Shown here in pieces: positions 1-64,000 of a DNA stretch of 64,000 bases; the first letter of the stretch is position 1; each line of letters opens with the position of its first letter. A program made the position numbers and the translations under genes. The notes below the pieces were generated by a model, which saw only the letters and a program-made list of their open reading frames with translations, had not been told where the DNA came from and made no database searches. The stretch is taken from positions 558,001 through 622,000 of the forward strand of contig NZ_AP025628.1 in assembly GCF_025999835.1 (NCBI RefSeq), written 5' to 3'. The DNA is from Caldinitratiruptor microaerophilus. GTDB taxonomy: Bacteria; Bacillota; Sulfobacillia; Symbiobacteriales; ZC4RG38.

Positions 1-1
1 G

Positions 2-139
2 ATAGGCGCCGGCCTCGAGCTCGGCGACGGCCTGGCCCACGAGTGGGAGGCCTACCAGGCCATCATCCCGACGGAGGACCGCCGGGAGGGACTCCGGGCC
101 TTCGCGGAGAAGCGAAAGCCCGAGTACCGCGGGCGGTAG
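2..139 (+). CDS. Enoyl-CoA hydratase/isomerase family protein, C-terminal 45 residues
   Basis: The window opens inside this gene. The frame runs from base 2 to a TAG at 137-139. The tail has the arrangement seen at the end of crotonases: an acidic helix ([20 protein letters not shown]) followed by [16 protein letters not shown], where the phrase F-x-E-K-R-x-P-x-[YF]-x-G-R is the usual crotonase C-terminus. The family hydrates trans-2-enoyl-CoA or runs related acyl-CoA reactions. It lies 42 nt upstream of an acyl-CoA carboxylase beta subunit in the same direction, so an operon for acyl-CoA or branched-chain amino acid breakdown is likely. The substrate cannot be told from the fragment. Confidence 0.75.
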
Positions 140-181
140 CCCCGGGGCCGGGACACCCTGCTGGACGAGAGAGGAGAGTCC

Positions 182-1711
182 ATGAGCCTGGACGAGGAAC
201 TCAGGGCCCGCCGGGCCCGGATCGAGGCCGGCGGGGCGGAGAAGTACCACCGGGCCAACGCGGAGAAGGGGAAGCTCTTCGTCCGCGAGCGGCTGCGCCG
301 GCTGCTGGACGGCGGCGAGTGGGTCGAGGACGGCCTCTTCGCGAACGCGCTGGCGGAGGACCTCCCCGCCGACGGCGTGGTGACCGGCCTCGGCAAGATC
401 CACGGGCGGCCGGTGGCCTTCATGGCCAACGACTCCACGGTCAAGGCGGGGTCCTGGGGCGCCCGGACGGTCGAGAAGATCCTCCGCATCCAGGAGACCG
501 CCGAGCGGCTGCAGATCCCGATGCTGTACCTGGTCGACTCCGCCGGCGCCCGCATCACCGACCAGGTCGAGATGTTCCCCGGCCGTCGCCACGCCGGCCG
601 CATCTTCGCCAACGAGGTGCGGCTCTCCGGCGTGGTGCCGCAGATCTGCCTGCTCTTCGGCCCGTCGGCGGCAGGGGGCGCCTACATCCCCGCCTTTACG
701 GACGTCGTGATCATGGTCGAGGGCAACGCCTCCATGTACCTCGGGTCGCCCCGCATGGCCGAGATGGTGATCGGCGAGAAGGTGACCCTGGAGGAGATGG
801 GCGGGGCCCGCATGCACGCCACCGTCTCCGGGTGCGGCGACATCCTGGTGCAGACGGAGAACGAGGCCATTGCCCTGGCCCGGGCCTACCTGGCCTACAT
901 GCCGCAGAACTTCCGGGAGTCGCCCCCGGTCTACGCTGCGGCGCCGCCGGCGCCGGGGCGCGACCTGGCCGAGATCGTCCCGGAGAACCAGAACGTCCCC
1001 TTCGACATGTACCAGTTCATCGAGCGGCTGGTCGACGAGGGGTCCTTCTTCGAGATCAAGCGCCTCTTCGCGCCGGAGGTCATCGTCGGCTTCGCCCGCC
1101 TCGGCGGCCGGGTCATCGGCGTCGTGGCCAACCAGCCCCGGGTCAAGGGCGGGGTCCTCTTCGTGGACAGCGCCGACAAGGCCGCCCGCTTCATCTGGCT
1201 CTGCGACGCCTTCAACATCCCGCTGCTGTTCCTGGCCGACGTCCCCGGCTTCATGATCGGGTCGGCCGTCGAGCGGCAGGGCATCATTCGCCACGGGGCG
1301 AAGATGATCTTCGCCGTCGCCGAGGCGACGGTGCCCAAGATCAGCGTGATCGTGCGCAAGGCGTACGGCGCGGGGCTCTACGCGATGTCCGGCCCGGCCT
1401 ACGACGCGGACTGCACCCTCGCCCTGCCGACCGCCTCGATCGCGGTCATGGGTCCGGAGGCGGCGGTGAACGCGGTCTACGCGAACAAGATCGCCGAGCT
1501 GCCGACGGAGGAGGAGCGCCGCCGCTTCGTGATGGAGAAGCGGGCGGAGTACCGGCGGGACATCGACATCTACCGGCTCGCCTCGGAGCTGATCGTCGAC
1601 GAGATCGTGCCGTTCGATCGCCTGCGTGAAGAGCTGATCCGGCGGTTCGAGTTCTACTCGACCAAGCGGGCCCGTCCCGTCGAGCGCAAGCACGGCGTGC
1701 CGCCCGTGTAG
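182..1711 (+). CDS. Acyl-CoA carboxylase beta (carboxyltransferase) subunit
   Basis: A 509-residue biotin-dependent carboxyltransferase subunit of the propionyl-/methylcrotonyl-CoA carboxylase type; length is normal for the family. It moves carboxyl from carboxybiotin to an acyl-CoA in the cytoplasm. The N-terminal half has the crotonase-like fold with LVDSAGARI (about residue 119) and [13 protein letters not shown] (about 159), the C-terminal half has [11 protein letters not shown] and [13 protein letters not shown]. The start is ATG after GAGAGGAGAG. The hydratase upstream suggests catabolic acyl-CoA use, but acetyl-, propionyl- and methylcrotonyl-CoA cannot be separated by eye. The alpha (biotin carboxylase) subunit is not in the window. 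Confidence 0.93.
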
Positions 1712-1857
1712 CGCTCGTGCACCGGCCGCCCCCGGCGCGCCGCCGCGCGATGCGGCCGGCGCGCCCCCCGCGCGTGGTCGCCTGGGCGGGCGTGCACACG
1801 GGGTTCACCGGCAGGCCGGCGGCGGTGCCGGCGCAGCGAGAGGTTGGAGGCGAGGTC

Positions 1858-3180
1858 ATGGCCGAGGTGCGGATCGAGGCGCTTGCCGCCCACGAGGGGC
1901 AGGAGGTCACCCTCCGTGGCTGGGTGTACAACTACCGCTCCAGCGGGAAGATCCAGTTCGTGATCCTCCGGGACGGGACCGGGCTCTGTCAGGTCGTGCT
2001 GGTGAAGGGGCAGGTGCCGGACGGCGTGTTCGAGTCGGCCCGCCGGCTCACCCAGGAGTCAGCGGTCGAGGTCACGGGGACCGTCCGGGCCGACGCCCGG
2101 GCGCCGGGCGGGTTCGAGCTGGCCGCCCGGGACCTGACCGTGATCCACCTGGCCGAGCAGGACTACCCCATCACGCTGAAGGAACACGGGGTGGAGTTCC
2201 TCCTGGACCACCGGCACCTGTGGCTCCGAACCCCGCGCCAGGTGGCGATCCTCCGCATCCGGCACGAGATCACGCGGGCGATCCGGGAGTTCCTCGACGG
2301 CCGCGGCTTCGTCTGCACGGAGTCTCCGATCCTCATGGGCACGGCGGCGGAGGGGACGACGACCCTCTTCCAGACCCAGTACGTGAGCGGTGAGCCCGCC
2401 TTCCTGAGCCAGTCCGGCCAGCTCTACGTGGAGGCGACGGCCGCCGCCCTGGGCAAGGTGTACACCTTCGGCCCGACCTTCCGGGCGGAGAAGTCGAAGA
2501 CCCGGCGCCACCTGATCGAGTTCTGGATGGTGGAGCCGGAGATGGCCTTCTGCACGCACGAAGAGAACATGAAGCTGCAGGAGGAACTGGTCACGCACGT
2601 CGTCGAGTCCGTGCTTCGGAACCGGCAGCGGGAACTGGAGACGATCGGCCGGGACCTGGAGCCGCTCAAGCGGGTGCAGCCGCCCTTCTACCGCCTCACT
2701 TACGAGGAGGCGCTGGAGGTGCTGCGGGAGGAGCATGCCCGCACGCCTGACGCGGAGTGGGAGCCCGTCCCGTGGGGCGAGGACTTCGGTGCGCCGCACG
2801 AGGCCACGCTCAGCCGGCGCTTCGACCGGCCCGTGTTCATCGAGCGGTACCCGGCCAAGGTCAAGGCCTTCTACATGCAGCCCGACCCCGACCGGCCGGA
2901 ACTCGTGCTCAACGACGACCTGCTCGCCCCGGAGGGGTACGGGGAGATCATCGGGGGCAGCCAGCGCATCCACGACCTCGAGGTGCTGAAGCAGCGGATC
3001 CGGGAGCACAACCTGCCGGAGGACGCGTACCAGTGGTACATCGACCTGCGCCGTTTCGGCTCGGTGCCGCACTCCGGGTTCGGCCTGGGCATCGAGCGCC
3101 TGGTGGCCTGGATCTGCGGTCTGGAGCACGTGCGGGAGACCATCCCGTTTCCGCGCCTTCTCAACCGTCTATATCCATAG
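1858..3180 (+). CDS. asnS: Asparagine--tRNA ligase
   Basis: A 440-residue class IIb aminoacyl-tRNA synthetase charging tRNA-Asn. An N-terminal OB fold (about 1-105, with [24 protein letters not shown]) binds the anticodon; the catalytic domain follows with motif 2 ([20 protein letters not shown]) and motif 3 near the C-terminus ([16 protein letters not shown]). The F-R-A-E-x-S-x-T-x-R-H-L form and the absence of a large insertion favour AsnRS over AspRS. The frame stays open upstream to 1717, but ATG at 1858 is preceded by GAGAGGTTGGAGGCGAGGTC, which provides a Shine-Dalgarno site and gives the normal family N-terminus. Confidence 0.95.
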
Positions 3181-3305
3181 TGGCATCCGGGCGCGCCACC
3201 GGCCCGGATCCGGCGCCGTGCAGGAGGTCCGTGACAGGGCGGAGAATATCCAGAACCGGCAAATATTGAAGGAAAAGCCCGGACCGGGGGGGAGGAGGCA
3301 GGCCC

Positions 3306-4256
3306 TTGACCGCGGGACTCGGGGAGATCGGCCGGCGCCTGCGGGAGGCGCGCCAGGCAAGGGGCATCAGTCTCGCCGAGGTCGAGGAGCAGACGAAGAT
3401 CCGCAAGCGGTACCTCGAAGCCATCGAAGCGGGCGCGGACACGATCCTCCCGGGCGAGGTCTACATCAAGGGGTTCATCCGCACGTACGGGAACTTTCTC
3501 GGCCTCGACGGCGCGGCGCTCGTCGAAGAGTACAAGCGTCTCGTCGCGGCCGAGCGCCAGTCCCAGAAGACGGGCGAGGGACGCCCCCGGGAGGACGCCG
3601 AGGAGACCGGGACCTCCCTGACGCCGTGGGCGGCAGGCGCGCCGCAGCCGGCGGCCCGTGGGGCGCGCCCGCGCGCGCCGGTCCGGTCGGGGGCAGCCCG
3701 GGCTACCCGGCCCCGCGCGGGGGCCCGGCGGGGGGGCCGCGCGGCCTTCGGGCGGTGGCTGGTCGGGCTCCTCGTGGCTGCCGCCGGGCTTGTCCTCCTG
3801 TGGCTGCTGTACGTGCCGCCCGCACCGCCCCCCGTCGCGCCGGGGCCGCCCGCGGTGCCGGGGCCGGCTGCCGGTGGTCCCGCGCCGGCCGCACCGTCCC
3901 CGGAACCGGCGACCCCGCCCCCGGTCACCCCGCCACCCCCGCCGGAGCCGGAGGTCCGGGTCGAGCGGGGCGAGCGCGGGCCGGGCGGGGTGATCCCCTT
4001 CACCGTCAGCCCGGGCCCCGTCGAGCTCGAGCTGGCTGCCCGGGACCGGTCGTGGGTCTCCGTCGTGGCCGACGGCCAGGGGGTGTTCGAGGGCATGCTC
4101 TCGGCCGGGGACACCCGGCGCTTCACGGCCAGCGAGAGGATCGACCTGGTGATCGGGTGGCTCGACCCCGTCGACGTGACGGTCAACGGCAAGGCCTTCG
4201 GCCCCCTCGGCACGGGGGGCCCGGCCCGGGTACGGATCGCCGTGGCGGGCCGCTGA
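3306..4256 (+). CDS. RodZ-like helix-turn-helix membrane protein
   Basis: A 316-residue protein with the RodZ layout. A cytoplasmic helix-turn-helix of the HTH_25 type covers residues 5-75 (GRRLREARQARGISLAEVEE, then GEVYIKGFIRTYGNFLGLD). A basic, Pro/Ala-rich linker leads to one transmembrane helix at about 150-172 (WLVGLLVAAAGLVLLWLLYV), a long Pro-rich stalk, and a DUF4115 beta domain at about 225-312. RodZ links MreB to the elongasome. The start is TTG behind GGAGGCAGGCCC. A cell-wall carboxypeptidase follows, which fits an envelope role. Confidence 0.85.
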   Translation: MTAGLGEIGRRLREARQARGISLAEVEEQTKIRKRYLEAIEAGADTILPGEVYIKGFIRTYGNFLGLDGAALVEEYKRLVAAERQSQKTGEGRPREDAEETGTSLTPWAAGAPQPAARGARPRAPVRSGAARATRPRAGARRGGRAAFGRWLVGLLVAAAGLVLLWLLYVPPAPPPVAPGPPAVPGPAAGGPAPAAPSPEPATPPPVTPPPPPEPEVRVERGERGPGGVIPFTVSPGPVELELAARDRSWVSVVADGQGVFEGMLSAGDTRRFTASERIDLVIGWLDPVDVTVNGKAFGPLGTGGPARVRIAVAGR

Positions 4257-4271
4257 ACGGGCGTACCACCC

Positions 4272-4299
4272 CCGCCCCCGGCATAGCGGCCGGGGGCGG
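4272..4299 (+). terminator. GC-rich hairpin between the RodZ-like gene and the carboxypeptidase
   Basis: Perfect 10-bp stem CCGCCCCCGG / CCGGGGGCGG with an 8-nt loop, 15 nt after the stop of the RodZ-like gene and 21 nt before the next start. There is no T-run, so termination would be partial or factor-assisted. Confidence 0.45.
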
Positions 4300-4320
4300 C
4301 CTCGTACATGTTGCCGGGGG

Positions 4321-5595
4321 GTGGTGCCCTTGCCGGCGAGGCGGCGCGGGGCGGCAGTCGGGGGGTGGGTCGCCCTCGGCCTCGCCTGGCTCTTCGCGCT
4401 GCGCCCGGGGCCGGCGCCGGAGATCCCCGCAGGCGTGCACGGTCTGCCGCCGTGGGCGGAGGTCGGCAGCGCCACGGGCGCGCGGGCCGGCGCCGGGGAG
4501 CCGGCGCCGGTGCCGCCTCCGCCCCGGTTGACGGCGGCGGCCGCGATCCTGATGGACTGGGAGACGGGGCAGGTCCTCTACGAGAAGAACGCGACGCAGA
4601 AGCGGCCGCCGGCGAGCACGACGAAGGTGCTGACGGCGATCCTCGCCCTGGAGCGGGCGCGGCTCGACGACGTGGTGACGATCTCGAGCCGGGCCGCCCG
4701 GGTCCCGGGGTCGAGCATGTACGTCCGCGCGGGCGAAACATATACCCTTCAGGAGCTCCTGTACGGCCTCCTCCTGCACTCGGGCAACGACGCGGCGGTG
4801 GCGATCGCCGAGCACGTGGCCGGGTCGGTGGAGGCCTTCGCGCAGCTGATGAACGAGAAGGCGCGGGCGATCGGCGCACGTTCGAGCCACTTCCTGAACC
4901 CGCACGGCCTGCACCAGCCGGGCCACTACAGCACCGCCTACGACCTGGCCCTCATCACCCGGTACGCCCTGGAGAACCCGGTCTTCGCCGAGATCGTGCG
5001 GCAGCGCCATGCGGAGATCCTGGTGGGAGAGGAGACGCGCGCCCTCCGCAACACGAACCGGCTGCTGTGGATGTACGAGGGGGCCGACGGCGTCAAGACG
5101 GGCACCACGAGCGCTGCCGGGGCGTGCCTCATCGCCTCGGCGACCCAGTCCGATCCGGACAGCTTCCTGCCGCAGAAGCTCGTGACCGTCGTCCTCGACG
5201 CGGACGGCCGCTGGCGGGACTCGATCCGCCTCCTGGAGTGGGGGTTCACGAACTTCCGGCTCGCCCGGGTGGCCCGGGCGGGGGAGGTGATCGGCTACCT
5301 GCCGGTGGCGGGCGGGCTCGACCCCTGGGTCCCGATCGTGCCGCGGCGCGACCTGGCGGCGGCCGTGCCCAGGGCCGAGCGCGGCCGTCTCAGCGTCCGG
5401 GTCGACCTCCCGCCCCGGATCCGCGCCCCCGTGGCCGCCGGCCAGGTGCTCGGCCGGGCGACGGTCCTCCCGCCGGGCCCGAGCGCGGGGCGTCCGGTGG
5501 ACCTCGTGGCGGGGCAGCCGGTGGGCCGGGCCACGTGGGCCACGTACCTGGCCAGGGCCCTCCTGCCGTGGCTCCGGTGGTCGGCGGCGCGCTAG
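4321..5595 (+). CDS. Serine-type D-Ala-D-Ala carboxypeptidase (PBP5 family)
   Basis: A 424-residue low-molecular-weight penicillin-binding protein that trims the terminal D-Ala of peptidoglycan stem peptides outside the membrane. The N-terminus (RRRG then a hydrophobic stretch at about 11-27) is a signal peptide or anchor. Peptidase S11 motifs are all present: S-T-T-K with nucleophile S99 and K102, S-G-N at 154-156, and K-T-G at 259-261. A C-terminal beta domain ends in a likely amphipathic membrane helix (TWATYLARALLPWLRW). The GTG start at 4321 is one codon before another GTG and either could be used. It resembles Bacillus dacF/dacB-type genes. Confidence 0.92.
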   Translation: MVPLPARRRGAAVGGWVALGLAWLFALRPGPAPEIPAGVHGLPPWAEVGSATGARAGAGEPAPVPPPPRLTAAAAILMDWETGQVLYEKNATQKRPPASTTKVLTAILALERARLDDVVTISSRAARVPGSSMYVRAGETYTLQELLYGLLLHSGNDAAVAIAEHVAGSVEAFAQLMNEKARAIGARSSHFLNPHGLHQPGHYSTAYDLALITRYALENPVFAEIVRQRHAEILVGEETRALRNTNRLLWMYEGADGVKTGTTSAAGACLIASATQSDPDSFLPQKLVTVVLDADGRWRDSIRLLEWGFTNFRLARVARAGEVIGYLPVAGGLDPWVPIVPRRDLAAAVPRAERGRLSVRVDLPPRIRAPVAAGQVLGRATVLPPGPSAGRPVDLVAGQPVGRATWATYLARALLPWLRWSAAR

Positions 5596-5670
5596 CGCGA
5601 GTCCGAGCGCGCATGGAGCGCCACGCGCGGGCGCAGCCTACCCGCGACGACGCGCATGGGGGGCTGGCAC

Positions 5671-7344
5671 ATGAACGGCGCGGAGTTTCTCGTCAACTGC
5701 TTGAAGAACGAGGGCGTGGACACCGCCTTCGGCGTTCCCGGCGAGGAGATGCTCGACTGCCTGCAGGCGATGGGCCGCGGCGGCATCCGGCCGATCGCGA
5801 CCCACTCCGCGGCGTCGGCGGTGTGGGCCGCCGCGGGCTACGGGAGCATCACCCGCCGGCCGGGGGTCGCCTTCGGCGCGCCGGGGCCGGCCGCCCTGCA
5901 GATGGCGCCCGCCCTGGCTTCCTGCACCCGGGACGGCTACCCCGTCGTGGCGATCATCGGCACCACCCGGCGGGACCGCCACCTCTCGACCGACCGGGGG
6001 CACCTGGACCTCACGGGCGCGCTCGCCCCGTACTGCAAGCACGTGGCCGGCGTCGCCAGCGGGCCCGTGATCCGGGACGAGGTGCGGGAGGCGTTCCGCC
6101 AGGCTTACCGGGACAAGGCGGGGGCGGTGGCGCTGGTGCTGCCGGAGGACATCGCCGCGGCGCCGGTGGACGAATCCCTGCAGCCCGTGACGCGGTACCG
6201 CCAGGGGAGGCCCTTCCCCGAGCCGGAGGCGGTGGAGGAGGCGGCCCGGCACCTGGACGGCGCCGAGCGGCCGGTGATCATCGCCGGGCAGGGCGTGGCG
6301 CGCAGCGGCGCCCACGAGGAACTGATGGCCCTGGCCGAGAAGGCGGGGATCCCGGTGGTGGCCACGTTCGCCGGCAAGGCGGCCATCGCCTTCGACCACC
6401 CGATGCTCGCGGCGTACGCCGGGCTCCAGGTGGACGACCACCCGGACAGCCTCCTGCACCGGGCCGACGTGGTCCTCTGCGCCGGCTACGAGCCCGCCGA
6501 GTGGGACCCGCAGCGCTGGAACCCGCACCTGACGCTTCGGGTCATCCACGTGGGCGAGGCGCCGGCGCACGTGCAGGTGCACTACAACCCGGTGGTCGAG
6601 ATCGTCGGCGACCTGAACGCCGCCCTCAGCCGGCTGACCTCGCTTCTGGAGCCCCGGGTCCGGCCCGGCTGGGCGGGGCCGGACGGCATCGCCGGTCAGG
6701 TCAAGCGGGGGCTCGAGGACGAGATGGAGCGCCTGCGGCGCGACCACTCGTTCCCGATCGAGCCGGGCCGCCTGGTGCTGGAACTGGCACAGGCGATGCG
6801 CCGGAGCGACCTCCTGGCCGTCGACGTGGGGGCACACGCCGCCTGGGCGGGGCGCCTCTTCCCCGTCCGCCACCCCGGCACCTACTGGACATCCGGGGTC
6901 TTCAAGGCGGTGGGGTTCGCCGTCCCGTTCGCCCTCGGCCTGGCGCTGGCGATGGCCCGGGGCGAGGGCAACCGGGTCGTCGCCCTGTGCGGCGACGGCG
7001 GCTTCCTCCGCCACGGTACGGAGGTGCAGACGGCGGCCCGGCTGGGGCTGCCGCTCGTGGTGGTCGTGGCACACGACGCGCGGTACGGCCTCACGGACCA
7101 GCAGGCCGTGAACGCCGGTGCCGGACCGTGGGCCACCCGGTTCGGGCCCTTCGAGCCCGGCCAGGTGGCGCGCATGGCGCAGGCGCTGGGGGCCCTGGGG
7201 ATCGAGGTCCACGATTCGGACCACCTGCCCCGGGCCCTGCGGGAGGCGCTCGATTCCGATCGGGCCGCCGTCGTGGCGGTGCCGGTGGACCCGCACGCGC
7301 ACCAGAAACTCGGCCGCCTGGAGACGGTGCGCGCGCGGGTGTAA
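5671..7344 (+). CDS. Thiamine diphosphate-dependent acetolactate-synthase-like enzyme with an altered active site
   Basis: A 557-residue protein with the three-domain layout of acetolactate synthase and its relatives: N-terminal Pyr domain (1-170), central Rossmann-like domain (about 190-320) and C-terminal PP domain (about 370-520) with GDGGF in the ThDP/Mg site. ATG 5671 is preferred over 5656 because GGGGGG lies just before it and MNGAEFLVNCL is the usual family start. Two odd points: the catalytic Glu that activates ThDP (normally in H-E-Q) is replaced, since the sequence reads THSAASAVWAAAGYG with Ser46 at that place, and the usual N-N/N-D after the GDG motif reads H-D. The reaction is therefore unknown; acetolactate synthesis is doubtful. 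Confidence 0.8.
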   Translation: MNGAEFLVNCLKNEGVDTAFGVPGEEMLDCLQAMGRGGIRPIATHSAASAVWAAAGYGSITRRPGVAFGAPGPAALQMAPALASCTRDGYPVVAIIGTTRRDRHLSTDRGHLDLTGALAPYCKHVAGVASGPVIRDEVREAFRQAYRDKAGAVALVLPEDIAAAPVDESLQPVTRYRQGRPFPEPEAVEEAARHLDGAERPVIIAGQGVARSGAHEELMALAEKAGIPVVATFAGKAAIAFDHPMLAAYAGLQVDDHPDSLLHRADVVLCAGYEPAEWDPQRWNPHLTLRVIHVGEAPAHVQVHYNPVVEIVGDLNAALSRLTSLLEPRVRPGWAGPDGIAGQVKRGLEDEMERLRRDHSFPIEPGRLVLELAQAMRRSDLLAVDVGAHAAWAGRLFPVRHPGTYWTSGVFKAVGFAVPFALGLALAMARGEGNRVVALCGDGGFLRHGTEVQTAARLGLPLVVVVAHDARYGLTDQQAVNAGAGPWATRFGPFEPGQVARMAQALGALGIEVHDSDHLPRALREALDSDRAAVVAVPVDPHAHQKLGRLETVRARV

Positions 7345-7374
7345 CCCGGGGCGATCGCCGTGGCCCGGACGGGC

Positions 7375-7404
7375 GGAGGGGGCGCCGTGTGCTTCGCCCC
7401 CTCC
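7375..7404 (+). terminator. Hairpin after the ThDP enzyme gene
   Basis: Perfect 10-bp stem GGAGGGGGCG / CGCCCCCTCC around a 10-nt loop, 30 nt after the stop. There is no T-run. Confidence 0.45.
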
Positions 7405-7534
7405 GGCCCCGGCACGGATCCCCGGGGGCGATGGTGCCCCGGGGCCGTCCGGCCCTGCGGAGCGGGCCGGCAGCCGGGGCCGTGGCGCTGCCGCCGTTCC
7501 CGGTGGCCCGGGACGTGTGCCGTTCTGCGGTGCA

Positions 7535-7791
7535 TGACGGTGTTCCGCCGGGTGGCCCGACAGGCAATCGGTGCGCGTCGAGAGGCGAGGTTGTGTAGCA
7601 CCGATTGCCTGACCACCCCCGTCCGCCCCGCCGGGAGCGCCGGCCAGGGGCGTGAGGTCGACCGGAATCGATCCTTATGTCGACAACTCCGGGCCACCAA
7701 CTCTCCGACCGGGCCGTCATGTCAAGTGCAGTCCGCCGGTGAGGCAAGAAATGCGACTCTACGGTCCCGGTCAACTGTCACCGATTGCCTC
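7535..7791 (+). repeat. Structured intergenic element, copy 1 (E1)
   Basis: First of three related non-coding elements (others at 23224-23479 and 48145-48392). In order: block TGACGGTGTTCCG (7535-7547), preceded by GTTCTGCGG; a perfect 14-bp hairpin CAGGCAATCGGTGC (7561-7574) / GCACCGATTGCCTG (7598-7611), with flanking GGTGG/CCACC able to extend it; the loop carries GTTGTGT (7590-7596) near the 3' arm; GGTCGACC (7656-7663), exactly 10 nt, then CTTATGTCGA (7674-7683); and a 51-nt terminal block (7741-7791) bounded by GAGGCAA / TTGCCTC. The region looks clearly less GC-rich than the genes around it. No reading frame here is convincing. Function is unknown. Confidence 0.8.
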
Positions 7792-8277
7792 TCTGAGGGA
7801 ATATTTCCCAGATACAACACCCAGAGCCATGTACGCCAGTTGGAGGGTGCTGGCCGTGTGCAGCAGGTCCCGTGGCAGACGGTGCCGGTCCCCGCGTCTG
7901 GCGGGCGGCGGTGACCGCGGGAGCCGTGGACCACGTGGCAACGCCGAGGTGCCGGAAGCGGGTATAGAGGCGTTTCACACGGACGGACGGCCCAGCGAAC
8001 GGGAGACTCTGGACGCGCGCCCGCCGCTGTGGCAATCTGAGAGGTGTACGCCGCCGAGATTTGCACTTCTTCGGGGTGGCATATCGGGGAGCCGCTTGCT
8101 ATACTGTGTATGAGTAATTCGCATGAACCTTATTCCGCCTGAGAATCCGCAGGTTTTCTGCGCGCCAGTTCGTGAGAGTTGTAACAAAATAGGCGGTCGC
8201 TTCCAGTTCCGTGCTCCCGGGCCCTCGAAGCGGGCCCTTCCCGTTGATCCCCGCCCACCCAAAGGAGGCCACCTGCC
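7792..8277 (+). other. Long leader of the nuo operon, no gene seen
   Basis: About 490 nt between element E1 and nuoA. I see no convincing gene: the open frames have poor codon use and no ribosome binding sites. It holds the likely nuo promoter (8077-8105) and, near the 3' end, a small hairpin GGGCCC / GGGCCC (8219-8237) followed by AAAGGAGG, the nuoA Shine-Dalgarno. The stretch 8040-8200 is unusually AT-rich for this genome. Confidence 0.5.
8077..8105 (+). promoter_or_regulatory. Probable sigma-A-type promoter of the nuo operon
   Basis: An extended -10, TGCTATACT (8097-8105), lies in an AT-rich patch; a weak -35 candidate TGGCAT (8077-8082) is 17 nt upstream. It is the best promoter-like sequence in the nuo leader and would leave a leader of about 165 nt. 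Confidence 0.5.
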
Positions 8278-8628
8278 GTGCACCCGTACCTGCCGCTCCT
8301 CGTTTATGGGGTTTTGGCGGTGGCCGTGCCCCTGGTCATCTCGTGGCTGTTCCACCGGGTCGCCCCGAGACGGCCGGAGCCGGCCAAGTACCTCCCGTAC
8401 GAGTCCGGTCACCCCACGGCGCCGCTTCTGGGGCGCATCCCGGTCAAGTTCTACCTGGTGGCGATGCTGTTCGTCATCTTCGACGTCGAGGCCGCCTCCT
8501 TCTACCCCTGGGCCGTGAACCTGCGGGACCTGGGGGCTTTCGGCTTGTGGGAGATGCTGGCCTTCCTCGTGGTGCTGGCGGTGGGTTACGCCTACGTGTG
8601 GAAGAAGGGGGGATTCTCGTGGCGGTGA
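8278..8628 (+). CDS. nuoA: NADH-quinone oxidoreductase subunit A
   Basis: A 116-residue membrane subunit with three transmembrane helices. It has the family phrases [11 protein letters not shown] (the quinone-site loop with E), [27 protein letters not shown] and a C-terminal WKKGGFSW. The GTG start follows a strong AAAGGAGGCC. It is the first gene of the complex I operon and overlaps nuoB by 10 nt. Confidence 0.97.
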
Positions 8629-9107
8629 CCGGCCTCGAGCAGGACCAGTTCCTGGTCACCACGGTCGACCAGTTCGTGCGCTGGGCGCAGAAGTCGAGCA
8701 TCTGGCCGCTGACGTTCGGTCTGGCGTGCTGCGCCATCGAGATGATGGCCCTGGTCACGCCCCGTTACGATATGGCGCGGTTCGGCGCGGAGGTGTTCCG
8801 GGCATCGCCCCGGCAGGCCGACCTGATGATCGTCTCCGGCCGCCTGTCGAACAAGATGGTGCCGGTCATCAAGCAGATCTACCAGCAGATGCCGGAGCCC
8901 AAGTGGGTCGTCGCCATGGGCGCCTGTGCGAGCTCGGGCGGGATCTTCGACAACTACGCCATCGTCCAGGGGGTCGACCAGGTGATCCCCGTCGACGTGT
9001 ACGTGCCCGGCTGCCCGCCCACCCCCGACGCGGTGATGGACGCGGTGCTGAAGCTGCAGAAGGGGATCATCGAGGGCCGGGTGAAGGGTGGGGTGATGGC
9101 CGGATGA
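8619..9107 (+). CDS. nuoB: NADH-quinone oxidoreductase subunit B
   Basis: A 162-residue peripheral-arm subunit carrying the terminal 4Fe-4S cluster N2 that reduces quinone. The ligands are visible: tandem Cys in [10 protein letters not shown], Cys in MGACASSGG and Cys in VPGCPPTP. The start is GTG at 8619 inside the end of nuoA (GGGGGGATTCTC upstream serves as ribosome binding site). It ends overlapping nuoC by 4 nt. Confidence 0.97.
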
Positions 9108-9673
9108 CCACCGCCGCACCCGGCCCCGCCGCGCTGGAACACGTACGCACCACCATCGTGCCCGAACTGCTCGCCGCCTTCCCCGGTGTCGCCGAGGAGC
9201 TGCCGACGCCCTTCGAGATCCCCCAGGTCCGGGTGAGCCCGGAGGCGATCCGGGGCGTCGCCGAGTGGCTGAAGGCCCGGGGCTTCAACATGCTCCTGGA
9301 CCTGGGCGGTGTGGACTACCACCCGCACCGGCAGGGAGAGGACCGCTTCGAGGTCGTGTACCACTTCTTCGCCCTGCCGCAGCTCTGGAAGCTGCGGGTC
9401 CGGGTGCCGGTCGGGGGGCAGAAGCCCGAGGTGCCGAGCCTCTCCGACCTGTGGCCCAACGCCAACCCGGCGGAGCGGGAGGTGTGGGATCAGTTCGGGA
9501 TCCGGTTCCGGGGCCACCCGAATCTGACCCGCATCCTGAACCCGGACGACTGGGAGGGGCACCCGCTCCGCAAGGACTACCCGCTGCGCGGCCCCCGGGC
9601 CATGGGGCCCTATCTCCCTGCCGACCTGAACCGATTCCACCCCTTCAAGGACGAACCACCGGATGAGGGGTGA
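9104..9673 (+). CDS. nuoC: NADH-quinone oxidoreductase subunit C
   Basis: A 189-residue peripheral-arm subunit of the 30-kDa family. Recognisable parts are [11 protein letters not shown], the signature around [20 protein letters not shown], and [13 protein letters not shown] near the C-terminus. It is separate from nuoD, not fused as in E. coli. ATGA overlap with nuoB; the 3' end overlaps the first possible nuoD start. Confidence 0.96.
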
Positions 9674-10892
9674 CGAACTCGCCATGAGCACGCTCGACCG
9701 GGAGGACGTCGAGGTCCTGGACGAGAAGCAGGACCGGATGACGATCTCCGTCGGCCCCCACCACCCGTCGACCCACGGCGTGCTCCGCCTCGTGCTCGAG
9801 CTCGAGGGCGAGACCATCGTCAAGGCCCAGCCCGAGCACGGGTTCCTGCACACCGGGATCGAGAAGAGCGCCGAGAACCTGACCTGGACCCAGGCCATCA
9901 CGGTACTCGACCGGATGGACTACCTGTCGCCCCTTTCGAACAACCTCGGCTACGTCCTGGCGGTGGAGAAGCTCCTTGGCGTGGAGGTGCCGCCCAAGGC
10001 CGTCTGGGCCCGGGTGCTCCTCACCGAGCTCCAGCGCATCGCCAGCCACCTGGTGTTCCTGGGCACCGGCGGGCTGGACGTGGGGGCGCAGTCGCCGTAC
10101 TTCTACGCCTTCGACATGCGCGAGGGAATCCTCGACATCTTCGAGGAGACCACGGGCGCCCGCATGAACCCGTCGTACTTCCGGGTCGGCGGGCTGGCGA
10201 AGGATCTGCCGGAGCACTTCGACCGCATCGTCCGGGACTACCTGAAGAAGTTCCCGGGCCGCCTGCAGGAGCTGAAGGACCTCCTGGAGGAGAACCCGAT
10301 CTTCCTGGACCGCACGAAGGGCATCGGGGTGCTGACGGCCGAGCAGGCCATCGCCCTGGGCCTCACCGGCCCGAACCTGCGGGCCAGCGGGGTCGCCTAC
10401 GACGTGCGCAAGGCCTTCCCCTACTGCGGCTACGAGAACTTCCAGTTCGACGTGCCCGTAGGGAAGAACGGCGACGCTTACGACCGCTTCGTCCTCCGCA
10501 TCCGGGAGATCGAGGAGTCGTACAAGATCGTCCAGCAGGCCCTCGACGGCATGCCGGAGGGCCCGCACATGACCTCGAACCGCAAGGTGGCCCTGCCGCC
10601 GAAGGAAGAGGTCCGGCATTCGATGGAAGCGCTCATCCACCACTTCAAGCTGGTCTCCGAGGGCTTCAAGGTGCCGGCCGGCGAGGTGTACCAGGCCATC
10701 GAGTCGCCGCGGGGGGAGTTCGCGGTCTACGTGGTGTCCGATGGCGGCAACAAGCCCTGGCGGGTCCGGGTCCGTCCCCCGAGCTTCTACGCCGTCCACG
10801 CCCTGCCCACGATGCTCCAGGGCGCCATGCTCGCGGACATGGTCATGATCATCGCCGCAGCCGATCCGGTCTTCGGGGAGGTGGACCGCTGA
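9663..10892 (+). CDS. nuoD: NADH-quinone oxidoreductase subunit D
   Basis: A 409-residue 49-kDa subunit that builds the quinone cavity with NuoB. Visible features are VGPHHPSTHGVLRL (quinone-site His), HTGIEKSAENLTW, the F-D-M-R-E region and the C-terminal IIAAADPVFGEVDR. The start may be ATG 9663, overlapping nuoC by 11 nt, or ATG 9684, which gives a shorter N-terminus; the ribosome binding site does not decide. The stop overlaps the nuoE start by 1 nt. Confidence 0.96.
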   Translation: MRGDELAMSTLDREDVEVLDEKQDRMTISVGPHHPSTHGVLRLVLELEGETIVKAQPEHGFLHTGIEKSAENLTWTQAITVLDRMDYLSPLSNNLGYVLAVEKLLGVEVPPKAVWARVLLTELQRIASHLVFLGTGGLDVGAQSPYFYAFDMREGILDIFEETTGARMNPSYFRVGGLAKDLPEHFDRIVRDYLKKFPGRLQELKDLLEENPIFLDRTKGIGVLTAEQAIALGLTGPNLRASGVAYDVRKAFPYCGYENFQFDVPVGKNGDAYDRFVLRIREIEESYKIVQQALDGMPEGPHMTSNRKVALPPKEEVRHSMEALIHHFKLVSEGFKVPAGEVYQAIESPRGEFAVYVVSDGGNKPWRVRVRPPSFYAVHALPTMLQGAMLADMVMIIAAADPVFGEVDR

Positions 10893-11554
10893 TGCCCGTG
10901 TTCGAGGCCCCGGCCTGGGTGAAGGAGCGGGATGCGGAGATCCGCGAGATCCTCTCGCGCTACCCCGACAGCCGGTCGGCCCTCATGCCGCTCCTGCACC
11001 TGGCCCAGGAGGAGCGGGGCTACATCAGCCAGGAGGACATCGAGGCCGTGGCCGGGATCCTGAACCTCACCCCGGCCTACGTGGAGTCCGTCTGCTCCTT
11101 CTACTCCCTGTACCACCGCCACCCGGTGGGCAAGTACGTGCTGCTCGTGTGCAACAACGTCTCCTGCGCCCTGCGGGGCAGCGGCCGCATCGCCGAGCTC
11201 CTGAAGCAGAAGCTCGGGGTCGAGAGCGGCGGCACCACCCCGGACGGGCTCATCACGCTCGAGGTCACCCACGAGTGCCTCGCGAACTGCGACGCGGCGC
11301 CCGTGCTCACCGTCAACGGCGAGTACGTGGTGAAGCTCGACGAGAAGAAGATCGACGGGCTCCTGGCCGACCTGCGGGCCGGCAGGGGTCCCGACGCCTG
11401 GATCGAGCGCAGGCCCGAGACGGGCTACTTCGCCGAGCCGGAGGCCGCACCGCCCGGCTACTGGGGCAAGCCCGGCCGGGCCGAGGCCGAGGTCGCGGCC
11501 GCCGGCGAAGGCGAGCCCGCCCGCGAGGGCGGGGCCGGGGAGGGACAGGCATGA
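10892..11554 (+). CDS. nuoE: NADH-quinone oxidoreductase subunit E (2Fe-2S)
   Basis: A 220-residue thioredoxin-like subunit with the N1a-type 2Fe-2S cluster of the NADH module. Ligands are Cys-x4-Cys (VCNNVSC) and Cys-x3-Cys (ECLANCD). It is longer than the usual 160-170 residues: after about residue 175 there is an acidic, Ala/Gly/Glu-rich tail (EAEVAAAGEGEPAREGG), probably disordered. Overlaps nuoD by 1 nt and nuoF by 4 nt. Confidence 0.95.
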   Translation: MPVFEAPAWVKERDAEIREILSRYPDSRSALMPLLHLAQEERGYISQEDIEAVAGILNLTPAYVESVCSFYSLYHRHPVGKYVLLVCNNVSCALRGSGRIAELLKQKLGVESGGTTPDGLITLEVTHECLANCDAAPVLTVNGEYVVKLDEKKIDGLLADLRAGRGPDAWIERRPETGYFAEPEAAPPGYWGKPGRAEAEVAAAGEGEPAREGGAGEGQA

Positions 11555-12825
11555 GCTTCGAGCCGGTCCTCACCCGGGGCATCGGACAGCTCGACCTCAA
11601 CGACATCGAGGTGTACGAGAAGCAGGGCGGCTACCAGGCGCTGCGCAAGGCCCTGAAGATGACCCCGGACGAGGTGACCGCCGAGGTCACGAAGTCGAAC
11701 CTGCGGGGCCGCGGCGGCGCGGGCTTCCCCACCGGCCGCAAGTGGGGGTTCCTGCCCAAGGACGGCCGGCCCCGCTACCTCGTCTGCAACGCGGACGAGT
11801 CCGAGCCCGGCACCGCCAACAACCGCATCCTCCTCCAGTGGCACCCGCACCAGCTCATCGAGGGGATCCTGATCTCCGCCTACGCCATCGGGGCGGCGAA
11901 GAGCTTCATCTACATCCGCGGCGAGTTCTACCGCGGCTACCGGGCCCTCGTGGAGGCGCTCGCCCAGGCCCGGGCGAAGGGGTACGTGGGCGAGCGGATC
12001 CTGGGCACCGACTTCAGCCAGGAGATCGTGGTGCACCGGGGCGCCGGCGCGTACATCTGCGGCGAGGAGTCGGCCCTCTTGAACTCCCTCGAGGGGAAGC
12101 GGGGCGAGCCCCGGGTCAAGCCCCCGTTCCCGGCCGTGGTCGGCCTGTACGGAATGCCTACCATCATCAACAATGTCGAGACCCTCTCCTGCGTCCCGCA
12201 CATCATCGAGCGGGGGGCGGACTGGTTCCTGTCGATCGGCCCGGCGGGCAGCCCGGGGCCGAAGATCTTCACGGTGAGCGGCCTCGTGCGCCGGCCCGGC
12301 AACTACGAGCTGCCGATGGGCGTGCCCCTCCGGGAGCTCCTCTTCGAGCACGCCGGCGGCATGCTGCCGGGGCGCAAGTTCAAGGCCGTCCAGCCCGGCG
12401 GCGGCTCCACCCCGCTCCTGGTGGAGCAGCACCTGGACACGCCGATGGACTTCGACTCCGTGCGCCAGGCCGGGTCGATGCTCGGCACCGCCGGCGTGAT
12501 GGTCTACGATGACACCGTGAGCATGGCCACCGTCGCCGCCTACCTGGCCCGCTTCTACGCGAACGAGTCCTGCGGCCAGTGCACCCCCTGCCGGGAGGGC
12601 ACCCGCTGGATGAACGTGATCGTGGACCGCATCGAGGCGGGCGGCGGGCGGCCGGAGGACCTGGACGTCCTCCGCAGCTTCGGCTTCAGCATGATGGGCA
12701 CCACGATCTGCCCCTTCAGCGACGCCTCTCAGGGCTTCATCCAGTCGGCCCTCAAGTACTTCCCGGAGGACTTCACGGCCCGCATGTCCGTGGCCGCCGG
12801 CCGGGAGGAGGTGCGAACCGCGTGA
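11551..12825 (+). CDS. nuoF: NADH-quinone oxidoreductase subunit F (NADH, FMN, 4Fe-4S)
   Basis: A 424-residue NADH dehydrogenase subunit. FMN/NADH site: RGRGGAGFPTGRKW and CNADESEPGT; GAGAYICGEESALLNSLEG follows. The N3 4Fe-4S ligands are SCGQCTPCREG and a Cys in TTICPFSDA. Electrons from NADH pass from FMN to NuoE/NuoG. Translationally coupled to both neighbours by 4-nt overlaps. Confidence 0.97.
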   Translation: MSFEPVLTRGIGQLDLNDIEVYEKQGGYQALRKALKMTPDEVTAEVTKSNLRGRGGAGFPTGRKWGFLPKDGRPRYLVCNADESEPGTANNRILLQWHPHQLIEGILISAYAIGAAKSFIYIRGEFYRGYRALVEALAQARAKGYVGERILGTDFSQEIVVHRGAGAYICGEESALLNSLEGKRGEPRVKPPFPAVVGLYGMPTIINNVETLSCVPHIIERGADWFLSIGPAGSPGPKIFTVSGLVRRPGNYELPMGVPLRELLFEHAGGMLPGRKFKAVQPGGGSTPLLVEQHLDTPMDFDSVRQAGSMLGTAGVMVYDDTVSMATVAAYLARFYANESCGQCTPCREGTRWMNVIVDRIEAGGGRPEDLDVLRSFGFSMMGTTICPFSDASQGFIQSALKYFPEDFTARMSVAAGREEVRTA

Positions 12826-15278
12826 GCCAGGAACGGGTCACCGTCACCATCGACGGGCGCACCGTCCAGGTCCCGAAGGGCACGCTCATCATCCACGCGG
12901 CCAGGCAGGCGGGCGTCGAGATCCCCTTCTTCTGCTACCACCCGCAGATGGAGCCGGCCGGCGTCTGCCGCATGTGCCTGGTGCAGGTCGAGAAGATGCC
13001 CAAGCCCGTCACCGCCTGCAACACGCCGGTGGCGGACGGGATGGTCGTGTACACGCAGAACGACAACGTGAAGGGCTACCAGGAGGGCGTGCTGGAGTTC
13101 CTGCTGCTGCACCACCCGCTCGACTGCCCGGTCTGCGACAAGGGCGGCGAGTGCCAGCTCCAGGACCTGACCTTCGCCTACGGCAAGGGCACCAGCCGCC
13201 TGCTGGACCCCAAGCAGCACAAGCCCAAGGCCGTGAACCTGGGGCCGTTCATCGTCCTCGACGAGGAGCGCTGCATCCTCTGCCGGCGCTGCGTCCGCTA
13301 CGATGACGAGATCGCGGTGGAGAACCAGCTGGTCATCGAGGAGCGGGGCCACGACAACCTCATCACGACCGCGGCGGGGCTGCCGTACGAGCACCCCTTC
13401 ACGGGCAACGTGATCGACATGTGCCCGGTGGGCGCGCTCACGAGCGACCTCTACCGGTTCAAGTCCCGGCCGTGGGACCTCTCCAAGGTGGAGAGCGTCT
13501 GCACGGGCTGCTCGCTGGCGTGCCGGGTGCGCCTCGACTTCCGCCACGGGCGGCTCCTGCGGGTCGTCACGGTGGACGCGACGAACGAGGGCCAGTGGAT
13601 CTGCGACCGCGGCCGCTTTGGCTACCAGTACGTGCACTCCGGCGAGCGCGTCACCCAGCCGCTCGTGCGCCGGGACGGCCGGCTCGTGCCCGTCACCTGG
13701 GGCGAGGCCCTGGCCGAGGCGGCCCGTCGCCTGGGCGAGATCCAGGCGGCCCACGGCGCCGGGGCCATCGGCTTCATCGGCGGCGGCCGGCTCACCATCG
13801 AGGAGGCCTACCTGCTGCAGAAGTTCGCCCGGGCCGTGGTCGGCACGAACAACGTCGACCACCGGGTCACGGGCCAGGTCACGGCCGGGCTCGCCGCCTT
13901 CCCGGGCCGCCTCGCCGACCTCAGGGACGCGGACGTGTACCTCCTGGTCGATGTCCTCCCGGCCGAGAAGGCCCCGGTGATGGACCTGCCGATCCGCCAG
14001 GCGCTCCGCCGCCGGCGGGCGCGGCTCGTCTCGATCGGCCCCGCCACCCCGAAGTACCGGTACCGCCACGGGCGCATCGCGGTGCGGCCGGGGCAGACGG
14101 CCGCCGTGCTGGAGGCGCTGGCCCGGGCGGTCCGTGGCCAGGTGCCCGCCGGCGTGCCCGAGGGCGTGGCGCCGGAGGCCGTGGAGGAGACGGCGAAGCT
14201 CCTGACGGGTGCCCGCAAGATCGCCGCCGTATGGGGCGGCGAGGGCGCCGCGGCCGGCAAGGCCCTGCTGGGGCTCCTGCAGGCCCTGCACAGCCCCAAG
14301 GACGGGCGCACGGTCCACCTCCTGATCCCGGGCGAGCAGAACCAGAGCAGGGCCGCGGCCGCCGCCGGCGTCCTGCCCGGCTACCTGCCGGGCTTCCGCT
14401 CCGTGCAGGCCGGCCCGACCCGCGACGCCGTCCAGCGCCTGTGGGGCCGTCCGGTGCCGCAGGCCGCCGGCCTCGACACCGGCGCCATGCTGGCTGCCGC
14501 CGCCCGGGGCGAGCTGAAGGCGCTCTACCTCGTGGGCGCCAACCCCGCCCTCACCTGGCCTGACGGCCGCCTGGCCCGCGAGGCGCTGGAGCGGGCGGAC
14601 CTGGTGATCGTGCACGAGCTCTTCCTGACCGAGACCGCCCGGATGGCGCACATCGTCTTCCCGGCCGCGCCCTTCACGGCGAAGGCCGGCCACTACGCCG
14701 CCCTCGACGGGGAGGTGCGCCCCCAGGCGCCCGCCGCCCAGCAGGCCGGCGGGCAGGCGCAGCCGGACGGCGCCATCCTCGCGGCGCTGGCCCGGGAGAT
14801 GGGCGTGGCCTTCAAGGCGGGCCCGCGGGAGGTGGCCGCCGAGCTCGAGCAGCTCCTGGGCGGCATCCGGCCCGGGGCGGTGCTGCCCGGCGCGCCGGCG
14901 GAGATCCTCGACCGGCCCTTCTACGAGGCGCCGGAGGCCGGCGCCGGGGAGGCCGGCCACACCCTCGCCGTGGTTCCCGTCGACCGCCTCTTCGCCGGGG
15001 GCGGGACCGTCGCCTTCGACGAGGGGGTGGCCCGGGTCGCCAACCGGGCGCAGGCGCTCCTGCACCCGGACGACCTGGCCCGCCTCGGCCTGGCCGAGGG
15101 CGCCCCGGTGCGGCTGGAGGCCGGCGGCGAGGCGATCGAGCTCACCGCGGTGGCCGACGACCGGGTGATCCCCGGCACGGTCCAGGTGCCGCGCCACCTG
15201 CCCGAGGCGCCCGTGAACCGCCTCGGCCCGGGTGCCCGGGTCACCGTCAGCCGGGCGGCCGTGGAGGTGACGGCGTGA
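12822..15278 (+). CDS. nuoG: NADH-quinone oxidoreductase subunit G
   Basis: An 818-residue iron-sulfur subunit. N-terminal ferredoxin domain (about 1-80; FFCYHPQMEPAGVCRMC), a His-Cys 4Fe-4S motif (HHPLDCPVCDKGGECQLQD), a second pair of clusters at CILCRRCVRYDD...CPVGAL, then a molybdopterin-oxidoreductase-type domain that begins with CTGCSLACRV, as in enzymes holding the extra N7 cluster. The C-terminal beta domain (about 715-818) resembles molybdopterin dinucleotide binding domains but cofactor is not expected in NuoG. Start GTG overlaps nuoF. Confidence 0.96.
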   Translation: MSQERVTVTIDGRTVQVPKGTLIIHAARQAGVEIPFFCYHPQMEPAGVCRMCLVQVEKMPKPVTACNTPVADGMVVYTQNDNVKGYQEGVLEFLLLHHPLDCPVCDKGGECQLQDLTFAYGKGTSRLLDPKQHKPKAVNLGPFIVLDEERCILCRRCVRYDDEIAVENQLVIEERGHDNLITTAAGLPYEHPFTGNVIDMCPVGALTSDLYRFKSRPWDLSKVESVCTGCSLACRVRLDFRHGRLLRVVTVDATNEGQWICDRGRFGYQYVHSGERVTQPLVRRDGRLVPVTWGEALAEAARRLGEIQAAHGAGAIGFIGGGRLTIEEAYLLQKFARAVVGTNNVDHRVTGQVTAGLAAFPGRLADLRDADVYLLVDVLPAEKAPVMDLPIRQALRRRRARLVSIGPATPKYRYRHGRIAVRPGQTAAVLEALARAVRGQVPAGVPEGVAPEAVEETAKLLTGARKIAAVWGGEGAAAGKALLGLLQALHSPKDGRTVHLLIPGEQNQSRAAAAAGVLPGYLPGFRSVQAGPTRDAVQRLWGRPVPQAAGLDTGAMLAAAARGELKALYLVGANPALTWPDGRLAREALERADLVIVHELFLTETARMAHIVFPAAPFTAKAGHYAALDGEVRPQAPAAQQAGGQAQPDGAILAALAREMGVAFKAGPREVAAELEQLLGGIRPGAVLPGAPAEILDRPFYEAPEAGAGEAGHTLAVVPVDRLFAGGGTVAFDEGVARVANRAQALLHPDDLARLGLAEGAPVRLEAGGEAIELTAVADDRVIPGTVQVPRHLPEAPVNRLGPGARVTVSRAAVEVTA

Positions 15279-16231
15279 TGGCGGCGGCGCTGGCGTGGAT
15301 CGCCCTCAAGTCGCTGATCCTGATCCTCGTCCTCCTGGGCGGCTTCGCGTACATCATGGTGTTCGAGCGAAAGCTCCTGGGCTGGATGCAGTACCGGCTG
15401 GGGCCCAACCGGGTGGGACCGTGGGGGCTCCTGCAGCCCATCGCCGACGGCGTGAAGATGTTCTTCAAGGAAGACCTCATGCCCCGGGACGCCGACCCGA
15501 TCGTGTTCCACACGGCCCCGATGATCGCCCTGGCCGTGGCGCTCCTGGCCTACGCGCTGATCCCGGTGGCGCCGGGGTGGGCGATCGCCTCTCCCGACGC
15601 CGGCATGCTCACCCTCCTGGCCATCACGAGCCTGGGGGTGTACGGCATCGCCCTGGGGGGCTGGGCGTCCCAGTCGAAGTACGCCCTCCTGGGGTCGCTG
15701 CGGTCGACCGCCCAGATGGTCTCCTACGAGCTGGCCATGGGCATGGCGGCCCTCAGCGTGATGGTGGTGGCCGGGTCGGTGCGGTTCGCGGACATCGTCG
15801 ACGCCCAGGCGGGGCTGTGGAACATCGTCCGGATGCCGGTCGCCTTCCTCGTCTTCTTCATCGCCATGTTCGCCGAGACGAACCGCACGCCGTTCGACCT
15901 GCCCGAGGCCGAGGCGGAGCTGGTCTCCGGCTACAACACCGAGTACAGCGGCATGCGCTTCGCCATGTTCTACATGGCCGAGTACGTCAACATGATCACG
16001 GCCGCCAGCCTCATCACGCTCCTCTTCCTTGGCGGCTGGCGGGGCCCGTGGCTGCCCCCGGTCGTGTGGTTCCTGCTCAAGGTGGTCTTCCTCCTCTTCG
16101 TCTTCATCTGGGTGCGGGCGACCCTGCCCCGCCTGCGCTACGACCGGTTGATGCACTTCGGCTGGAAGGTGCTCCTGCCGGCTTCCGCCGCCAACCTGGT
16201 GGCTTACGCCGCCTGGGTGGCCCTGAGGTGA
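15275..16231 (+). CDS. nuoH: NADH-quinone oxidoreductase subunit H
   Basis: A 318-residue membrane subunit with about eight transmembrane helices, linking the quinone site to the proton channels. Conserved phrases: ERKLLGWMQYRLGPNRVGPWG, NRTPFDLPEAEAELVSGYNTEYSG and WVRATLPRLRYDRLM. It overlaps nuoG by 4 nt. Confidence 0.97.
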   Translation: MMAAALAWIALKSLILILVLLGGFAYIMVFERKLLGWMQYRLGPNRVGPWGLLQPIADGVKMFFKEDLMPRDADPIVFHTAPMIALAVALLAYALIPVAPGWAIASPDAGMLTLLAITSLGVYGIALGGWASQSKYALLGSLRSTAQMVSYELAMGMAALSVMVVAGSVRFADIVDAQAGLWNIVRMPVAFLVFFIAMFAETNRTPFDLPEAEAELVSGYNTEYSGMRFAMFYMAEYVNMITAASLITLLFLGGWRGPWLPPVVWFLLKVVFLLFVFIWVRATLPRLRYDRLMHFGWKVLLPASAANLVAYAAWVALR

Positions 16232-16235
16232 GGGG

Positions 16236-16733
16236 GTGGAGGGCGTGCTGAAGGCGATCGCCAAGGGCCTGGGCACGACGCTCAGGGTCCTGTTCAAGCC
16301 GCCGAGCACGTACGAGTACCCGGAGAAGAAGAAGCCCCGCGCGGCCCGCTTCCGCGGCCGGCACGAGCTGCGGATCTACGAGAACGGGCTGGAGATGTGC
16401 GTCGGGTGCGAACTGTGCCAGGTGGCCTGCCCGGCCAACGCCATCACGGTGGTGGCGGCGGAGAACGACCCGGCCGCCCCGCACAGCCCGGGCGAGCGGT
16501 ACGGGTACAAGTACCAGGTGGACCTCCTCCGCTGCATCTTCTGCGGCCTGTGCGAGGAGGCGTGCCCGACCGACTGCCTGCACCTGACCCAGGAGTTCGA
16601 GCTGGCGGCGTTCACCCGGGAAGCCGAGGTCTACCAGAAGGACCGGCTGCTGGCCAGAAGGCCCTCCGGCTACCGGGTGCCGGAGAACGTCTACCCGCCC
16701 TACACGGGCCGGAAGGCGGCGGTACACGCATGA
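16236..16733 (+). CDS. nuoI: NADH-quinone oxidoreductase subunit I (two 4Fe-4S clusters)
   Basis: A 165-residue ferredoxin-like subunit holding N6a and N6b. Two Cys-x2-Cys-x2-Cys-x3-Cys-Pro motifs are present: CVGCELCQVACP and CIFCGLCEEACP. GTG start after TGAGGGG. The stop overlaps nuoJ. Confidence 0.96.
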   Translation: MEGVLKAIAKGLGTTLRVLFKPPSTYEYPEKKKPRAARFRGRHELRIYENGLEMCVGCELCQVACPANAITVVAAENDPAAPHSPGERYGYKYQVDLLRCIFCGLCEEACPTDCLHLTQEFELAAFTREAEVYQKDRLLARRPSGYRVPENVYPPYTGRKAAVHA

Positions 16734-17233
16734 TGGCGGTGTTCGTCGTGGCGGCGCTGGTGGCGCTGGCGGGCGCGGTGGGAGTGCTGCGGGCCCGCCA
16801 GCCGGTCCACAGCGTCCTCGCCCTCATCCTCAGCTTCGGCGCCCTGGCGGTGCTGTACCTCAGCCTGGCCGGCGAGTTCATGGCCGTGGTCCAGCTCATC
16901 ATCTACGCCGGCGCGATCATGGTCCTGTTCCTGTTCGTCATCGGGCTCCTGACCGCCCGGCTCGACCCCGCCGAGAAGGGCCCCGAGCCGCTCCGGGGGC
17001 AGGTGCCGGCGGCCGCGGCGGCCATGGCCGTGCTGGGCCTCCTCCTGGCGGGCGCCGGCCTGCGGGCGGCGTACGCCCCGGCCGACCCCGCGCCGGCGGC
17101 GGGCTTCGGCGGGGTCCGGGCGTTCGGCCACGAGCTCCTGGTCACCCACGTGTTTCCGTTCGAGCTGACGGCGTTCGTACTGATGGTCGCCGTCGTGGGC
17201 GTCCTCATCCTGGTCGGCCGGCGGCACGCGTAG
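16730..17233 (+). CDS. nuoJ: NADH-quinone oxidoreductase subunit J
   Basis: A 167-residue membrane subunit with five predicted helices. The family pi-bulge helix region is seen in VVQLIIYAGAIMVLFLFVI. It overlaps nuoI by 4 nt. A second in-frame ATG directly follows the first. Confidence 0.95.
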   Translation: MMAVFVVAALVALAGAVGVLRARQPVHSVLALILSFGALAVLYLSLAGEFMAVVQLIIYAGAIMVLFLFVIGLLTARLDPAEKGPEPLRGQVPAAAAAMAVLGLLLAGAGLRAAYAPADPAPAAGFGGVRAFGHELLVTHVFPFELTAFVLMVAVVGVLILVGRRHA

Positions 17234-17267
17234 CCGCCGGGGGCCGGCCCGAGGAGGCAGTCACGTC

Positions 17268-17570
17268 ATGGTTCCCATCTCGGCCTACGTGGCCCTGGCG
17301 TCCGTCCTCTTCATCCTGGGCGGGGCCGGGGTGCTCCTGCGGCGGAGCCCGCTCGTGACCCTCATGTCGATCGAGCTCATGTGGAACAGCGCCAACCTGC
17401 TCCTCGTGGCGTTCTCGCGGCAGTTCGGGTCCCACGACGGCCAGGTCTTCGCCTTCCTCGTCATGGTGGTGGCGGCGGCCGAGGTGGCCATCGGCCTGGC
17501 GCTGGTGGTGCTGGTGTTCCGGCGCCGCGAGCGGGTCGACCTCGACGATGTCCACACCCTGTCCGGCTAG
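17268..17570 (+). CDS. nuoK: NADH-quinone oxidoreductase subunit K
   Basis: A 100-residue subunit with three transmembrane helices, each of expected length. The two membrane Glu residues of the family are present: one in SIELMWNSANLL (helix 2), one in AAAEVAIGLALV (helix 3). ATG after GAGGAGGCAG-like sequence. Confidence 0.96.
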   Translation: MVPISAYVALASVLFILGGAGVLLRRSPLVTLMSIELMWNSANLLLVAFSRQFGSHDGQVFAFLVMVVAAAEVAIGLALVVLVFRRRERVDLDDVHTLSG

Positions 17571-17645
17571 CCGCTGCCGGACCGAACGCGCATCTGTGGC
17601 GGACAGGCCCCGATCCTGCCCGCCCACGAAGGGGACGAGATCACG

Positions 17646-19577
17646 GTGCACGACTCGCTCCTGCCTGTCCTGATCCTCATCCCGCCGCTCCTGGGCGCCG
17701 CCGTGATCGCCGGACGGACGCGGTACTGGCGGAGCGCCGCGGCGATCGGGGTGCTGGCGTCGGCGATGGTCCTGGTGGCCTTCGGCTTCACCCTGGGCGC
17801 CTTCGTCGAGCTCCAGCGGGTGGGGCCGGACGCGATCCTCCGGACCACGCTGACGTCCTGGGAGATCGGCGGCCACCGGTACCAGATGGGCCTCATGATC
17901 GACCAGCTGTCGATGTGGTGGCTCCTGGTGGTCACCGGCGTGGGCTTCCTCATCCACGCGTACTCCACGGGCTACATGCACGGAGACCCCGACTACGGCC
18001 GCTACTTCGCCAAGCTGAACTACTTCGTGTTCGCCATGTCCCTGCTGGTGATGGCGAACAACTTCCTGACCCTGGTCATCGGCTGGACGAACGTCGGCCT
18101 GGCGTCCTACCTCCTGATCGGGTTCTACCGCACCCGGCCGGCGGCGAACGCCGCGCAGATCAAGGCGTACGTCGTCAACCTGATCGGCGAGGTGTTCATG
18201 CTCACCGGCATCGGGGCCGCGGTGGCCCGCTACGCCACGGTCGACTTCTGGGACGTGGCGCAGGCGGCCCGGTTCGACCCGCCCGGGGCCACGGTGATCG
18301 CCCTGCTCGTACTCGTCGGCGCCGTGGCCAAGTCGGCTCAGATGCCGCTCCACGTCTGGCTTCCGGACGCGATGCAGGGTCCCACGCCGGTGTCGGCCAT
18401 GCTCCACGCCGCCACGATGGTGACGGCGGGCGTCTACATCGTGGCGCGGCTGTTCCCGATGTTCCAGGCCGCACCGGTCGCCCTGGCGGCGGTGGCCGTG
18501 GTGGGGGCGGCGTCGGCCCTCCTGGGGGCCATCTTCGCGACCCGGCAGTACGACATCAAGAAGGTCCTGGCGTATTCCACGCTGTCGCAGATCGGGTACA
18601 TGTTCCTCGCCAACGGCGTGGGCGCGCACGCCGCGGCGGCCTTCCACTTCGCCACCCACGCCTTCTTCAAGGCGGCCCTCTTCCTCGGCGCGGGCATCAT
18701 CATCCACGCGCTCCACGGCGAGCAGGACATCCGCCGCATGGGCGGACTGAGCCGGCGCATGCCCTTCGCCTTCGCGACCTTCCTGGCGGGGCAGCTGGCC
18801 CTCGTCGGCATCCCGCCGTTCGCGGGCTTCTTCTCGAAGGACGAGATCCTGGCGGCCGCCTGGAACTCCGGCCACTACGTCCTCTGGGCGGTCGGCCTCC
18901 TGGCCGCAGGCTTCACGGCCCTGTACAACATGCGGCTCCTGGGCCTGGTCTTCCTGGGCCGGCCCTACGACGTGCCGGCCACGGCGGCGCGGTCCCGGGG
19001 CCGCAAGACCGCGGGGGCCGGCCACGACGCGCACGCCGGCCACGGGGCCCTCCACCCGATCCCGCTCAGCATGAACGGGGTCGTGGGGGTCCTCGCCGTG
19101 CTGTCGGTGGTGGGCGGCGCCGCCCTGGCGCCGTTCGTCGAGCCGTACCTGGAGCCCGTGTTCGTGCGCAACCGGGTGTTCGAGGTCAGCACCCACGCCG
19201 CCCTGTGGTCCGTCCTCGTCACCCTCGCGGTGATCGCGGCCGGCCTGGCGGCCGGCTGGTGGCTCTGGGGGCCGAACGGCGTCCGCCGGGAGGCCGAGCA
19301 GCGCACCCTGGGCGAGCCGGCCGGTGTGCTGGGGCGTGCCTTCTACTTCGACGAACTCTACGATCTGGTGGCCGTCCAGCCGGCGTTCGCCCTGTCCGAT
19401 TGGGCCCGGAACTTCGACCTCCGGCGGATCGACGGCGTGCTGCACGCGCTGGCCGGCCTGGCGCAGGCGGGTGGCGCCTTCCTGGGCCGCCTTCACGGCG
19501 GGATCGTCCGCCGCTACGCCCTGACGCTGGTCACCGGCGTGGTGCTCATCGCCGCCTACTTCGCCCTGTACCTGTAG
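17646..19577 (+). CDS. nuoL: NADH-quinone oxidoreductase subunit L
   Basis: A 643-residue antiporter-like proton-pumping subunit. Identified as NuoL by TGYMHGDPDYGRYFAKLNYF, the Mrp-like core (AKSAQMPLHVWLPDAMQGPTPVSA, HAATMVTAGVYIVAR, YSTLSQIGYMF, HAFFKAALFLGAG) and by its long C-terminal part after residue 500 which includes the lateral helix. A short His-rich loop (GHDAHAGHGALH) sits before the last third. The gene downstream is nuoN; nuoM, which normally lies between, is missing. Confidence 0.96.
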   Translation: MHDSLLPVLILIPPLLGAAVIAGRTRYWRSAAAIGVLASAMVLVAFGFTLGAFVELQRVGPDAILRTTLTSWEIGGHRYQMGLMIDQLSMWWLLVVTGVGFLIHAYSTGYMHGDPDYGRYFAKLNYFVFAMSLLVMANNFLTLVIGWTNVGLASYLLIGFYRTRPAANAAQIKAYVVNLIGEVFMLTGIGAAVARYATVDFWDVAQAARFDPPGATVIALLVLVGAVAKSAQMPLHVWLPDAMQGPTPVSAMLHAATMVTAGVYIVARLFPMFQAAPVALAAVAVVGAASALLGAIFATRQYDIKKVLAYSTLSQIGYMFLANGVGAHAAAAFHFATHAFFKAALFLGAGIIIHALHGEQDIRRMGGLSRRMPFAFATFLAGQLALVGIPPFAGFFSKDEILAAAWNSGHYVLWAVGLLAAGFTALYNMRLLGLVFLGRPYDVPATAARSRGRKTAGAGHDAHAGHGALHPIPLSMNGVVGVLAVLSVVGGAALAPFVEPYLEPVFVRNRVFEVSTHAALWSVLVTLAVIAAGLAAGWWLWGPNGVRREAEQRTLGEPAGVLGRAFYFDELYDLVAVQPAFALSDWARNFDLRRIDGVLHALAGLAQAGGAFLGRLHGGIVRRYALTLVTGVVLIAAYFALYL

Positions 19578-19599
19578 ACGGCAGAGGGGGTCTCTCTCC

Positions 19600-21096
19600 G
19601 TGCCGAACGTTGCCGAGGCCCTGCCGGTCCTCTCGCCCCTCCTGGCGCTGGCGCTGGGTGCGCTGGTGGTCCTGCTCCTGGACCTCCTGCTCCCGGCCCG
19701 GCAGGCCTACCCGTGGTGGTTCCTGGTCGCGGCCGCGGCAGTGGTCGTTGCCGGCGGTTACCTGCCGGGGCTGTGGCGGCTCCGCCCGGCGCCCGCCTTC
19801 GGCGGGGCCCTGGTCCTGGACCGGCTGGCCCTGGCGACGGCCGCGGTGATCCTCGTGGCGGCGCTGGCCACGGTGCTCCTCAGCGTGCACCGGGGCGAGG
19901 AGGACGTGTCCGGGTACCTGGCCCTCGTGCTGTGGGCCGCCATGGGGATGGCCGTGCTGGCCGCCGCCGGGAACCTGATCACCGTCTTCCTGGGGCTCGA
20001 GCTCCTGTCGCTGGCCCTGTACGTCCTGGTCGCCTTCAAGCCGGGCAGCCGGGTGGCCTGGGAGGCGGCGCTGAAGTACTTCTTCCTGGGCTCTGCCGCC
20101 GCCGGCTTCCTCCTGTTCGGCTTTGCCCTGATGTACGGGGCCAGCGGGTCGCTGGATCTGGCGGCGATCGGGCAGTACGCCCGCACGGGCAACATCACCG
20201 TCCTCTACCGGGTCGGCATCGGCCTGGCCGTGGTGGGCTACGCCTTCAAGCTGGCGCTGGCCCCGTTCCACACCTGGGCGCCTGACGCGTACCAGGGCGC
20301 GCCGACCCCGGTGACGGCGTTCATGAGCGTGGGCACGAAGGCGGCCGCCTTCGCCGCCCTGACCCGGTTCCTGATCGCCGCCGTGCCGCCCGGGGCTGCG
20401 CCGGCGTACCTGCTGCCGCTCACGGTGCTGGCCCTGCTCTCGATGCTGGTCGGGGCCCTGGGCGCGATCCGCCAGACCCACATGAAGCGGCTCATGGCCT
20501 ACTCCGGCATCTCGCACGCCGGCTACCTCTTCATGGGCCTGGCCGGGCTGGAGCCGTACGGCGTCGCGGCAGGCATCTTCTACCTGGTCGCCTACCTCGC
20601 CGCCAACACGGCGGGCTTTGCGGCGATGCTGTACCTCGAGCGCCTCGGCGAGGACGGCGACGACCTGGCCGCATACGCCGGCCTCTTCCACCGCCGGCCC
20701 GCCCTGGCGGCGGCGATGACCCTCGCCCTCGCCGGCCTGGCCGGCATCCCGCCGACGGGCGGCCTGCCCGGCAAGCTGTTCCTCGCCGTGGCTGCCGCCC
20801 GGGCCCAGGCGTGGAGCCTCCTGGTGATGCTCATGGTCACGACCGGTATCAGCGCGTACGCCTACTTCCGCATCGTGGCGAGCATGATGCGGCAGGTCGA
20901 GACCGCCCCGCGGCGGGTCACGGCAGGCGTGCCGGCAGCGGGCGGCCTGGCGCCGGACACGGGCCCGCTGGCCCTGCCTCCGGGCGTGGTCCGCTGGGTG
21001 ACCGGGCTCGTGCTGGTGGCGTCCGTCCTGGGCGTGCTCGTGACCGGCGTGTTCCCGTCCCTGATCCTCGACCTGGCGGTGCGCATGCTGCCATGA
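19600..21096 (+). CDS. nuoN: NADH-quinone oxidoreductase subunit N
   Basis: A 498-residue antiporter-like subunit. NuoN rather than NuoM is shown by KYFFLGSAAAGFLLFG, FKLALAPFHTWAPDAYQGAP and YSGISHAGYLFMGL, all typical of the N family; NuoM would carry a LKLPAVPFHTWLPDAH-type phrase. GTG start 22 nt after nuoL, so the missing nuoM left no remnant between them. ATGA overlap with the next gene. Confidence 0.94.
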   Translation: MPNVAEALPVLSPLLALALGALVVLLLDLLLPARQAYPWWFLVAAAAVVVAGGYLPGLWRLRPAPAFGGALVLDRLALATAAVILVAALATVLLSVHRGEEDVSGYLALVLWAAMGMAVLAAAGNLITVFLGLELLSLALYVLVAFKPGSRVAWEAALKYFFLGSAAAGFLLFGFALMYGASGSLDLAAIGQYARTGNITVLYRVGIGLAVVGYAFKLALAPFHTWAPDAYQGAPTPVTAFMSVGTKAAAFAALTRFLIAAVPPGAAPAYLLPLTVLALLSMLVGALGAIRQTHMKRLMAYSGISHAGYLFMGLAGLEPYGVAAGIFYLVAYLAANTAGFAAMLYLERLGEDGDDLAAYAGLFHRRPALAAAMTLALAGLAGIPPTGGLPGKLFLAVAAARAQAWSLLVMLMVTTGISAYAYFRIVASMMRQVETAPRRVTAGVPAAGGLAPDTGPLALPPGVVRWVTGLVLVASVLGVLVTGVFPSLILDLAVRMLP

Positions 21097-21479
21097 ACCC
21101 GCTGCTCGTTCATCCGCTCGTGGGGCTCCTGTCGATCCTCCTGGCCTACGTGGCCTTCCGCCTGGACTCGGAGCGTGAGACCCGCGGGGCAGCGCACCGG
21201 ATCGTGGGCACCCTGAGCGTGGTGCTGGGGGGCGTCGCCCTGTGGATGGGCCTGCAGGCGAGCCTCGGCTCCCGGGCGCCCACGGTGCTCATCATCCACC
21301 GCTTCCTCGGGATCGCCACGTTCAGCGTCCTGCTCGTGGTCGGGGTGCTCGGCGTGGCGAGCGAGGGCGGGCGCAAGGCGATCGGGCGGGTCCACGGCGC
21401 GATCAGCAAGGCCGTGCTGATCCTGGGCGGGCTGCTGGTGATGTTCGGCCTGGCGGGGCTGGACGCGATCATCCGCTGA
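21093..21479 (+). CDS. Four-helix membrane protein with four spaced histidines, last gene of the nuo operon
   Basis: A 128-residue protein with four predicted transmembrane helices and no name I can give. Each helix starts with a His: H7 (HPLVG), H35 (HRIVG), H69 (HRFLG), H101 (HGAIS), three of them in an H-x3-G pattern. Regular His pairs in a four-helix bundle recall b-type haem proteins such as cytochrome b561, but that is inference. It is coupled to nuoN by a 4-nt overlap, so it is made with complex I. Confidence 0.75.
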   Translation: MNPLLVHPLVGLLSILLAYVAFRLDSERETRGAAHRIVGTLSVVLGGVALWMGLQASLGSRAPTVLIIHRFLGIATFSVLLVVGVLGVASEGGRKAIGRVHGAISKAVLILGGLLVMFGLAGLDAIIR

Positions 21480-21508
21480 GCGGCGGCTGTGCGTCCGCCG
21501 GGCACGAA

Positions 21509-21551
21509 GCGGGCGAACCGGGGTCGCCTGGGGGCGCCCCGGTTCGCCCGC
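21509..21551 (+). terminator. Strong hairpin at the end of the nuo operon
   Basis: A perfect 15-bp inverted repeat GCGGGCGAACCGGGG / CCCCGGTTCGCCCGC with a 13-nt loop, 30 nt after the last stop and before the MoaB-like gene. No T-run follows. Confidence 0.6.
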
Positions 21552-21585
21552 AGCTCGCGTGACATGATCCGGGAGGTGGGACGGC

Positions 21586-22098
21586 ATGGGCGTCGAGGAC
21601 CACAAGAAGGCCGCGCGGGATGTCGGCACGCTGGTCGCCGCCATGCTCACCGTGAGCGATACCCGGACCGCCGACACCGACGAGTCCGGCCGGATCGCCA
21701 TGGAGCTGATCCGGCAGGCCGGTCACGAGGTGGGCCACTACGCCATCGTGCGCAACGAGCCGCTGGAGGTCCGGACCGAGGTGCTGCGCCTCGTCGCCGA
21801 GGGCCGGGTCGACTTCATCATCACGAGTGGCGGCACCGGGGTCTCGCCGCGGGACCAGACCATCGAGGCGCTGCGACCGCTCTTCCAGAAGGAACTCGAG
21901 GGCTTCGGCGAGCTGTTCCGCCTCCTGAGCTTCCAGGAGGTCGGCACCGCCGCGCTGCTCTCGCGGGCCACCGCGGGCACGCTCGGGCGGGCCGTCCTCT
22001 TCTGCCTCCCGGGGTCGAAAGCGGCGGTGCGGCTGGCGGTGGAGAGGCTCATCCTGCCGGAGATCCGGCACCTGATCGCGCAGCACCGGAAGGCGTGA
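21586..22098 (+). CDS. MoaB/MogA-family molybdenum cofactor protein
   Basis: A 170-residue single-domain member of the family that adenylylates molybdopterin before Mo insertion. The family core is visible: MLTVSDTRTADTDESG, FIITSGGTGVSPRDQT, and FCLPGSKAAVRLAVERLILPEI. Length is right for MoaB. ATG after GGGAGGTGGGACGGC. Separated from nuo by a hairpin. The cox operon in this window encodes a Mo enzyme that would need this cofactor pathway. Confidence 0.88.
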   Translation: MGVEDHKKAARDVGTLVAAMLTVSDTRTADTDESGRIAMELIRQAGHEVGHYAIVRNEPLEVRTEVLRLVAEGRVDFIITSGGTGVSPRDQTIEALRPLFQKELEGFGELFRLLSFQEVGTAALLSRATAGTLGRAVLFCLPGSKAAVRLAVERLILPEIRHLIAQHRKA

Positions 22099-22107
22099 AC
22101 CGCCGGG

Positions 22108-23157
22108 CTACGCCCCGGCTGCCTTGCGGATATACCGCTGGCTGACGGCGGTCAGGTACCGGACCACCGGGTCCTCCCTCCGCACCTCCCTCAGCGGAAG
22201 GAAGCCCTCCAGCCGGGCGCGCACGCCTTCGAACGTGAGATCCTGCGGTCGGACCACGACGATCGTCACCCCGTGGTCGCGGGCGAGGGCGTGCTTGACG
22301 AGGTCTCGCAGCTGCTGGGTCCGCACCTGCTCCGGGTCGGGGAAGGCGCCGGTGGTCTGGTAGTGCTGGGGTCCGTTGAACTCGATGGCCACGCCGTGCT
22401 TGTAGTACCAGCGGTCGAACTCCAGCCGCTCTCCCGTGAGCGGGTTGACAAGGAATCCCGGGCGGGCGTTGTCCTGGAACTGATCGGTGGCCACCAGGAC
22501 GTTCAGCAACTCCTTCAGGATGGCTTCGCCGATGTATCTCTCCCGCTCGAGCCGCAGCCTGACCCGCTCGAGTTCGGCCTCCCGGGCGGCCCGGTGCGGG
22601 TCGAGGACCACGTAGGTGTTGGTGTGCGGTCCGTGGCCAGGGTAGACCCGCAACCAGCCCGCCGCCTGCAGACTTCTGGCGTGCAGGCGAAGCGTGGTCG
22701 GGCTGTCGACCGCAGTCCACCGCATGACCGTGGGCACGGCCTCGCTGCAGGCTCGTGTGCGCGGGTCGGAGTGGATGAGCAGGGCGACGTAGAGGCACCT
22801 GGCCGTGGGCGAGAGCGTCGGATGCGTGGCGAGGCTGGCCGGCACCGCACGGGTGTGGGCGGCCGACAGGGGGCCGCTGGGGGTGCGCAGTTCGTACGTG
22901 GCCGCCTGCCGCCCGCGGCGCTTCTGGACGAGCACCCAGCCCGCCCTTTCCAGTGCTGCGGCATGTGCCGGGATCGGGTTCGGGCTGCGAAGTCCGCACA
23001 GTCCGGCCAGTTCACGGCAGGTCGCGCGGGCCTGCCATGCACCGGGGCTGCCTCGCGTCAGGAGTGCCATGTACAGGCACCGCGACGCATGGGTGAGCGC
23101 CGGGTCCTCCAGGATCGCCACGGGAACCGGTACGGTCCACCACAGGTTCCCCTGCAC
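22108..23157 (-). CDS. Double winged-helix protein with a PD-(D/E)XK-like nuclease C-terminus
   Basis: A 349-residue protein that I cannot name. It holds two tandem copies of a winged-helix-like module: residues about 15-80 (LTHASRCLYMALL ... ALERAGWVLVQKR) and about 110-175 (LSPTARCLYVALL ... SLQAAGWLRVYP). Both copies keep a-x-R-C-L-Y-x-A-L-L. A charged helix follows (about 190-215), then a nuclease-like part with EFDRWYYKHGVAIEFNGPQHY and ITIVVVRP-like strand (VTIVVVRPQDL), as in Vsr- or DUF559-like folds; the usual Lys of the motif is not evident. GTG start. It converges on the MoaB-like gene, and element E2 lies directly upstream on the same strand. Confidence 0.7.
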   Translation of the reverse strand: MQGNLWWTVPVPVAILEDPALTHASRCLYMALLTRGSPGAWQARATCRELAGLCGLRSPNPIPAHAAALERAGWVLVQKRRGRQAATYELRTPSGPLSAAHTRAVPASLATHPTLSPTARCLYVALLIHSDPRTRACSEAVPTVMRWTAVDSPTTLRLHARSLQAAGWLRVYPGHGPHTNTYVVLDPHRAAREAELERVRLRLERERYIGEAILKELLNVLVATDQFQDNARPGFLVNPLTGERLEFDRWYYKHGVAIEFNGPQHYQTTGAFPDPEQVRTQQLRDLVKHALARDHGVTIVVVRPQDLTFEGVRARLEGFLPLREVRREDPVVRYLTAVSQRYIRKAAGA

Positions 23158-23223
23158 GTTCGTCCGCCCCTATGCCTGGATCAGATACCATTTATTGTTT
23201 CATATGGACCCAACACCCTGCAA

Positions 23224-23479
23224 GAGTCAGCTAACGAGAGTCGAGTGCGACCGTAGAGTCACACTTTCTGACTCGCTGCCGGATACGAAGTTACATAACC
23301 CCACTGGCAGGGACGTGGTGATCCCACGAGGTCGACGTAAGACCTGTTCCGGGTCGACTCCTGGCCCTCTGCAACGACTCCGACGGCTTGTACGGTGGCA
23401 ATGAGTCAGTTCGTGGGACACAACGCCACCGCCCGACTCACACAAACTGACCCATGGACTGTCACTCGGAACACCGTCA
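23224..23479 (-). repeat. Structured intergenic element, copy 2 (E2)
   Basis: Read on the minus strand, with the same order and spacing as E1: TGACGGTGTTCCG beginning at 23479, preceded by GGGACGTCTGCGGTTCC; a hairpin GGGTCAGTTTGTG (23453-23441) / CACGAACTGACTC (23415-23403) whose two non-Watson-Crick pairs are both G-U when read as minus-strand RNA; GTTGTGT in the loop (23424-23418); AGTCGACC (23359-23352), exactly 10 nt, CTTACGTCGA (23341-23332); and a 51-nt terminal block (23274-23224) bounded by GAGTCAG / CTGACTC. It lies 67 nt upstream of the winged-helix/nuclease gene, same strand. Not coding by appearance. Confidence 0.8.
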
Positions 23480-23653
23480 CGCACTGCGGAACCGCAGACG
23501 TCCCACGGTACCATGGGCGACAGTATCGCCCCTCCGCCGCCGGCCCCCCGCCGGCGTGACGGCGGCGGGCGTGCAATCCCCCGGAGAGCGGCGGCAGGGC
23601 GGCCGACCAGGTGACGGTCCGGCCGCGCCCCGCCCTCCGGGCCCGCCACGCGC

Positions 23654-23689
23654 GCCGAGCCCCCGGCCTTCCTCGGGCGGGGGCTCGGC
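23654..23689 (-). terminator. Hairpin after tctA
   Basis: Perfect 12-bp stem GCCGAGCCCCCG / CGGGGGCTCGGC, loop 12 nt, 20 nt beyond the end of tctA. The interval 23480-23653 between it and E2 holds no gene that I can support. Confidence 0.55.
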
Positions 23690-23708
23690 GGCACCTATCA
23701 ATCGACCT

Positions 23709-25220
23709 TCACGCCGCCGCGGTGCGGTGCCGCAGCCGGCCGCGGCGCAGGAGTCGGGCCTGCAGGTACGGGCTGAACAGGGACAGCACGCAGAGGGCCA
23801 GGATCGCCGCAGCCAGGGGCTGGCTGACGAAGATGCGCAGGCTGCCGTCGGACAGGGCGACGGCGCGGCGGAAGTTGTCCTCGAGGCTCTTCCCCAGCAC
23901 CAGGGCGAGGATCATGGGGGCCGGCGGGAAGTCGTACCGGCGCATGAACCAGCCGAGGGCGCCGAACAGGAGGAGGAGCCAGAGGTCGAAGACGCGGCCG
24001 TTCACGGCGTACACGCCGATCGTGCTCAGCACCAGCACCATTGCCGCCAGGACGGCCGGCGGGATGCGGAAAAGCTGGATCCAGACCCGGATGAGGGGCA
24101 GGTTCAGGACCAGCAGCATCACGTTGCCGACGTACATGCTGGCGATGACGGCCCAGATGACGTCGGGGTTCTGCTGGAAGAGGAGCGGTCCCGGCTGCAG
24201 CCCGAACATCATGAAGGCGCCGAGCAGGATGGCGGTCGTGCCCGAGCCCGGGATCCCGAGCGTGAGGAGCGGGACCATGGCGCCACCGACCGAGCCGTTG
24301 TTCGCCGCCTCGGGCCCAGCTACCCCTTCGATCGCTCCCTTGCCGAACTCCTCCGGGTGGCGGGAGAGCCGCTTCTCCAGCGCGTAGGAGAGGAACGACG
24401 CGATCGTGGCCCCGGCCCCGGGCAGCACCCCCACGATGAATCCGAGGAGGGAGCCCCGGAGCCAGGGGCCGGCCGAGCGGCGGAACTCCTCCCGGGTGAG
24501 CCACGCGCGGCCCTGGAAGGTCAGGTGGGTCGGAGGCGTCTGCCGGATGGTCCCGGCCATCTCCAGGACCTCCGTGATGGCGAAGAGGCCGATCGCCGGG
24601 ATGAGGAAGTCGATCCCCTCGTACAGCTCGGGGAACCCGAAGCTGAAGCGGGGGAAGCCGGCGATGTCGATGCCGATGGTGGCGATCACGAGGCCGAGGA
24701 CCATCGAGATGAGGGCCCGGATCACCGAACGGCCCGCCAGGGACGACACGGTGGTGAGCCCCAGCAGCATCAGCGCGAAGTACTCGGCGGGGCCGAAGCG
24801 GATCGCCACCGACGCGATCGTCGGACCGATCAGCATCAGGAGGACCGTGCTCAACGTGCCGGCCACGAACGAGCCGATCGCGGCCGTGGCCAGCGCGGCC
24901 CCCGCCCGGCCCTGCTTCGCCATCGGGTAGCCGTCGAGCGTCGTCACCACGGAGGACGGCTCGCCCGGCGTGTTGATGAGGATCGAGGTGGTCGAGCCCC
25001 CGTACATCGCCCCGTAGTAGACGCCGGCCATCATGATCAGGGCGGTGCTCGGGTTCATGCCGTAGGTGACCGGGATGAGCAGGGCGACCGTCGCCACCGA
25101 CCCGATGCCGGGCAGGACCCCGATGACGGTGCCGACCAGGACGCCGATCAGGGCGAACACGAGGTTGATGGGGCTCAGCGCGATGCTGAAGCCCGTGCTC
25201 AGGTTCGCGAGGAACGACAC
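23709..25220 (-). CDS. tctA: Tripartite tricarboxylate transporter, large permease TctA
   Basis: A 503-residue membrane protein with about 11-12 helices, the large permease of a solute-binding-protein-dependent secondary importer. TctA signatures: LIGVLVGTVIGVLPGIG and its repeat LLGFIVGVLPGAGATIASFLSYALEKR, YGGSTTSILINTPGEPSSV, GPEAANN and LTLGIPGSGTTAILLGAFM. Length is normal. It is the last gene of the minus-strand operon, 20 nt behind tctB. Confidence 0.95.
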   Translation of the reverse strand: MSFLANLSTGFSIALSPINLVFALIGVLVGTVIGVLPGIGSVATVALLIPVTYGMNPSTALIMMAGVYYGAMYGGSTTSILINTPGEPSSVVTTLDGYPMAKQGRAGAALATAAIGSFVAGTLSTVLLMLIGPTIASVAIRFGPAEYFALMLLGLTTVSSLAGRSVIRALISMVLGLVIATIGIDIAGFPRFSFGFPELYEGIDFLIPAIGLFAITEVLEMAGTIRQTPPTHLTFQGRAWLTREEFRRSAGPWLRGSLLGFIVGVLPGAGATIASFLSYALEKRLSRHPEEFGKGAIEGVAGPEAANNGSVGGAMVPLLTLGIPGSGTTAILLGAFMMFGLQPGPLLFQQNPDVIWAVIASMYVGNVMLLVLNLPLIRVWIQLFRIPPAVLAAMVLVLSTIGVYAVNGRVFDLWLLLLFGALGWFMRRYDFPPAPMILALVLGKSLEDNFRRAVALSDGSLRIFVSQPLAAAILALCVLSLFSPYLQARLLRRGRLRHRTAAA

Positions 25221-25239
25221 CGGTGGGGATCGCCCTCCT

Positions 25240-25770
25240 TCAGCCCAGCAGCCCCTTCGGGAGCACGACGTCGAGCAGCTTCACAAACAGGAAGTAGATG
25301 CCGGCGGACAGGACCGCCGCCGCCAGGACCGTGCGGAGCCAGTGGCCGCGGCGGGTTTCCATCACCGCCGTCTCGTAGACCATGAAGACGAACGTGGACA
25401 GGAGGAAGCCCAGCCGCTCGTAGGCGAGGGCATACAGGACCAGGCCGGACGCGGCGAGAAGGACCGTCCGGTAGTCCAGTTGCGTCCCGGCGTCCTGTTC
25501 CAGCACCTCGGCCACGGCCCGGGCGGCAGCCGCGACCGCATCCTCGTCCGGCGCGGCCTCCTCTGCCTTCCGCGGGGCGGCTGTGCCGGCCTTGACGAAC
25601 GTGCTGGCCAGGAGGGCCACCCCGAGCACCACCAGGCCGATCGCCAGGAGCTTGGGGAAAACCTCGGGCCCGACGGGCTGCCGGAGCAGCGGCTCCGGCA
25701 GGTTGTCGGCGAGGTACCAGTACCCTGCACCCAGTAGAGCGATGACGATCCCGACGATCCGGTCGACCAT
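25240..25770 (-). CDS. tctB: Tripartite tricarboxylate transporter, small permease TctB
   Basis: A 176-residue protein with four predicted helices and a cytoplasmic Ala/Glu-rich linker (about 58-85) between helices 2 and 3, as in TctB. The N-terminal GPEVFPKLLAIGLVVLGVALL matches the family. The frame is open to 25809 but ATG 25770 has GGGAAGGGAGC upstream. Confidence 0.88.
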   Translation of the reverse strand: MVDRIVGIVIALLGAGYWYLADNLPEPLLRQPVGPEVFPKLLAIGLVVLGVALLASTFVKAGTAAPRKAEEAAPDEDAVAAAARAVAEVLEQDAGTQLDYRTVLLAASGLVLYALAYERLGFLLSTFVFMVYETAVMETRRGHWLRTVLAAAVLSAGIYFLFVKLLDVVLPKGLLG

Positions 25771-25796
25771 ACCCAAGCTCCCTTCCCAGGAGAGCC

Positions 25797-25831
25797 GGGG
25801 AGCCGGCACCGGCCCGCGGCGCCGGCTCCCC
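25797..25831 (-). terminator. Intra-operon hairpin between tctC and tctB
   Basis: A perfect 11-bp inverted repeat GGGGAGCCGGC / GCCGGCTCCCC with a 13-nt loop, 27 nt after the tctC stop and before the tctB start. It could end or protect part of the transcripts so that binding protein exceeds permease. Confidence 0.5.
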
Positions 25832-25857
25832 GCGCCGGCCCTAGGCCCGCTCCCGCG

Positions 25858-26955
25858 TTACTTCTTCAGTGCGCCGGCCGTGCGGAGCAGGTTCTCGAGC
25901 ATGCTGTTGAACTCGTCGAGGTAGGACGGGAACTTGTCCGTCATGAAGGCGTCCGACCAGCCGTACTTGTCGAGGATGTCGCTCCAGGTCTTACCCTTGA
26001 CCATGGCGCCGAACTTCTCCTGCCAGTACTTGACCGCTTCGGGCGGCATCCCGGGCGGGCCGAAGAAGCCGCGCCAGTTCCGGATCGAGAAGTCGACGCC
26101 GGCCTCCTTCATCGTCGGAACGTCGGGCAGGGCCTTCTCCCTCTGTTCGCCCGTCGTGGCCAGGACCCGCAGCTGGCCGGCCTTGACGTGCTGCAGCAGC
26201 TCGCCCACGGTGGTGACGCCGGCGTTCACCTGGCCGCCCAGGACGTTGGTGACCACCTGGCCGCCGTCGAAGCCGATGAACTTCACCTTCGTGATGTCGA
26301 TTCCCGCCGCGCTCAGGAAGCCCATGGCGGCGACCCAGTCGTCGGCGGGCGGGTCGGACCCGGCGATCGAGACGGACTGGGGATCCTTCTTGATCCGGTC
26401 GATCAGGTCCTTCAGGTCCTTGATGTCACTGTCGGCCTTGACGATCACGCCGTAATGGGTCCCGGCGATCGCGGCGATGGGGGTCAGGTCCTTGTACCCG
26501 TAGGGCGAGGTGCCCATGATCTTGTTGGACAGGAGCGGCATCGAGCTGACCAGCAGCGTGTCGTCCTTGCCCTTGTGCTGGTTGACCATCTCGGCCACGG
26601 CCACGCTGCCGGAGCCGCCGACCCGGTTCACCACGTTGATCGGGACGCTCACGATCTTGTCCGTGGTCAGCGCCTGCTGGGCCGCCCGGGCCGTGGTGTC
26701 CCAGCCGCTCCCCGGGCCGGCGCCGGCCAGGAAGGTCACCGCGCCCTTGGGCTCCCAGGCGCTGGCGGCGGCCTGGCCGCCCTGCGAGCCTGTCGCGGGC
26801 TGGGACTGTTGGGCCTGCTGGCCCGAGCCGCCCTGGGCGGCGGAGCCGGCGCCCGACTGCCCGCTCTGCCCGGCGCCGCCGCAGGCGGAGAGGACCAGCA
26901 TCGCGGCAGTGGCGAGCAGTCCGAGTCCGAGCCTCGAGATCCGGGACGTCTTCAT
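25858..26955 (-). CDS. tctC: TctC/Bug-family substrate-binding lipoprotein
   Basis: A 365-residue extracytoplasmic binding protein. N-terminus KTSRISRLG, hydrophobic core, then the lipobox LSAC (Cys about 24) for lipid anchoring. A Gly/Gln/Ser-rich linker follows to about residue 75, then the Bug fold starting GAVTFLAGAGPGSGWDTTARA, with MPLLSNKIMGTSPYG and WRGFFGPPGMPPEAVKYW near the C-terminus. The frame runs further upstream, but ATG 26955 with GGGGAGGTTGCG in front gives a correct signal peptide. Ligand unknown; its neighbours suggest a branched dicarboxylate. Confidence 0.9.
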   Translation of the reverse strand: MKTSRISRLGLGLLATAAMLVLSACGGAGQSGQSGAGSAAQGGSGQQAQQSQPATGSQGGQAAASAWEPKGAVTFLAGAGPGSGWDTTARAAQQALTTDKIVSVPINVVNRVGGSGSVAVAEMVNQHKGKDDTLLVSSMPLLSNKIMGTSPYGYKDLTPIAAIAGTHYGVIVKADSDIKDLKDLIDRIKKDPQSVSIAGSDPPADDWVAAMGFLSAAGIDITKVKFIGFDGGQVVTNVLGGQVNAGVTTVGELLQHVKAGQLRVLATTGEQREKALPDVPTMKEAGVDFSIRNWRGFFGPPGMPPEAVKYWQEKFGAMVKGKTWSDILDKYGWSDAFMTDKFPSYLDEFNSMLENLLRTAGALKK

Positions 26956-26989
26956 CCGACGCAACCTCCCCATGGAATGGATGACTGCC

Positions 26990-27937
26990 TCACGAGATCT
27001 TCTTGACCTGACCGCTGGTGCGGCGGCCCAGCACGTCCCGGCTCTTGCCGGCCCGCAGCAGGGTCGACTCCAGCGGATGAGGCACCCAGGTGGACATCCA
27101 GCGGACGACGTCGAGCAACGCATCCAGGTCGACACCGGTCTCGATGCCCATCTCGTGGAACATGTGAACCATGTCCTCGGTGGCGATGTTGCCGGTGGCG
27201 CCCGGCGCGTACGGGCAGCCGCCCATGCCGCCGGCGGCACCGTCGAAGTCGGTGACCCCGGCCTCGAGCGCGGCGATGATGTTCGCCGTCGCCATGCGCC
27301 GGGTGTCGTGCAGGTGCAGCGAGAAGTGCACGTCCGGGTAGCGGTCGCGGAGGCGGCTCAGCCGGTCGTAGACGAGGGCCGGGTTGGCCATGCCGGCCGT
27401 GTCCGCCACGCCGATCTCCCGCACGCCCATCGCCAGGTAGGCGTCGACCACCATGAAGAGCCGCTCGGGCGGGGGGAAGCCCTCGAAGGGGCAGCCGAGG
27501 GCCGTCGCCATCCCGCCCACGACCCCGATGCCGTGGTCCAGCGCCATGCGCGCGACCGGCTCGAGGTTCTTGAGCGCCTCGGCCGTCGTGGCGTTGGCGT
27601 TGGACAGGCTGTGAGAGTCCGTGACGGAGAGCATCAGGTTCACCTTGTCGACCTTCGCCGCCAGTGCGCGCTCCATCCCCCGGAGGTTCGGGACGAGGGC
27701 CTCGTAGGTCACGCCGGGGACGCGGTCGATCTTCGCCATGACCTCCTCGGCGTCCCGGAGCTGCGGAACCGCCTTGGGGTGCACGAACGACGTCACCTGG
27801 ATGGTCTTGAAGCCGACCCGGGAGAGCCGGTTGACGAGTTCCACCTTGATCTCCGTGGGGATCCACTGGTCCTCGATCTGGAGGCCGTCCCGCGGCCCCA
27901 CCTCCGTCACCGTGACCCGTTTGGGCAGATGCTGCAC
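26990..27937 (-). CDS. Hydroxymethylglutaryl-CoA lyase-like enzyme
   Basis: A 315-residue TIM-barrel lyase of the HMGL-like family. VGPRDGLQIE at the start holds the catalytic Arg/Asp pair, SLHLHDTRRMA holds the metal-binding His pair, and GGCPYAPGATGNIATED is the family signature with the catalytic Cys. In place of the usual DTRG there is DTRR. The family cleaves HMG-CoA to acetoacetate and acetyl-CoA; relatives act on citramalyl-CoA-like substrates. GTG start with GGAGGGG upstream. It sits between a CoA-transferase and a solute importer. Confidence 0.9.
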   Translation of the reverse strand: MQHLPKRVTVTEVGPRDGLQIEDQWIPTEIKVELVNRLSRVGFKTIQVTSFVHPKAVPQLRDAEEVMAKIDRVPGVTYEALVPNLRGMERALAAKVDKVNLMLSVTDSHSLSNANATTAEALKNLEPVARMALDHGIGVVGGMATALGCPFEGFPPPERLFMVVDAYLAMGVREIGVADTAGMANPALVYDRLSRLRDRYPDVHFSLHLHDTRRMATANIIAALEAGVTDFDGAAGGMGGCPYAPGATGNIATEDMVHMFHEMGIETGVDLDALLDVVRWMSTWVPHPLESTLLRAGKSRDVLGRRTSGQVKKIS

Positions 27938-27950
27938 GCCAGCCCCTCCT

Positions 27951-29201
27951 TCAGATCACCTTGAGGCGCTCCAGTTCCTCGAGCTCTCCGTCGGTCAGTC
28001 CCAGCAGGTCCCGGTAGACCATCCGGTTGTGCTCGCCCGGGTCGGGCGCCGCCCGGACGACCCGGCCGGGGGTCGCGCTCAGGCGGGGCACCACGCCCGG
28101 CATGGCGATCCGGCCGAAGCGGGGGTGGTCCACCGTGACGATGCTCTCGCGGGCCCGGTACTGCGGGTCGTCGAAGATGTCGGCGATGGAGTAGACCAGG
28201 CTCACGGGGACCCCCGCGGCGTCGAGGGTCCGCTTCACCTCCTCCCAGGTGCGGCGTCCGAGCCAGTCGGAGACGATCGCGTCGACCTCCTCCCGGTGCT
28301 CCACCCGGCGGGCGTTGGTGGAAAAGCGCGGGTCCGTGATCATGTCGGGCCGCCCGATGGCCTCGGCCAGCCGGTTGAACGTGCTGTCCGTGCTGCAGAC
28401 GAGGACGACCCACTTGCCGTCGGCGGTACGGTAGGTGCCGGCCGGGCTGGCCCCGCCCGGCGATCCGCCCCGGCGCTCCGGGATGGTACCGGTGACGCTG
28501 TACTGGGCGGGGAGGTCCTCCAAGAGGCGGAAGACCGACTCGTAGAGCGAGATGTCGGCATCCTGGCCCCGGCCGCCGCGGGCGTCGCGCCAGTAGAGGG
28601 AAAGGAGGGTCGCCATGGCGGCGAAGGTGCCGGCGAGGAGGTCGGCGAGGGGGATCGGAGGGTTCATCGGCGGGCGGTCTGGGTAACCAAGGATGTACGT
28701 GAGGCCGGCGAAGGCCGTCGCCGGGGTACCGAAGCCTGCCTTGTCCCGGTCCGGCCCGGTCTGCCCGTAGCCGGAGATGCGGACCACGATGAGGTCGGGG
28801 TTGTCCTGCCGCAGGACCTCCGGCCCGAGCCCCCACCGCTCGAGGGTGCCGGGGCGGAAGTTCTCCACCAGCACGTCCGCCGTGGCGCACAGCCGGCGGA
28901 ACAGCTCGGCGCCCCGGGGGTGACGGAGGTCGAGCGTGATCCCCTTCTTGTTACGGTTGAGGCTGGGGAAGCGCAGGGACTCCCCGCCGGCGAACGGGCC
29001 CATGTTGCGGCCGGGGTCGCCTGTCCCGGGCTGCTCGATCTTGATGACCTCGGCGCCGAAGTCGGCCAGGAGGCCGGTGGCGAAGGGGCCGGCGATCACG
29101 TGGGTGACGTCCACCACCCGGATCCCCTGGAGGGGCCCCCTTGCCGGGTCGAGCGATCCCCCTCGTGGGGCTGGGTTGAAAGGTTCGTTCGAGGGCGACA
29201 A
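27951..29201 (-). CDS. CaiB/BaiF-family (class III) CoA-transferase
   Basis: A 416-residue CoA-transferase that would pass CoA from a donor thioester to a carboxylic acid. Family motifs: RVVDVTHVIAGPFATGLLADFGAEVIKIE, NRNKKGITLDL, ADVLVENFRPGTLERWGLG and IPLADLLAGTFAAMATL with the catalytic Asp. The start is TTG, justified by a very strong Shine-Dalgarno (AGGAGGTGATCC) 2 nt before it. Between the LacI regulator and the lyase. Confidence 0.93.
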   Translation of the reverse strand: MSPSNEPFNPAPRGGSLDPARGPLQGIRVVDVTHVIAGPFATGLLADFGAEVIKIEQPGTGDPGRNMGPFAGGESLRFPSLNRNKKGITLDLRHPRGAELFRRLCATADVLVENFRPGTLERWGLGPEVLRQDNPDLIVVRISGYGQTGPDRDKAGFGTPATAFAGLTYILGYPDRPPMNPPIPLADLLAGTFAAMATLLSLYWRDARGGRGQDADISLYESVFRLLEDLPAQYSVTGTIPERRGGSPGGASPAGTYRTADGKWVVLVCSTDSTFNRLAEAIGRPDMITDPRFSTNARRVEHREEVDAIVSDWLGRRTWEEVKRTLDAAGVPVSLVYSIADIFDDPQYRARESIVTVDHPRFGRIAMPGVVPRLSATPGRVVRAAPDPGEHNRMVYRDLLGLTDGELEELERLKVI

Positions 29202-29215
29202 AGGATCACCTCCTG
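29202..29215 (-). promoter_or_regulatory. Full-length Shine-Dalgarno before the CoA-transferase
   Basis: The 12-nt AGGAGGTGATCC is the exact complement of the usual 16S rRNA 3' end (GGATCACCTCCT). It compensates for the TTG start and overlaps the end of the LacI gene. Confidence 0.7.
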
Positions 29216-30213
29216 AGCGGGCACCCGCACGAGCGGCGGATCACGACCTCGCACGGGAGGGCGATGTGCTGGGGCTCCTGCACCTCGCCCCCGATGGAGC
29301 GGAGGAGCAGGTCGATCGCCAGCTCCCCCAGACGCCGGACAGGCTGGGCAACCGCCGTCAGCGGCGGGTCGGTGACCTGGTACCACGGTGTGTCGGTGTA
29401 GCCCACCAGGGCGACGTCCTCCGGGACCCGCAGGCCCATCTCGCGGATGGCGACCAGCGCCCCGAGGGTCATGGACGTGCCGAGGGAGCAGATGGCGGTG
29501 GGGGGGCCGGGCTGCTGCAGGAGTTCCCGGGCGGCGGCCATGCCCCCCTCGTACTGGGCGTGGCCGTGGCGCACCAGCCGGGGGTCGGGTTCGATCCCCG
29601 CCTCGCGCAGCGCGCGCTCGTACGCCTCCAGGCGGTCCTGGCTCGAGGGCGAGCCCGGCACGCCCGAGATGACGCCGATGCGCCGGTGCCCGTGCTCGAT
29701 CAGGTGGCGGATGAGTTCGTACGTCGCCGGCCCGGAGGCCATGGTGACGGAGGGGGCGTCGATGCCGGCGGGCCGGCGGTTCACCAGGACGAGCGGGGCC
29801 CCGATGCCCACGACCTCGGCCAGGACGGCCTGGTCGTTCGGCGCCGGGGCCACGAGGAGGCCGTCGACCTGACGGCCGAGGAGGAGGTCGACGTACTCCC
29901 GCTCCTTGGCGGGGTCGTCGTCACTGTTGCAGAGGATCACGCTGTACCCGTGGCGGCGGGCGACGTCCTCCACGGCGCGAGCGATCTCGGTGTAGAACGG
30001 GCTGACGATGTTCGACACGATGAGGCCGATCGTGTTCGTCCGCCGGGCCCGGAGGCTTCGCGCCACCCGGTTGGGCCGGTAGCCGAGCGCCTCGATCGCC
30101 TCCAGCACCCGCTGCCGCCTCTCCGGGCTGACCGGGCGGGTACCGTTCAGGACGTAGGACACCGTGGCCACGGAGACTCCGGCGAGGCGGGCGACGTCGG
30201 CGATCGTGACCAT
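29206..30213 (-). CDS. LacI-family transcriptional regulator
   Basis: A 335-residue regulator. The N-terminal helix-turn-helix with hinge is complete (TIADVARLAGVSVATVSYVLNG, then YRPNRVARSLRARRTNTIG), followed by a periplasmic-binding-protein-like sensor domain. The C-terminus is Cys-containing (SCGCPLRR). It is first in the operon with the CoA-transferase, lyase and TctCBA and probably controls them in response to their substrate. Confidence 0.93.
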   Translation of the reverse strand: MVTIADVARLAGVSVATVSYVLNGTRPVSPERRQRVLEAIEALGYRPNRVARSLRARRTNTIGLIVSNIVSPFYTEIARAVEDVARRHGYSVILCNSDDDPAKEREYVDLLLGRQVDGLLVAPAPNDQAVLAEVVGIGAPLVLVNRRPAGIDAPSVTMASGPATYELIRHLIEHGHRRIGVISGVPGSPSSQDRLEAYERALREAGIEPDPRLVRHGHAQYEGGMAAARELLQQPGPPTAICSLGTSMTLGALVAIREMGLRVPEDVALVGYTDTPWYQVTDPPLTAVAQPVRRLGELAIDLLLRSIGGEVQEPQHIALPCEVVIRRSCGCPLRR

Positions 30214-30254
30214 GGCGACCTCCTCGGCGACCGGCGGCGGGCACCGTGCGAATG

Positions 30255-30280
30255 AATCGTTTAGACCAAACTAATCGTTT
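30255..30280 (-). promoter_or_regulatory. Candidate operator upstream of the LacI-family gene
   Basis: Two direct copies of AATCGTTT (30255-30262 and 30273-30280) are 18 nt apart, and TTTAG-ACCAAA-CTAAT between them is partly palindromic. It lies 42-67 nt upstream of the regulator start, in an AT-rich stretch that contrasts with the genome. Autoregulation is inferred. Confidence 0.4.
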
Positions 30281-30404
30281 CAACGCGCCGCGGTCAAGTC
30301 ATGCCAATTCGCCTTCGCTTCGGATTAGGTCCTTCACACACGTGAGTTTCTCCCAATCGCTCTCTCAGGCAGAGAATTTCTTTTCTGACCTCAACCTGGC
30401 GGCG

Positions 30405-31031
30405 CTAGAGCAGCCCTCTGCGTACGCCCTCCATGACCGCTTCCACGCGTCCTTTCACCCTCAGTTTCCGGAAGAGCTCCAGGACCCGGTCCTTGACCGC
30501 ACTCTCGCTCAGGTACAGCTTCGTGGCGATCTCGCGGTTCGTGAGGCCCCGGGCGATGTAACGGAGGAGTTCCAGTTCCTCCGCGGAGATGTGATCGGGG
30601 TGGTCGAGCTCCTTCATGCAGTCCATGAGGAGTGCTGCGGCACGGGGGGCCAGGGCGGCCTCCCCGCGCACCACGGCCCGTACGCTCCGCACCAGGTCGA
30701 ATCCCTCGACGTCCTTGAGCAGGTACCCCCGGGCCCCTGCCTGCACGCACTCCCGCACGAGGGCTTCGTTGAGAAAGCTGGTCAGGATCAGGACGGCGGT
30801 CCCCGGGGCCAGCTCACGGATGCGCCGGCAGAGGTCGATGCCGCTCATTCCCTGCATGCGGATGTCGACGAGGGCGACGTCCGGCGGGGCCCGGACCACG
30901 TGTTCGAGCGCCTCCTCGGCCGACGCCACGTCACCCGTGACCTCGAAGTCCGGCTCGGCGGAGAGGATGGCCCGGAGGCCCTGCCGGACGATCTGGTGGT
31001 CATCCACGATGAGGACCCGGATCCGGGACAA
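30405..31031 (-). CDS. NarL/FixJ-type response regulator
   Basis: A 208-residue two-domain regulator. Receiver domain: DDH at 10-12, phosphoacceptor D56 (ALVDIRM), T in ILTSF, K in LLKDVEG. LuxR-type helix-turn-helix at about 145-205 (AEELELLRYIARGLTNREIA, LYLSESAVKDRV). The TTG start overlaps the kinase gene upstream by 32 nt, so the two form one signalling unit at the end of the cox operon. Confidence 0.93.
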   Translation of the reverse strand: MSRIRVLIVDDHQIVRQGLRAILSAEPDFEVTGDVASAEEALEHVVRAPPDVALVDIRMQGMSGIDLCRRIRELAPGTAVLILTSFLNEALVRECVQAGARGYLLKDVEGFDLVRSVRAVVRGEAALAPRAAALLMDCMKELDHPDHISAEELELLRYIARGLTNREIATKLYLSESAVKDRVLELFRKLRVKGRVEAVMEGVRRGLL

Positions 31032-32193
31032 CGCCGTTCCCCCCCGTCCGGCCGTCTGACGGGCTCAGGGGCGCCCACACGCGCAGCAGGCAACCGCCCT
31101 CGACGCCACTGCGGATCTCGGCGCCCCCGCCCAGCCGTTCGGCCAGGCGCCGCAGGGTCGCGATCCCGAACCGGCGCGCGCCCGGTGAAGGGTCCACGGC
31201 TCCCGGCCGCAGCCCGACGCCGTTGTCCTGGACGGTCAGGGTGACGGTGTCCGAGTCGATGGCCAGGTTGACCACGGCCATGTCGGCGTGCGCATGCTTG
31301 GCCACGTTGGTCAGCGCTTCCCGGGCCGCCCGGCACATCAGGTCCCGCACCGGGTCGGGCACCCGGTGCACGTGACCGGTGACGACCAGCCCGATCTCGA
31401 GGCCCGAACGGGTCTTGAACTCCTCGATGAGGGCCGCCAGCTGCCGGTAGATGTTCGCATCACCAGGCAGCCCGCCGCGATCGTGGAGCTCGGCGATCGC
31501 GGCGCGCACCCGGGCGGCACCCCGTGAGGCGAGCTCACGCAGGTACTCGAGCCGATCCCGGTGGGAGGCCGGCACCACCTCCCGGAGCCGCTCGGCCTCC
31601 ATCCCGATGGAGAAGAAGATCTGGGCCACGGTGTCGTGCAGGTCCATGGCCAGCCGCTCGCGCTCGCGCAGGATCGCCAGTTCCTCCACCTGCCGGTACA
31701 GCCGGGCGTTGTGGATGGCCACCGAGGCGTGCGCGGCGAACGCCAGGAGGAGCTCCTCGTCTTCCTCCGTGAAAAACGGCCGGCCGGCGAAGTTCGCCAC
31801 GAACAGCGTGCCCAGGATCTGATCCTGGAACCGGAGGGGCACGCCGAGGAAGGGGCCGACCGGAGGATGACCGGGCGGTGTCCCCACCGACCGGGGGTGA
31901 CTCGGCACGTGGTCGACACGGACCGGCCGGCCGGTAGTGATCGGCAGGTTGAACACCCCGGCGCCGGTCGGATAGTGGGCGGGCGGGGTGTCCCAGCCGG
32001 ACACCCAGAAGCCGCCGTAGCGGGTGGGGTCTTCCTCGGCCAGCATGAGCAGCCCGCTCACGTCCGCCCGGCAGAGGCCCCGGGCGCTGTCCACGACGGT
32101 CTGCAGGAGGGTGCCGAGCTCGAGCTGGGAGGCGAGCATCGAGCTGAGTTCGAGAAGGCTGGAGAGCCGCTGCATCTTCGTGTCCGATCCCAT
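31000..32193 (-). CDS. GAF-domain sensor histidine kinase
   Basis: A 397-residue soluble kinase. A GAF-like sensor domain spans about 15-170 (LLQTVVDSARGLCRADVSGLLM ... GVPLRFQDQILGTLFVA), then a HisKA_3 dimerisation domain with phospho-His in RERLAMDLHDTVAQ, then HATPase with N in REALTNVAKHA and DNGVGLRPG. No transmembrane helix, so it senses an internal signal. ATG 32193 is preceded by GGGGGATTC; the longer open frame upstream looks non-coding. Partner of the response regulator that overlaps its end. Cysteines in the GAF region are few, so a metal cluster is not evident. Confidence 0.9.
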   Translation of the reverse strand: MGSDTKMQRLSSLLELSSMLASQLELGTLLQTVVDSARGLCRADVSGLLMLAEEDPTRYGGFWVSGWDTPPAHYPTGAGVFNLPITTGRPVRVDHVPSHPRSVGTPPGHPPVGPFLGVPLRFQDQILGTLFVANFAGRPFFTEEDEELLLAFAAHASVAIHNARLYRQVEELAILRERERLAMDLHDTVAQIFFSIGMEAERLREVVPASHRDRLEYLRELASRGAARVRAAIAELHDRGGLPGDANIYRQLAALIEEFKTRSGLEIGLVVTGHVHRVPDPVRDLMCRAAREALTNVAKHAHADMAVVNLAIDSDTVTLTVQDNGVGLRPGAVDPSPGARRFGIATLRRLAERLGGGAEIRSGVEGGCLLRVWAPLSPSDGRTGGNGVVPDPGPHRG

Positions 32194-32285
32194 CCCGAAT
32201 CCCCCGCAGAGCGTCCCGCATGCGCTCGGATGGATTCGCCGGAGGATTTCGGTTCTCCTACCCATGTGCGACGGTTCAAACGAAA

Positions 32286-33314
32286 TTACGCCGACCCGGG
32301 ACCGTCCTCCCCGGCCAGGTACCGCTCCGGGTCCTGCAGGAAGCGGTGCCGGCAGTGCGGGCAGCAGAAGTAGAACGTGCGGCCGGCGTGCTCGGCCACG
32401 TGGCGGGCGGTGGTGACCTCCACGTCCATGCCGCACACCGGGTCGCGGGCGAACTGCGGTGGCCCGGCGGCGCGGACCGCCCCGGCCGCTTCCTCCCACA
32501 GGCCCCGCCGGTACTCCGCGACGACCTCGGCGAGGATCGACACGGCGATCTCTTCCTGGGTGGCGGCCCCGATGTCGAGCCCGGCCGGGTTGCGGATGCG
32601 GGCGAGCTCGGCCTCCGGGAGGCCACGGGCCCGCAGCACCTCGAGTACCGCCCGGGCGCGCCGGCGACTGGCCACCAGCCCGATGTAGCGGGCCGGGGTT
32701 CCGAGCGCCGCCGCCAGCGCGTCCTCGTCGTAGTGGCCGGCTGACGCCACCACGAAGAAGGTCCGGGGCCCGAACCGGGCCGCGGCCAGTCCAGCCAGGT
32801 CCAGGCGGCGCGGGCCGTCCTCGGCCGGAGCCGGGCCGGCGGCAGGCGGGGACGTGCCAGAGACGAGGACGACCCCGAAGCCGGCCACCGGCGCCATCTG
32901 TGCCAGCGCCTGCACCAGCGGCGTGTCGCCGACCGCCACGAGCTGGGGTTGCGCCACCCGGGGCTCGATGTAGATCGCCACCTCGCCGCCGCTCGGACAG
33001 GTCATCACGACCGTCGTGGCGTCCTCGTCACCGGGCGCCTGAGCCGGCACGTCCGTGCTCAGGCGCACGAGCCGTGGCCTTCCCGAGTGGATCGCCGCAA
33101 GCGCCTCCCGGCGGACGACCGGCTGGGAGCAGCTGCCGCCGATCCACCCGACCAGCCGGCCGTCCGCGGTGACGATCGCCTTGTCCCCCACGTGTGCCGA
33201 GACGGGAGGTCGGCGGGAGACGACCGTCGCCACGGCGTACGGCTCGCCCGCGGCCTCCAGCTCGCGTGCCAGGCGCAGCAGCGGGTCGCCGAGAAGGGAG
33301 GCCGAGCTGTTCAT
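32286..33314 (-). CDS. XdhC/CoxF-family Mo-enzyme maturation protein fused to a YHS domain
   Basis: A 342-residue protein in three parts. N-terminal XdhC/CoxI domain (about 8-100; VVSRRPPVSAHVGDKAIV, GGSCSQP), central Rossmann-like XdhC_C domain (about 125-265; VAVGDTPLVQAL, RYIGLVASRRRA, NPAGLDIGAATQEEIAVSILAE), and a C-terminal YHS metal-binding domain (about 288-335; DPVCGMDV ... GRTFYFCCPHCRHRFLQDP). XdhC-type proteins load sulfurated Mo cofactor into xanthine-dehydrogenase-family enzymes; the YHS part suggests an added metal, possibly Cu, handling step for the Mo-Cu site of CO dehydrogenase. That role is inference. Just downstream of coxG. Confidence 0.9.
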   Translation of the reverse strand: MNSSASLLGDPLLRLARELEAAGEPYAVATVVSRRPPVSAHVGDKAIVTADGRLVGWIGGSCSQPVVRREALAAIHSGRPRLVRLSTDVPAQAPGDEDATTVVMTCPSGGEVAIYIEPRVAQPQLVAVGDTPLVQALAQMAPVAGFGVVLVSGTSPPAAGPAPAEDGPRRLDLAGLAAARFGPRTFFVVASAGHYDEDALAAALGTPARYIGLVASRRRARAVLEVLRARGLPEAELARIRNPAGLDIGAATQEEIAVSILAEVVAEYRRGLWEEAAGAVRAAGPPQFARDPVCGMDVEVTTARHVAEHAGRTFYFCCPHCRHRFLQDPERYLAGEDGPGSA

Positions 33315-33321
33315 CCCCCGC

Positions 33322-33789
33322 TCACCCCCCCGCCCTGTCGCGGGCCACCTCGAGTTCCTGGCGGATCGAGCGGAAAAGCTGTTCGATGACCTTCCGGGCC
33401 TGGCCCTCCAGAAGCCGTCCGCCGACCGTCGCCAGCGGGCCGCTCACCGCGGCGCGCGCCTCCCACACGAGGTTCGTGCCCTCCCCGGACGGCTCGAACC
33501 GCAGGCGGCTCGTCAGGCTCAGGCCGCTGCCCATCCCGGAACCCGTCAGGGAAAGGCCTGCGCCGTCGGAGCCCTCGCCGGGGTCCAGCGCCACGTCCAG
33601 CCTGAACCGCCCGCGGACGGGTCCGACGCCCACCTTCACGTAGGCCACGAAGTGCCGCGAGTCGGCCACCTGCAGTTCCTGGAGGTCCGGGAGGCAGCGG
33701 CCCACCTGCTGCGGGTCCAGGACGAACGCGCGCGCGGTGGCCGGGTCGGTACGGATCGGCTCGACTCCCTGGAAGTTCAGGTTCACCAC
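33322..33789 (-). CDS. coxG: CoxG-family SRPBCC protein
   Basis: A 155-residue START/SRPBCC-fold protein of the CoxG family, which helps anchor CO dehydrogenase at the membrane in carboxidotrophs. Visible: DPQQVGRCLPDLQELQV and the Gly-rich GSGMGSGLSLTSRLRFEPSG, then ALATVGGRLLEG-like end (PLATVGGRLLEGQARKVIEQLF). GTG start. Lies between coxL and xdhC. Confidence 0.85.
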   Translation of the reverse strand: MVNLNFQGVEPIRTDPATARAFVLDPQQVGRCLPDLQELQVADSRHFVAYVKVGVGPVRGRFRLDVALDPGEGSDGAGLSLTGSGMGSGLSLTSRLRFEPSGEGTNLVWEARAAVSGPLATVGGRLLEGQARKVIEQLFRSIRQELEVARDRAGG

Positions 33790-33879
33790 AGATCACCCCA
33801 GATCGTGGGATCGGGGTCCCGGCCGGCTCCGGCGCCGGGGCCCTCCTGTCCAGACCGGCAGCTCGCCGTGGGCGTGCAG

Positions 33880-36228
33880 TCACCCCGTGATCCCGTGGGC
33901 GCGCAGGATCCGCCAGACCTTTTCCCGGGTGATCGGCATGTCGATGTGCCGGACGCCGAGGGGAGACAGCGCGTCCACCACGGCGTTCACGAAGGCGGCC
34001 GGCGACCCCACGTTGGGCGACTCGCCGACGCCCTTCGCCCCGATGGGGTGGTGGGGCGACGGCGTGACGGTGCGGGCCGTCTCCCAGCGCGGGGCCTCGA
34101 CGGCGGTGGGGACCAGATACTCCGTGAAGTTGCCGGACAGGCAGTTCCCGTTCTCGTCGTAGGCGATCTCCTGCATGAAGGCGATGCCGTAACCTTCAGT
34201 GAGCCCGCCGTGGATCTGGCCTTCCACGATCATGGGGTTGATGACCGTGCCGCAGTCGTCCACGGCCACGAACCGGCGCACTTTGACCTCGCTCGTGCCC
34301 TTGTCGATGTCCACCACGCAGACGTACGTCCCGAACGGGAACGTGAGGTTGGGCGGGTCGTAGTAGAACACCGCCTCCAGCCCCGGCTCCACGCCGGGCG
34401 GCGGGTTCGTGTAGGCGGCGAAGGCCACCTCCTTCATGCCGACGCTCCGCCCCGGGGCCCCGCGCACTTGGAAGCGCCCGTCCACCCACTCCAGATCGTC
34501 CTCGCCGCACTCCAGGAGGTGCGCCGCGATCTTGCGGGCCTTCTCCCGCACGCGCCGGCCGGCCAGGGCCGCGGCGCCCCCGGCTGTGGGCGTGCTGCGG
34601 CTGGCGTAAGTCCCGAGGCCGTACGGAGCGGTGTCGGTGTCGCCTTCCTCCACGATCACGTCTTCCACCGGCACCCCCAGCTCGTGCGCGATCACCTGGG
34701 CGAAGGTCGTCTCGTGGCCCTGGCCCTGGTGGCGGGTGCCGAGGCGGGCCAGCACCTTGCCCGTCGGGTGCACCCGGATCTCGCAGCTGTCGAACATCTT
34801 GATCCCGGCGATGTCGAAGGAGTGGCTGGGCCCGGCGCCCACGATCTCCGTGAAGCTCGAGATGCCGATCCCCATGAGCTCGCCCCGGCGGCGCTTCTCG
34901 GCCTGCTCCCGGCGCAGGTCGGCGTAGCCGATCATCTCGAGGGCGAGGTCCAGGGCCGCCGCGTAGTTCCCGCTGTCGTAGGTCCACCCGAGCGCCGACC
35001 GGTACGGGAACTGCTCGGGCCGGACGAAATTCTTGCGCCGGAGTTCCGCCGGGTCCATCCCGAGCTCGGCCGCCAGCACGTCCATCGTCCGCTCGATGAG
35101 GTACGACGCCTCGGTCACGCGGAACGAGCACCGGTACGCCACGCCGCCCGGGGCCTTGTTCGTGTAGACGGCGTCGACCTCCGCGAAGGCGACGGGAAAG
35201 TCGTACGACCCGGTGCAGATGCTGAAGAGGCCGGCCGGGTAGCGGCTGGGGTTGGCCTGGGCGTCGAAGGCGCCGTGGTCGGCGATGGTCTTCACCCGCA
35301 GCGCCCTGACCCGCCCGTCCCGTGTGGCGGCGATCTCCGCCGTCATGTGGTAGTCCCGGGCGAAGTGGGTGGTGGTCAGGTTCTCCGTGCGGGTCTCGAC
35401 CCACTTCACCGGCCGCCCGAGCTTGAGGGACGCCACCACGGCGCAGACGTAGCCCGGGTAGACCGGGACCTTGTTGCCGAACCCGCCCCCCACGTCCGGC
35501 GACACGACGCGGATGAGGTGCTCCGGGATCCCGGCCACCATGGACAGGAGCGTCCGGTGGGCGTGGGGCGCCTGCGAGGTGACGTACAGCGTGAGCCGGC
35601 CCGTGCCGCGGTTGTAGTCGGCGATGCACCCGCAGGGCTCCAGCGGCGCCGGGTGCACGCGCTGGAACCGCACGTCCTGCTTCACGACCACCTCGGCGGA
35701 GCGGAGGGCGGCTTCGGTGCCTTCCCGGTCGCCGACCTCCCAGTGCCAGATGTGGTTCGTCTTCTGCTCGCGGTCCTCGCGCAGGACCGGGGCGTCGGGC
35801 CGCAGGGCCGCAAACGGGTCCACGACGACGGGGAGCGGTTCGTACTCCACCTCCACGGCGTGGGCCCCGTCGTAGGCTGCCTCCCGGGTCTCGGCCACCA
35901 CGGCCGCGACCTCCTGGTACTGGAAGAGCACCTTGCCCGTGGCGAGCACCATCTGCCGGTCGCCCGCCAGCGTGGGCATCCACGCCAGCCCTGCCTTCTC
36001 CAGGTCTTCCCCGGTGATCACGGCGAGGACCCCGGGGATGGCGAGGGCGGCGTCGGTCCGGATCGCCCGGACCCGGGCGTGCGCGTACGGGCTCCGGACC
36101 AGCGCCAGATACGCCATGCGGGGGAGCACGATGTCGTCCAGGTAGCGGCCGAGCCCCTGGATGAAGCGCGGGTCTTCCTTGCGTTTGACCGGCTTGCCGA
36201 CCACAGCGACGGTTTCCACGGCGCTCAT
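33880..36228 (-). CDS. coxL: Carbon monoxide dehydrogenase (form I) large subunit
   Basis: A 782-residue molybdopterin subunit of the xanthine dehydrogenase family. The active-site loop reads [12 protein letters not shown]: the AYxCSFR motif is diagnostic for form I CoxL, with the Cys that carries the Cu-S-Mo centre, rather than the AYRGAGR of form II. Other parts: [27 protein letters not shown] and the C-terminal [21 protein letters not shown] with the catalytic Glu. It oxidises CO to CO2 and feeds electrons to the respiratory chain. ATG 36228 (GGGAGCGAGGC upstream) overlaps coxS by 4 nt; the longer frame upstream is non-coding. Confidence 0.95.
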
Positions 36229-36728
36229 GCCTCGCTCCCTCCTCTGCGGTCCCCTGCCGCGCCGGCCAGGGCCGTGGCGGCCTGCTGGATCGCCTTGACG
36301 ATGTTCTGGTAGCCGGTGCAGCGGCACAGGTTGCCGGAGATCGCCCGGCGGATCTCGTCCTCGGTGGGGCTCGGATTGCGCTCCAGGAGCGCCACGCCGG
36401 TCATGAGCATGCCGGGCGTGCAGTAGCCGCACTGCAGGCCGTGCTGGTCCCAGAAGGCCTGCTGGAGGGGGTGCAGCTCGCCGCTTGGCGCCAGCCCCTC
36501 GACCGTGGTGACGGCGCGCCCGTCCGCCTGCACGGCGAACAGGGTGCAGGACTTGACCGGGCGGCCGTCCAGGAGCACCGTGCACGCGCCGCAGCTCGTC
36601 GTGTCGCAGCCCACGTGGGTGCCGGTCAGCCCGGCCACCTCGCGGATGAAGTGGACGAGGAGCTTCCGTGCCTCCACGTCCCCCTCGTACCTGTGACCAT
36701 TGATGGTGAGCGTCACGTGGTAGAGCAT
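36225..36728 (-). CDS. coxS: Carbon monoxide dehydrogenase small (2x 2Fe-2S) subunit
   Basis: A 167-residue iron-sulfur subunit. Plant-type 2Fe-2S ligands in [15 protein letters not shown] and a Cys in KSCTLFA; the second cluster in QCGYCTPGM and [11 protein letters not shown]. It passes electrons from the Mo-Cu centre of CoxL to the FAD of CoxM. It lies between coxM and coxL in the usual M-S-L order. Confidence 0.95.
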
Positions 36729-36752
36729 CGGGGTCCCTCCCGCTTCGGGTGC

Positions 36753-37625
36753 TCAGGCCGCCAGGGCCTGCGCCGCCGCCGCCCGGAGCGCCCGGACGGT
36801 CAGCACCCGGACCATGTCGCGCTTGAACTCCTCGGAGCCGCGCGTGTCGGCCACCGGCGAGCAGGCCGCGGCGGCCAGCTCGCCGGCCCGGGCGAAGACG
36901 GCCTCCGTGAGCGGCTGTCCCACGAGGAACGCCTCCGCCTCACGGGCCCGCAGCGACGTGGGCCCCACGGCGCAGAGGCCGATCCCTGCCGCCGTGCACC
37001 GGCCGTCTTCGCCCACGGCGACCTGAACGCCCACCGCCGCCGTCGCGAAGTCGCCCACCTTGCGCTCGATCTTCTGGTAGCTGCCGCCACTGCGGGGGCC
37101 GGGGGCCGGCACCCGGACTTCGGTGAGGAGCTCGGCCGGTTCCAGGGCCGTGGTGAAGGTGTCGACGAGGAAGTCGTCGAGTGCCAGCGTGCGCTGCCCC
37201 CGCGGTCCCGTCAGGACGACCTCCGCCCGGGCGGCGAGGAGCGCGGCCCCCCAGTCGCCCGCCGGGTCGGCGTGGGCGAGGGACCCGGCGACGGTGCCCA
37301 GGTTGCGCACCAGGGGATCGGCGACGACCCGGGCGGCGCCCGCCAGGAGAGGGTAGCGCCGCCGGATGAGCGGCGAGTGCTCGAGGTCGGCGTGCCGGAC
37401 GAGGGCGCCGATCCGGAGCACGCCGTCCTCCTCGGCGAGGATGTCGAGGCCGGGGATCCGGCCGATGTCGACGAGAAGCCCCGGCGTCGACAGGCGGAAC
37501 CGCATCGCCGGGATGAGGCTCTGCCCCCCGGCGATCACCTTGGCGTCGGGGCCGTGGCGCTCGAGGAGACCGATCGCCTCGGCCAGCGAGCGCGGGGCGA
37601 CGTACTCGAATGCGGCCGGAATCAT
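36753..37625 (-). CDS. coxM: Carbon monoxide dehydrogenase medium (FAD) subunit
   Basis: A 290-residue flavoprotein subunit of the CO dehydrogenase family. FAD phosphate-binding motifs: AGGQSLIPAMRFRL and RNLGTVAGSLAHADPAGDW; the C-terminal CODH_FAD domain follows. The frame is open upstream, but ATG 37625 has GGGGAGGTCGC in front and MIPAAFEYVAPRSLAEA is the usual start. First gene of the cox operon. Confidence 0.94.
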   Translation of the reverse strand: MIPAAFEYVAPRSLAEAIGLLERHGPDAKVIAGGQSLIPAMRFRLSTPGLLVDIGRIPGLDILAEEDGVLRIGALVRHADLEHSPLIRRRYPLLAGAARVVADPLVRNLGTVAGSLAHADPAGDWGAALLAARAEVVLTGPRGQRTLALDDFLVDTFTTALEPAELLTEVRVPAPGPRSGGSYQKIERKVGDFATAAVGVQVAVGEDGRCTAAGIGLCAVGPTSLRAREAEAFLVGQPLTEAVFARAGELAAAACSPVADTRGSEEFKRDMVRVLTVRALRAAAAQALAA

Positions 37626-37673
37626 GTGCGACCTCCCCTCGGACTCCGTATTGTAATGAATTGACAACCAACA

Positions 37674-37694
37674 GATACCGGTACAAATTGTATC
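37674..37694 (-). promoter_or_regulatory. Inverted repeat upstream of coxM, candidate operator
   Basis: TACAAATTGTA (37682-37692) is a perfect palindrome around one base, inside a wider GATAC ... GTATC dyad (37674-37694). It lies about 50-70 nt before the coxM start in an AT-rich patch that also holds TTGACAA and ATTACAATA-like sequence. A regulator or RNA polymerase site is likely. Confidence 0.45.
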
Positions 37695-37801
37695 GGAAGC
37701 GGGTGGGACCGTTTGGGTGTATTTCTTGCCACCGTTCGGTCGATTTCGCGCCCCGACCTGCCCGCCACGGCCACGTCCGCCGCCGGGGGCGTCAGACACA
37801 C

Positions 37802-37830
37802 GGAGCCCCCGGTCAGCGACCGGGGGCTCC
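37802..37830. terminator. Bidirectional hairpin between the Uma2 gene and the cox operon
   Basis: Perfect 13-bp stem GGAGCCCCCGGTC / GACCGGGGGCTCC with a 3-nt loop, 75 nt beyond the Uma2 gene's stop on the minus strand and upstream of the cox promoter. It would insulate the cox operon from read-through. Confidence 0.6.
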
Positions 37831-37904
37831 GCCCACACTCTGTCCCTCAGGCGCCGCCGGGAACTCGGACAGGGTGCTTGCCTGCCCCGTCCCCGCTCGG
37901 CGCA

Positions 37905-38456
37905 TCACTTCTCTCCGAAGAGTTCCGCCAGCCGGCAGGCGAATCCCGGCAGGACAGGCTCCTCCACCACAGCCTCGGGCGCCGACCAGACGCGCGGCTC
38001 CTCGCCCGGCGCGTGGCGGGTCAGGGTCCCGGTGTCCGGGTCCACGACCCACACGGCGCGCACGCCGCCTTCGAGGTACTGCCGGATCTTGCGGCTCAGG
38101 TCCGGCTCCGAAGGGTCATGGACCTCCACGGCGAGGTCCGGCGGCACCTCCGGGAATCCCTTCCGGTCGCGGATCCGGGCGAGCCGCTCGTTGGAGTAGA
38201 AGGCCACGTCGGGAGCCCGAAGAACGTCCGGGTCGCGCCGGACGAAAAACCCGATTTCGCCGCCGGCCACTTCGCCCAGCCCGTGCTCCGCGACGAAGTT
38301 CCCCACGATGCGTCCAATCCGCACCTGGAGCCGCCCATGTTCGAACCCCGCCGGAGCCATGATGACCAGCTCCCCCTCGTCGATCTCGTAGCGCCACCCT
38401 TCCGGGAGCCGGTCCAGCTCCTCTGCGGTCCAGGGCTTCCTCGTGGCGGTACCCAT
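37905..38456 (-). CDS. Uma2-family (DUF820) nuclease-like protein
   Basis: A 183-residue protein of the Uma2/DUF820 family with the PD-(D/E)XK fold. Family phrases: WTAEELDRLPEGWRYEIDEGELV, APAGFEHGRLQVRI, VLRAPDVAFYSNERL, PDLAVEVHDPSE and IRQYLEGGVRAVWVVDP. The Asp in PDVAF and the Glu in LAVEV are the usual metal ligands. Function in cells is unknown. ATG 38456 is chosen because GGGGGGCTGGCC precedes it. Unrelated in detail to the second Uma2 gene at 55.1 kb. Confidence 0.88.
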   Translation of the reverse strand: MGTATRKPWTAEELDRLPEGWRYEIDEGELVIMAPAGFEHGRLQVRIGRIVGNFVAEHGLGEVAGGEIGFFVRRDPDVLRAPDVAFYSNERLARIRDRKGFPEVPPDLAVEVHDPSEPDLSRKIRQYLEGGVRAVWVVDPDTGTLTRHAPGEEPRVWSAPEAVVEEPVLPGFACRLAELFGEK

Positions 38457-38577
38457 CGGCCAGCCCCCCTTCGCTCCTCGGTTCCAGTGTAGCACGGCGA
38501 CAGGGCCGCCGCACGGCTTTGCGGGTATGGCCCCGCCTGGGCGGCCGGCGACTGGAGGTTCGTACCAGTCCCTTCCG

Positions 38578-39303
38578 TCACGGCGCCGTCACCAGTTCGG
38601 ACACGGTGCCCGGCTGCAGGCCGCGGTCCCGCAGCGCCCGCAGGATCGCCGGCAGCGCCTCGGCCGACGTGGTGGCGAAGCCGCTCGCCTGGATCCGGAT
38701 GACGTCTCCCGCCTGCAGGCGGGCCGTCACGCGCCGGGCGATCTCCCGTGGAGGCGGCGGGGGTGCCGTCATCTCGCCGGCGTCGACGCTCCACACGACG
38801 GTCTGCAGGCCGCTCCTTGCCGCCGCCTCCAGCACGGCCGGGTTCCAGCGCCCGCCGTACGGGCGGTAGAGCCGGGCCGGTCGCCCGAGGGTCCGGGCCA
38901 GCAGGCCCTGCGCGAACCGCAGCTCGGTCTCCAGTTCCTCTGGTTTGAGCGCCGTGGGGTCGGCCATGCGGAACCCCAGCGTGCCGACCTCGTGGCCGGC
39001 GGCGTCCAGGCGGCGCAGGAGGTCGGGGTAGTTGGCGGCCCAGTGGTGGCTGACGAAGAAGGTGGCGTGCACCTTCTCCGCGGCCAGGACCTCCAGGACC
39101 TCGAGCAGTTCGGCGTCGCTCCAGGTCACGTCGAAGGTCAGGGCCACCCGGTTGCCGGCGTTCTCGGCCCGGCGCAGAGGCCCTGTCCCGGTCAGGGCCG
39201 GATACGCGTTGGCCAGCCAGAGCCTCGCGGCCAACACCAGCGCGGCGAACCCCAGGACGACCCCCGTCCGGAGGAGGACGCCACGACGTGCCAGGAACAC
39301 CAT
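38578..39303 (-). CDS. Degenerate polysaccharide deacetylase (NodB-fold) protein
   Basis: A 241-residue secreted or anchored protein; hydrophobic helix at about 10-30. The NodB fold is evident from VALTFDVTW (56-58 TFD), VHATFFVSHHW, YRPYGGRWNP and the closing LPAILRALRDRGLQ. The metal-binding H-x3-4-H step after GHE is absent (GTLGFR at 107-112 instead of an NHxxxH), and the late catalytic His (usually in LLHD) is lost (IRIQASG). It resembles PdaB/YlxY-type proteins but is probably not a metal-dependent deacetylase. Confidence 0.82.
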   Translation of the reverse strand: MVFLARRGVLLRTGVVLGFAALVLAARLWLANAYPALTGTGPLRRAENAGNRVALTFDVTWSDAELLEVLEVLAAEKVHATFFVSHHWAANYPDLLRRLDAAGHEVGTLGFRMADPTALKPEELETELRFAQGLLARTLGRPARLYRPYGGRWNPAVLEAAARSGLQTVVWSVDAGEMTAPPPPPREIARRVTARLQAGDVIRIQASGFATTSAEALPAILRALRDRGLQPGTVSELVTAP

Positions 39304-39408
39304 CCCCGGGACACCCCCGAGAAGGCGTATGCCCGGGTTGGCCGATCATGCGGGTGTCCGGGAAGGACGCCGCAAACATACCGTCTTGCCGGCGCCCTGC
39401 AGAGGCGG

Positions 39409-39945
39409 CTAGCCGGCGTCGGCCGTGTCCCGCAGCACGTCCTCGAGTTCCGCCAGTTCCTCCTCCGGGCGGCCGGTCTCGGCGAGGAACTGCTCGCGGG
39501 AGGCCTTCCGCCCGTTCAGCTCGTACGCGACCTGATCCCGCCGGTCGAGGTACACGACGGCCGCCCACTTCCCGCCGCCCGGGTAGGAGCGGACCCACGA
39601 GAAGGAGACCCGGCCGTCGTCGGGGAACCGCCAGCCGCGGTGGAGGAGCTCCAGGAGGCGCATGTGCTGCCGCTCCTCGGCCACCCGCAGCGCCTCCTCC
39701 ATCGCCCGGAGGCGATCGACCGGCAGGCGGACGGCCGAAGCGAGGAAGCGGTCCCGGTCGACCTCCTGCCAGTTGACGAAGTACCGGTACCCCTCTCCGG
39801 GCCGGTGCCGGATCTCGAAGCGGTTCGTCTCGCCGAGGATCGGGTCCTCGCAGTACGCCCGGTACTCGCCGTCTTCGTAGCGGAACCCGGTACCCTGCTC
39901 TGCCAGGTAACGGAGAAGCCGGTAGAGGCTCAGATCTCGATCCAT
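39409..39945 (-). CDS. Conserved-looking hypothetical protein
   Basis: A 178-residue soluble, charged protein that I do not recognise. It starts MDRDLSLYRLLRYLAEQG and holds aromatic, basic beta-type segments (YRYFVNWQEVDRDRF, VSFSWVRSYPGGGKWAAVVYLDRRDQVAYELNGR). ATG 39945 overlaps the end of the mrfB-like gene by 16 nt, so it is in the mrfA-mrfB operon and may relate to it. Confidence 0.7.
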   Translation of the reverse strand: MDRDLSLYRLLRYLAEQGTGFRYEDGEYRAYCEDPILGETNRFEIRHRPGEGYRYFVNWQEVDRDRFLASAVRLPVDRLRAMEEALRVAEERQHMRLLELLHRGWRFPDDGRVSFSWVRSYPGGGKWAAVVYLDRRDQVAYELNGRKASREQFLAETGRPEEELAELEDVLRDTADAG

Positions 39946-41276
39946 CGAACGTGCCTCCTGCTCCGCGTGCGCTGCAGCTTGGTCTCGATCCGCTCGAGCC
40001 GGTGCCGGAGCTCGGCAACCTCCGCCCGGACCGCGCCCGTGCCGAGCAGGGCCTGCCGCTGCTCCAGCACGGCCATCGCCCGGAGGGTCATTTCCCGGGC
40101 CGCCTCCAGGTTGCGCTCCCTGTGCTCATGATACTTGGCGAGCTCGACGTACGGCGTGACGCTGCGGGCCCCCTCGGCGATCATCGCCTCCCAGATGCGG
40201 CGGGCCTCGGCGTGGCTGCCGGCCCGCCGGTAGGCTGCGGCGAGCTCCCGCTGGCAGCGGGCCCGGGCCGGGCCTTCCAGGCCGCGCTGGAGCGCCTCCT
40301 CGAGGCAGGCCAACCCGGCGGCCAGTTCGCCCTGATCGAGCAGGAGGCGGCCGAGCGCATGGAGCTCGGACCCCGTGAGCGGGGAGCCGGCGGGAGCGGC
40401 ACGGAGCGGGTCGGCCGCCGCCAGGCCGAGGTAGCCGGCGAGGGACGCCAGGCTGAGGACGTCGAGCCGGTTGTGCTCCAGGACGGGCGCCAGGGGCTCG
40501 GCCTCGCCGGTGCGGAGGTAGTGGAAGTAGAGGGAGGGGATGAGGAGCCCGGGGACGTCGCCGTGGCGGGTCTCGCCGAGGGCGTGGCGCTCCAGGTCGA
40601 CCAGCCGGCAGCTTTCCGCCTGGTCCCGCCACAGCCGCCGGGCGGGGTAGAGGAGGTCGAGGTGCGGGACCTCGGGCACCGGCAGCCGCCCCAGGGTCAG
40701 CCGCGTGGTGAGGAGGGGCCAGTCGAAGCTCTTGCCGTTGAAGGTGACGACCGCGCGGGCGCCCTCCAGCTCGGCCAGCACGGCGTGCAGGAGCGCCGGC
40801 TCCTCGTCGTAGTCCGGGAGGAAGAACTGGCGGACCCGGAACCGCCCGCCGGCGAACCGCCCCACGCCCACGAGGAAGACGTGGGTGCCCGTGCCGCGTT
40901 CGAGGCTCGTCGTCTCCGTGTCGAGGAACACGACCTGCTCCGGGTCGAGGCTTTCCCACGCCGGCTGCCGGCCGAGCCTCGCCCAGCCCCTGCCCGGGAC
41001 CCGGAGCAGGGCGCCGACCGGCACCGCCCCCCGCCGGTGGTCGGGCGGGAACGTGACCTCGACGCAGAGGGCCGTCCCGGCCGGGGTGGGGAAGGGGCGG
41101 GCGCGGAAGAGGTGAGCGGCCGCATCCCGCCGGGGGTGAGAACCCCGGCCGGCCGGTGAGGCCTGAGACGGCCGAGCATCCACCGGCGCCGCCTCCGCCG
41201 GTGTCGCACCCGCAGGCTTGGCACCCGCCGGCCGCATGAGCCGGAGCCGCTGCCTCAGGTCCACCGCTGCCCCCAC
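39930..41276 (-). CDS. mrfB: YprB/MrfB-like 3'-5' exonuclease with TPR tail
   Basis: A 448-residue protein with an RNase H-like exonuclease domain at about 95-270: VVFLDTETTSLERGTGTHVFLVG carries the first acidic pair (D-x-E), VVTFNGKSFDWPLL the second Asp, HNRLDVLSLASL the last Asp. The C-terminal part has TPR-like helices. This is the layout of Bacillus YprB (MrfB), which works with the MrfA helicase in repair of mitomycin-type damage. The Ala/Pro-rich first 60 residues may include unneeded sequence and the start is not certain. 25 nt behind the helicase gene. Confidence 0.88.
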   Translation of the reverse strand: MGAAVDLRQRLRLMRPAGAKPAGATPAEAAPVDARPSQASPAGRGSHPRRDAAAHLFRARPFPTPAGTALCVEVTFPPDHRRGAVPVGALLRVPGRGWARLGRQPAWESLDPEQVVFLDTETTSLERGTGTHVFLVGVGRFAGGRFRVRQFFLPDYDEEPALLHAVLAELEGARAVVTFNGKSFDWPLLTTRLTLGRLPVPEVPHLDLLYPARRLWRDQAESCRLVDLERHALGETRHGDVPGLLIPSLYFHYLRTGEAEPLAPVLEHNRLDVLSLASLAGYLGLAAADPLRAAPAGSPLTGSELHALGRLLLDQGELAAGLACLEEALQRGLEGPARARCQRELAAAYRRAGSHAEARRIWEAMIAEGARSVTPYVELAKYHEHRERNLEAAREMTLRAMAVLEQRQALLGTGAVRAEVAELRHRLERIETKLQRTRSRRHVRWIEI

Positions 41277-41301
41277 CTCCCCGGGGCCGGCCGCCCCCGG
41301 A

Positions 41302-43590
41302 TCACGACGCCGGGACCTCCGGGTGGGACAGGGCGAGTTCCAGCAGGCGCCGCGTCGCCTGCTTCCCGTGGCTCTCGGGCCCGACGCACGACGGGCAGCC
41401 GCTCTCGCACGGGCAGGCCTGGACCCGGTCGAGGGCGGCGCCGAGCAGGAGCGCGTGCAGGTCGTACGCCTTCTCCGCCAGGCCGATGCCGCCCGGGTAC
41501 GCGTCGTACAGGAAGAGCGTGGGCCGGTCCGTGTACGGCGACTTGATCTGCGGCGCCGCCCGCAGGTCCCGGGCGTCGCACAGCAGGTAGGCCGGCGCCA
41601 GGCCCTCGAGGAGGTGGGCCAGCCCCACCAGGGCCGACTGCAGCTCGTCCGGCTCGAACCGGGCCGTCACCGCTTCCGGCAGGGTGAGCCAGTAGGCGGT
41701 CGTGTGCATCTCGTCCTCGGGCAGGTGGATCTCACCCCAGCCGACGTTCTCGTGGGTGTGCAGCTTGATCTTCTTGAATATGGTGGCCTTCGCCGCCGTC
41801 ATGACCTCGCCGAACGCCTTGGTGAGGCCGAGCTCCTCCCGCTCCTTCAGCACGTCGAGCGGCCGCACCGTGACGGCCAGGTGGGCGTCGGTGTAGTAGT
41901 CGACGTCCACCGCGTGGACGTATGCCTTGCGCTCCTCCCAGGCCAGGCGGTCGACGTGGTACTGCTGCCCCTCGTGGATGTAGATGGCGTTCTCGTGCAG
42001 CATCGTCATGGCCGCCAGCCGGTCCATCTCGCCGATCACCCGGGGCTCCGGGCTGGTCGTGTCGACGATCACGAAGTTCTCGCTGGCCGCGCTGCGCAGG
42101 GAGATGTCCTCGGCCGGGAAGTTCTCGTTCATCCAGTGCCACTTGCCGCCGGCGTGGTGGAGGATCTTCTCCTCCTCCAGGTAGGCGAGGATCTCCGCGG
42201 TGCCGGCCGGGTCGAGTCCGAAGGCCTCGCCGTCGGCGAAGGGCAGCTCGAAGGCGGCGCACTTCAGGTGGCTCGTCAGGATGAAGAGGTTGTCCGGGTT
42301 GACGAGCCCGTGCTCGGGCGCCCGTCCGAAGAAGTAGTCGGGGTGGGTGACCATGTACTGGTCCAGGGGCGAGGACGAGGCGATCAGGATCGCCGCCGAC
42401 GTCCCCTGCCGCCGCCCCGCCCGCCCCGCCTGCTGCCAGGCGGAGGCGATGGCCCCGGGGTAGCCGGCCATCACGGCCACCTCGAGCTGGCCGATGTCGA
42501 TCCCGAGCTCGAGCGCGTTGGTCGACACGACGCCCAGCACCTCGCCGGACCGCAGCCCCTGCTCGATCGCCCGGCGCTGGGCCGGCAGGTACCCGCCTCG
42601 GTACCCACGGATGCGCTCGGCCCGCCGGGTGGTGAGCCCCGCCTTGCCCCGGGCCAGGTCCTCCTTCAGGTACGTCACGAGCACCTCCGTGGCCAGCCGG
42701 GTGCGGGCGAAGACGATGGTCTGGATGCCGTTCTGCAGGAACGTGCCGGCCACCCGCCGGGCCGCCTTCAGCACGGGCTCCCGGAGCCCGTCCCGGGTGA
42801 CGACGGGCGGGTTGTAGAGGATGAAGTGCTTCTCGCCCCGGGGGGCGCCGCTCTGGTCGACCAGCTCCACCGGCCGCCCGGTGAGCCGCTCGGCGAGTTC
42901 CTTCGGGTTGGCGATGGTGGCCGAGGTGCAGATGTACACGGGGTTCGACCCGTAGAAGCGGCAGATCCGCTCCAGCCGCCGCAGCACGTTGGCGAGGTGG
43001 GAGCCGAAGACGCCACGGTAGGTATGCAGCTCGTCGATCACCACGAACTGGAGGTTCTCGAAGAGCCGCACCCAGCGGGTGTGGTGGGGGAGAATCCCCG
43101 TGTGGAGCATGTCCGGGTTGGTCATGACGACGTGGCCGGCCTGCCGGATGCGCGGGCGGAGGGTGTCCGGGGTGTCGCCGTCGTAGACGTAGGGCTCGAT
43201 CGGGGCCCCCGCGGCCTCGACGAGTTCCCGCAGCCCGGCGAACTGATCCTGCGCCAGCGCCTTGGTCGGGAAGAGGTAGAGGGCGCGGGACGCCGGCCGC
43301 TCCAGGATGCGCTGGACCACCGGCAGGTTGTAGCAGAGGGTCTTGCCGGAGGCCGTGGGCGTGACCACCACCACGCTGCGGCCCGCCAGGGCGGCGGCGG
43401 CCGCCTCGGCCTGGTGGCTGTACAGGCGCTCCATCCCCCGGGCCCGCAGCGCCGCCACCAGGCGCGGGTCGAGTCCCTCCGGGAAGGGCGCGTACCGCGC
43501 CGGCTGGGCGGGCAGCACCTCCCAGCGGCTCACGTTCGCCATGAAGCCGGGGTCGGTCCGGAGGCGGTCCAGGAGCTGGGGCAGGTTCAT
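41302..43590 (-). CDS. mrfA: YprA/MrfA-like DEAD/DEAH helicase with DUF1998
   Basis: A 762-residue superfamily 2 helicase, nearly the length of B. subtilis YprA. Motif I TPTASGKTLCYNLP, motif II VIDELHTYRG, motif III TSATIANP, motif VI QQAGRAGRRQG. The C-terminus has a DUF1998 zinc module with four Cys (CPCESGCPSC). MrfA and MrfB form an excision repair route for crosslinks and bulky adducts in Bacillus. The frame extends past 44 kb upstream, but ATG 43590 (MNLPQLLDRLR) gives the family start; the rest is shadow of bshB. Confidence 0.93.
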   Translation of the reverse strand: MNLPQLLDRLRTDPGFMANVSRWEVLPAQPARYAPFPEGLDPRLVAALRARGMERLYSHQAEAAAAALAGRSVVVVTPTASGKTLCYNLPVVQRILERPASRALYLFPTKALAQDQFAGLRELVEAAGAPIEPYVYDGDTPDTLRPRIRQAGHVVMTNPDMLHTGILPHHTRWVRLFENLQFVVIDELHTYRGVFGSHLANVLRRLERICRFYGSNPVYICTSATIANPKELAERLTGRPVELVDQSGAPRGEKHFILYNPPVVTRDGLREPVLKAARRVAGTFLQNGIQTIVFARTRLATEVLVTYLKEDLARGKAGLTTRRAERIRGYRGGYLPAQRRAIEQGLRSGEVLGVVSTNALELGIDIGQLEVAVMAGYPGAIASAWQQAGRAGRRQGTSAAILIASSSPLDQYMVTHPDYFFGRAPEHGLVNPDNLFILTSHLKCAAFELPFADGEAFGLDPAGTAEILAYLEEEKILHHAGGKWHWMNENFPAEDISLRSAASENFVIVDTTSPEPRVIGEMDRLAAMTMLHENAIYIHEGQQYHVDRLAWEERKAYVHAVDVDYYTDAHLAVTVRPLDVLKEREELGLTKAFGEVMTAAKATIFKKIKLHTHENVGWGEIHLPEDEMHTTAYWLTLPEAVTARFEPDELQSALVGLAHLLEGLAPAYLLCDARDLRAAPQIKSPYTDRPTLFLYDAYPGGIGLAEKAYDLHALLLGAALDRVQACPCESGCPSCVGPESHGKQATRRLLELALSHPEVPAS

Positions 43591-43671
43591 GAGCGCACCT
43601 TCACCCCGTGCGGTACAATTGGTACTCGGAGCGCTGGAAGCTTCGACGGACGACGCGCGGGGGTGAGAACC

Positions 43672-44430
43672 ATGGGAGAGCGGGACGGGTACGGATTCGA
43701 CCTCCTCGCCTTCGGCCCCCACCCCGACGACGTGGAACTCGGCATGGGCGGCACCATCGCCCTGCACGCCGCCCGGGGTCACCGGGTGGCGATCTGCGAC
43801 CTCACAGCCGGGGAGTTCGGCACGGGGGGCGACCGCCGCACGCGGGCCCGGGAGGCGGAGGAGGCCGCCCGCATCCTGGGGGTCGGGCTGCGGGTGAACC
43901 TCGGCCTGCCCGACCGGGGCCTCGTCTACGGCGCCGGCGGACGAGGGGCCGGCGGGGAGCAGGTGCGCCGGGCGGTGGAGGTGATCCGGCGCCTGCGGCC
44001 CCGGGTGGTGGCGCTGCCGTGGGGCGACGACCGCCACCCCGACCACGTGGCCGCCCACCACCTGCTGCGGGAGGCGGTCTTCACCGCGGCGCTCGCCAAG
44101 TACGAGACGGCCGAGCCGCCGCATCGCCCCCAGCAAATGGTTTTCTACTTCCTCAACGACGCCCCCGAACCCTCCTTCCTGGTTGACATAAGCGTGTTCT
44201 GGCAGAAAAAAAGCGAAAGCCTGTTCGCATACCGGTCGCAGTTCGAGAGGACCCCAGGCGGGCCCGAAACGCCCCTCAACGCGCCGCACGGCCTCCTGTA
44301 CCGGATCGAGTCCCGGGACCGGTACTACGGCAGCCTCATCGGGGTCGGGTACGCCGAGGGTTTCCGGCTGCGGCAGCCGCCGGTGCTGGACGGCCTGCCC
44401 GGCCTGCACGGGCCGTCCGGCCAGGGCTAG
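43672..44430 (+). CDS. bshB: LmbE-family deacetylase, bacillithiol biosynthesis BshB-type
   Basis: A 252-residue zinc deacetylase. Zinc ligands: H and D in FGPHPDDVELGMGG and the later His in DRHPDHVAAHHLL. YRSQFERTPGGPETPLN and YGSLIGVGYAEGF are typical of BshB1, which removes acetyl from GlcNAc-malate in the second step of bacillithiol synthesis. ATG after GGGGGTGAGAACC. Divergent from mrfA with about 80 nt between; bshA follows. Confidence 0.92.
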   Translation: MGERDGYGFDLLAFGPHPDDVELGMGGTIALHAARGHRVAICDLTAGEFGTGGDRRTRAREAEEAARILGVGLRVNLGLPDRGLVYGAGGRGAGGEQVRRAVEVIRRLRPRVVALPWGDDRHPDHVAAHHLLREAVFTAALAKYETAEPPHRPQQMVFYFLNDAPEPSFLVDISVFWQKKSESLFAYRSQFERTPGGPETPLNAPHGLLYRIESRDRYYGSLIGVGYAEGFRLRQPPVLDGLPGLHGPSGQG

Positions 44431-44531
44431 CGGCCCCGGGGGCTGCGTGAGCACACGGCCCGGTGCGCCCGCACGGCCCGGCGCGGCCGGACGGCGCGCC
44501 GCAGGACTCCCCCGAAAGAAGGTCAGCCCCC

Positions 44532-45644
44532 GTGAAGATCGCGATCGTCTGCTACCCCACCGTCGGCGGCAGCGGCGTCGTGGCGACCGAGCTGGGCAAG
44601 CACCTCGCCCGCCGGGGCCACGAGGTGCACTTCATCAGCTCCGAGCCGCCGTTCCGGCTGCGGGGGTTCCGGCCGAACGTCGCGTTCCACCAGGTCGACA
44701 CCCCGAGCTACTACCTGTTCAAGGACGCACCCTACCTCCTCAGCCTGGCCAACAAGATCGCGGAGGTCCACCGCCACGTCCACCTCGACGTGGTGCACGC
44801 GCATTACGCCATCCCCCACGCCACGGCGGCCTATCTCGCCCGGGAGATGACGGCACCCGACGGTCCCCGGGTCGTCACCACCCTCCACGGCACCGACATC
44901 ACCCTCATGGGGCAGGAGCCCTCGTACGCCGGCAGCATCGCCTTCGCCATCGAGAAGTCGGACGGGGTGACGGCCGTCTCCGAGCACCTGCGCCGCCTGA
45001 CGGTCGAGACGCTGGGGGTTCGCCGGCCGATCGTCCACATCCCGAACTTCCTCGACTGCGACGAGTTCCGCCCGGCCGCCCCGCCCGGCCTGCGGGAGCA
45101 GTACGCCCGGCCGGGGGAGCGGATCGTCGCCCACCTGTCGAACATGCGGCCGGTGAAGCGGGTCGACCGGGTCGTGGAGATCTTCGCGCGCATCGCCCGG
45201 GAGGTGCCGGCGCGCCTCCTCCTCATCGGCGACGGGCCCGAGTGCCCGAAGGCCTGGCAGCTCGTGCGGGAGAAGGGGCTCACGGAGCGGGTGTACTTCC
45301 TGGGCAACCAGGACGAGGTCGTGCCGCTTCTCAGCATCGCCGACGTCTTCCTGCTCCCGTCGATCCAGGAGAGCTTCGGCCTCGCCGCCCTGGAGGCGAT
45401 GGCCTGCGGCACGCCGGTCGTGGCCAGCCGCATCGGCGGCCTGCCGGAAGTGGTGGGGGAGACGGGGTACCTGCTGCCGCCGGACGACGTCGACGGCATG
45501 GTCGCCGCCGCCCTGCGCATCCTGACCGACGCCGCCGAGCACGACCGCCTCGCCGCCAGCGCCGTCGTGCGGGTGCGGGAGCAGTTCTGCGCCGACCGGA
45601 TCGTCCCGCGGTACGAGGCGTTCTACCGACAGGTGCTGGGGTAG
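44532..45644 (+). CDS. bshA: N-acetyl-alpha-D-glucosaminyl L-malate synthase
   Basis: A 370-residue GT4 glycosyltransferase that joins UDP-GlcNAc and malate, the first step to bacillithiol. BshA features: KIAIVCYPTVGGSGVVATELG at the N-terminus, HAHYAIPHATAAYLA, TTLHGTDITLMG, and the GT4 E-x7-E motif in QESFGLAALEAMACGTPVV. GTG 44532 after GAAAGAAGG is preferred to an earlier ATG since KIAIVCYPT is the usual start. With bshB directly upstream. Confidence 0.95.
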   Translation: MKIAIVCYPTVGGSGVVATELGKHLARRGHEVHFISSEPPFRLRGFRPNVAFHQVDTPSYYLFKDAPYLLSLANKIAEVHRHVHLDVVHAHYAIPHATAAYLAREMTAPDGPRVVTTLHGTDITLMGQEPSYAGSIAFAIEKSDGVTAVSEHLRRLTVETLGVRRPIVHIPNFLDCDEFRPAAPPGLREQYARPGERIVAHLSNMRPVKRVDRVVEIFARIAREVPARLLLIGDGPECPKAWQLVREKGLTERVYFLGNQDEVVPLLSIADVFLLPSIQESFGLAALEAMACGTPVVASRIGGLPEVVGETGYLLPPDDVDGMVAAALRILTDAAEHDRLAASAVVRVREQFCADRIVPRYEAFYRQVLG

Positions 45645-45999
45645 GGTGGGTCCCGGCGGCCACCCGGGGGCCGGCGGTCCGGTGCGCCCGGCCCTGTGGC
45701 ACAACCACGACGGGGTTCCGCCGTCGCCCGCATCCGGTGTTTGCCCGGAGAACACACCGGTGCCCGGCGAGGGCGTCCGGCGGGTCCTTCGTGCCCCCAA
45801 CCGCGCATTTTGCAGGACTCATGCCGGGGGCTGCCGCACTGCCCGGCTGCGCCGCGCGCTTGACCGATCATATACGCGAAGCCGGGCTGGACGTGCTCGT
45901 GGCCCCGGCCGGCCCCGGCGGCGAGGTATCGAGGTATGAAGAGCCGGACGATGAGGCCTGATGGCCCGGGGACCCGCCCGGGCGCCGGGAGGTGAACCG
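45645..45999 (+). other. Intergenic region between bshA and fruK, no firm gene
   Basis: 355 nt. It holds an imperfect hairpin near 45738 (CCGGTGTT ... AACACACCGG) and a weak 46-codon frame ending at 45961 (45821-45961, ending in an acidic EVSRYEEPDDEA) that lacks a good ribosome binding site. TTGACC and CATATACG occur at 45860-45875 but at wrong spacing for one promoter. Confidence 0.4.
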
Positions 46000-46965
46000 G
46001 TGGCGAAGGCCGTGGCGACCGTGACCCTCAACCCCGCCCTCGACCGGACGGTCGAGGTGGAGGGGTTGCGTCTCGGCGGCACGAACCGGGTCGCCGCCGT
46101 GCGGGTCGACCCCGGCGGGAAGGGCCTGAACGTGGCTCGCGTGGCCCGCCGCCTGGGGCTGGAGGCCATCGCCCTCGGGCTCCTGGGTGAGGAGAACAGC
46201 CACCTCTTCCACCGCGTGCTGGCCTGGGAGGGCGTCGAAGACCGTCTGATCGAGGTGCCGGGGGAAACCCGGACCAACCTCAAGATCGTCGACCGCCTCT
46301 CCGGGCTCGAGACCGAGATCAACGAGGTCGGGTTCACGGTCACGCCGGAGCACCTCGAGCGGCTCCGGGAGGTGCTCGAACAGGTCCTGGACCGGACCGG
46401 CGCGCTGGTGGTGACCGGCAGCCTCCCGCCCGGCGCCCCGGCGGACACGTACGCCCGCCACATCCGGCTAGCACGGGCGGCGGGCGTCCTCACCGTCCTG
46501 GACGCTTCCGGTGACGCCCTGCGACAGGGGCTCCGGGCCGCCCCGGACGCGGTCAAGCCGAACCGGGCCGAGCTGGAAGAGGCCGCCGGCCGGCCGCTGT
46601 CCGATCTCGGCGCCGTCTACCGGGCAGCTTCGGACCTGCTCACGAGCGGGCCCGGGTGGGTTCTGGTCTCGCTGGGGGCCGAGGGCGCCGTGCTCGTGAC
46701 CCCGGAGGGAGCGTGGCGGGGCACGGTCCCGGACGTGCCCATCCGCAGCACGGTGGGCGCCGGCGACTCGATGGTGGCCGCGCTCGTGCACGGCCTCCTT
46801 CACGGCATGGACCCGCCCGGGATCCTGCGCCGGGCCCTGGCCGCCGGGGTGGCGACGGCGACCCTGCCGGGCACCGAGCTGTGCACGGCGGAGGCGGTCG
46901 ACGAGATGGCACGGGCGATCACGGTCCATCCGTGTGAGCCGGAGCGCGTCGGGGAGGACGACTGA
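46000..46965 (+). CDS. fruK: 1-phosphofructokinase
   Basis: A 321-residue PfkB-family sugar kinase. TVTLNPALDRTVEVEGLRLGG and DPGGKGLNVARVARRLG are the 1-phosphofructokinase N-terminal motifs; the C-terminal STVGAGDSMVAALVHGLL contains the catalytic Asp. It makes fructose 1,6-bisphosphate from fructose 1-phosphate. GTG 46000 has GGGAGGTGAACC upstream. First of a fructose PTS operon. Confidence 0.93.
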   Translation: MAKAVATVTLNPALDRTVEVEGLRLGGTNRVAAVRVDPGGKGLNVARVARRLGLEAIALGLLGEENSHLFHRVLAWEGVEDRLIEVPGETRTNLKIVDRLSGLETEINEVGFTVTPEHLERLREVLEQVLDRTGALVVTGSLPPGAPADTYARHIRLARAAGVLTVLDASGDALRQGLRAAPDAVKPNRAELEEAAGRPLSDLGAVYRAASDLLTSGPGWVLVSLGAEGAVLVTPEGAWRGTVPDVPIRSTVGAGDSMVAALVHGLLHGMDPPGILRRALAAGVATATLPGTELCTAEAVDEMARAITVHPCEPERVGEDD

Positions 46966-46966
46966 G

Positions 46967-47422
46967 ATGGAGTTGGCGCTGGGCGAGCTGCTGGACGAGC
47001 GTCTCATCACGCTCGACCTGCAGGCCACCGAACGGGAGGGCGCGATCCGGGAGCTGGCCGGGCTCATCGACCGGGCCGGGAAGCTGGCCGACCGGGACGA
47101 GTACGTGAACGCCGTGCTGGCGCGCGAGGCGCTCGGCAGCACCGGCGTGGGCCACGGCGTGGCCATCCCGCACGGCAAGAGCCCCGCCGTCCGGGAGGCG
47201 GCCGTGGCCTTCGGGCGTTCCCGGACAGGGGTCGACTTCGCGGCGCCGGACGGCCGGCCCGCCGACCTGGTGTTCCTGATCGCCGCGCCCGAGGGCGCAC
47301 ACGACCTGCACCTGAAGGCCCTCGCGCACCTGGCACGGCGCCTGGTGCACGACGAGGTCCGCGAGGCGCTGCGGCAGGCGGGTTCCGCGCACGAGGTGGT
47401 GCGGGTGCTCGCGCAGGCGTAA
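46967..47422 (+). CDS. Fructose-type PTS IIA protein
   Basis: A 151-residue stand-alone EIIA of the fructose/mannitol family. The phospho-His is H69 in VGHGVAIPHGKS. It would take phosphate from HPr and pass it to EIIB. Start ATG 1 nt after the fruK stop; GGGGAGG within the end of fruK. The EIIBC gene that it should serve is broken downstream. Confidence 0.9.
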   Translation: MELALGELLDERLITLDLQATEREGAIRELAGLIDRAGKLADRDEYVNAVLAREALGSTGVGHGVAIPHGKSPAVREAAVAFGRSRTGVDFAAPDGRPADLVFLIAAPEGAHDLHLKALAHLARRLVHDEVREALRQAGSAHEVVRVLAQA

Positions 47423-47473
47423 GGTCCCCGGTCTCGTAGCGGTTGGAAGCCCCTCACGCAGGAGGTGGACGAC

Positions 47474-47686
47474 ATGCCACGCAAGGTGGTGGCCGTGACG
47501 GCGTGCCCGACGGGCATCGCCCACACGTACATGGCCGCCGAGGCCCTTGAGAAGGCGGCCCGGGAGAGGGGGATCGAGATCCGGGTCGAGACCCGTGGGT
47601 CCGTCGGCGTGGAGAACCCCCTGACGCCCGAGGAGATCGAGGCGGCGGACGCCGTGATCGTGGCCGCCGACGCCAAGGTCGCATGA
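47474..47686 (+). pseudogene. Fructose PTS IIB domain, truncated
   Basis: A 70-residue N-terminal part of a fructose-type [25 protein letters not shown] with phospho-Cys C11, then [19 protein letters not shown] and [13 protein letters not shown], where it stops. A complete IIB has about 100 residues and is fused to IIC. ATG 47474 follows GGAGGTGGACGAC. The stop codon overlaps the IIC fragment by 4 nt (ATGA). See the next entry. Confidence 0.85.
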
Positions 47687-48084
47687 CGCCCCCGCTGGGC
47701 CTCGCCCTGGCGACCTGGCTGGCGCCCCGGAAGTTCACCCAGGAGGAGCGGGAGGCCGGCAAGGCGGCCGCGGTGCTCGGGATCTCGTTCATCACCGAGG
47801 GCGCCATCCCGTTCGCGGCAGCCGACCCCCTGCGGGTCATCCCGTCGATCATGGCCGGCTCCGCCGTCACCGCGGCGCTCTCCATGGCGTTCGGGGCGAC
47901 CCTCCGTGCGCCCCACGGCGGGATCTTCGTCCTGCCGATCCCCGGCGTGGTCGGGAACCTCGGGCTCTACGCCCTCAGCATCCTCGCCGGCACGCTGATC
48001 ACGGCGGGGGCCGTGATCGCCCTGAAGCCGGAGCTTGCCCCGGCCGCGCGGCCGGCCGGGCGCGTGCCGGCCGGAGCGCACTGA
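47683..48084 (+). pseudogene. Fructose PTS IIC domain, C-terminal remnant
   Basis: A 133-residue piece matching the last third of fructose [72 protein letters not shown]. The loss covers the end of IIB, the linker and the first two thirds of IIC, and the remaining parts are in different frames. The transporter is therefore presumably inactive unless the junction is an assembly error. The ATG at the junction with its 4-nt overlap could still allow translation. Confidence 0.82.
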
Positions 48085-48144
48085 CGCGGCCCGCGCCGCC
48101 GGGGCCGAGCCGGTGCTTTTGGAGGCGCAGGGTTCCGCCCGGCG

Positions 48145-48392
48145 TGACGGCGTTCTGCCATTTGGGTGATGAGACAATCGGTGTGGGGTCAAGCATCTGC
48201 GTTGTGTGGCACCGATTGTCTCACCACCCCTTCGCGCCGTCCGGCATGCCGGAACAGCAAGTCTCCGGTCGACCACAAACCGATGTTATGTCAAACCGAA
48301 ACCGCCCCGGACACCCGACCGGCCACCTGCTGGGGCCCGGTGAGGCAATCCGTGACACACAACCGGTTTCGTTGACTCGCACATCTTGACTC
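48145..48392 (+). repeat. Structured intergenic element, copy 3 (E3)
   Basis: Same plan as E1 and E2: TGACGGCGTTCTG (48145-48157), preceded by GGTTCCGCCC; hairpin GAGACAATCGGTG (48171-48183) / CACCGATTGTCTC (48210-48222), perfect over 13 bp and extendable by GGGTG/CACCC with one mismatch; GTTGTGT (48201-48207); GGTCGACC (48267-48274), exactly 10 nt, GTTATGTCAA (48285-48294); 51-nt terminal block (48342-48392) bounded by GAGGCAA / TTGACTC, one mismatch in seven. It lies 60 nt after the EIIC remnant and 171 nt before yhaO. The rest of the interval 48085-48563 holds no gene that I can support. Confidence 0.8.
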
Positions 48393-48563
48393 TTGGAGGG
48401 GGCCATTTCCAGTCGGCCCGGACGGCACCTGCGCCGCGTCGAACCGGCCGGAGAGCGAAGCCGGCGACCCGGGCGGCGGCGCGGCCGCGCGACGCACCGC
48501 CCGGCCCGGAAGGCGTAGGGGCGGCGCGCAGAGAAAACGCTTCCGGGGGGGTGCCGCCAGCCG

Positions 48564-49709
48564 ATGCGTCCCGTCAAGATCGTCCACTGCGCGGACGTGC
48601 ACCTCGACGCGAGCTTCGCCGGCGCCGGGCTCACGAACACGGCGGCGAAGCTCCGGGCGGAGGAGCTCAAGGACGCCTTCGCCCGCATCGTCGGCCTCGT
48701 CCGGTCCGAGGAGGCCGGCCTCTTCCTCATCGCCGGGGATCTCTTCGAGCACGAGTACGTGCGCAAGTCCACCGTGCAGTTCGTGATCGACCGCATCGCC
48801 CGGCAGATCCCGGACGTCCCGGTCTTCATCGCCCCGGGCAACCATGACCCCTACCGGCCCGACTCCTACTACGCCACCCTCACCTGGCCCCCCAACGTGA
48901 CGATCTTCGGCCCCCGCTGGGAGCGGGTGCACCTGCCGCAGCTCGGCGTCACCGTCCACGGCTGGGGCTTCGACCGGGAGCACGTGGCCGAGCGCCGGCT
49001 GGCCGAGCTCCGCATCGACCCGGAGGAAGCCGCGCGGGCGATCCAGATCGTGGTCCTCCACGGCTCCGACGAGCGCGTCCCCGCCGAGGAGGACGTGTAC
49101 CTGCCCCTGAGCGCGGCGGAGTGCCAGGCCACGGGCGCCGACTACATCGCCCTGGGCCACTTCCACGGCCACCACGTCGTCGCCACGCGGCCGGGGGCCG
49201 CCGGCCCCCTCGCCGCCTACCCGGGCAGCCCGGAGAGCCTGTCCTTCGGCCAGAGCCGGCCGCACGGCGTCCTGGTGGGGACGGTCGGCAGGGAAGGCAA
49301 CGACCTGCGGCTCGTCGCCGTGGGACAGCGGGAGCACCTCACCGCCGAGGTCGACGTCACCGGCGCCGCCACCCTCGAGGACGTCCTGGCCCGCGTCGAG
49401 GCCGCCATCCCGGCCGCGGACCGCGCCCGGCACCTGTACCGGGTCACCCTCACCGGCGAGGTCGACCCCGACCTGGACGCCGACCCGGCGGTCATCGAGG
49501 CCCGGCTGGCGGATCGCTTCTACTCCCTCACTGTCCGCGACCGCACCGCCCCGGCCCTCGACCTCCAGGCCCTGGCCGCCGAGAACTCGCTGCGCGGCCA
49601 CTTCGTCCGGGAGGTCCTCGCCCGGCTGGAGGGCGCCGCGGCCGGCGAGGCGGAGGAGCTCCGCCTGGCCCTCCGCTACGGCCTGCAGGCGCTCGCGGAG
49701 AGGAGGTAG
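48564..49709 (+). CDS. YhaO/SbcD-like metallophosphoesterase DNA repair protein
   Basis: A 381-residue calcineurin-like phosphoesterase. Metal ligands: CADVHLD (D, H), AGDLFE (D), APGNHDPY (N, H), VVLHGSD (H) and LGHFHGHH (H). It resembles Bacillus YhaO and the Mre11/SbcD nucleases. GGGGGGGTGCCGCCAGCC precedes the ATG. Partner of the SMC-like ATPase gene 5 nt downstream. Confidence 0.9.
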   Translation: MRPVKIVHCADVHLDASFAGAGLTNTAAKLRAEELKDAFARIVGLVRSEEAGLFLIAGDLFEHEYVRKSTVQFVIDRIARQIPDVPVFIAPGNHDPYRPDSYYATLTWPPNVTIFGPRWERVHLPQLGVTVHGWGFDREHVAERRLAELRIDPEEAARAIQIVVLHGSDERVPAEEDVYLPLSAAECQATGADYIALGHFHGHHVVATRPGAAGPLAAYPGSPESLSFGQSRPHGVLVGTVGREGNDLRLVAVGQREHLTAEVDVTGAATLEDVLARVEAAIPAADRARHLYRVTLTGEVDPDLDADPAVIEARLADRFYSLTVRDRTAPALDLQALAAENSLRGHFVREVLARLEGAAAGEAEELRLALRYGLQALAERR

Positions 49710-49714
49710 GCCCG

Positions 49715-52243
49715 GTGCGCCTGGACGAGCTCCGCCTCATCGCCTTCGGCCGCTTCCGGGACCGGGTCCTGCGCCTGGGGCCCGGCCTGAACGTCGTCTA
49801 CGGCCCCAACGAGGCCGGCAAGTCGACCCTCGTCCACTTCATCCAGGCGATGCTCTACGGCTTCGCCCGGCCGGACCTCAAGGTCCGCCGCCTTCTCCCC
49901 GAGCACGCGCGCTACCGCCCCTGGGCCGCCGGCGGCTACCGGGGCGCCCTCGTCCTCACCCTGGACGGCGGCCGGCAGCTGCGCGTCGAGCGCGACTTCG
50001 CCCGCCACCAGGCCCGGGTGTACGACAACGTGACCGGCGAGGCGCTCCCGTTCCCCACCGACACCCGGGGCGAGCCCCTGATCGGCGAGACCCTCCTCGG
50101 CCTCTCCCGGGCCGAGTTCACCAGCACGGTGTGCATCGGCCAGCTCCAGACCGCCCGGATCGACCCGGCCGACGCCGAGGCGCTCGCCGCCCGCATGGCC
50201 GCCCTCCAGGCGACCGGGCGGGAGGACGAGTCCGCCGCCCGGGCCCTGGCGCACCTGGAGGCCCGGGAGCGCGAGATCGGGTCGGAGCGGGCGCGCAAGA
50301 GCCCCCTCGGCGCCGCCCTGGCCGAGCTCGAGGCCGTGCGGGCGGAGGTCGACCGCGTCCGCCGCGCCCGGACTGAGAACCTGGGGCGGGAGGCGGAGCT
50401 CCGCCGGCTCCAGGCCGACCTGGCGAAGGTGCAGGCCGAGGAGGCCCGCGTCGGCGCCGCCATCGCTGCCGCGCGGGCGCGCGCCCTGGAGGAGCGCCTC
50501 GGGCGCCTCCTCGCCGCCGCCGGCCAGGCCGAGGCCGCCGCCGCCGAGGCCGCCCGCCTCCGGGAGGAGCTGGCACCCCTTGCCCCCCTGGCGCAGGTCG
50601 ACCCCGGCGAGGCCGAGCGCGTCCCCGCCTACTTCGAGGCGTACGTGGCCGCCCGGGCCCGTGAGGCCGAGGTGGCCGCGACGTTGCGCCGCCAGACCGA
50701 GGAGGTCGCCCGCCTGGAGGGGGAACTCCGGAACCTCGGACTGCCCGACGACGCCGCCGGCCTGGAGGCCCGGCTCGACGGCCTCCAGGCCGACGTCGAC
50801 CGACTCCAGGCCCAGGTCGCCGCCCGGGAGGCTGCCGCCGCGGCCCGCCCCGGTGCGGCCGCCCCTTCCCGCGCTCTTTTCTGGATCCTCGCTGCCGTCA
50901 CGGCCGTCGCCGCCGTGGTCCTCGCCCTCCGGTTCTCCCCCTGGGCGCTTGCCCTGCTGCTGGTCCCGGCGGCCCTCGCCTGGCTGGCCCTCCGCGCACC
51001 GTCGCCGCCCCCCGCCCCCGATCTGCCCGGCCTGCGGGACGAGCTCGAGACCCGCCGCCGGGAGCTGCAGGACCTCCTCCGGCAGCACGGGTGTGCCAGC
51101 GCCGGCGAGCTGAAGGGCCGCCTGCGCCAGGCGGCCGCCCTGCGGGCGCAGCTCGACGCCGCCCGGGCGGCCCTCGACCGCCTCCGCCCGGCCCCGGCCG
51201 GCCCCGTCACCCCCGACCCGCTCGACCGCCTCCTCGCCCCGCTCCGCATCGCCGCCGAGTGCAGCCCCGCCCTGGCCGGCGCCGTCCGCGCCGGCCCGCC
51301 GACCCGCGCCGCGGTCGACGCCTTCGTCCGGCTCTGGACGGCCTACCGGGAGGCAGACCGGCGCCTGGCGGACGCCGAATCCGCGCTCGAGCGGGCCTGG
51401 GAGCGGGCGGAGGCCGAAGCCGCCGACCTTGCCGCTGCCGGCCACGAGTGGGCGGCTGCCCTCGCCGGGGCCTGCTCGGCGCGCGACCCTGCCCGGCTGC
51501 GCGAGGCGGTGGCCGCCGCCCGAGCGGCCCTGCCGCCGGCCGCCCCCGGCGACGGCGGCGGGGAGCCGGCGCCCGACCCCCGCGCCCTACCCGACCTCGA
51601 GGCGCGGCGGGCGGCGCTCCAGGAGCGGGTCCGCTCCCTGACCGCCTCCCTCAGCGAGCTGCAGGGGATGATCCGCAAGGCGTACGAGGACCTGCCCGAC
51701 CTCGCCGAGCTCGAGCGCCGCCAGGAGGAACTGGCCGGGCAGGTAGAGTCGCTGGAGCGCCACCGCCGCGCGGTCGCCCGCGCCCGGGACATCCTCTCCG
51801 AGGTGGCCGGGCGGATGCACCGGGACTTCGCCCCCCGCCTCGCCGCTCGGGTCGGGCCGATCATCGAGGTCGTGACCGGCGGCCGCTACCGGGACGTGCG
51901 GGTGGGCGAGGGGCTGGCGCTCACGACCGAGGTGCCGGAGACGGGGGAGCTGAGGCCCGCGGGCGACCTCAGCTCCGGTACCCTCGACCAGTTCTACTTC
52001 GCCCTGCGGCTGGGCGCCGCCCTCGAGCTCACCGCCGGCGGCGAGACGCCCCCGGTGATCTGCGACGACTCGCTGGTGCAGTACGACGACGACCGGGCCG
52101 CCGGCGCCATCCGGTACCTCGCCGACCTGGCCCGGGGGCACCAGGTCGTCCTGCTCACCTGCCACCGGGCGCACGTCGAGGTGGCACGGGACCTCGGGGC
52201 GCAGGTGGTCGACATGACCGAGGGGGCGCACCGGGCCGGCTGA
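49715..52243 (+). CDS. YhaN/SbcC-like AAA ATPase with central coiled coil and membrane hairpin
   Basis: An 842-residue Rad50/SbcC-like protein of the YhaN type. Walker A GPNEAGKSTL at about 30; long Ala/Glu/Arg-rich coiled coils; two hydrophobic helices at about 385-430 (ALFWILAAVTAVAAVVLALRF, WALALLLVPAALAWLAL) as in YhaN; ABC signature LSSGTLDQFYFALRLG and Walker B PPVICDDSLVQYDDDR near the C-terminus. GTG start after GAGGAGGTAGGCCCG. It would act with the YhaO-like nuclease at the membrane. Confidence 0.88.
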   Translation: MRLDELRLIAFGRFRDRVLRLGPGLNVVYGPNEAGKSTLVHFIQAMLYGFARPDLKVRRLLPEHARYRPWAAGGYRGALVLTLDGGRQLRVERDFARHQARVYDNVTGEALPFPTDTRGEPLIGETLLGLSRAEFTSTVCIGQLQTARIDPADAEALAARMAALQATGREDESAARALAHLEAREREIGSERARKSPLGAALAELEAVRAEVDRVRRARTENLGREAELRRLQADLAKVQAEEARVGAAIAAARARALEERLGRLLAAAGQAEAAAAEAARLREELAPLAPLAQVDPGEAERVPAYFEAYVAARAREAEVAATLRRQTEEVARLEGELRNLGLPDDAAGLEARLDGLQADVDRLQAQVAAREAAAAARPGAAAPSRALFWILAAVTAVAAVVLALRFSPWALALLLVPAALAWLALRAPSPPPAPDLPGLRDELETRRRELQDLLRQHGCASAGELKGRLRQAAALRAQLDAARAALDRLRPAPAGPVTPDPLDRLLAPLRIAAECSPALAGAVRAGPPTRAAVDAFVRLWTAYREADRRLADAESALERAWERAEAEAADLAAAGHEWAAALAGACSARDPARLREAVAAARAALPPAAPGDGGGEPAPDPRALPDLEARRAALQERVRSLTASLSELQGMIRKAYEDLPDLAELERRQEELAGQVESLERHRRAVARARDILSEVAGRMHRDFAPRLAARVGPIIEVVTGGRYRDVRVGEGLALTTEVPETGELRPAGDLSSGTLDQFYFALRLGAALELTAGGETPPVICDDSLVQYDDDRAAGAIRYLADLARGHQVVLLTCHRAHVEVARDLGAQVVDMTEGAHRAG

Positions 52244-52274
52244 ACCTGGGGCGACCCCGGGGCGGCTGAGCCCG

Positions 52275-52304
52275 CCGCCGGCCCGGACCACCGGCCGCCG
52301 GCGG
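52275..52304. terminator. Hairpin between convergent genes
   Basis: CCGCCGGC / GCCGGCGG stem with an inner CCGG/CCGG pairing, between yhaN (plus) and the CoA-transferase (minus). No T-run. Confidence 0.4.
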
Positions 52305-52307
52305 GGA

Positions 52308-53519
52308 TCACCCAACTGCGGCCGGCCGCTGCACGGCGGCGCCCGAGGCCAGCAGCTCGTCGATCTCGCCCTGCCGGTAGCCGAGCTCGGCCAGGACCTC
52401 CACAGTATGTTCGCCCAGGAGCGGCGGAGGCCGGCGGATCTGGCCCGGCGTGCCGTGGAGCTTCACCGGGATGCCGACGGCCCGGTACGTTCCCGCCGTG
52501 GGGTGGGGGACCTCCTGGAGCATTTCCCGGTGGAGGACCTGCGGGTCCCGGAAGACCTCGTCGAGCGTGTTGACCGGGCCGGCGGGGATCCCCGCCTCCC
52601 AGAAGGCCCGGCACCAGTCCATCGCCGGCCGCCCGCGCAGGGCCTCACCGAGGATCGGCAGGAGCTCCCGGCGGTTCGCCACGCGGTCCGGGTTCGTGCG
52701 GAAGCGGGGGTCGTCGGCCAGGTCGGGGCGGCCGATGAGCTCGGCGAACTTCCGGAACATGCGGTCGTTGCCGATCGCCAGGTAGATCGGGCGGTCGGCG
52801 GTGGGCAGGAGGTCGTAGGGCGAGATGCTCGGGTGGCTGTTGCCCACCCGCTCCGGCACCTTGCCGGAGTGCAGGTAGTTCGTGTGCCCCGGGTGCGCCA
52901 GGGCGACGGCGGTCTCCAGGAGAGACGCCTCCACGTGCTGCCCGAGGCCGGTCTGCGCGCGGTGGTACAGGGCCAGGAGGATGGCCGAGAACGCGAACAG
53001 GCCCGTGGCGAGGTCGGCGACGGGGATGCCGATCTTCAGCGGCTGGCCCCCCGGCTCGCCGTTGAGGCTCATGAGGCCCGCCATCGCCTGGACGGCCGCA
53101 TCATACCCGGGCAGGTTGGCGTACGGGCCGCTCCTCCCGAAGCCCGAGATGCTGCACAGGATGACCCGGGGGTTCAGCTCACGCAGGGTGTCGTAGCCGA
53201 GCCCCCACCGCTCGAGCGTGCCGGCCTTGAAGTTCTCCACCACCACGTCCGAGGTCCGGACCAGGCGACGGACAACCTCGCGGGCTTCGGGTCGGGCGAG
53301 GTCGAGGACGATGCCCCGTTTGTTGCGGTTCAGGGCCAGGTAGTACGCCGACTCCCCGCCGGCGAACGGCGGGCCGTACGCGCGCGTCTCGTCGCCTGCG
53401 GGGGGCTCCACCTTGATCACGTCGGCCCCGTGGTCGCCGAGCATCATGCAGCAGAACGGCCCCGCCAGCACCCGGGAGAGGTCGAGGACGCGGAGCCCCG
53501 CCAGCGCGCCGGGCATCAC
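52308..53519 (-). CDS. CaiB/BaiF-family CoA-transferase
   Basis: A 403-residue class III CoA-transferase, a paralogue of the one at 28-29 kb. Motifs: RVLDLSRVLAGPFCCMMLGDHGADVIKVE, NRNKRGIVLDL, SDVVVENFKAGTLERWGLG, and IPVADLATGLFAFSAILLAL with the catalytic Asp. GTG start. It stands alone, without a regulator or transporter, so its acid substrate cannot be guessed. Confidence 0.93.
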   Translation of the reverse strand: MMPGALAGLRVLDLSRVLAGPFCCMMLGDHGADVIKVEPPAGDETRAYGPPFAGGESAYYLALNRNKRGIVLDLARPEAREVVRRLVRTSDVVVENFKAGTLERWGLGYDTLRELNPRVILCSISGFGRSGPYANLPGYDAAVQAMAGLMSLNGEPGGQPLKIGIPVADLATGLFAFSAILLALYHRAQTGLGQHVEASLLETAVALAHPGHTNYLHSGKVPERVGNSHPSISPYDLLPTADRPIYLAIGNDRMFRKFAELIGRPDLADDPRFRTNPDRVANRRELLPILGEALRGRPAMDWCRAFWEAGIPAGPVNTLDEVFRDPQVLHREMLQEVPHPTAGTYRAVGIPVKLHGTPGQIRRPPPLLGEHTVEVLAELGYRQGEIDELLASGAAVQRPAAVG

Positions 53520-53555
53520 AGTTCCAGGACGCAGGCCACCACCCCCGCGGGCCGC

Positions 53556-53906
53556 TCAGGCGTGCTTCAGGTGCCAGACGGCCTCGTCGAGCCGTGCCAG
53601 CTTGTCGAGGAAGTAATCGAACCGTTTCTCCAGCTGGTCAAGACGCTCCTTGGTCTCGGATCGGAACGCGAAGAGGTCGATCCGGAGTTCCGCCTGGCCC
53701 TTCTCGAGCGCGCTGATTCGCGTGGCGAGCTCGGCCTGGCCCTTTTCGAGCGCGGTGATTCGCGTGGCGAGTTCGGCCTGGCCCTTCTCGAGGCCGGAGA
53801 TCCGCTCCGTGAGTTCGGCCTGACCCTTCACGAGCGCGGCCGTCCGCGCGTGGACCTCGTCGAGCCGCTGCAGGGCAGCTCTGAGCAGGTCGTTCGTCTC
53901 GTCCAC
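53556..53906 (-). CDS. Small coiled-coil protein with four 14-residue repeats (copy A)
   Basis: A 116-residue protein, mostly coiled coil. After MDETNDLLRAALQRLDEVHARTAA come four 14-residue units based on L-E-K-G-Q-A-E-L-A-T-R-I-S-A, then a constant tail (DLFAFRSETKERLDQLEKRF and DYFLDKLARLDEAVWHLKHA). The gene at 61148-61456 is the same protein with one unit fewer. No enzyme motif. The C-terminal helices may bind a partner. Function unknown. Confidence 0.8.
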   Translation of the reverse strand: MDETNDLLRAALQRLDEVHARTAALVKGQAELTERISGLEKGQAELATRITALEKGQAELATRISALEKGQAELRIDLFAFRSETKERLDQLEKRFDYFLDKLARLDEAVWHLKHA

Positions 53907-53986
53907 CCGACTTCCCCCCTCCCCGGGTAATGAATACGGCTTCGCCCGGCCAGGCCCCGGTTCCTGCCGCTGGGGGGACGGCGCCG

Positions 53987-54064
53987 CGGGGCCGGCAGGG
54001 ACTCCGCCAGGGCCTGCGCCCGCTCCTGGTCGGCCCCGGGGCTCAGGACCAGCTGGTAGACATC
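53987..54064 (-). pseudogene. Short duplicated fragment of the SNF2 helicase gene
   Basis: Bases about 54003-54062 match 59164-59223, inside the SNF2 helicase gene, at roughly 52 of 60 positions and in the same orientation (for example GCCAGGGCCTGC, TCCTGGTCGGCCCC and GCTCAGGACC are shared). In the minus frame it would encode VLSPGADQERAQALAESL against VLSAGADQERVQALAGAL in the intact gene. It is a remnant of a rearrangement, not a gene. Confidence 0.7.
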
Positions 54065-54187
54065 GTACCCGTCATCGCTGATATGATCTTGGCCGTGTTG
54101 ACAACTGCGGACCCGCCGGAGGGGGCGGGTCCTCCTGATATGCCCGGCTCAGCTCGGCGAAACGCCCGGTGCGGTCCCGCATGCCGG

Positions 54188-54832
54188 GTGGCTCAGGGGG
54201 AGGACGCGGAGCTCCGCCGCCTGGTCGGGGTCCTCACCGGCGTGGCCGGCCTGGTGGCGATCTACATCCAGGCCCAGGTCTACCGGATCCCCGGCCGGCC
54301 GATGTGGAACCACCTCTCCACCGAACTCCTCTTCTACAGCACCGCCTTCCTCCTGGGGCCCCTGGTGGTGGGCGTCGTCTTCAGCCTCGCCCGGGGCAGC
54401 GCCGTCCCGGCGGAGAAGGGGGAGCCGGTCTACCGGCGCTCCCACCAGCGGCTGGGCATGACGTTGCTGGTGGTTGCCGCCCTGGAGGCGGTTGCCATCG
54501 CCTGGCGCACCCACTACCTGGCGTCAGCCCTCGACGGCCCGCAGCCCGTCGCCCTCCTGGGGAAGGCGATGGTCGGGAAGGAAACGATCCGCACCGCCCT
54601 GGCCATCGGTGCCCACGTCCTTCAGGGCGAGTACGAGTGGCTCCTCCCGGTGCAGTGGACCCTCTCCGTGGCGGCTCCGGCTCTCTTCGCCGTTGGCCTG
54701 TGGGCGTGGCACCGCCGCGGCGGGAGCCTCCGCACCGCGGGCCGTGCGATCATCGGCATCACGGTGCTGGCGATCGCGGGGGAGTTCGCCGGGCGGTCGC
54801 TGTTCTACCTGACCGGACGGCCCTGGTTTTGA
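54188..54832 (+). pseudogene. DmsC-like membrane anchor, N-terminally truncated
   Basis: About 214 residues corresponding to the last two thirds of DmsC, the quinol-oxidising membrane anchor of DMSO-reductase-type Mo enzymes. Supporting phrases: VYRIPGRPMWNHLSTELLFYST, aligned with the E. coli VPTWYSIWTP region, and VLAIAGEFAGRSLFYLTG, aligned with the LAGELIGRGVFYGL end. Five helices remain; the first three helices of the family are missing. The frame is open back to 53930 but that part is unrelated and overlaps the SNF2 fragment. GTG 54188 marks where similarity begins and has no ribosome binding site. No dmsA or dmsB is nearby. Confidence 0.65.
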
Positions 54833-54849
54833 GGAAGGAGGCACAATCG

Positions 54850-55020
54850 ATGCGCCGACGGTTCCTGCTGCGACTCTTCGCCGCCTTGCCGGCCGCCGCC
54901 CTGCTGTGGCTGGAGCACCGGGGCCTGCCCGGGGCCGGGCGACTGGTCCGCCGCATGGCGCCGAATCCGGCGCCGGCGAAGGTGGAGTACTACGGGTACA
55001 GGGAAGTGAAGCTGTCGTAG
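54850..55020 (+). CDS. Small basic protein with one hydrophobic helix, downstream of the dmsC remnant
   Basis: A 56-residue protein: MRRRFLLRLFAALPAAALLW, a basic and hydrophobic N-terminus like a signal or anchor, then a basic tail ending in EYYGYREVKLS. It has an excellent ribosome binding site (GAGGAAGGAGGCACAATCG) and begins 17 nt after the DmsC-like gene, so it was probably the last gene of that reductase operon. Not recognised. Confidence 0.6.
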   Translation: MRRRFLLRLFAALPAAALLWLEHRGLPGAGRLVRRMAPNPAPAKVEYYGYREVKLS

Positions 55021-55022
55021 AA

Positions 55023-55051
55023 GGAGGGCCGGCGCTCAGGGCCGGCCCTCC
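55023..55051. terminator. Hairpin after the small protein gene
   Basis: Perfect 11-bp stem GGAGGGCCGGC / GCCGGCCCTCC with a 7-nt loop, 2 nt after the stop and between convergent genes. Confidence 0.55.
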
Positions 55052-55120
55052 GCCCGCACGGTGCTGCCCGGCGGGTGATGTGCGGGGCAAGATTACCGCC
55101 CCGTTCACACCAAGGCAGGG

Positions 55121-55690
55121 TCAAGCACTGAACACAGGCCCAAGGTCAAGCGAAAACTGAGGGAGTTCGGGCTCAAGCGCGACGCGATCAGGCTTCTCGT
55201 GGCGGTCGGCTTTCCGACCGGGCCGGTACACTTCAACCGTTTGCGAGTCCGGGTCGATGAGGACGGCCAGTCGCGCTCCGTTGGCCAGGTAGGCCTCCAT
55301 CTTCTCTCGCAGCTCGTCAAGTGTGTCCGACTTTGAGCGTACCTCGAAGACGCAGTCCGGGCAGAGGGGGACGAAACCCTCCTGCTCCTCAGGTGTGAGC
55401 GCCTCCCAACGCTCGCGCCGGACCCAAGAGGCGTCGGGGCAGAAAAGCGAACCGTCGCGAAGTCGAAAGCCCGTGGAGGAGTCGAAGACGATACCCAGCC
55501 GTGTTCTGAGGTTCCAAGCGTATAGCTGTCCGAACACCTCGCCGCTGCGCTGCCCACTCTTGCCGCCGGTAGGTGTCACGACGAGCCTCCCTTCCGCCGT
55601 GCGTTCGAACTGGTAGCCAGGGTTGCGCTCGGAAAGCTTCAGGATCTCTTCGTCGGTCACGCGGTGGGCTAGGCGCAGCGTGATCGCCAT
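55121..55690 (-). CDS. Uma2-family (DUF820) nuclease-like protein
   Basis: A 189-residue Uma2 protein. MAITLRLAHRVTDEEILKLSERN and FERTAEGRLVVTPTGGKSGQR open the fold; CPDASWVRRERWEAL, CPDCVFEVRSKSD and KMEAYLANGARLAVLIDPDSQTVEVYRPG carry the usual metal-ligand Asp and Glu and the helper K/Q region. It belongs to the larger Uma2 group common in cyanobacteria and GC-rich Firmicutes. Its codon use looks less GC-rich than its neighbours, which suggests transfer. Confidence 0.88.
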   Translation of the reverse strand: MAITLRLAHRVTDEEILKLSERNPGYQFERTAEGRLVVTPTGGKSGQRSGEVFGQLYAWNLRTRLGIVFDSSTGFRLRDGSLFCPDASWVRRERWEALTPEEQEGFVPLCPDCVFEVRSKSDTLDELREKMEAYLANGARLAVLIDPDSQTVEVYRPGRKADRHEKPDRVALEPELPQFSLDLGPVFSA

Positions 55691-55792
55691 GAATACCCCC
55701 CTCCCGGGTCCACTGTCTCGGGGAGCTCATCTGCGGCTTTCTGCCGCCAACGTAGCACGAGAGGACTCCGCCAGGCAAGGGCGGCCGATCCG

Positions 55793-56623
55793 TCAGGACT
55801 CCTCCGCTGGGTCGCCCCCGAGCCTCTGCTCGCGCGCCCGGCGCGTGACCACCTCGTAGTAGCCCGAGAGGTGGGCGAGGACCGCCCCGGCGTCCGGCAG
55901 GCCCGCGGGCGGTCCCAGGCGCCGGAGCACGGCCCCGACCACGTCCGGCGGGTCGAGCCGGATGGCGATGCGCTCGATTTCGGGTCCCAAGGTCCAGAAC
56001 CGGTCGAGGGTCCCGGCCAGGTCGGGCGACCCCTCGTCCGGATCGCCGGACGCATCCCCTCTTGCCGCCGGCACGCCGGGTCCACCGGCGGCAGCGGCCC
56101 GGTGGGCGCGCAGGGCGTCCAGGACCTGGTCCCGGTCGCGCCCGCGCAGCCGGAACAGCACGAACGGGTCCGCGTCGAACTCCTGGCCGAGGCGATAGAA
56201 CACTGCGGCGATGTGCTTGCAGGGGTTGGCCCAGTCCGGGCAGGAACAGGCGGTGCGGAGGTCGCGGGCCGAGCGGGGGAAGAGGGTCACTCCCGCTGCG
56301 GCGAAGGCCTCCTCGATGTTCTCCGGCATCTCCCCGGCCAGCAGCCGGGCGGCGAAGACCGCCCGGCCGGCCATGGCGCGGGTCACCTGCTCCCACTCCC
56401 GGTCCGACAGCGGGTTCAGGGCGATGGTCACCCGGTACGGCTGGGGACGCGAGCCCTGAACCCGAGCCTCGACGGTACCGGGCGTGATGACGATCGCCAG
56501 CACGTTGCCGGCGCGGGCGTAGGCGCGCCCCCGCCGCAGCCGGCTGGCCCAGCCGAACGACTCCAGCACTCCGGTCCAGCGCTGGGCCCACCAGTTCGAG
56601 CCGAACTCCGGCTTCCGTCCCAT
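55793..56623 (-). CDS. SWIM zinc finger protein, SNF2 partner
   Basis: A 276-residue protein with a SWIM zinc motif at about 128-140: ACSCPDWANPCKHIAAVFY, matching C-x-C-x(n)-C-x-H. The N-terminus NWWAQRWTGVLESFGWASRLRRGRAYAR is typical of SWIM proteins that sit beside HepA-like helicases. ATG 56623 follows GGAGTGATCGAC, 5 nt after the helicase stop. It probably binds nucleic acid or the helicase; function not known. Confidence 0.88.
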   Translation of the reverse strand: MGRKPEFGSNWWAQRWTGVLESFGWASRLRRGRAYARAGNVLAIVITPGTVEARVQGSRPQPYRVTIALNPLSDREWEQVTRAMAGRAVFAARLLAGEMPENIEEAFAAAGVTLFPRSARDLRTACSCPDWANPCKHIAAVFYRLGQEFDADPFVLFRLRGRDRDQVLDALRAHRAAAAGGPGVPAARGDASGDPDEGSPDLAGTLDRFWTLGPEIERIAIRLDPPDVVGAVLRRLGPPAGLPDAGAVLAHLSGYYEVVTRRAREQRLGGDPAEES

Positions 56624-56628
56624 GTCGA

Positions 56629-59600
56629 TCACTCCCGGTCCAGGCTCAGGAGGCCGCGGAGCTCGTCGTCGGAGAGCTCCGTCAGCCAGGCCTCGCCCGT
56701 TCCGACCACCCGCTCGGCCAGTTCCCGCTTGCTGGCGATCAGGGCGTCGATCTTCTCCTCCACGGTGCCGGCGCTGATGAGCTTGTGGACCATGACGCGC
56801 CTGTGCTGCCCGATCCGGTACGCCCGGTCGGTTGCCTGGTTCTCCACCGCCGGGTTCCACCAGCGGTCGAAGTGGAAGACGTGGCTGGCCCGGGTCAAGT
56901 TCAGACCCACGCCGCCGGCCTTCAGCGAGAGGACCATGATCTGGGGGCCGTCCGCGGCCTGGAAGCGCTCCACCATGCGGCTGCGGGCTGCCCTGGGGAC
57001 GCCCCCGTGCAGGAAGAGCACCTCCTGGCCGAAGGTCTCGCGCAGGAACCGCTGCAGGAGCGTGCCCATCTCCGTGAACTGGGTGAACACGAGGGCGGCG
57101 TCGCCCTCCTCCAGGACCTCCTCCAGCATCTCGGCGAGCCGGTCGAGCTTGCCGGAGCGGCCCGGGAGCGCGCTGCCGTCCCCCAGGAGGTGCGCCGGGT
57201 GGTTGCACACCTGCTTGAGCTTCGTGAGGGCGCTCAGCACCAGCCCCCGCCGCTCGATGCCGTCGGCCGCGGCGATGCGCTCCAGCATCTCCTCGGCGAC
57301 GGCCGCGTAGAGGGTGGCCTGTTCCGGCGTGAGGTTGACGTACACCGGCAGTTCCTGCTTCTCCGGCAGGTCCTGGATGATGGCCGGGTCCGTCTTGACC
57401 CGCCGCAGGATGAAGGGCCGGACCAGCCGCTGCAGGCGGGCAGCCGCCTCCGCGTCCCGGTACCGCTCGATGGGGACGGCGAACTGCCGGTGGAACGCCT
57501 GGGCGGAGCCGAGGTACCCGGGGTTCAGGAACTCCATGATTGACCACAGGTCGCCCAGCCGGTTCTCCACCGGGGTGCCGGTGAGCGCGATCCGGTACCC
57601 CGCCCGCAGCGCCCGCAGGCTCTGGCTCTGGCGGGTCGCCGGGTTCTTGATGTTCTGGGCTTCGTCCAGCACGATGCCGTTCCACGTCATGGCGGCCAGG
57701 TCGGCGGCATCCCGCTGAGCCAGGGCGTAAGTCGTGATCACCACGTCGTGGGCCTCCGCCTCGGCGCGGAAGTCCTCGCCCCGCAGGCGGTCTGCACCGT
57801 GGTGCACGAGCACGCGCAGCGAGGGGGCGAACCGCGCCAGCTCCCGCTGCCAGTTCCCCACGACGGAGGTGGGGCACACGAGGAGCGTGGGGCCGGCGGC
57901 GAGCCCGGCTGCCCGTTCGTGCAGCCAGAGGGCGATCACCTGGACCGTCTTGCCGAGGCCCATGTCGTCCGCCAGGCAGGCGCCGATGCCCCGCTCCCGC
58001 AGGAAGGCCAGCCAGGAGAAGCCGCGCACCTGGTAGGGCCGCAGCTGCCCCCGCAGCCCCGCCGGGGTGGGGAGCTCCTCCAGGGTCCCGTCGCCGCTCA
58101 GCCGGCGGAGCAGGTCGGCGGCCGCACCTTCGGCATCGACGCCCACCACCGGCAGCCCCGGCGCGGCCTCGCCGGCGCCCGCCGCCAGGCGCAGGGCATC
58201 GCCGACCGTGAGGGTCCGGCCCTGGCGCTCGAGCCGCCGGAGGGCGTCGGCGAGCCGCTCCGGGTTCACCTCGACCCACTGGCCGCGCATGCGGACCAGG
58301 GGCACCTTCAGCCGGGCGAGGCGGTGCAGCTCCTCGCGGCTGAGGGGCTGGTCACCCAGCACGATCTCCCAGTCCACATCGAGGAGGTCTGACAGGCCCA
58401 GGCCGCCCCCCGCACCAGCCCGCGGCGACGCGGACGACGACCGCACCCGCAGGCGGGCACCCAGCCGGGCCCCGCCGGCCAGGCTGGCCGGGAGGAGGAC
58501 CCCCAGTCCGCTTTCCTGGAGGAGCAGGGCCCCCTCCTTGAGAAAGAGGTACGCCTCGGTCGGGGTGAGCGGGCAGGATTCCGGGCGGGCCTCGTCGAGC
58601 GCGCGTTCTAGCGGGGGGAAGAGGCGGGCCGCCACCCCGAGGTCCGCCAGCAGGCGCTCCTGCGGGTGGTCCAGGCGGCGGTTCAGGTACCGCAGCGTGC
58701 TGCCCCGGGCCCGCCAGACCTCGGCCGCCGGCACCAGCAGGCTGGGGTCGTCGGCGGCCTGGAGGAGCACGTGCAGCGCCCAGGACGCCCCGTCGCCGGC
58801 GTCATCGCCGTCCGGCGGCTCCAGCCGGAAGCACGTGCGAAAGGCGGCAGGCGCCTGCCCCTGGACGACCGGGGCGGACCAGGCGGATAGCCGCGTGCGG
58901 AGCGTGTCCACCTCAGCCGGCGTTCCCGGGATCGCGGCGGTGGGCGCCGCCAGGGCTTCAAGCCACCGGCCGGCCACGCCCGGTACCGGCCGCGGCGCCC
59001 GGCCCGCGCGCTCCGCGGCCGGCGTTTCGCCCAGCCAGCGGCGGATGAGCGCATCCGCCCCCGCCTGCAGGAAGCCCGTCACGAGCGCCAGGGCGTCCGG
59101 CGCCGGGTACGTCGCCGGGTCCGCACCGGCTGGCGCCAGGGCCCGGCAGACCGGCGGCAGAGCCCCCGCCAGGGCCTGCACCCGTTCCTGGTCGGCCCCA
59201 GCGCTCAGGACCGGCTGCCAGACGGCAGCGGGGGCGTCAGGGTGCACGGCCGGCACGAACCGCCCACGCGCGAGGAGTTCCAGCGCCAGTCGGGCCGCCA
59301 GGGTCCAGCAGCGCAGGTCGGCGCCAAACCGGTAGTAGGGCTGCCCGGGCCGGTCCGGGAGCGCCGCCAGCCAGGTGACCGCGCGGGCCGGCTCCAGGGC
59401 CAGCCCGGCCACGTTCCAGGCCATCAGGCGCGGTTGCGCGCCCGTACCCCTCTCGAAATCCGCGACCCCTTGCGCCGCGAGGTCTGGAGAAGGCAACGGC
59501 CCCGTACCCTCGGCTCCCGGCAGCCGCAGGACACAGGTCATCTCGGTAGCACCCGGCAGGAACTGAACGAGCCCGCCCGGAGGCGCCTGGAACGGGTGGA

Positions 59601-59721
59601 CGGGAATGGTCTTGTGCGCCGGCCGCCGGCGTTTGCCGGGCAGACGCGTCGCATCCTCGGCCCAGACGAAGAACCGGCCCCCAGCCGCAAAGGGGGCCCA
59701 CGTGCCGTGGAAGACGAACAC
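56629..59721 (-). CDS. SNF2/HepA-like helicase
   Basis: A 1030-residue SNF2-family DNA translocase. An N-terminal region of about 560 residues (SNF2_assoc-like) precedes the motor. Motif I CLADDMGLGKTVQVIAL, motif II VLDEAQNIKN, motif III ALTGTPVENRLGDLWS; second lobe with FTQFTEMGTLLQRFL, LKAGGVGLNLTRASHVFHFD and the Arg finger motif DRAYRIGQHRRV. GTG start; ribosome binding site weak. Pairs with the SWIM gene. A 60-bp part near 59.2 kb occurs again at 54.0 kb. Confidence 0.93.
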   Translation of the reverse strand: MFVFHGTWAPFAAGGRFFVWAEDATRLPGKRRRPAHKTIPVHPFQAPPGGLVQFLPGATEMTCVLRLPGAEGTGPLPSPDLAAQGVADFERGTGAQPRLMAWNVAGLALEPARAVTWLAALPDRPGQPYYRFGADLRCWTLAARLALELLARGRFVPAVHPDAPAAVWQPVLSAGADQERVQALAGALPPVCRALAPAGADPATYPAPDALALVTGFLQAGADALIRRWLGETPAAERAGRAPRPVPGVAGRWLEALAAPTAAIPGTPAEVDTLRTRLSAWSAPVVQGQAPAAFRTCFRLEPPDGDDAGDGASWALHVLLQAADDPSLLVPAAEVWRARGSTLRYLNRRLDHPQERLLADLGVAARLFPPLERALDEARPESCPLTPTEAYLFLKEGALLLQESGLGVLLPASLAGGARLGARLRVRSSSASPRAGAGGGLGLSDLLDVDWEIVLGDQPLSREELHRLARLKVPLVRMRGQWVEVNPERLADALRRLERQGRTLTVGDALRLAAGAGEAAPGLPVVGVDAEGAAADLLRRLSGDGTLEELPTPAGLRGQLRPYQVRGFSWLAFLRERGIGACLADDMGLGKTVQVIALWLHERAAGLAAGPTLLVCPTSVVGNWQRELARFAPSLRVLVHHGADRLRGEDFRAEAEAHDVVITTYALAQRDAADLAAMTWNGIVLDEAQNIKNPATRQSQSLRALRAGYRIALTGTPVENRLGDLWSIMEFLNPGYLGSAQAFHRQFAVPIERYRDAEAAARLQRLVRPFILRRVKTDPAIIQDLPEKQELPVYVNLTPEQATLYAAVAEEMLERIAAADGIERRGLVLSALTKLKQVCNHPAHLLGDGSALPGRSGKLDRLAEMLEEVLEEGDAALVFTQFTEMGTLLQRFLRETFGQEVLFLHGGVPRAARSRMVERFQAADGPQIMVLSLKAGGVGLNLTRASHVFHFDRWWNPAVENQATDRAYRIGQHRRVMVHKLISAGTVEEKIDALIASKRELAERVVGTGEAWLTELSDDELRGLLSLDRE

Positions 59722-60007
59722 CGAAAGGGATCACGCTCCGGAAGCCGCAGGCGTCCTTGCTCCTTCCCGTTTCGGTGGACCGGACCGGCGTTCCTGCGCC
59801 GGCCCGCATGCCGCCGGCCGTCGTCGGTGGAAAGCTGTGACACCGGCAGGAAAGGTCTTCCCGGTCGAGAACCTTTCTGGGAGCGAACGGGAATCCGGAG
59901 TGCCGTTGGCTACCGGGACGCGGAAGCCGGCCCGGGTGCACCGGCACGGACCCCGGGAGGCCCGTGGCCGCATCGGGAGTCAGGAGTGGTGTCCGGGGTG
60001 ACGGTGA

Positions 60008-60211
60008 AGCCTTGCCCGCGAGGCGACGGAGGCCAACCCCCACGTGCTCCCCTACTTCCTGGGACAGGCCGAGCCTCCGGTGGACCTGCCCGACTACATC
60101 ACGCTCGGAGGGGAAGATGAAGCCGCATCCTACGCGATGCTGGCAGCCCGGTGGTGGTTCGGGGAGCCGAGGGCCGTGGCCTGGCTGAAGACGCCGTTGA
60201 AGCGGGAGTGA
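60008..60211 (+). pseudogene. C-terminal remnant of a TPR (ST7-like) protein
   Basis: An open stretch of 67 codons after an in-frame TGA at 60005: EATEANPHVLPYFLGQAEPP, then YITLGGEDEAASYAMLAARWW and AVAWLKTP. The pattern NPHV-x2-YLLG ... LP-x-Y-x-x-GDEDEA-x-x-Y ... WL is the end of a known family of bacterial TPR proteins. No start codon or N-terminus is present. The rest of 59722-60387 holds no gene that I can support. Confidence 0.55.
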
Positions 60212-60377
60212 GCCGACCCCGGCCCGCATGGTGTTGCCCTGCCGCACCGGCCGTTGACCCGCGGCTCGTCCGACCCAGCAGGCCGGCGTCCGCAGCCCGT
60301 GTTCGGTCCAGCGCCGTGAACAGGCGAGCACAGGCGAGCGCTCCGCTTGACAGAGGCGAGTGCAGCAGCCGAAGGTA

Positions 60378-60402
60378 GGTTACGGATATGATGACCGTAA
60401 CC
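60378..60402 (+). promoter_or_regulatory. Inverted repeat over the start of the RHH gene, candidate autoregulatory operator
   Basis: GGTTACGG (60378-60385) and CCGTAACC (60395-60402) form a perfect 8-bp dyad with 9 nt between, spanning the ATG. Ribbon-helix-helix antitoxins commonly repress at such dyads. Confidence 0.5.
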
Positions 60403-60675
60403 GGTACTCAGCCACGGGGGAGCAATGTCCTGACGGAGCGGCTGGAAATCCGGCTGGACCCGACCACGATGCGTCTCTTGCGGGAAGAGGCTCGTCGCCG
60501 GGGCATTTCCATGGGGCAGCTCCTCCGGCAGGCGATCGACTGGTTCCTTCACGAGGAGCGGCAGGCGCGCCTCAAGGCGCCAGGGGCGCTCTTCCCGGTC
60601 GAAGCCCCGGCTCCCGACTGGGAGGTCATGAAGCGCGAGATCGAGACGGCCCGGCTGCAGGATGCTCCGCGGTGA
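60388..60675 (+). CDS. Ribbon-helix-helix antitoxin-like protein
   Basis: A 95-residue protein. Residues 15-55 fit a ribbon-helix-helix: LTERLEIRLDPTTMRLLREE, then ARRRGISMGQLLRQAIDWFL. The C-terminal tail (PVEAPAPDWEVMKREIETAR) would block a toxin. GAAGGTAGG is the ribosome binding site; an ATG follows directly after the first. Its toxin gene downstream is broken. Confidence 0.82.
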   Translation: MMTVTGTQPRGSNVLTERLEIRLDPTTMRLLREEARRRGISMGQLLRQAIDWFLHEERQARLKAPGALFPVEAPAPDWEVMKREIETARLQDAPR

Positions 60676-60788
60676 GCCGCGTGTTCATCGATGGCAACGT
60701 TGCATGTACGCGGGCGGGCGACCATCCACTTCAGGTGCCGTTGCAGCACGTTACCCGGGCCGTAGTGGCCGGCAAGCTTGATCTTCGG
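60672..60788 (+). pseudogene. PIN-domain (VapC-like) toxin, N-terminal fragment
   Basis: GTG overlaps the antitoxin stop. The frame reads SRVFIDGNVACTRAGDHPLQ then VTRAVVAGKLDL: the first acidic residue of a PIN nuclease (FIDxNV) and the helix after it. At about 60788 the sequence changes to that of an HNH nuclease gene on the other strand. The toxin active site is lost. Confidence 0.7.
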
Positions 60789-60789
60789 C

Positions 60790-60976
60790 GAGGGAGGATA
60801 GGGCGCGGAAGTCGAAGACCGCCAGGGAGCGCTGCCGGGTGGTGGATACCGTGCAGCGGCGCAGCCTCGAAGCGGTCCTCGGGGTAGATGACGGCGTGCC
60901 CCTGGAAGGACTGGCCTGGGTGTCGCGCGACCGCATGCACAGAGAGGGCGCGGACGGCGGGTTCGAAATCCGGACC
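60790..60976 (-). pseudogene. HNH nuclease gene fragment with internal deletions
   Basis: Three blocks match the intact HNH gene in order: 60790-60840 with about 61691-61740 (GCGGAAGTCGAAGACCGCC shared), 60845-60893 with about 62019-62068 (TCCTCGGGGTAGATG shared), and 60895-60976 with about 62138-62220 (GTGCCCCTGGAAGGACTGGC shared). Two deletions, of roughly 280 and 70 bp, separate the blocks. Confidence 0.8.
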
Positions 60977-61118
60977 GACGAGGCCCCAGGGGCATCGGTC
61001 AAGAAGGGCGAGATGCCCATCGTGCTGCTGGGCGGCGAGGCGATCGTCAACCTCCCGATCGAGAAGGACTTCGGCATCCGGCGGTGGCCGCTGACCCTGT
61101 ACACCGACGCGCTCGACG
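60977..61118 (+). pseudogene. Mrr nuclease gene, C-terminal fragment
   Basis: Matches the 3' part of the intact mrr-like gene (about 63510-63652): shared AAGAAGGGCG, GGCGAGGCGATCGTC, GAGAAGGACTTCGGCATCCG and ACACCGACGCGCTCGAC. It would encode MPIVLLGGEAIVNLPIEKDF. Immediately follows the HNH fragment, in the same order as the intact locus. Confidence 0.8.
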
Positions 61119-61147
61119 GGGGGCGGGAAGGGGAAACGCGATGCGGA

Positions 61148-61456
61148 TCAGGCGTGCTTCAGGTGCCAGACGGCCTCGTCGAGCCGTGCCAGCTTGTCGA
61201 GGAAGTAGTCGAACCGCTTCTCCAGCTGGTCCAGACGCTCCCTGGTCTCAGAACGGAAGGCGAAGAGGTCGATCCGGACTTCGGCCAGGCCCCTCTCGAC
61301 CGAACTGATTCGCTCCGCAAGTTGGGCCTGGCCCTTCTCAAGCGAAGCGACTTGCTGTGCGAGCTCGGCCTGGCCCTTCTCGAGCCCTGCCATCCGGGCG
61401 TTGACCTCGTCGAGACGTTCCAGGATGGTCTGGAGCAGATCCTTCGTTTCGCCCAC
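61148..61456 (-). CDS. Small coiled-coil protein with three 14-residue repeats (copy B)
   Basis: A 102-residue paralogue of the gene at 53556-53906. MGETKDLLQTILERLDEVNA is followed by three 14-residue units (LEKGQAELAQQVAS, LEKGQAQLAERISS, VERGLAEVRIDLFA) and the same tail (FAFRSETRERLDQLEKRF, DYFLDKLARLDEAVWHLKHA), nearly identical also at DNA level. Exactly one repeat unit (42 bp) shorter than copy A. Function unknown. Confidence 0.78.
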   Translation of the reverse strand: MGETKDLLQTILERLDEVNARMAGLEKGQAELAQQVASLEKGQAQLAERISSVERGLAEVRIDLFAFRSETRERLDQLEKRFDYFLDKLARLDEAVWHLKHA

Positions 61457-61630
61457 CCCGTCGCCCCCTCTTTGGTGATGCTCACGGCTTCGGCCGGGTT
61501 AGCCACCTTTCCTGCTAACCTTCCGGGGGCCGCGGGGACTGCGCATGCCGTCACCGCCGGGTCCCCCCAGGGGGTGTGACCCGGGAACGCCGCCGACCCC
61601 GTCACGGCGCAGAAGCGGGAGCCCGGCCGC

Positions 61631-62491
61631 TCAGCCGGCGCGCAGGTGGTGGTTGAGCGTCAGCGGCTCGACGACGCCGTTGGGGAAGAGGAAGGACAGC
61701 GTGCGGAAGTCGAAGACCGCCGGGGCGCGGTGGACGGCCGCGTGGTGGTTCGGGCAGAGGATGGCCACGTTGTCCCGGGTGTCCTCCCCGCCCCTGGAGA
61801 GCCAGATCAGGTGGTGCCCCTCGGCGAGGTCGACCCGGTACCGGCTGCCCGGGTTCACCCCGCAGACCTGGCAGCGGCCCTCGTACTCGTCGTACAGCTG
61901 CTTGATGATCGCCCGGGAGCGGGTGCGGTCGACCGCCTCGTACAGGTACCGGCGCCGGAGCGCGGCCTCGTCGCCGCTTTCGGCGCGGAGGAGCCCTTCC
62001 ACGTCCTCGATGCCGTGCAGGAGCGCGGCCTCGAACCGGTCCTCGGGGTAGATGGCGGCGGCCGTGAGGGTCGGCAGCTGCGCCGCCAGCTGGGCGAGCC
62101 AGGCGCCGTCGGCCGGGGAAAGCCTGCGGACGGCGGCGTGCCCCTGGAAGGACTGGCCGAGGTGCCGCGCCGCCGCGGCAACGGAGAGGGCGCGGACGAC
62201 GGGTTCGAAGTCCGGACCAAGGTCGACGTCGAAGTACCGGGACCGCTGCAGGTCGCCCCACACGCGGTACCGCCCGTAGCGGAAGCCGGGGCGGTTCTCG
62301 GTGACCGCGACCACGACCAGGTCGGCGGCCAGCACGTAGGCCCCGTCGGAACGCCGGCGGGTGAAGGCCCACACGTGGTCGCCGGCCTGGAGCTCCTTGA
62401 GCAGCGGGCTGTTCTGGTTCAGGTGGTAGCCGAACCCGAACTGCCGGTCCGCCCGGTAGTTGTCCGGGCGCCAGTAGTAGAGGACGTCCAT
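61631..62491 (-). CDS. HNH endonuclease with an EVE/PUA-like N-terminal domain
   Basis: A 286-residue nuclease. The N-terminal 120 residues (MDVLYYWRPDNY ... GDHVWAFTRRRSDGAYVLAADLVV) have the look of an EVE/PUA-like or related base-reading domain; this is a tentative call. The C-terminal HNH module: CQVCG and CPNHH zinc Cys pairs, with the catalytic His in EGHHLIWLSRGG and N in DNVAILC. ATG 62491 replaces a longer open frame. It diverges from the mrr-like gene, and the pair resembles modification-dependent restriction. Confidence 0.82.
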   Translation of the reverse strand: MDVLYYWRPDNYRADRQFGFGYHLNQNSPLLKELQAGDHVWAFTRRRSDGAYVLAADLVVVAVTENRPGFRYGRYRVWGDLQRSRYFDVDLGPDFEPVVRALSVAAAARHLGQSFQGHAAVRRLSPADGAWLAQLAAQLPTLTAAAIYPEDRFEAALLHGIEDVEGLLRAESGDEAALRRRYLYEAVDRTRSRAIIKQLYDEYEGRCQVCGVNPGSRYRVDLAEGHHLIWLSRGGEDTRDNVAILCPNHHAAVHRAPAVFDFRTLSFLFPNGVVEPLTLNHHLRAG

Positions 62492-62801
62492 GCAGGGTTC
62501 CTGCCAGTGCGTGTGGTGGTTTCTACTGCCTGCACAGTTTTGGCGCGGGCGACCCGGAATCCTTTCCCGCAGGCATGAACGGCAGCCCGGCCGCACTTCC
62601 CGCCTATCGGGCGGGGTTTTTCCCCACGGCGCCGGCATCTTGAGTGGAGCCCCGTCGGACCGACGCGAGAGGGATCGCTACGAAGCAGGGAGAAGGACAA
62701 TTTCGCCAACCGATCGGCCAAACGCCCGCGCCGGGGCCAGTCGGACCAGGGAAGGTCCCGAACCTCATCGACGGCCGCACTTCCCAGTCGAGGTGAGCCA
62801 C
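62492..62801. other. Divergent region between the HNH and Mrr genes
   Basis: 310 nt without a gene. Contains an intrinsic terminator on the plus strand (62599-62621) and a 13-bp direct repeat GGCCGCACTTCCC at 62589-62601 and 62773-62785, 184 bp apart, one copy just before each of the terminator loop and the mrr start. Confidence 0.55.
62599..62621 (+). terminator. Intrinsic terminator with T-run
   Basis: CCCGCC / GGCGGG stem, 5-nt loop TATCG, then GTTTTT. It is the clearest T-run terminator in the window, yet no plus-strand gene ends before it. Confidence 0.65.
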
Positions 62802-63689
62802 ATGTCGAGGCTTCCCGGCAAGCGTGCCATCGAACTGCCGCTGCTCCGGGCCTTGATCCAGCTGGGTGGTCAGGCCCGACCTCAAGACGTCTACCCCCTG
62901 GTGACGAAAGCGTTCCCCCACCTCACCGAAGCGGACCTGGCGCAACAACTCCCGTCGGGTGGAAACAAGTGGAAGAACCGAATCCACTGGACCCGGCAAG
63001 ATCTCGTGGACCGCGGCGAGATGGCAAATCCGTCATGGGGAGTCTGGGCGATCACGGACAGGGGTCGCCAACGAGTCCTGGCTGCGGATCGAGGCGAACC
63101 CTGGACAGAGGCGGGGGGCTCCGCCGACACAGACGGGGGGCAGGCGGTGTCGAACGGGTCACCGCCTACCCCGGTCGACCTTCTGGAGCTGTACGACCAG
63201 TACGAGGCAGCCTTCAAGCGCGCCATTCTGTCCCGTCTTCATGACCTGGAACCGGCGCAGTTCGAGAACTTTGCCCGCAAGCTCCTCGAAGCGTACGGCT
63301 TCACGGAGACGGTGGTCACGCAGGTGTCCCGAGACGGGGGAATCGACGGGCATGGCCGGCTCAAGGTCGGCCTCGCCATGATGAACGTCGCCTTCCAGTG
63401 CAAGCGGTGGCAGGGACCCGTCGGGCGGCCGGAGATCGACAAGTTCCGCGGCGCCATCCAGGGCGAGTTCGAGCAGGGCATCTTCTTCACGACCTCCGAT
63501 TTCACGACGGAGGCCCGGGAGGCCTCCATCAAGAAGGGCGCGGTGCCCATCGTCCTGCTCAACGGCGAGGCGATCGTCGACCTCATGATCGAGAAGGACT
63601 TCGGCATCCGGCGGCGCCCGCTGACCTTGTACACCGACGCGCTCGACGAGCTCTTCACGGACCTCGACGGCCGGCCGAAGCGCGGGTGA
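62802..63689 (+). CDS. Mrr-family restriction endonuclease
   Basis: A 295-residue Mrr-like type IV restriction enzyme. N-terminal winged-helix Mrr_N domain (about 8-95; LPLLRALIQLGGQARPQDVY, RIHWTRQDLVDRG, WAITDRGRQRV), then the Mrr catalytic domain (about 155-285) with ENFARKLLEAYGF, the acidic residue in GGIDGHG and the Q-x-K of VAFQCKRW. It cleaves modified DNA in known members. ATG after GAGGTGAGCCAC. A partial copy lies at 60977-61118. Confidence 0.92.
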   Translation: MSRLPGKRAIELPLLRALIQLGGQARPQDVYPLVTKAFPHLTEADLAQQLPSGGNKWKNRIHWTRQDLVDRGEMANPSWGVWAITDRGRQRVLAADRGEPWTEAGGSADTDGGQAVSNGSPPTPVDLLELYDQYEAAFKRAILSRLHDLEPAQFENFARKLLEAYGFTETVVTQVSRDGGIDGHGRLKVGLAMMNVAFQCKRWQGPVGRPEIDKFRGAIQGEFEQGIFFTTSDFTTEAREASIKKGAVPIVLLNGEAIVDLMIEKDFGIRRRPLTLYTDALDELFTDLDGRPKRG

Positions 63690-63729
63690 GACCCGCCCCG
63701 CGGCGGACCGCTGACGGGGAGGGAGCGCC

Positions 63730-64000
63730 GTGCGCGAGCTGACCATCAAGCCGAGTGGCCTGAACGACCTCTTCAGCCTGCCCCGCGACGTCTACCCAAT
63801 GGTGCTCGAGAAGGTGAAGCGGCTTCAGGAGGACCCCCGGCCCGACGGCCACGTCAAGAAGAAGGTCGTCCAGCACCCCAACCTGTACCGCCTGCGGGCC
63901 GGCGACTTCCGGATCTTCTACACCTTCGACGATGGGGCCGTCTACCTGCTGGCCATCCGCCGGCGCCAGGAGGCAACGTACGCGGCGCACGAGGTACCGG
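63730..64000 (+). CDS. RelE/ParE-family toxin-like protein, runs off the window
   Basis: At least 90 residues from GTG 63730 (GGGGAGGGAGC upstream). RelE-fold pattern: a strand-helix start, FSLPRDVYPMVLEKVKRLQE, LYRLRAGDFRIFYTFDDGAV and LLAIRRRQEATYA. No antitoxin gene precedes it; one might follow beyond base 64000. Confidence 0.82.
   Translation, partial: MRELTIKPSGLNDLFSLPRDVYPMVLEKVKRLQEDPRPDGHVKKKVVQHPNLYRLRAGDFRIFYTFDDGAVYLLAIRRRQEATYAAHEVP

Follow-up and report, generated by a model that had tools for sequence, protein, structure and literature searches.

Dispersed palindrome-core-palindrome elements with helically phased spacing in Caldinitratiruptor microaerophilus

Introduction

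Do three intergenic segments that differ in most of their letters, yet share one layout, act as RNA or as DNA? They lie in a 64,000-nt stretch of the chromosome of Caldinitratiruptor microaerophilus JCM16183 (AP025628, labelled G000 below; PMC9933637), at positions 558,001-622,000, analysed here in full and called the window. A preliminary description had read them as a new family of conserved architecture and fixed spacings, shaped by selection on RNA structure. The family, its architecture and its spacings held up in our analysis, but selection on RNA structure did not. The family is real, is best read at the level of DNA and has a layout conserved over two bacterial families.

Results

Three elements of one layout in the window

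The three copies were confirmed as intergenic, at 7535-7791, 23224-23479 and 48145-48392. Their 5' block, TGACGGYGTTCYG, reads TGACGGTGTTCCG in copy 1 (7535-7547, plus strand) and copy 2 (23467-23479, minus strand) and TGACGGCGTTCTG in copy 3 (48145-48157, plus strand). Palindrome 1 (HP1) occupies 7561-7611 (plus strand, with arms of subfamily A, defined below), 23401-23455 (minus strand) and 48171-48222 (plus strand); as first described, its 5' arm ends 39 nt from the T of the 5' block in 3/3 copies and GTTGTGT precedes its 3' arm. The motif GTCGACC-N10-STTAYGTC was located at 7657-7681, 23334-23358 and 48268-48292, within the cores GTCGACCGGAATCGATCCTTATGTCGACA (7657-7685, plus strand), GTCGACCCGGAACAGGTCTTACGTCGAC (23331-23358, minus strand) and GTCGACCACAAACCGATGTTATGTCAAA (48268-48295, plus strand), and the window has three occurrences of the core pattern where shuffles predict 0.01. 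Copy 2 holds a second TTATGT, 42 bp beyond its core.

A second palindromic block (palindrome 2, HP2) ends each of the three copies, at 7741-7791 (plus strand), 23224-23274 (minus strand) and 48342-48392 (plus strand), and its arms and those of palindrome 1 are ~20-bp sites of one kind. Positions were taken from the first T of TTATGT (7675, 23340 and 48286 in copies 1 to 3) to the palindrome centre. Palindrome 1 is centred at -89 (7586), -88 (23428) and -89.5 (48196.5), and palindrome 2 at +91 (7766), +91 (23249) and +81 (48367), which places palindrome 2 of copy 3 one helical turn nearer the core than in copies 1 and 2.

A dispersed family with three arm subfamilies

The preliminary description had named a covariance-model search as a check on the family, and such searches did find additional copies in the genome: a model of hairpin 1 built from the three window copies (R1) added copies at E = 2e-8 to about 1e-3, and a second model built from subfamily B (R2) brought in many more. 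Copies were also sought by pattern searches. The chromosome carries at least 33, and 33 with readable cores were catalogued. The element is about 220-280 bp long and runs palindrome 1, core, palindrome 2; each palindrome spans ~50 bp and joins two inverted copies of a ~20-bp site at a fixed arm spacing. Among the 33 copies the arms fall into three subfamilies, with sequences of about GAGGCAAtcnGTGcgAgtCAA (A, n=11), CgAaACGCAaAacTTGAcAGGC (B, n=17) and TGTGCAcTaCAGGAACCGC (C, n=5), and palindromes 1 and 2 of one copy always come from the same subfamily.

The consensus core, GTttACCgaAAncnGgtgTTATGTCaACc (about GTCGACC-N10-STTATGTCRAC), has a strongly conserved right half and a degenerate left half, and STTATGTCNNC occurs 29 times in the genome versus 4 for the reversed control. 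The elements are AT-richer than their surroundings, as was first noticed, with about 48% GC in the core and about 57% in the palindromes against 71% in the genome (71.0% as published; PMC9933637). One subfamily C unit is duplicated in tandem (L305:515-832, G000 ~1,157,215-1,157,532; 160 bp, 88% matches), a recent event, and besides this duplicate no near-identical recent copies were found elsewhere in this genome. Our search of the literature on Symbiobacterium found no description of such a family, which is apparently new and undescribed within the searchable literature.

All 24 copies checked for context are intergenic: tandem genes flank 15 of them, convergent genes 5 and divergent genes 4, a tally that rests on ORF calls from a home-made codon model. 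Copies are present in both orientations, and 20 flanking proteins are mutually unrelated and ordinary, with no transposase among them. Downstream of some copies (L031, L060, L047) lie a TPP riboswitch, a T-box-like leader whose Rfam score falls short of the gathering threshold, and a tRNA gene. A CIRCE-like HrcA operator (CTAGCACTC...GAGTGCTAA) adjoins a subfamily A copy (L040) near G000:C1:1,787,000.

Palindromes sit on a helical lattice around the core

In the catalogued copies, palindrome 1 is centred solely at about -100, -89, -79 or -68 bp, and palindrome 2 solely at about +60, +70, +81 or +91.5 bp. Within a class, centres scatter by about 2 bp at most. A few weakly paired ones, for instance those of palindrome 1 in L028, L073, L040, L060 and L058 and of palindrome 2 in L030, were set by local optimisation near the expected place, and the measurements omit L041 for palindrome 1 and L305b for palindrome 2. 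The step from class to class is ~10.5 bp, one turn of B-DNA, and on either side of the core a period scan on class means has its maximum at 10.5 bp (R = 0.96 and 0.99). A Monte Carlo test on class means gave p about 2e-4 under a simple, crude null; shared descent within a class was handled by the class means alone, and shared ancestry lowers independence. The tandem duplicate in this genome obeys the same geometry: its period of 160 is exactly the distance from -100 to +60, with a palindrome in common.

The exact fixed spacing reported at the outset describes the blocks of the three window copies correctly, but across the family the copies differ by quantised steps of ~10.5 bp. Such steps are a signature of duplex DNA, and they put the palindromes on the same face of the helix relative to the TTATGTC core in all copies. 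Because the phase from palindrome to core is fixed and the intervening sequence is free, we infer a looped protein-DNA complex.

A sister family carries the core and lattice on unrelated arms

We ran R1 and R2 in 39-40 relatives, where G001 and G002 represent the family of Caldinitratiruptor and G003-G005 one genus of its sister family. Outside the Caldinitratiruptor genome the models gave weak matches alone. One weak R2 match, in G005, is an element with wholly different arms (GGGAACCGCAAGTTTTNCGCTT...) and the core TTATGTCAACC-N10-ATTATGTC, which reads as a 22-bp direct repeat, and a DNA search with this element region uncovered a multi-copy family in G005. Its palindrome 1 is centred at -100 and its palindrome 2 at +101.5 or +111.5, positions that extend the Caldinitratiruptor lattice by one and two turns. 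Some of these elements form tandem arrays of the form HP-core-HP-core-HP, with palindromes in common and a period of 201 or 212. Related elements occur within the same taxonomic order, and in G005 core and lattice recur on unrelated arms.

Downstream of pheT an element is present in G005 and absent from its congener G003, with conserved flanks in both. The intergenic region in G005 is longer by more than the element, so the comparison is one of presence and absence without a clean empty site, and neither a target-site duplication nor an exact empty site was obtained. Together with the spread of copies, this difference suggests non-autonomous mobility.

Related sequences turned up further afield. 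G003 carries tandem 75-bp palindromic units, CGCGCAAAATCTGAA...TTCAGGTTTTGCGCG, at L159:6606-7371 (G003:C1 ~676,605-677,370) and a second array of such units in L160 (~2,541 kb), both without the TTATGTC core; their palindromes look related to those of the family. In G010, from another family of the same class, TTATGTCRACC stands beside short hairpins (GGCATAAGTCGG...CCGACTTATGCC) at two sites (L164, L293), and this arrangement may represent a remoter form of the present kind of element. Direct repeats of the form TTATGTCRAC-N10..12-TTATGTCRAC occur in 47 genome contigs (L207-L253) against a chance estimate of about 6, many of them from Lachnospiraceae and Oscillospiraceae.

Arm pairing is explained mostly by a shared site

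A family of structured RNAs, or of cis-regulatory RNA elements, was the natural first reading. Copies 1 and 3 do fold below shuffles (z -2.8 and -3.3), but copy 2 does not stand out (z = -0.7). The compensatory changes first reported are real in the three window copies but weak in the larger set, where covariation, which had been expected to exceed controls, is at or near the shuffled level: in subfamily B, 163 of 500 shuffles reach the observed paired percentage and 71 of 500 the covariation score. When arms are exchanged between copies, subfamily A loses about 2 of 23 pairs (p = 0.02 and 0.04), a slight own-arm excess that would favour RNA, and subfamily B loses almost nothing (p = 0.19 and 0.15). 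Stems of single-strand RNA are expected to show more G-U pairs than A-C mismatches on the sense strand. Overall the stem mismatches are 108 G-T versus 104 A-C; subfamily A has the expected excess (57 versus 32), but subfamily B is biased the opposite way (44 versus 67). The small cost of swapping, and pair counts within the shuffled range in subfamily B, indicate that a single consensus site, matched by the two arms in opposite orientations, accounts for most of the pairing.

No Rfam family matched in the window, and among ten copies with flanks none matched above the gathering score; this agrees with the initial impression of an unrecognised class and also tells against RNA. The RNA reading further leaves the 10.5-bp quantised spacing unexplained and has to accommodate copies between convergent genes and in both orientations. 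We consider it highly improbable.

Discussion

Which kind of DNA element would place two palindromes in phase around a core? Several helically phased sites are typical of looped operators, as with AraC and LacI, and the copies could serve a single regulon as phased operators for a transcription factor that loops DNA. The genes beside the copies are unrelated, however, and several copies lie between two gene ends, which makes this reading very unlikely. The copies could also be classical MITEs, cut-down transposon ends moved in trans by a DDE or HUH transposase, with the phasing that of a transpososome. Dispersal between genes, arms that match within a copy in each subfamily, and presence or absence at the orthologous pheT site would all suit such elements. 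Against this, no terminal inverted repeat or duplication was recognised, the flanking proteins include no transposase, no consistent GTAG/GTGG foot occurs at the hairpins, and the conserved core in the middle of the element is left unexplained. The sole full-length IS21-like IstB locus (417,334-418,041) has no core sequence within about 2-3 kb, on which ground an IS21-derived MITE was rejected, and we regard the MITE reading in general as unlikely. IS21 ends (TGTYGACATAA) were likewise set aside for the 47 direct-repeat matches in genome contigs, where the flanking proteins examined were ordinary. A phage or plasmid origin was dismissed as well: blastn gave no match in phages or plasmids, and in viral contigs the arm sequences had no match and the core had ten, about chance level by a rough estimate.

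A different possibility is that the core is a site for a Xer-type tyrosine recombinase, dif-like, with the palindromes as phased accessory sites, as in cer/psi or phage attP; recombination between cores would then yield tandem arrays with one core per unit, and arrays of the form HP-core-HP-core-HP are indeed found in G005. A dif-like site consists of two ~11-bp half-sites around 6-8 bp. The right half of the core, STTATGTCRAC, is like the XerD half of dif; one actinobacterial dif in the literature ends in ATTATGTCAACT (PMC3364876). Left halves, for example GTTTACCGGAA or TTCTACCATAA, look like the other dif half, and in two cores (L107, L303) an almost perfect inverted repeat surrounds a centre of 6-8 bp. 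The likeness to dif, cer and psi thus extends to half-sites and to accessory sites at a fixed distance, but here, as far as the sequences tell, there are tens of copies in both orientations, a centre variable between 6 and 8 bp, and palindromes on both sides. The inverted look of the half-sites is also uneven, with the right half conserved and the left degenerate, and in G005 TTATGTCAACC-N10-ATTATGTC is a direct rather than an inverted repeat; since GTCGAC is its own reverse complement, the symmetry of the core is ambiguous. Up to 1.5 kb from the genome's seven tyrosine recombinase loci there is neither a core nor an arm, on which integrase adjacency was discarded, and a chromosome with more than 30 such sites active in both orientations should become scrambled. 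We therefore hold a Xer site to be improbable. A broader version, which we offer as speculation and think rather unlikely, would see order-wide chromosomal nucleoprotein sites with a dif-like core and phased accessory palindromes, the arms diverging together as co-evolving pairs of site and protein, for site-specific recombination or chromosome folding.

On balance we lean towards dispersed intergenic elements of double-stranded DNA, palindrome-core-palindrome, that nucleate a looped protein complex in the manner of a BIME and have spread as non-autonomous DNA. Support for the DNA-element reading comes from the catalogue of 33 copies with its three arm subfamilies, the lattice, its recurrence in G005, the tandem arrays and the presence or absence at pheT. 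One protein, or a pair, would bind the arm sites and another the core, and by analogy with BIME/RIP the phased spacing would let the arm- and core-bound proteins join in one looped complex. The elements probably spread as non-autonomous DNA, and they may have a role in local chromosome architecture. Neither a binding protein nor a mobilising enzyme turned up among the seven tyrosine recombinase loci, the IS21-like locus and the 20 flanking proteins.

Of the known systems BIME-1/RIP of enterobacteria comes closest, with an IHF site flanked by two REP palindromes. In BIME/RIP the core binds IHF and the array binds gyrase. Both kinds are dispersed and intergenic, with two palindromes around a core (here predicted to bind protein), tandem arrays that share palindromes, and several palindrome subfamilies in one genome, the last as described for BIMEs, which run palindrome, IHF site, palindrome and also form arrays (PMC2817692). 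The present family differs in its ~50-bp palindromes on a 10.5-bp lattice 60-112 bp from the core, in a TTATGTC core unlike the IHF consensus, and in having fewer copies. The GTAG/GTGG foot of REPs is neither consistent nor conserved at the hairpins. Since layout and dispersal agree and the foot does not, the element may be said to work like a BIME rather than to be one. GTAG/CGTC REPs and REPINs, thought to be non-autonomous (PMC3733652), are likewise short palindromic intergenic repeats, but ours have three modules over 220-280 bp and no consistent GTAG/GTGG or CGTC tag. The REP/BIME literature compared (PMC3733652, PMC2817692) makes no mention of Symbiobacterium.

In two families, and over many copies that have diverged, the DNA helix can be read from the spacing of these elements. 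Palindromic dispersed repeats are mostly taken as RNA hairpins or transposon debris, and the lattice offers unusually direct sequence evidence for such repeats acting as assembled DNA-protein complexes. Its geometry is precise and testable, and gives a route to the protein involved in a little-studied, deep-branching order.

Follow-up and report, generated by a model that had tools for sequence, protein, structure and literature searches.

Phased Four-Arm Palindromes and a Linked Gene for a Predicted Winged-Helix Nuclease in Caldinitratiruptor microaerophilus

Palindromic elements in the window and in the genome

The genome of the hot-spring bacterium Caldinitratiruptor microaerophilus is a single contig of 3,599,694 bp. 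The window (the whole stretch of 64,000 nucleotides analyzed here) covers its positions 558001-622000 and contains three copies of a palindromic element, E1, E2, and E3. Only E2 carries a gene, which starts 66 nt past its second palindrome. The features are as follows, in window coordinates.

7522..7549, + strand: E1 5' box (GTTCTGC..GTGACGGTGTTCC-like), from alignment; common to E2, E3, and other copies
7561..7611, + strand: E1 palindrome P1 (arms A and B), 51 nt
7657..7684, + strand: E1 core, GTCGACCGGAA-N7-TTATGTCGAC
7741..7791, + strand: E1 palindrome P2 (arms C and D), 51 nt
7792..7810, + strand: E1 3' box, GAGGG-N8-CCA, with the spacing fixed in type I copies
7858..7894, + strand: probable vestige of the nuclease gene start in E1, with 27 of 37 nt matching E2 at an equal offset (66 nt after P2)
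23467..23492, - strand: E2 5' box, from alignment
23403..23453, - strand: E2 palindrome P1
23331..23358, - strand: E2 core, with the TTACGTCGAC half at 23340-23331
23224..23274, - strand: E2 palindrome P2
23205..23223, - strand: E2 3' box, CAGGG-N8-CCA
22108..23157, - strand: E2-linked gene, 349 aa, with a predicted tandem winged helix (8-184) and a predicted Vsr/EDxHD-like nuclease (207-322)
48131..48159, + strand: E3 5' box, from alignment
48171..48222, + strand: E3 palindrome P1, 52 nt
48268..48295, + strand: E3 core, with the TTATGTCAAA half at 48286-48295
48342..48392, + strand: E3 palindrome P2
48393..48411, + strand: E3 3' box, GAGGG-N8-CCA

The layout of the element is thus 5' box, P1, core (ACCGGAA-N6..8-TTATGTCGAC), and P2, to which type I copies (described below) add the 3' box GAGGG-N8-CCA. 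Each palindrome is imperfect, and the two surround the core. In E1, the right half of the core starts 63 bp past P1, and the core ends 56 bp short of P2. The longest copies (E1, 7692-7740; E2, 23280-23330; and L105) have a second half-site, TTATGT-like, that lies between the core and P2. The window also has long direct repeats of 82-87% identity (53551-53833/61143-61425 and 60980-61118/63510-63648), which are probably paralogous genes.

About 23 dispersed elements of this family are found in the genome. Besides DNA and motif searches, a covariance model built from 11 copies of the 3' block (R1) served to locate further copies. R1 recovered E1-E3 as well as additional copies and gave 67 matches at E<=10, the strongest with an E-value of 6.8e-26; weaker matches were read only where two palindromes were visible or where they lay inside regions already retrieved. 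The 22 elements read have 43 palindromes, of which 41 are exactly 51 nt long; the exceptions are P1 of E3 (52 nt) and the palindrome of L108 (53 nt). L128, at 1351 kb, is an additional, truncated copy. Three arm types exist: type I (GAGGCAA-NNN-RTG-CGAGTC, 12 copies), type II (ACGCAAA-NN-TTGACAGGC, 10 copies), and type III (GTGCACTTC-GGAACCGC, one copy, L128). No element mixes arms of different types, and the mean identity between types is 9.8/20. By a crude gene call, the copies are mostly intergenic. For the statistics below, L108, which has a single full palindrome, is excluded from spacing, L121, in which the core is inverted, is excluded from phase, and L128 is described only; the core of L106 was assigned by hand. 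Another candidate, L124, was dropped from the family, as it resembles coding sequence.

Read by eye, the orientation of the 5' box is opposite in type I and type II (L114-L123), and L114 seems to carry both orientations as one longer palindrome. L121 (1280.3 kb) and L122 (1842.0 kb) are sister type II elements in which the core is inverted relative to P1 and P2, which suggests inversion or exchange between palindromes. Their 3' flanks have GCTCTTCCCTGACGTTTACA in common. No target-site duplication was found at the elements. A Xer/dif role of the core was also considered; the pattern of a usual dif consensus has one match in the genome, with three mismatches.

The original prediction was that four matching arms per element allow two exclusive folds and that all four change together between copies. 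In E1 the match is exact: GGCAATCGGTG at 7563-7573 is complementary both to CACCGATTGCC at 7599-7609 and to the identical CACCGATTGCC at 7779-7789, and GAGGCAA is found at 7741-7747. In E2, GTCAG/CTGAC is likewise present in all four arms (minus strand). The agreement expected for E3 is partial (GAGACAA, GAGACAA, GAGGCAA, and GAGTCAA), i.e., the rule is broken at one position. Across the family, the outer 7 nt of type I arms have a mean within-element identity of 5.83/7 compared with 5.27 ± 0.08 when slots are permuted (0/5000 permutations), and the agreement across P1-P2 with E2 excluded is reached in 27/5000. For the full 20 nt of type I, the counts are 31/5000 with E2 and 876/5000 without it; the 20-nt agreement stems from E2 alone. 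Type II arms have no within-element agreement (3392/5000). Therefore, joint change of the arms holds between types I, II, and III and for the outermost part of type I arms, but neither for whole arms nor inside type II. Palindrome ends that do not follow the hairpin arms, which had been named as evidence against the idea, do occur in part, in E3 and in type II.

The linked gene and its relatives

Besides E2, the downstream gene is carried by a type II element (L114) and, truncated, by L128, where the last 175 matched residues remain. The L114 protein is 58% identical to the E2 protein overall; identity is higher in the nuclease part (70%) than in the winged-helix part (46%). In E1, 27 of 37 nt are identical to the gene start at an equal offset (p about 2e-8 with the register fixed; by local alignment score, the match is not above shuffles). 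E1 is therefore most likely a derivative in which the gene was lost. No palindromes were found beyond the far side of the gene at E2, where R1 matches lie upstream only, and the same is the case at L114.

The whole 349-aa protein (P0001) is unrecognized by Pfam, NCBIfam, and PADLOC. It was modeled by AlphaFold from 38 sequences (pLDDT 92). Plain Foldseek against the PDB gave no match at E <= 0.001. With a second structural aligner, residues 3-189 match pi with iteron DNA (2nra_C, Z 10.9, 3.6 A over 183 residues) and RepE (1rep_C, Z 10.3), and residues 207-322 match Vsr (1cw0, Z 10.2, 2.8 A over 105) and I-Bth0305I (3r3p, Z 10.0, 2.7 A over 94). The predicted model thus has a tandem winged-helix DNA-binding fold of RepE/pi type followed by an EDxHD/Vsr-like catalytic fold. 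Weak profile matches in PHROGs agree, pointing to homing endonuclease and replication initiation families; the L114 protein (P0002) matches phrog_270, replication initiation protein E, at 1.9e-8. Pfam scans of the protein, made with family profiles, found no GIY-YIG family. D248 and E259, in the nuclease part, are invariant.

Of 154 genomes surveyed in the class, 36 contain relatives of the gene. The other two genomes of its own family have neither a gene relative nor an R1 match. Among 41 genomes searched with R1, 14 have a match at E<=0.1, including C. microaerophilus itself, and the best match among the other 13 is 2.4e-4. A survey for tandem arrays covered 84 gene loci in other genomes, in sets of 29 and 55, and found them at 27; the remaining 57 have none by these criteria. 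The arrays are denser at gene loci (32 in 251 kb) than in control DNA (5 in 400 kb; p = 2.5e-9), and four of the five control arrays lie in one stretch. In that stretch (L306, G004:C7:60001-80000), the four have periods of 47, 66, 182, and 193 and lie inside 14 kb.

The inverted arms are private to each locus, and private arms of other kinds occur in related genomes. At 14 of 87 loci (the 84 and the three of C. microaerophilus), a 12-mer occurs upstream in both orientations at least four times, compared with at most three in shuffles (six each); E2 and L114 themselves miss this strict test. In G003 (3,566,135 bp), CGCGCAGAATCT occurs 16 times with a period of 75 and CGAGGCGGAATG 12 times with a period of 86. 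The CGAGGCGGAATG unit recurs in several other arrays of this genome that are gene-less, as judged from positions. Reading by eye of arrays from the relatives did not reveal the constant core. At 11 loci with hand-picked arms, arm similarity correlates with similarity of the N-terminal part (r = 0.49, 11/5000) and less with that of the nuclease (r = 0.27, 216/5000); in this modest correlation, the arms track the winged-helix part more than the nuclease. A CRISPR or guide-RNA array was considered and rejected, because the spacers are not unique; in ten arrays they are near-identical from unit to unit. G003 also has, by appearance, one group II intron-type repeat at more than 20 dispersed places (L218-L222).

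Helical phasing and competing explanations

The distances between the core and the palindromes fall into steps. In 20 elements, the core-to-P2 distances are 24-25, 35, 46, 56, and 68 bp and the P1-to-core distances are 41, 61-63, and 73-75 bp. Residuals from 10.5-bp steps range from -0.9 to +1.1 bp for core-P2 and from -2.0 to +1.5 bp for P1-core. Since the copies are of common descent and their phase counts are not independent, length classes were tested as single points. A Monte Carlo test of the eight length classes, treated as independent, gave p = 0.0003. The inverted and shifted core of L121 (57/42) is consistent with three turns. Array periods at the gene loci of other genomes also fit 10.5 bp best (R = 0.63, n = 32, 0/2000; R = 0.55, 30/2000 with unique periods only). 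The five control arrays, a very small set, look periodic themselves (R = 0.91, 132/2000), at a different phase.

Two readings of the four arms had been offered at the outset, a conformational switch in RNA and four binding sites of one DNA-binding protein. That the element acts as an RNA with two exclusive folds is very improbable, though several observations speak for it. Both alternative pairings are present in E1 and both folds can be drawn; long-range A-D pairs are included in the minimum free energy (MFE) structure of 15 of 21 whole elements; folding of the E1 plus strand is more stable than that of shuffles (z -2.73); and mismatches in type I palindromes favor G.T over A.C (53:29, p = 0.011). 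(Energies of forced A-D folds were left out, as they are sometimes below the MFE.) However, the E1 minus strand gives a still more stable fold (z -4.02), and nothing favors a transcript. The ratio of G.T to A.C is 73:59 of 903 positions in the 43 palindromes (75:60 of 924, p = 0.23, with the L108 palindrome counted twice) and 22:31 in type II. Watson-Crick pairs are in slight excess, 578 compared with 562.7 ± 8.8 for arms taken from different copies (97/2000), and covariation in P2 is scarcely above shuffles. None of 4227 Rfam families matches in the window at gathering threshold. Helical phasing is meaningless for RNA. The 10.5-bp steps do not fit an RNA switch but suit proteins lined up along a single face of the DNA duplex. 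The same steps, the lack of a clear difference between G.T and A.C, and the linked RepE/pi-like module with its nuclease support the other reading, four sites that one DNA-binding protein would occupy.

Among explanations in which the arms are protein sites, interference directed at origins is unlikely. In such a scheme, the protein would use a borrowed initiator module to cut the iterons of rival replicons, and the elements would be relics of integrated replicons or autoregulatory operators. The phage protein Odn has the same domain logic, a RepA-like part with a nuclease and, reportedly, cutting that depends on iterons (PMC8263062); the predicted fold matches to pi and RepE and the start of the E2 gene directly after P2 would suit this as well. 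Against it, the arms adjoin the nuclease's own gene and some 20 gene-less chromosomal places, searches of 50,697 phage records and 72,556 plasmid records found no full-length relative, and viral contigs gave only 14 matches, all weak and to the nuclease domain. It is quite unlikely that the elements are operators of host proteins or chromosome-organizing sites beside which the nuclease is incidental. The mostly intergenic position of the copies (by the crude gene call) is what this would predict, and the arm types could belong to paralogous regulators, but arrays are found beside the gene repeatedly in the class, with a density ten times that of the control, and the arms vary with the N-terminal part of the linked protein. 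The least probable, with hardly any likelihood, is a single-stranded hairpin element moved by a Y1 (HUH) transposase, i.e., a derivative of REP/RAYT or IS200/IS605. Its paired inverted palindromes, dispersal, and linkage to a gene resemble REPs and RAYTs (PMC2817692). However, PF01797 has no match in this genome, while the same search finds matches in five of 14 control genomes, and the phasing argues for double-stranded sites.

A proposed phased DNA site with its own nuclease, and known systems

The reading that we consider probable is that the element is an assembly site on double-stranded DNA, bound by the chimeric nuclease linked to it, and that the elements form a selfish, REP/BIME-like family spread by this nuclease. 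The copies, palindromes, core, phasing, gene linkage, and arrays are observed at the sequence level and the folds come from a predicted model; from them we infer that this protein binds the arms, that it cleaves DNA, perhaps at the core, and that the elements spread through the repair of breaks. The two inverted arms of about 20 bp in each 51-bp palindrome would be half-sites for a dimer of a tandem winged-helix protein of RepE/pi type, and the helical face of the core would be constant relative to both palindromes. Copies with a gene, in the window E2, would encode the cognate protein immediately downstream. Dimers on one helical face could present the nuclease to the constant core, or to a different target, where nicks or breaks would lead to copying of the element. 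Arms and winged-helix part may diverge jointly into specificities I, II, and III, with less change in the core and the nuclease domain. The gene-less E1 and E3 would be dispersed derivatives. Given such gene-less dispersed copies and the arrays beside the gene in relatives, selfish behavior like that of REP/BIME families is the most likely.

It is conceivable, at somewhat less than even chances, that this is an undescribed class of selfish element: an initiator-like winged-helix module joined to a Vsr/EDxHD nuclease, with phased four-arm palindromes of its own, gene-less copies and arrays, co-diverging specificity, and a core that is perhaps cut. In the open-access literature searched, no description of this palindrome-nuclease system was found. 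If the explanation is right, repeat families like REP/BIME can arise through a nuclease that has no relation to RAYT transposases, and a homing-type nuclease of chromosomes has acquired iteron recognition of initiator type. The arms and winged helices that pair naturally, with private specificities in one genome, would form a ready series for studying the evolution of DNA recognition. The 10.5-bp rule offers a direct test.

Like REP/BIME sequences with RAYTs, the elements are dispersed intergenic palindromes in alternating orientation, with tandem arrays and lineage-specific families, and the linked gene co-diverges with the palindromes (a modest correlation at 11 loci). Unlike in that system, the enzyme is not a Y1 HUH transposase, the sites are phased double-stranded 51-bp palindromes with a constant core, and the gene is not flanked on both sides. 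The iteron initiators pi of R6K and RepE of mini-F share the tandem winged-helix fold (predicted here) and repeated sites; in C. microaerophilus, however, the protein carries a predicted nuclease, the sites are inverted palindromes, and the genome report lists no plasmids (PMC9933637). The EDxHD homing endonuclease I-Bth0305I is similar in the fold of the nuclease domain (again predicted here). According to a review, it recognizes a very long target as a dimer, nearly 60 bp (PMC3943268), and such a length suits the 51-bp palindrome. Here, in contrast, no group I intron was seen, the nuclease is fused to a Rep-like part, and it is linked to dispersed copies of its site. Odn of phage ICP1 also joins a DNA-binding part of replication-initiator type to a nuclease and has repeated semi-palindromic sites, as the candidate binding sites here would be. 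Its parts seem to differ: Odn, which is phage-encoded and cuts the origin of a rival, has a RepA_N part and a nuclease of GIY-YIG type, whereas the protein described here combines a predicted tandem winged helix of RepE/pi fold with a predicted Vsr/EDxHD-like nuclease, is chromosomal, and has its own sites beside its gene. Odn is the nearest example of the logic of this protein.
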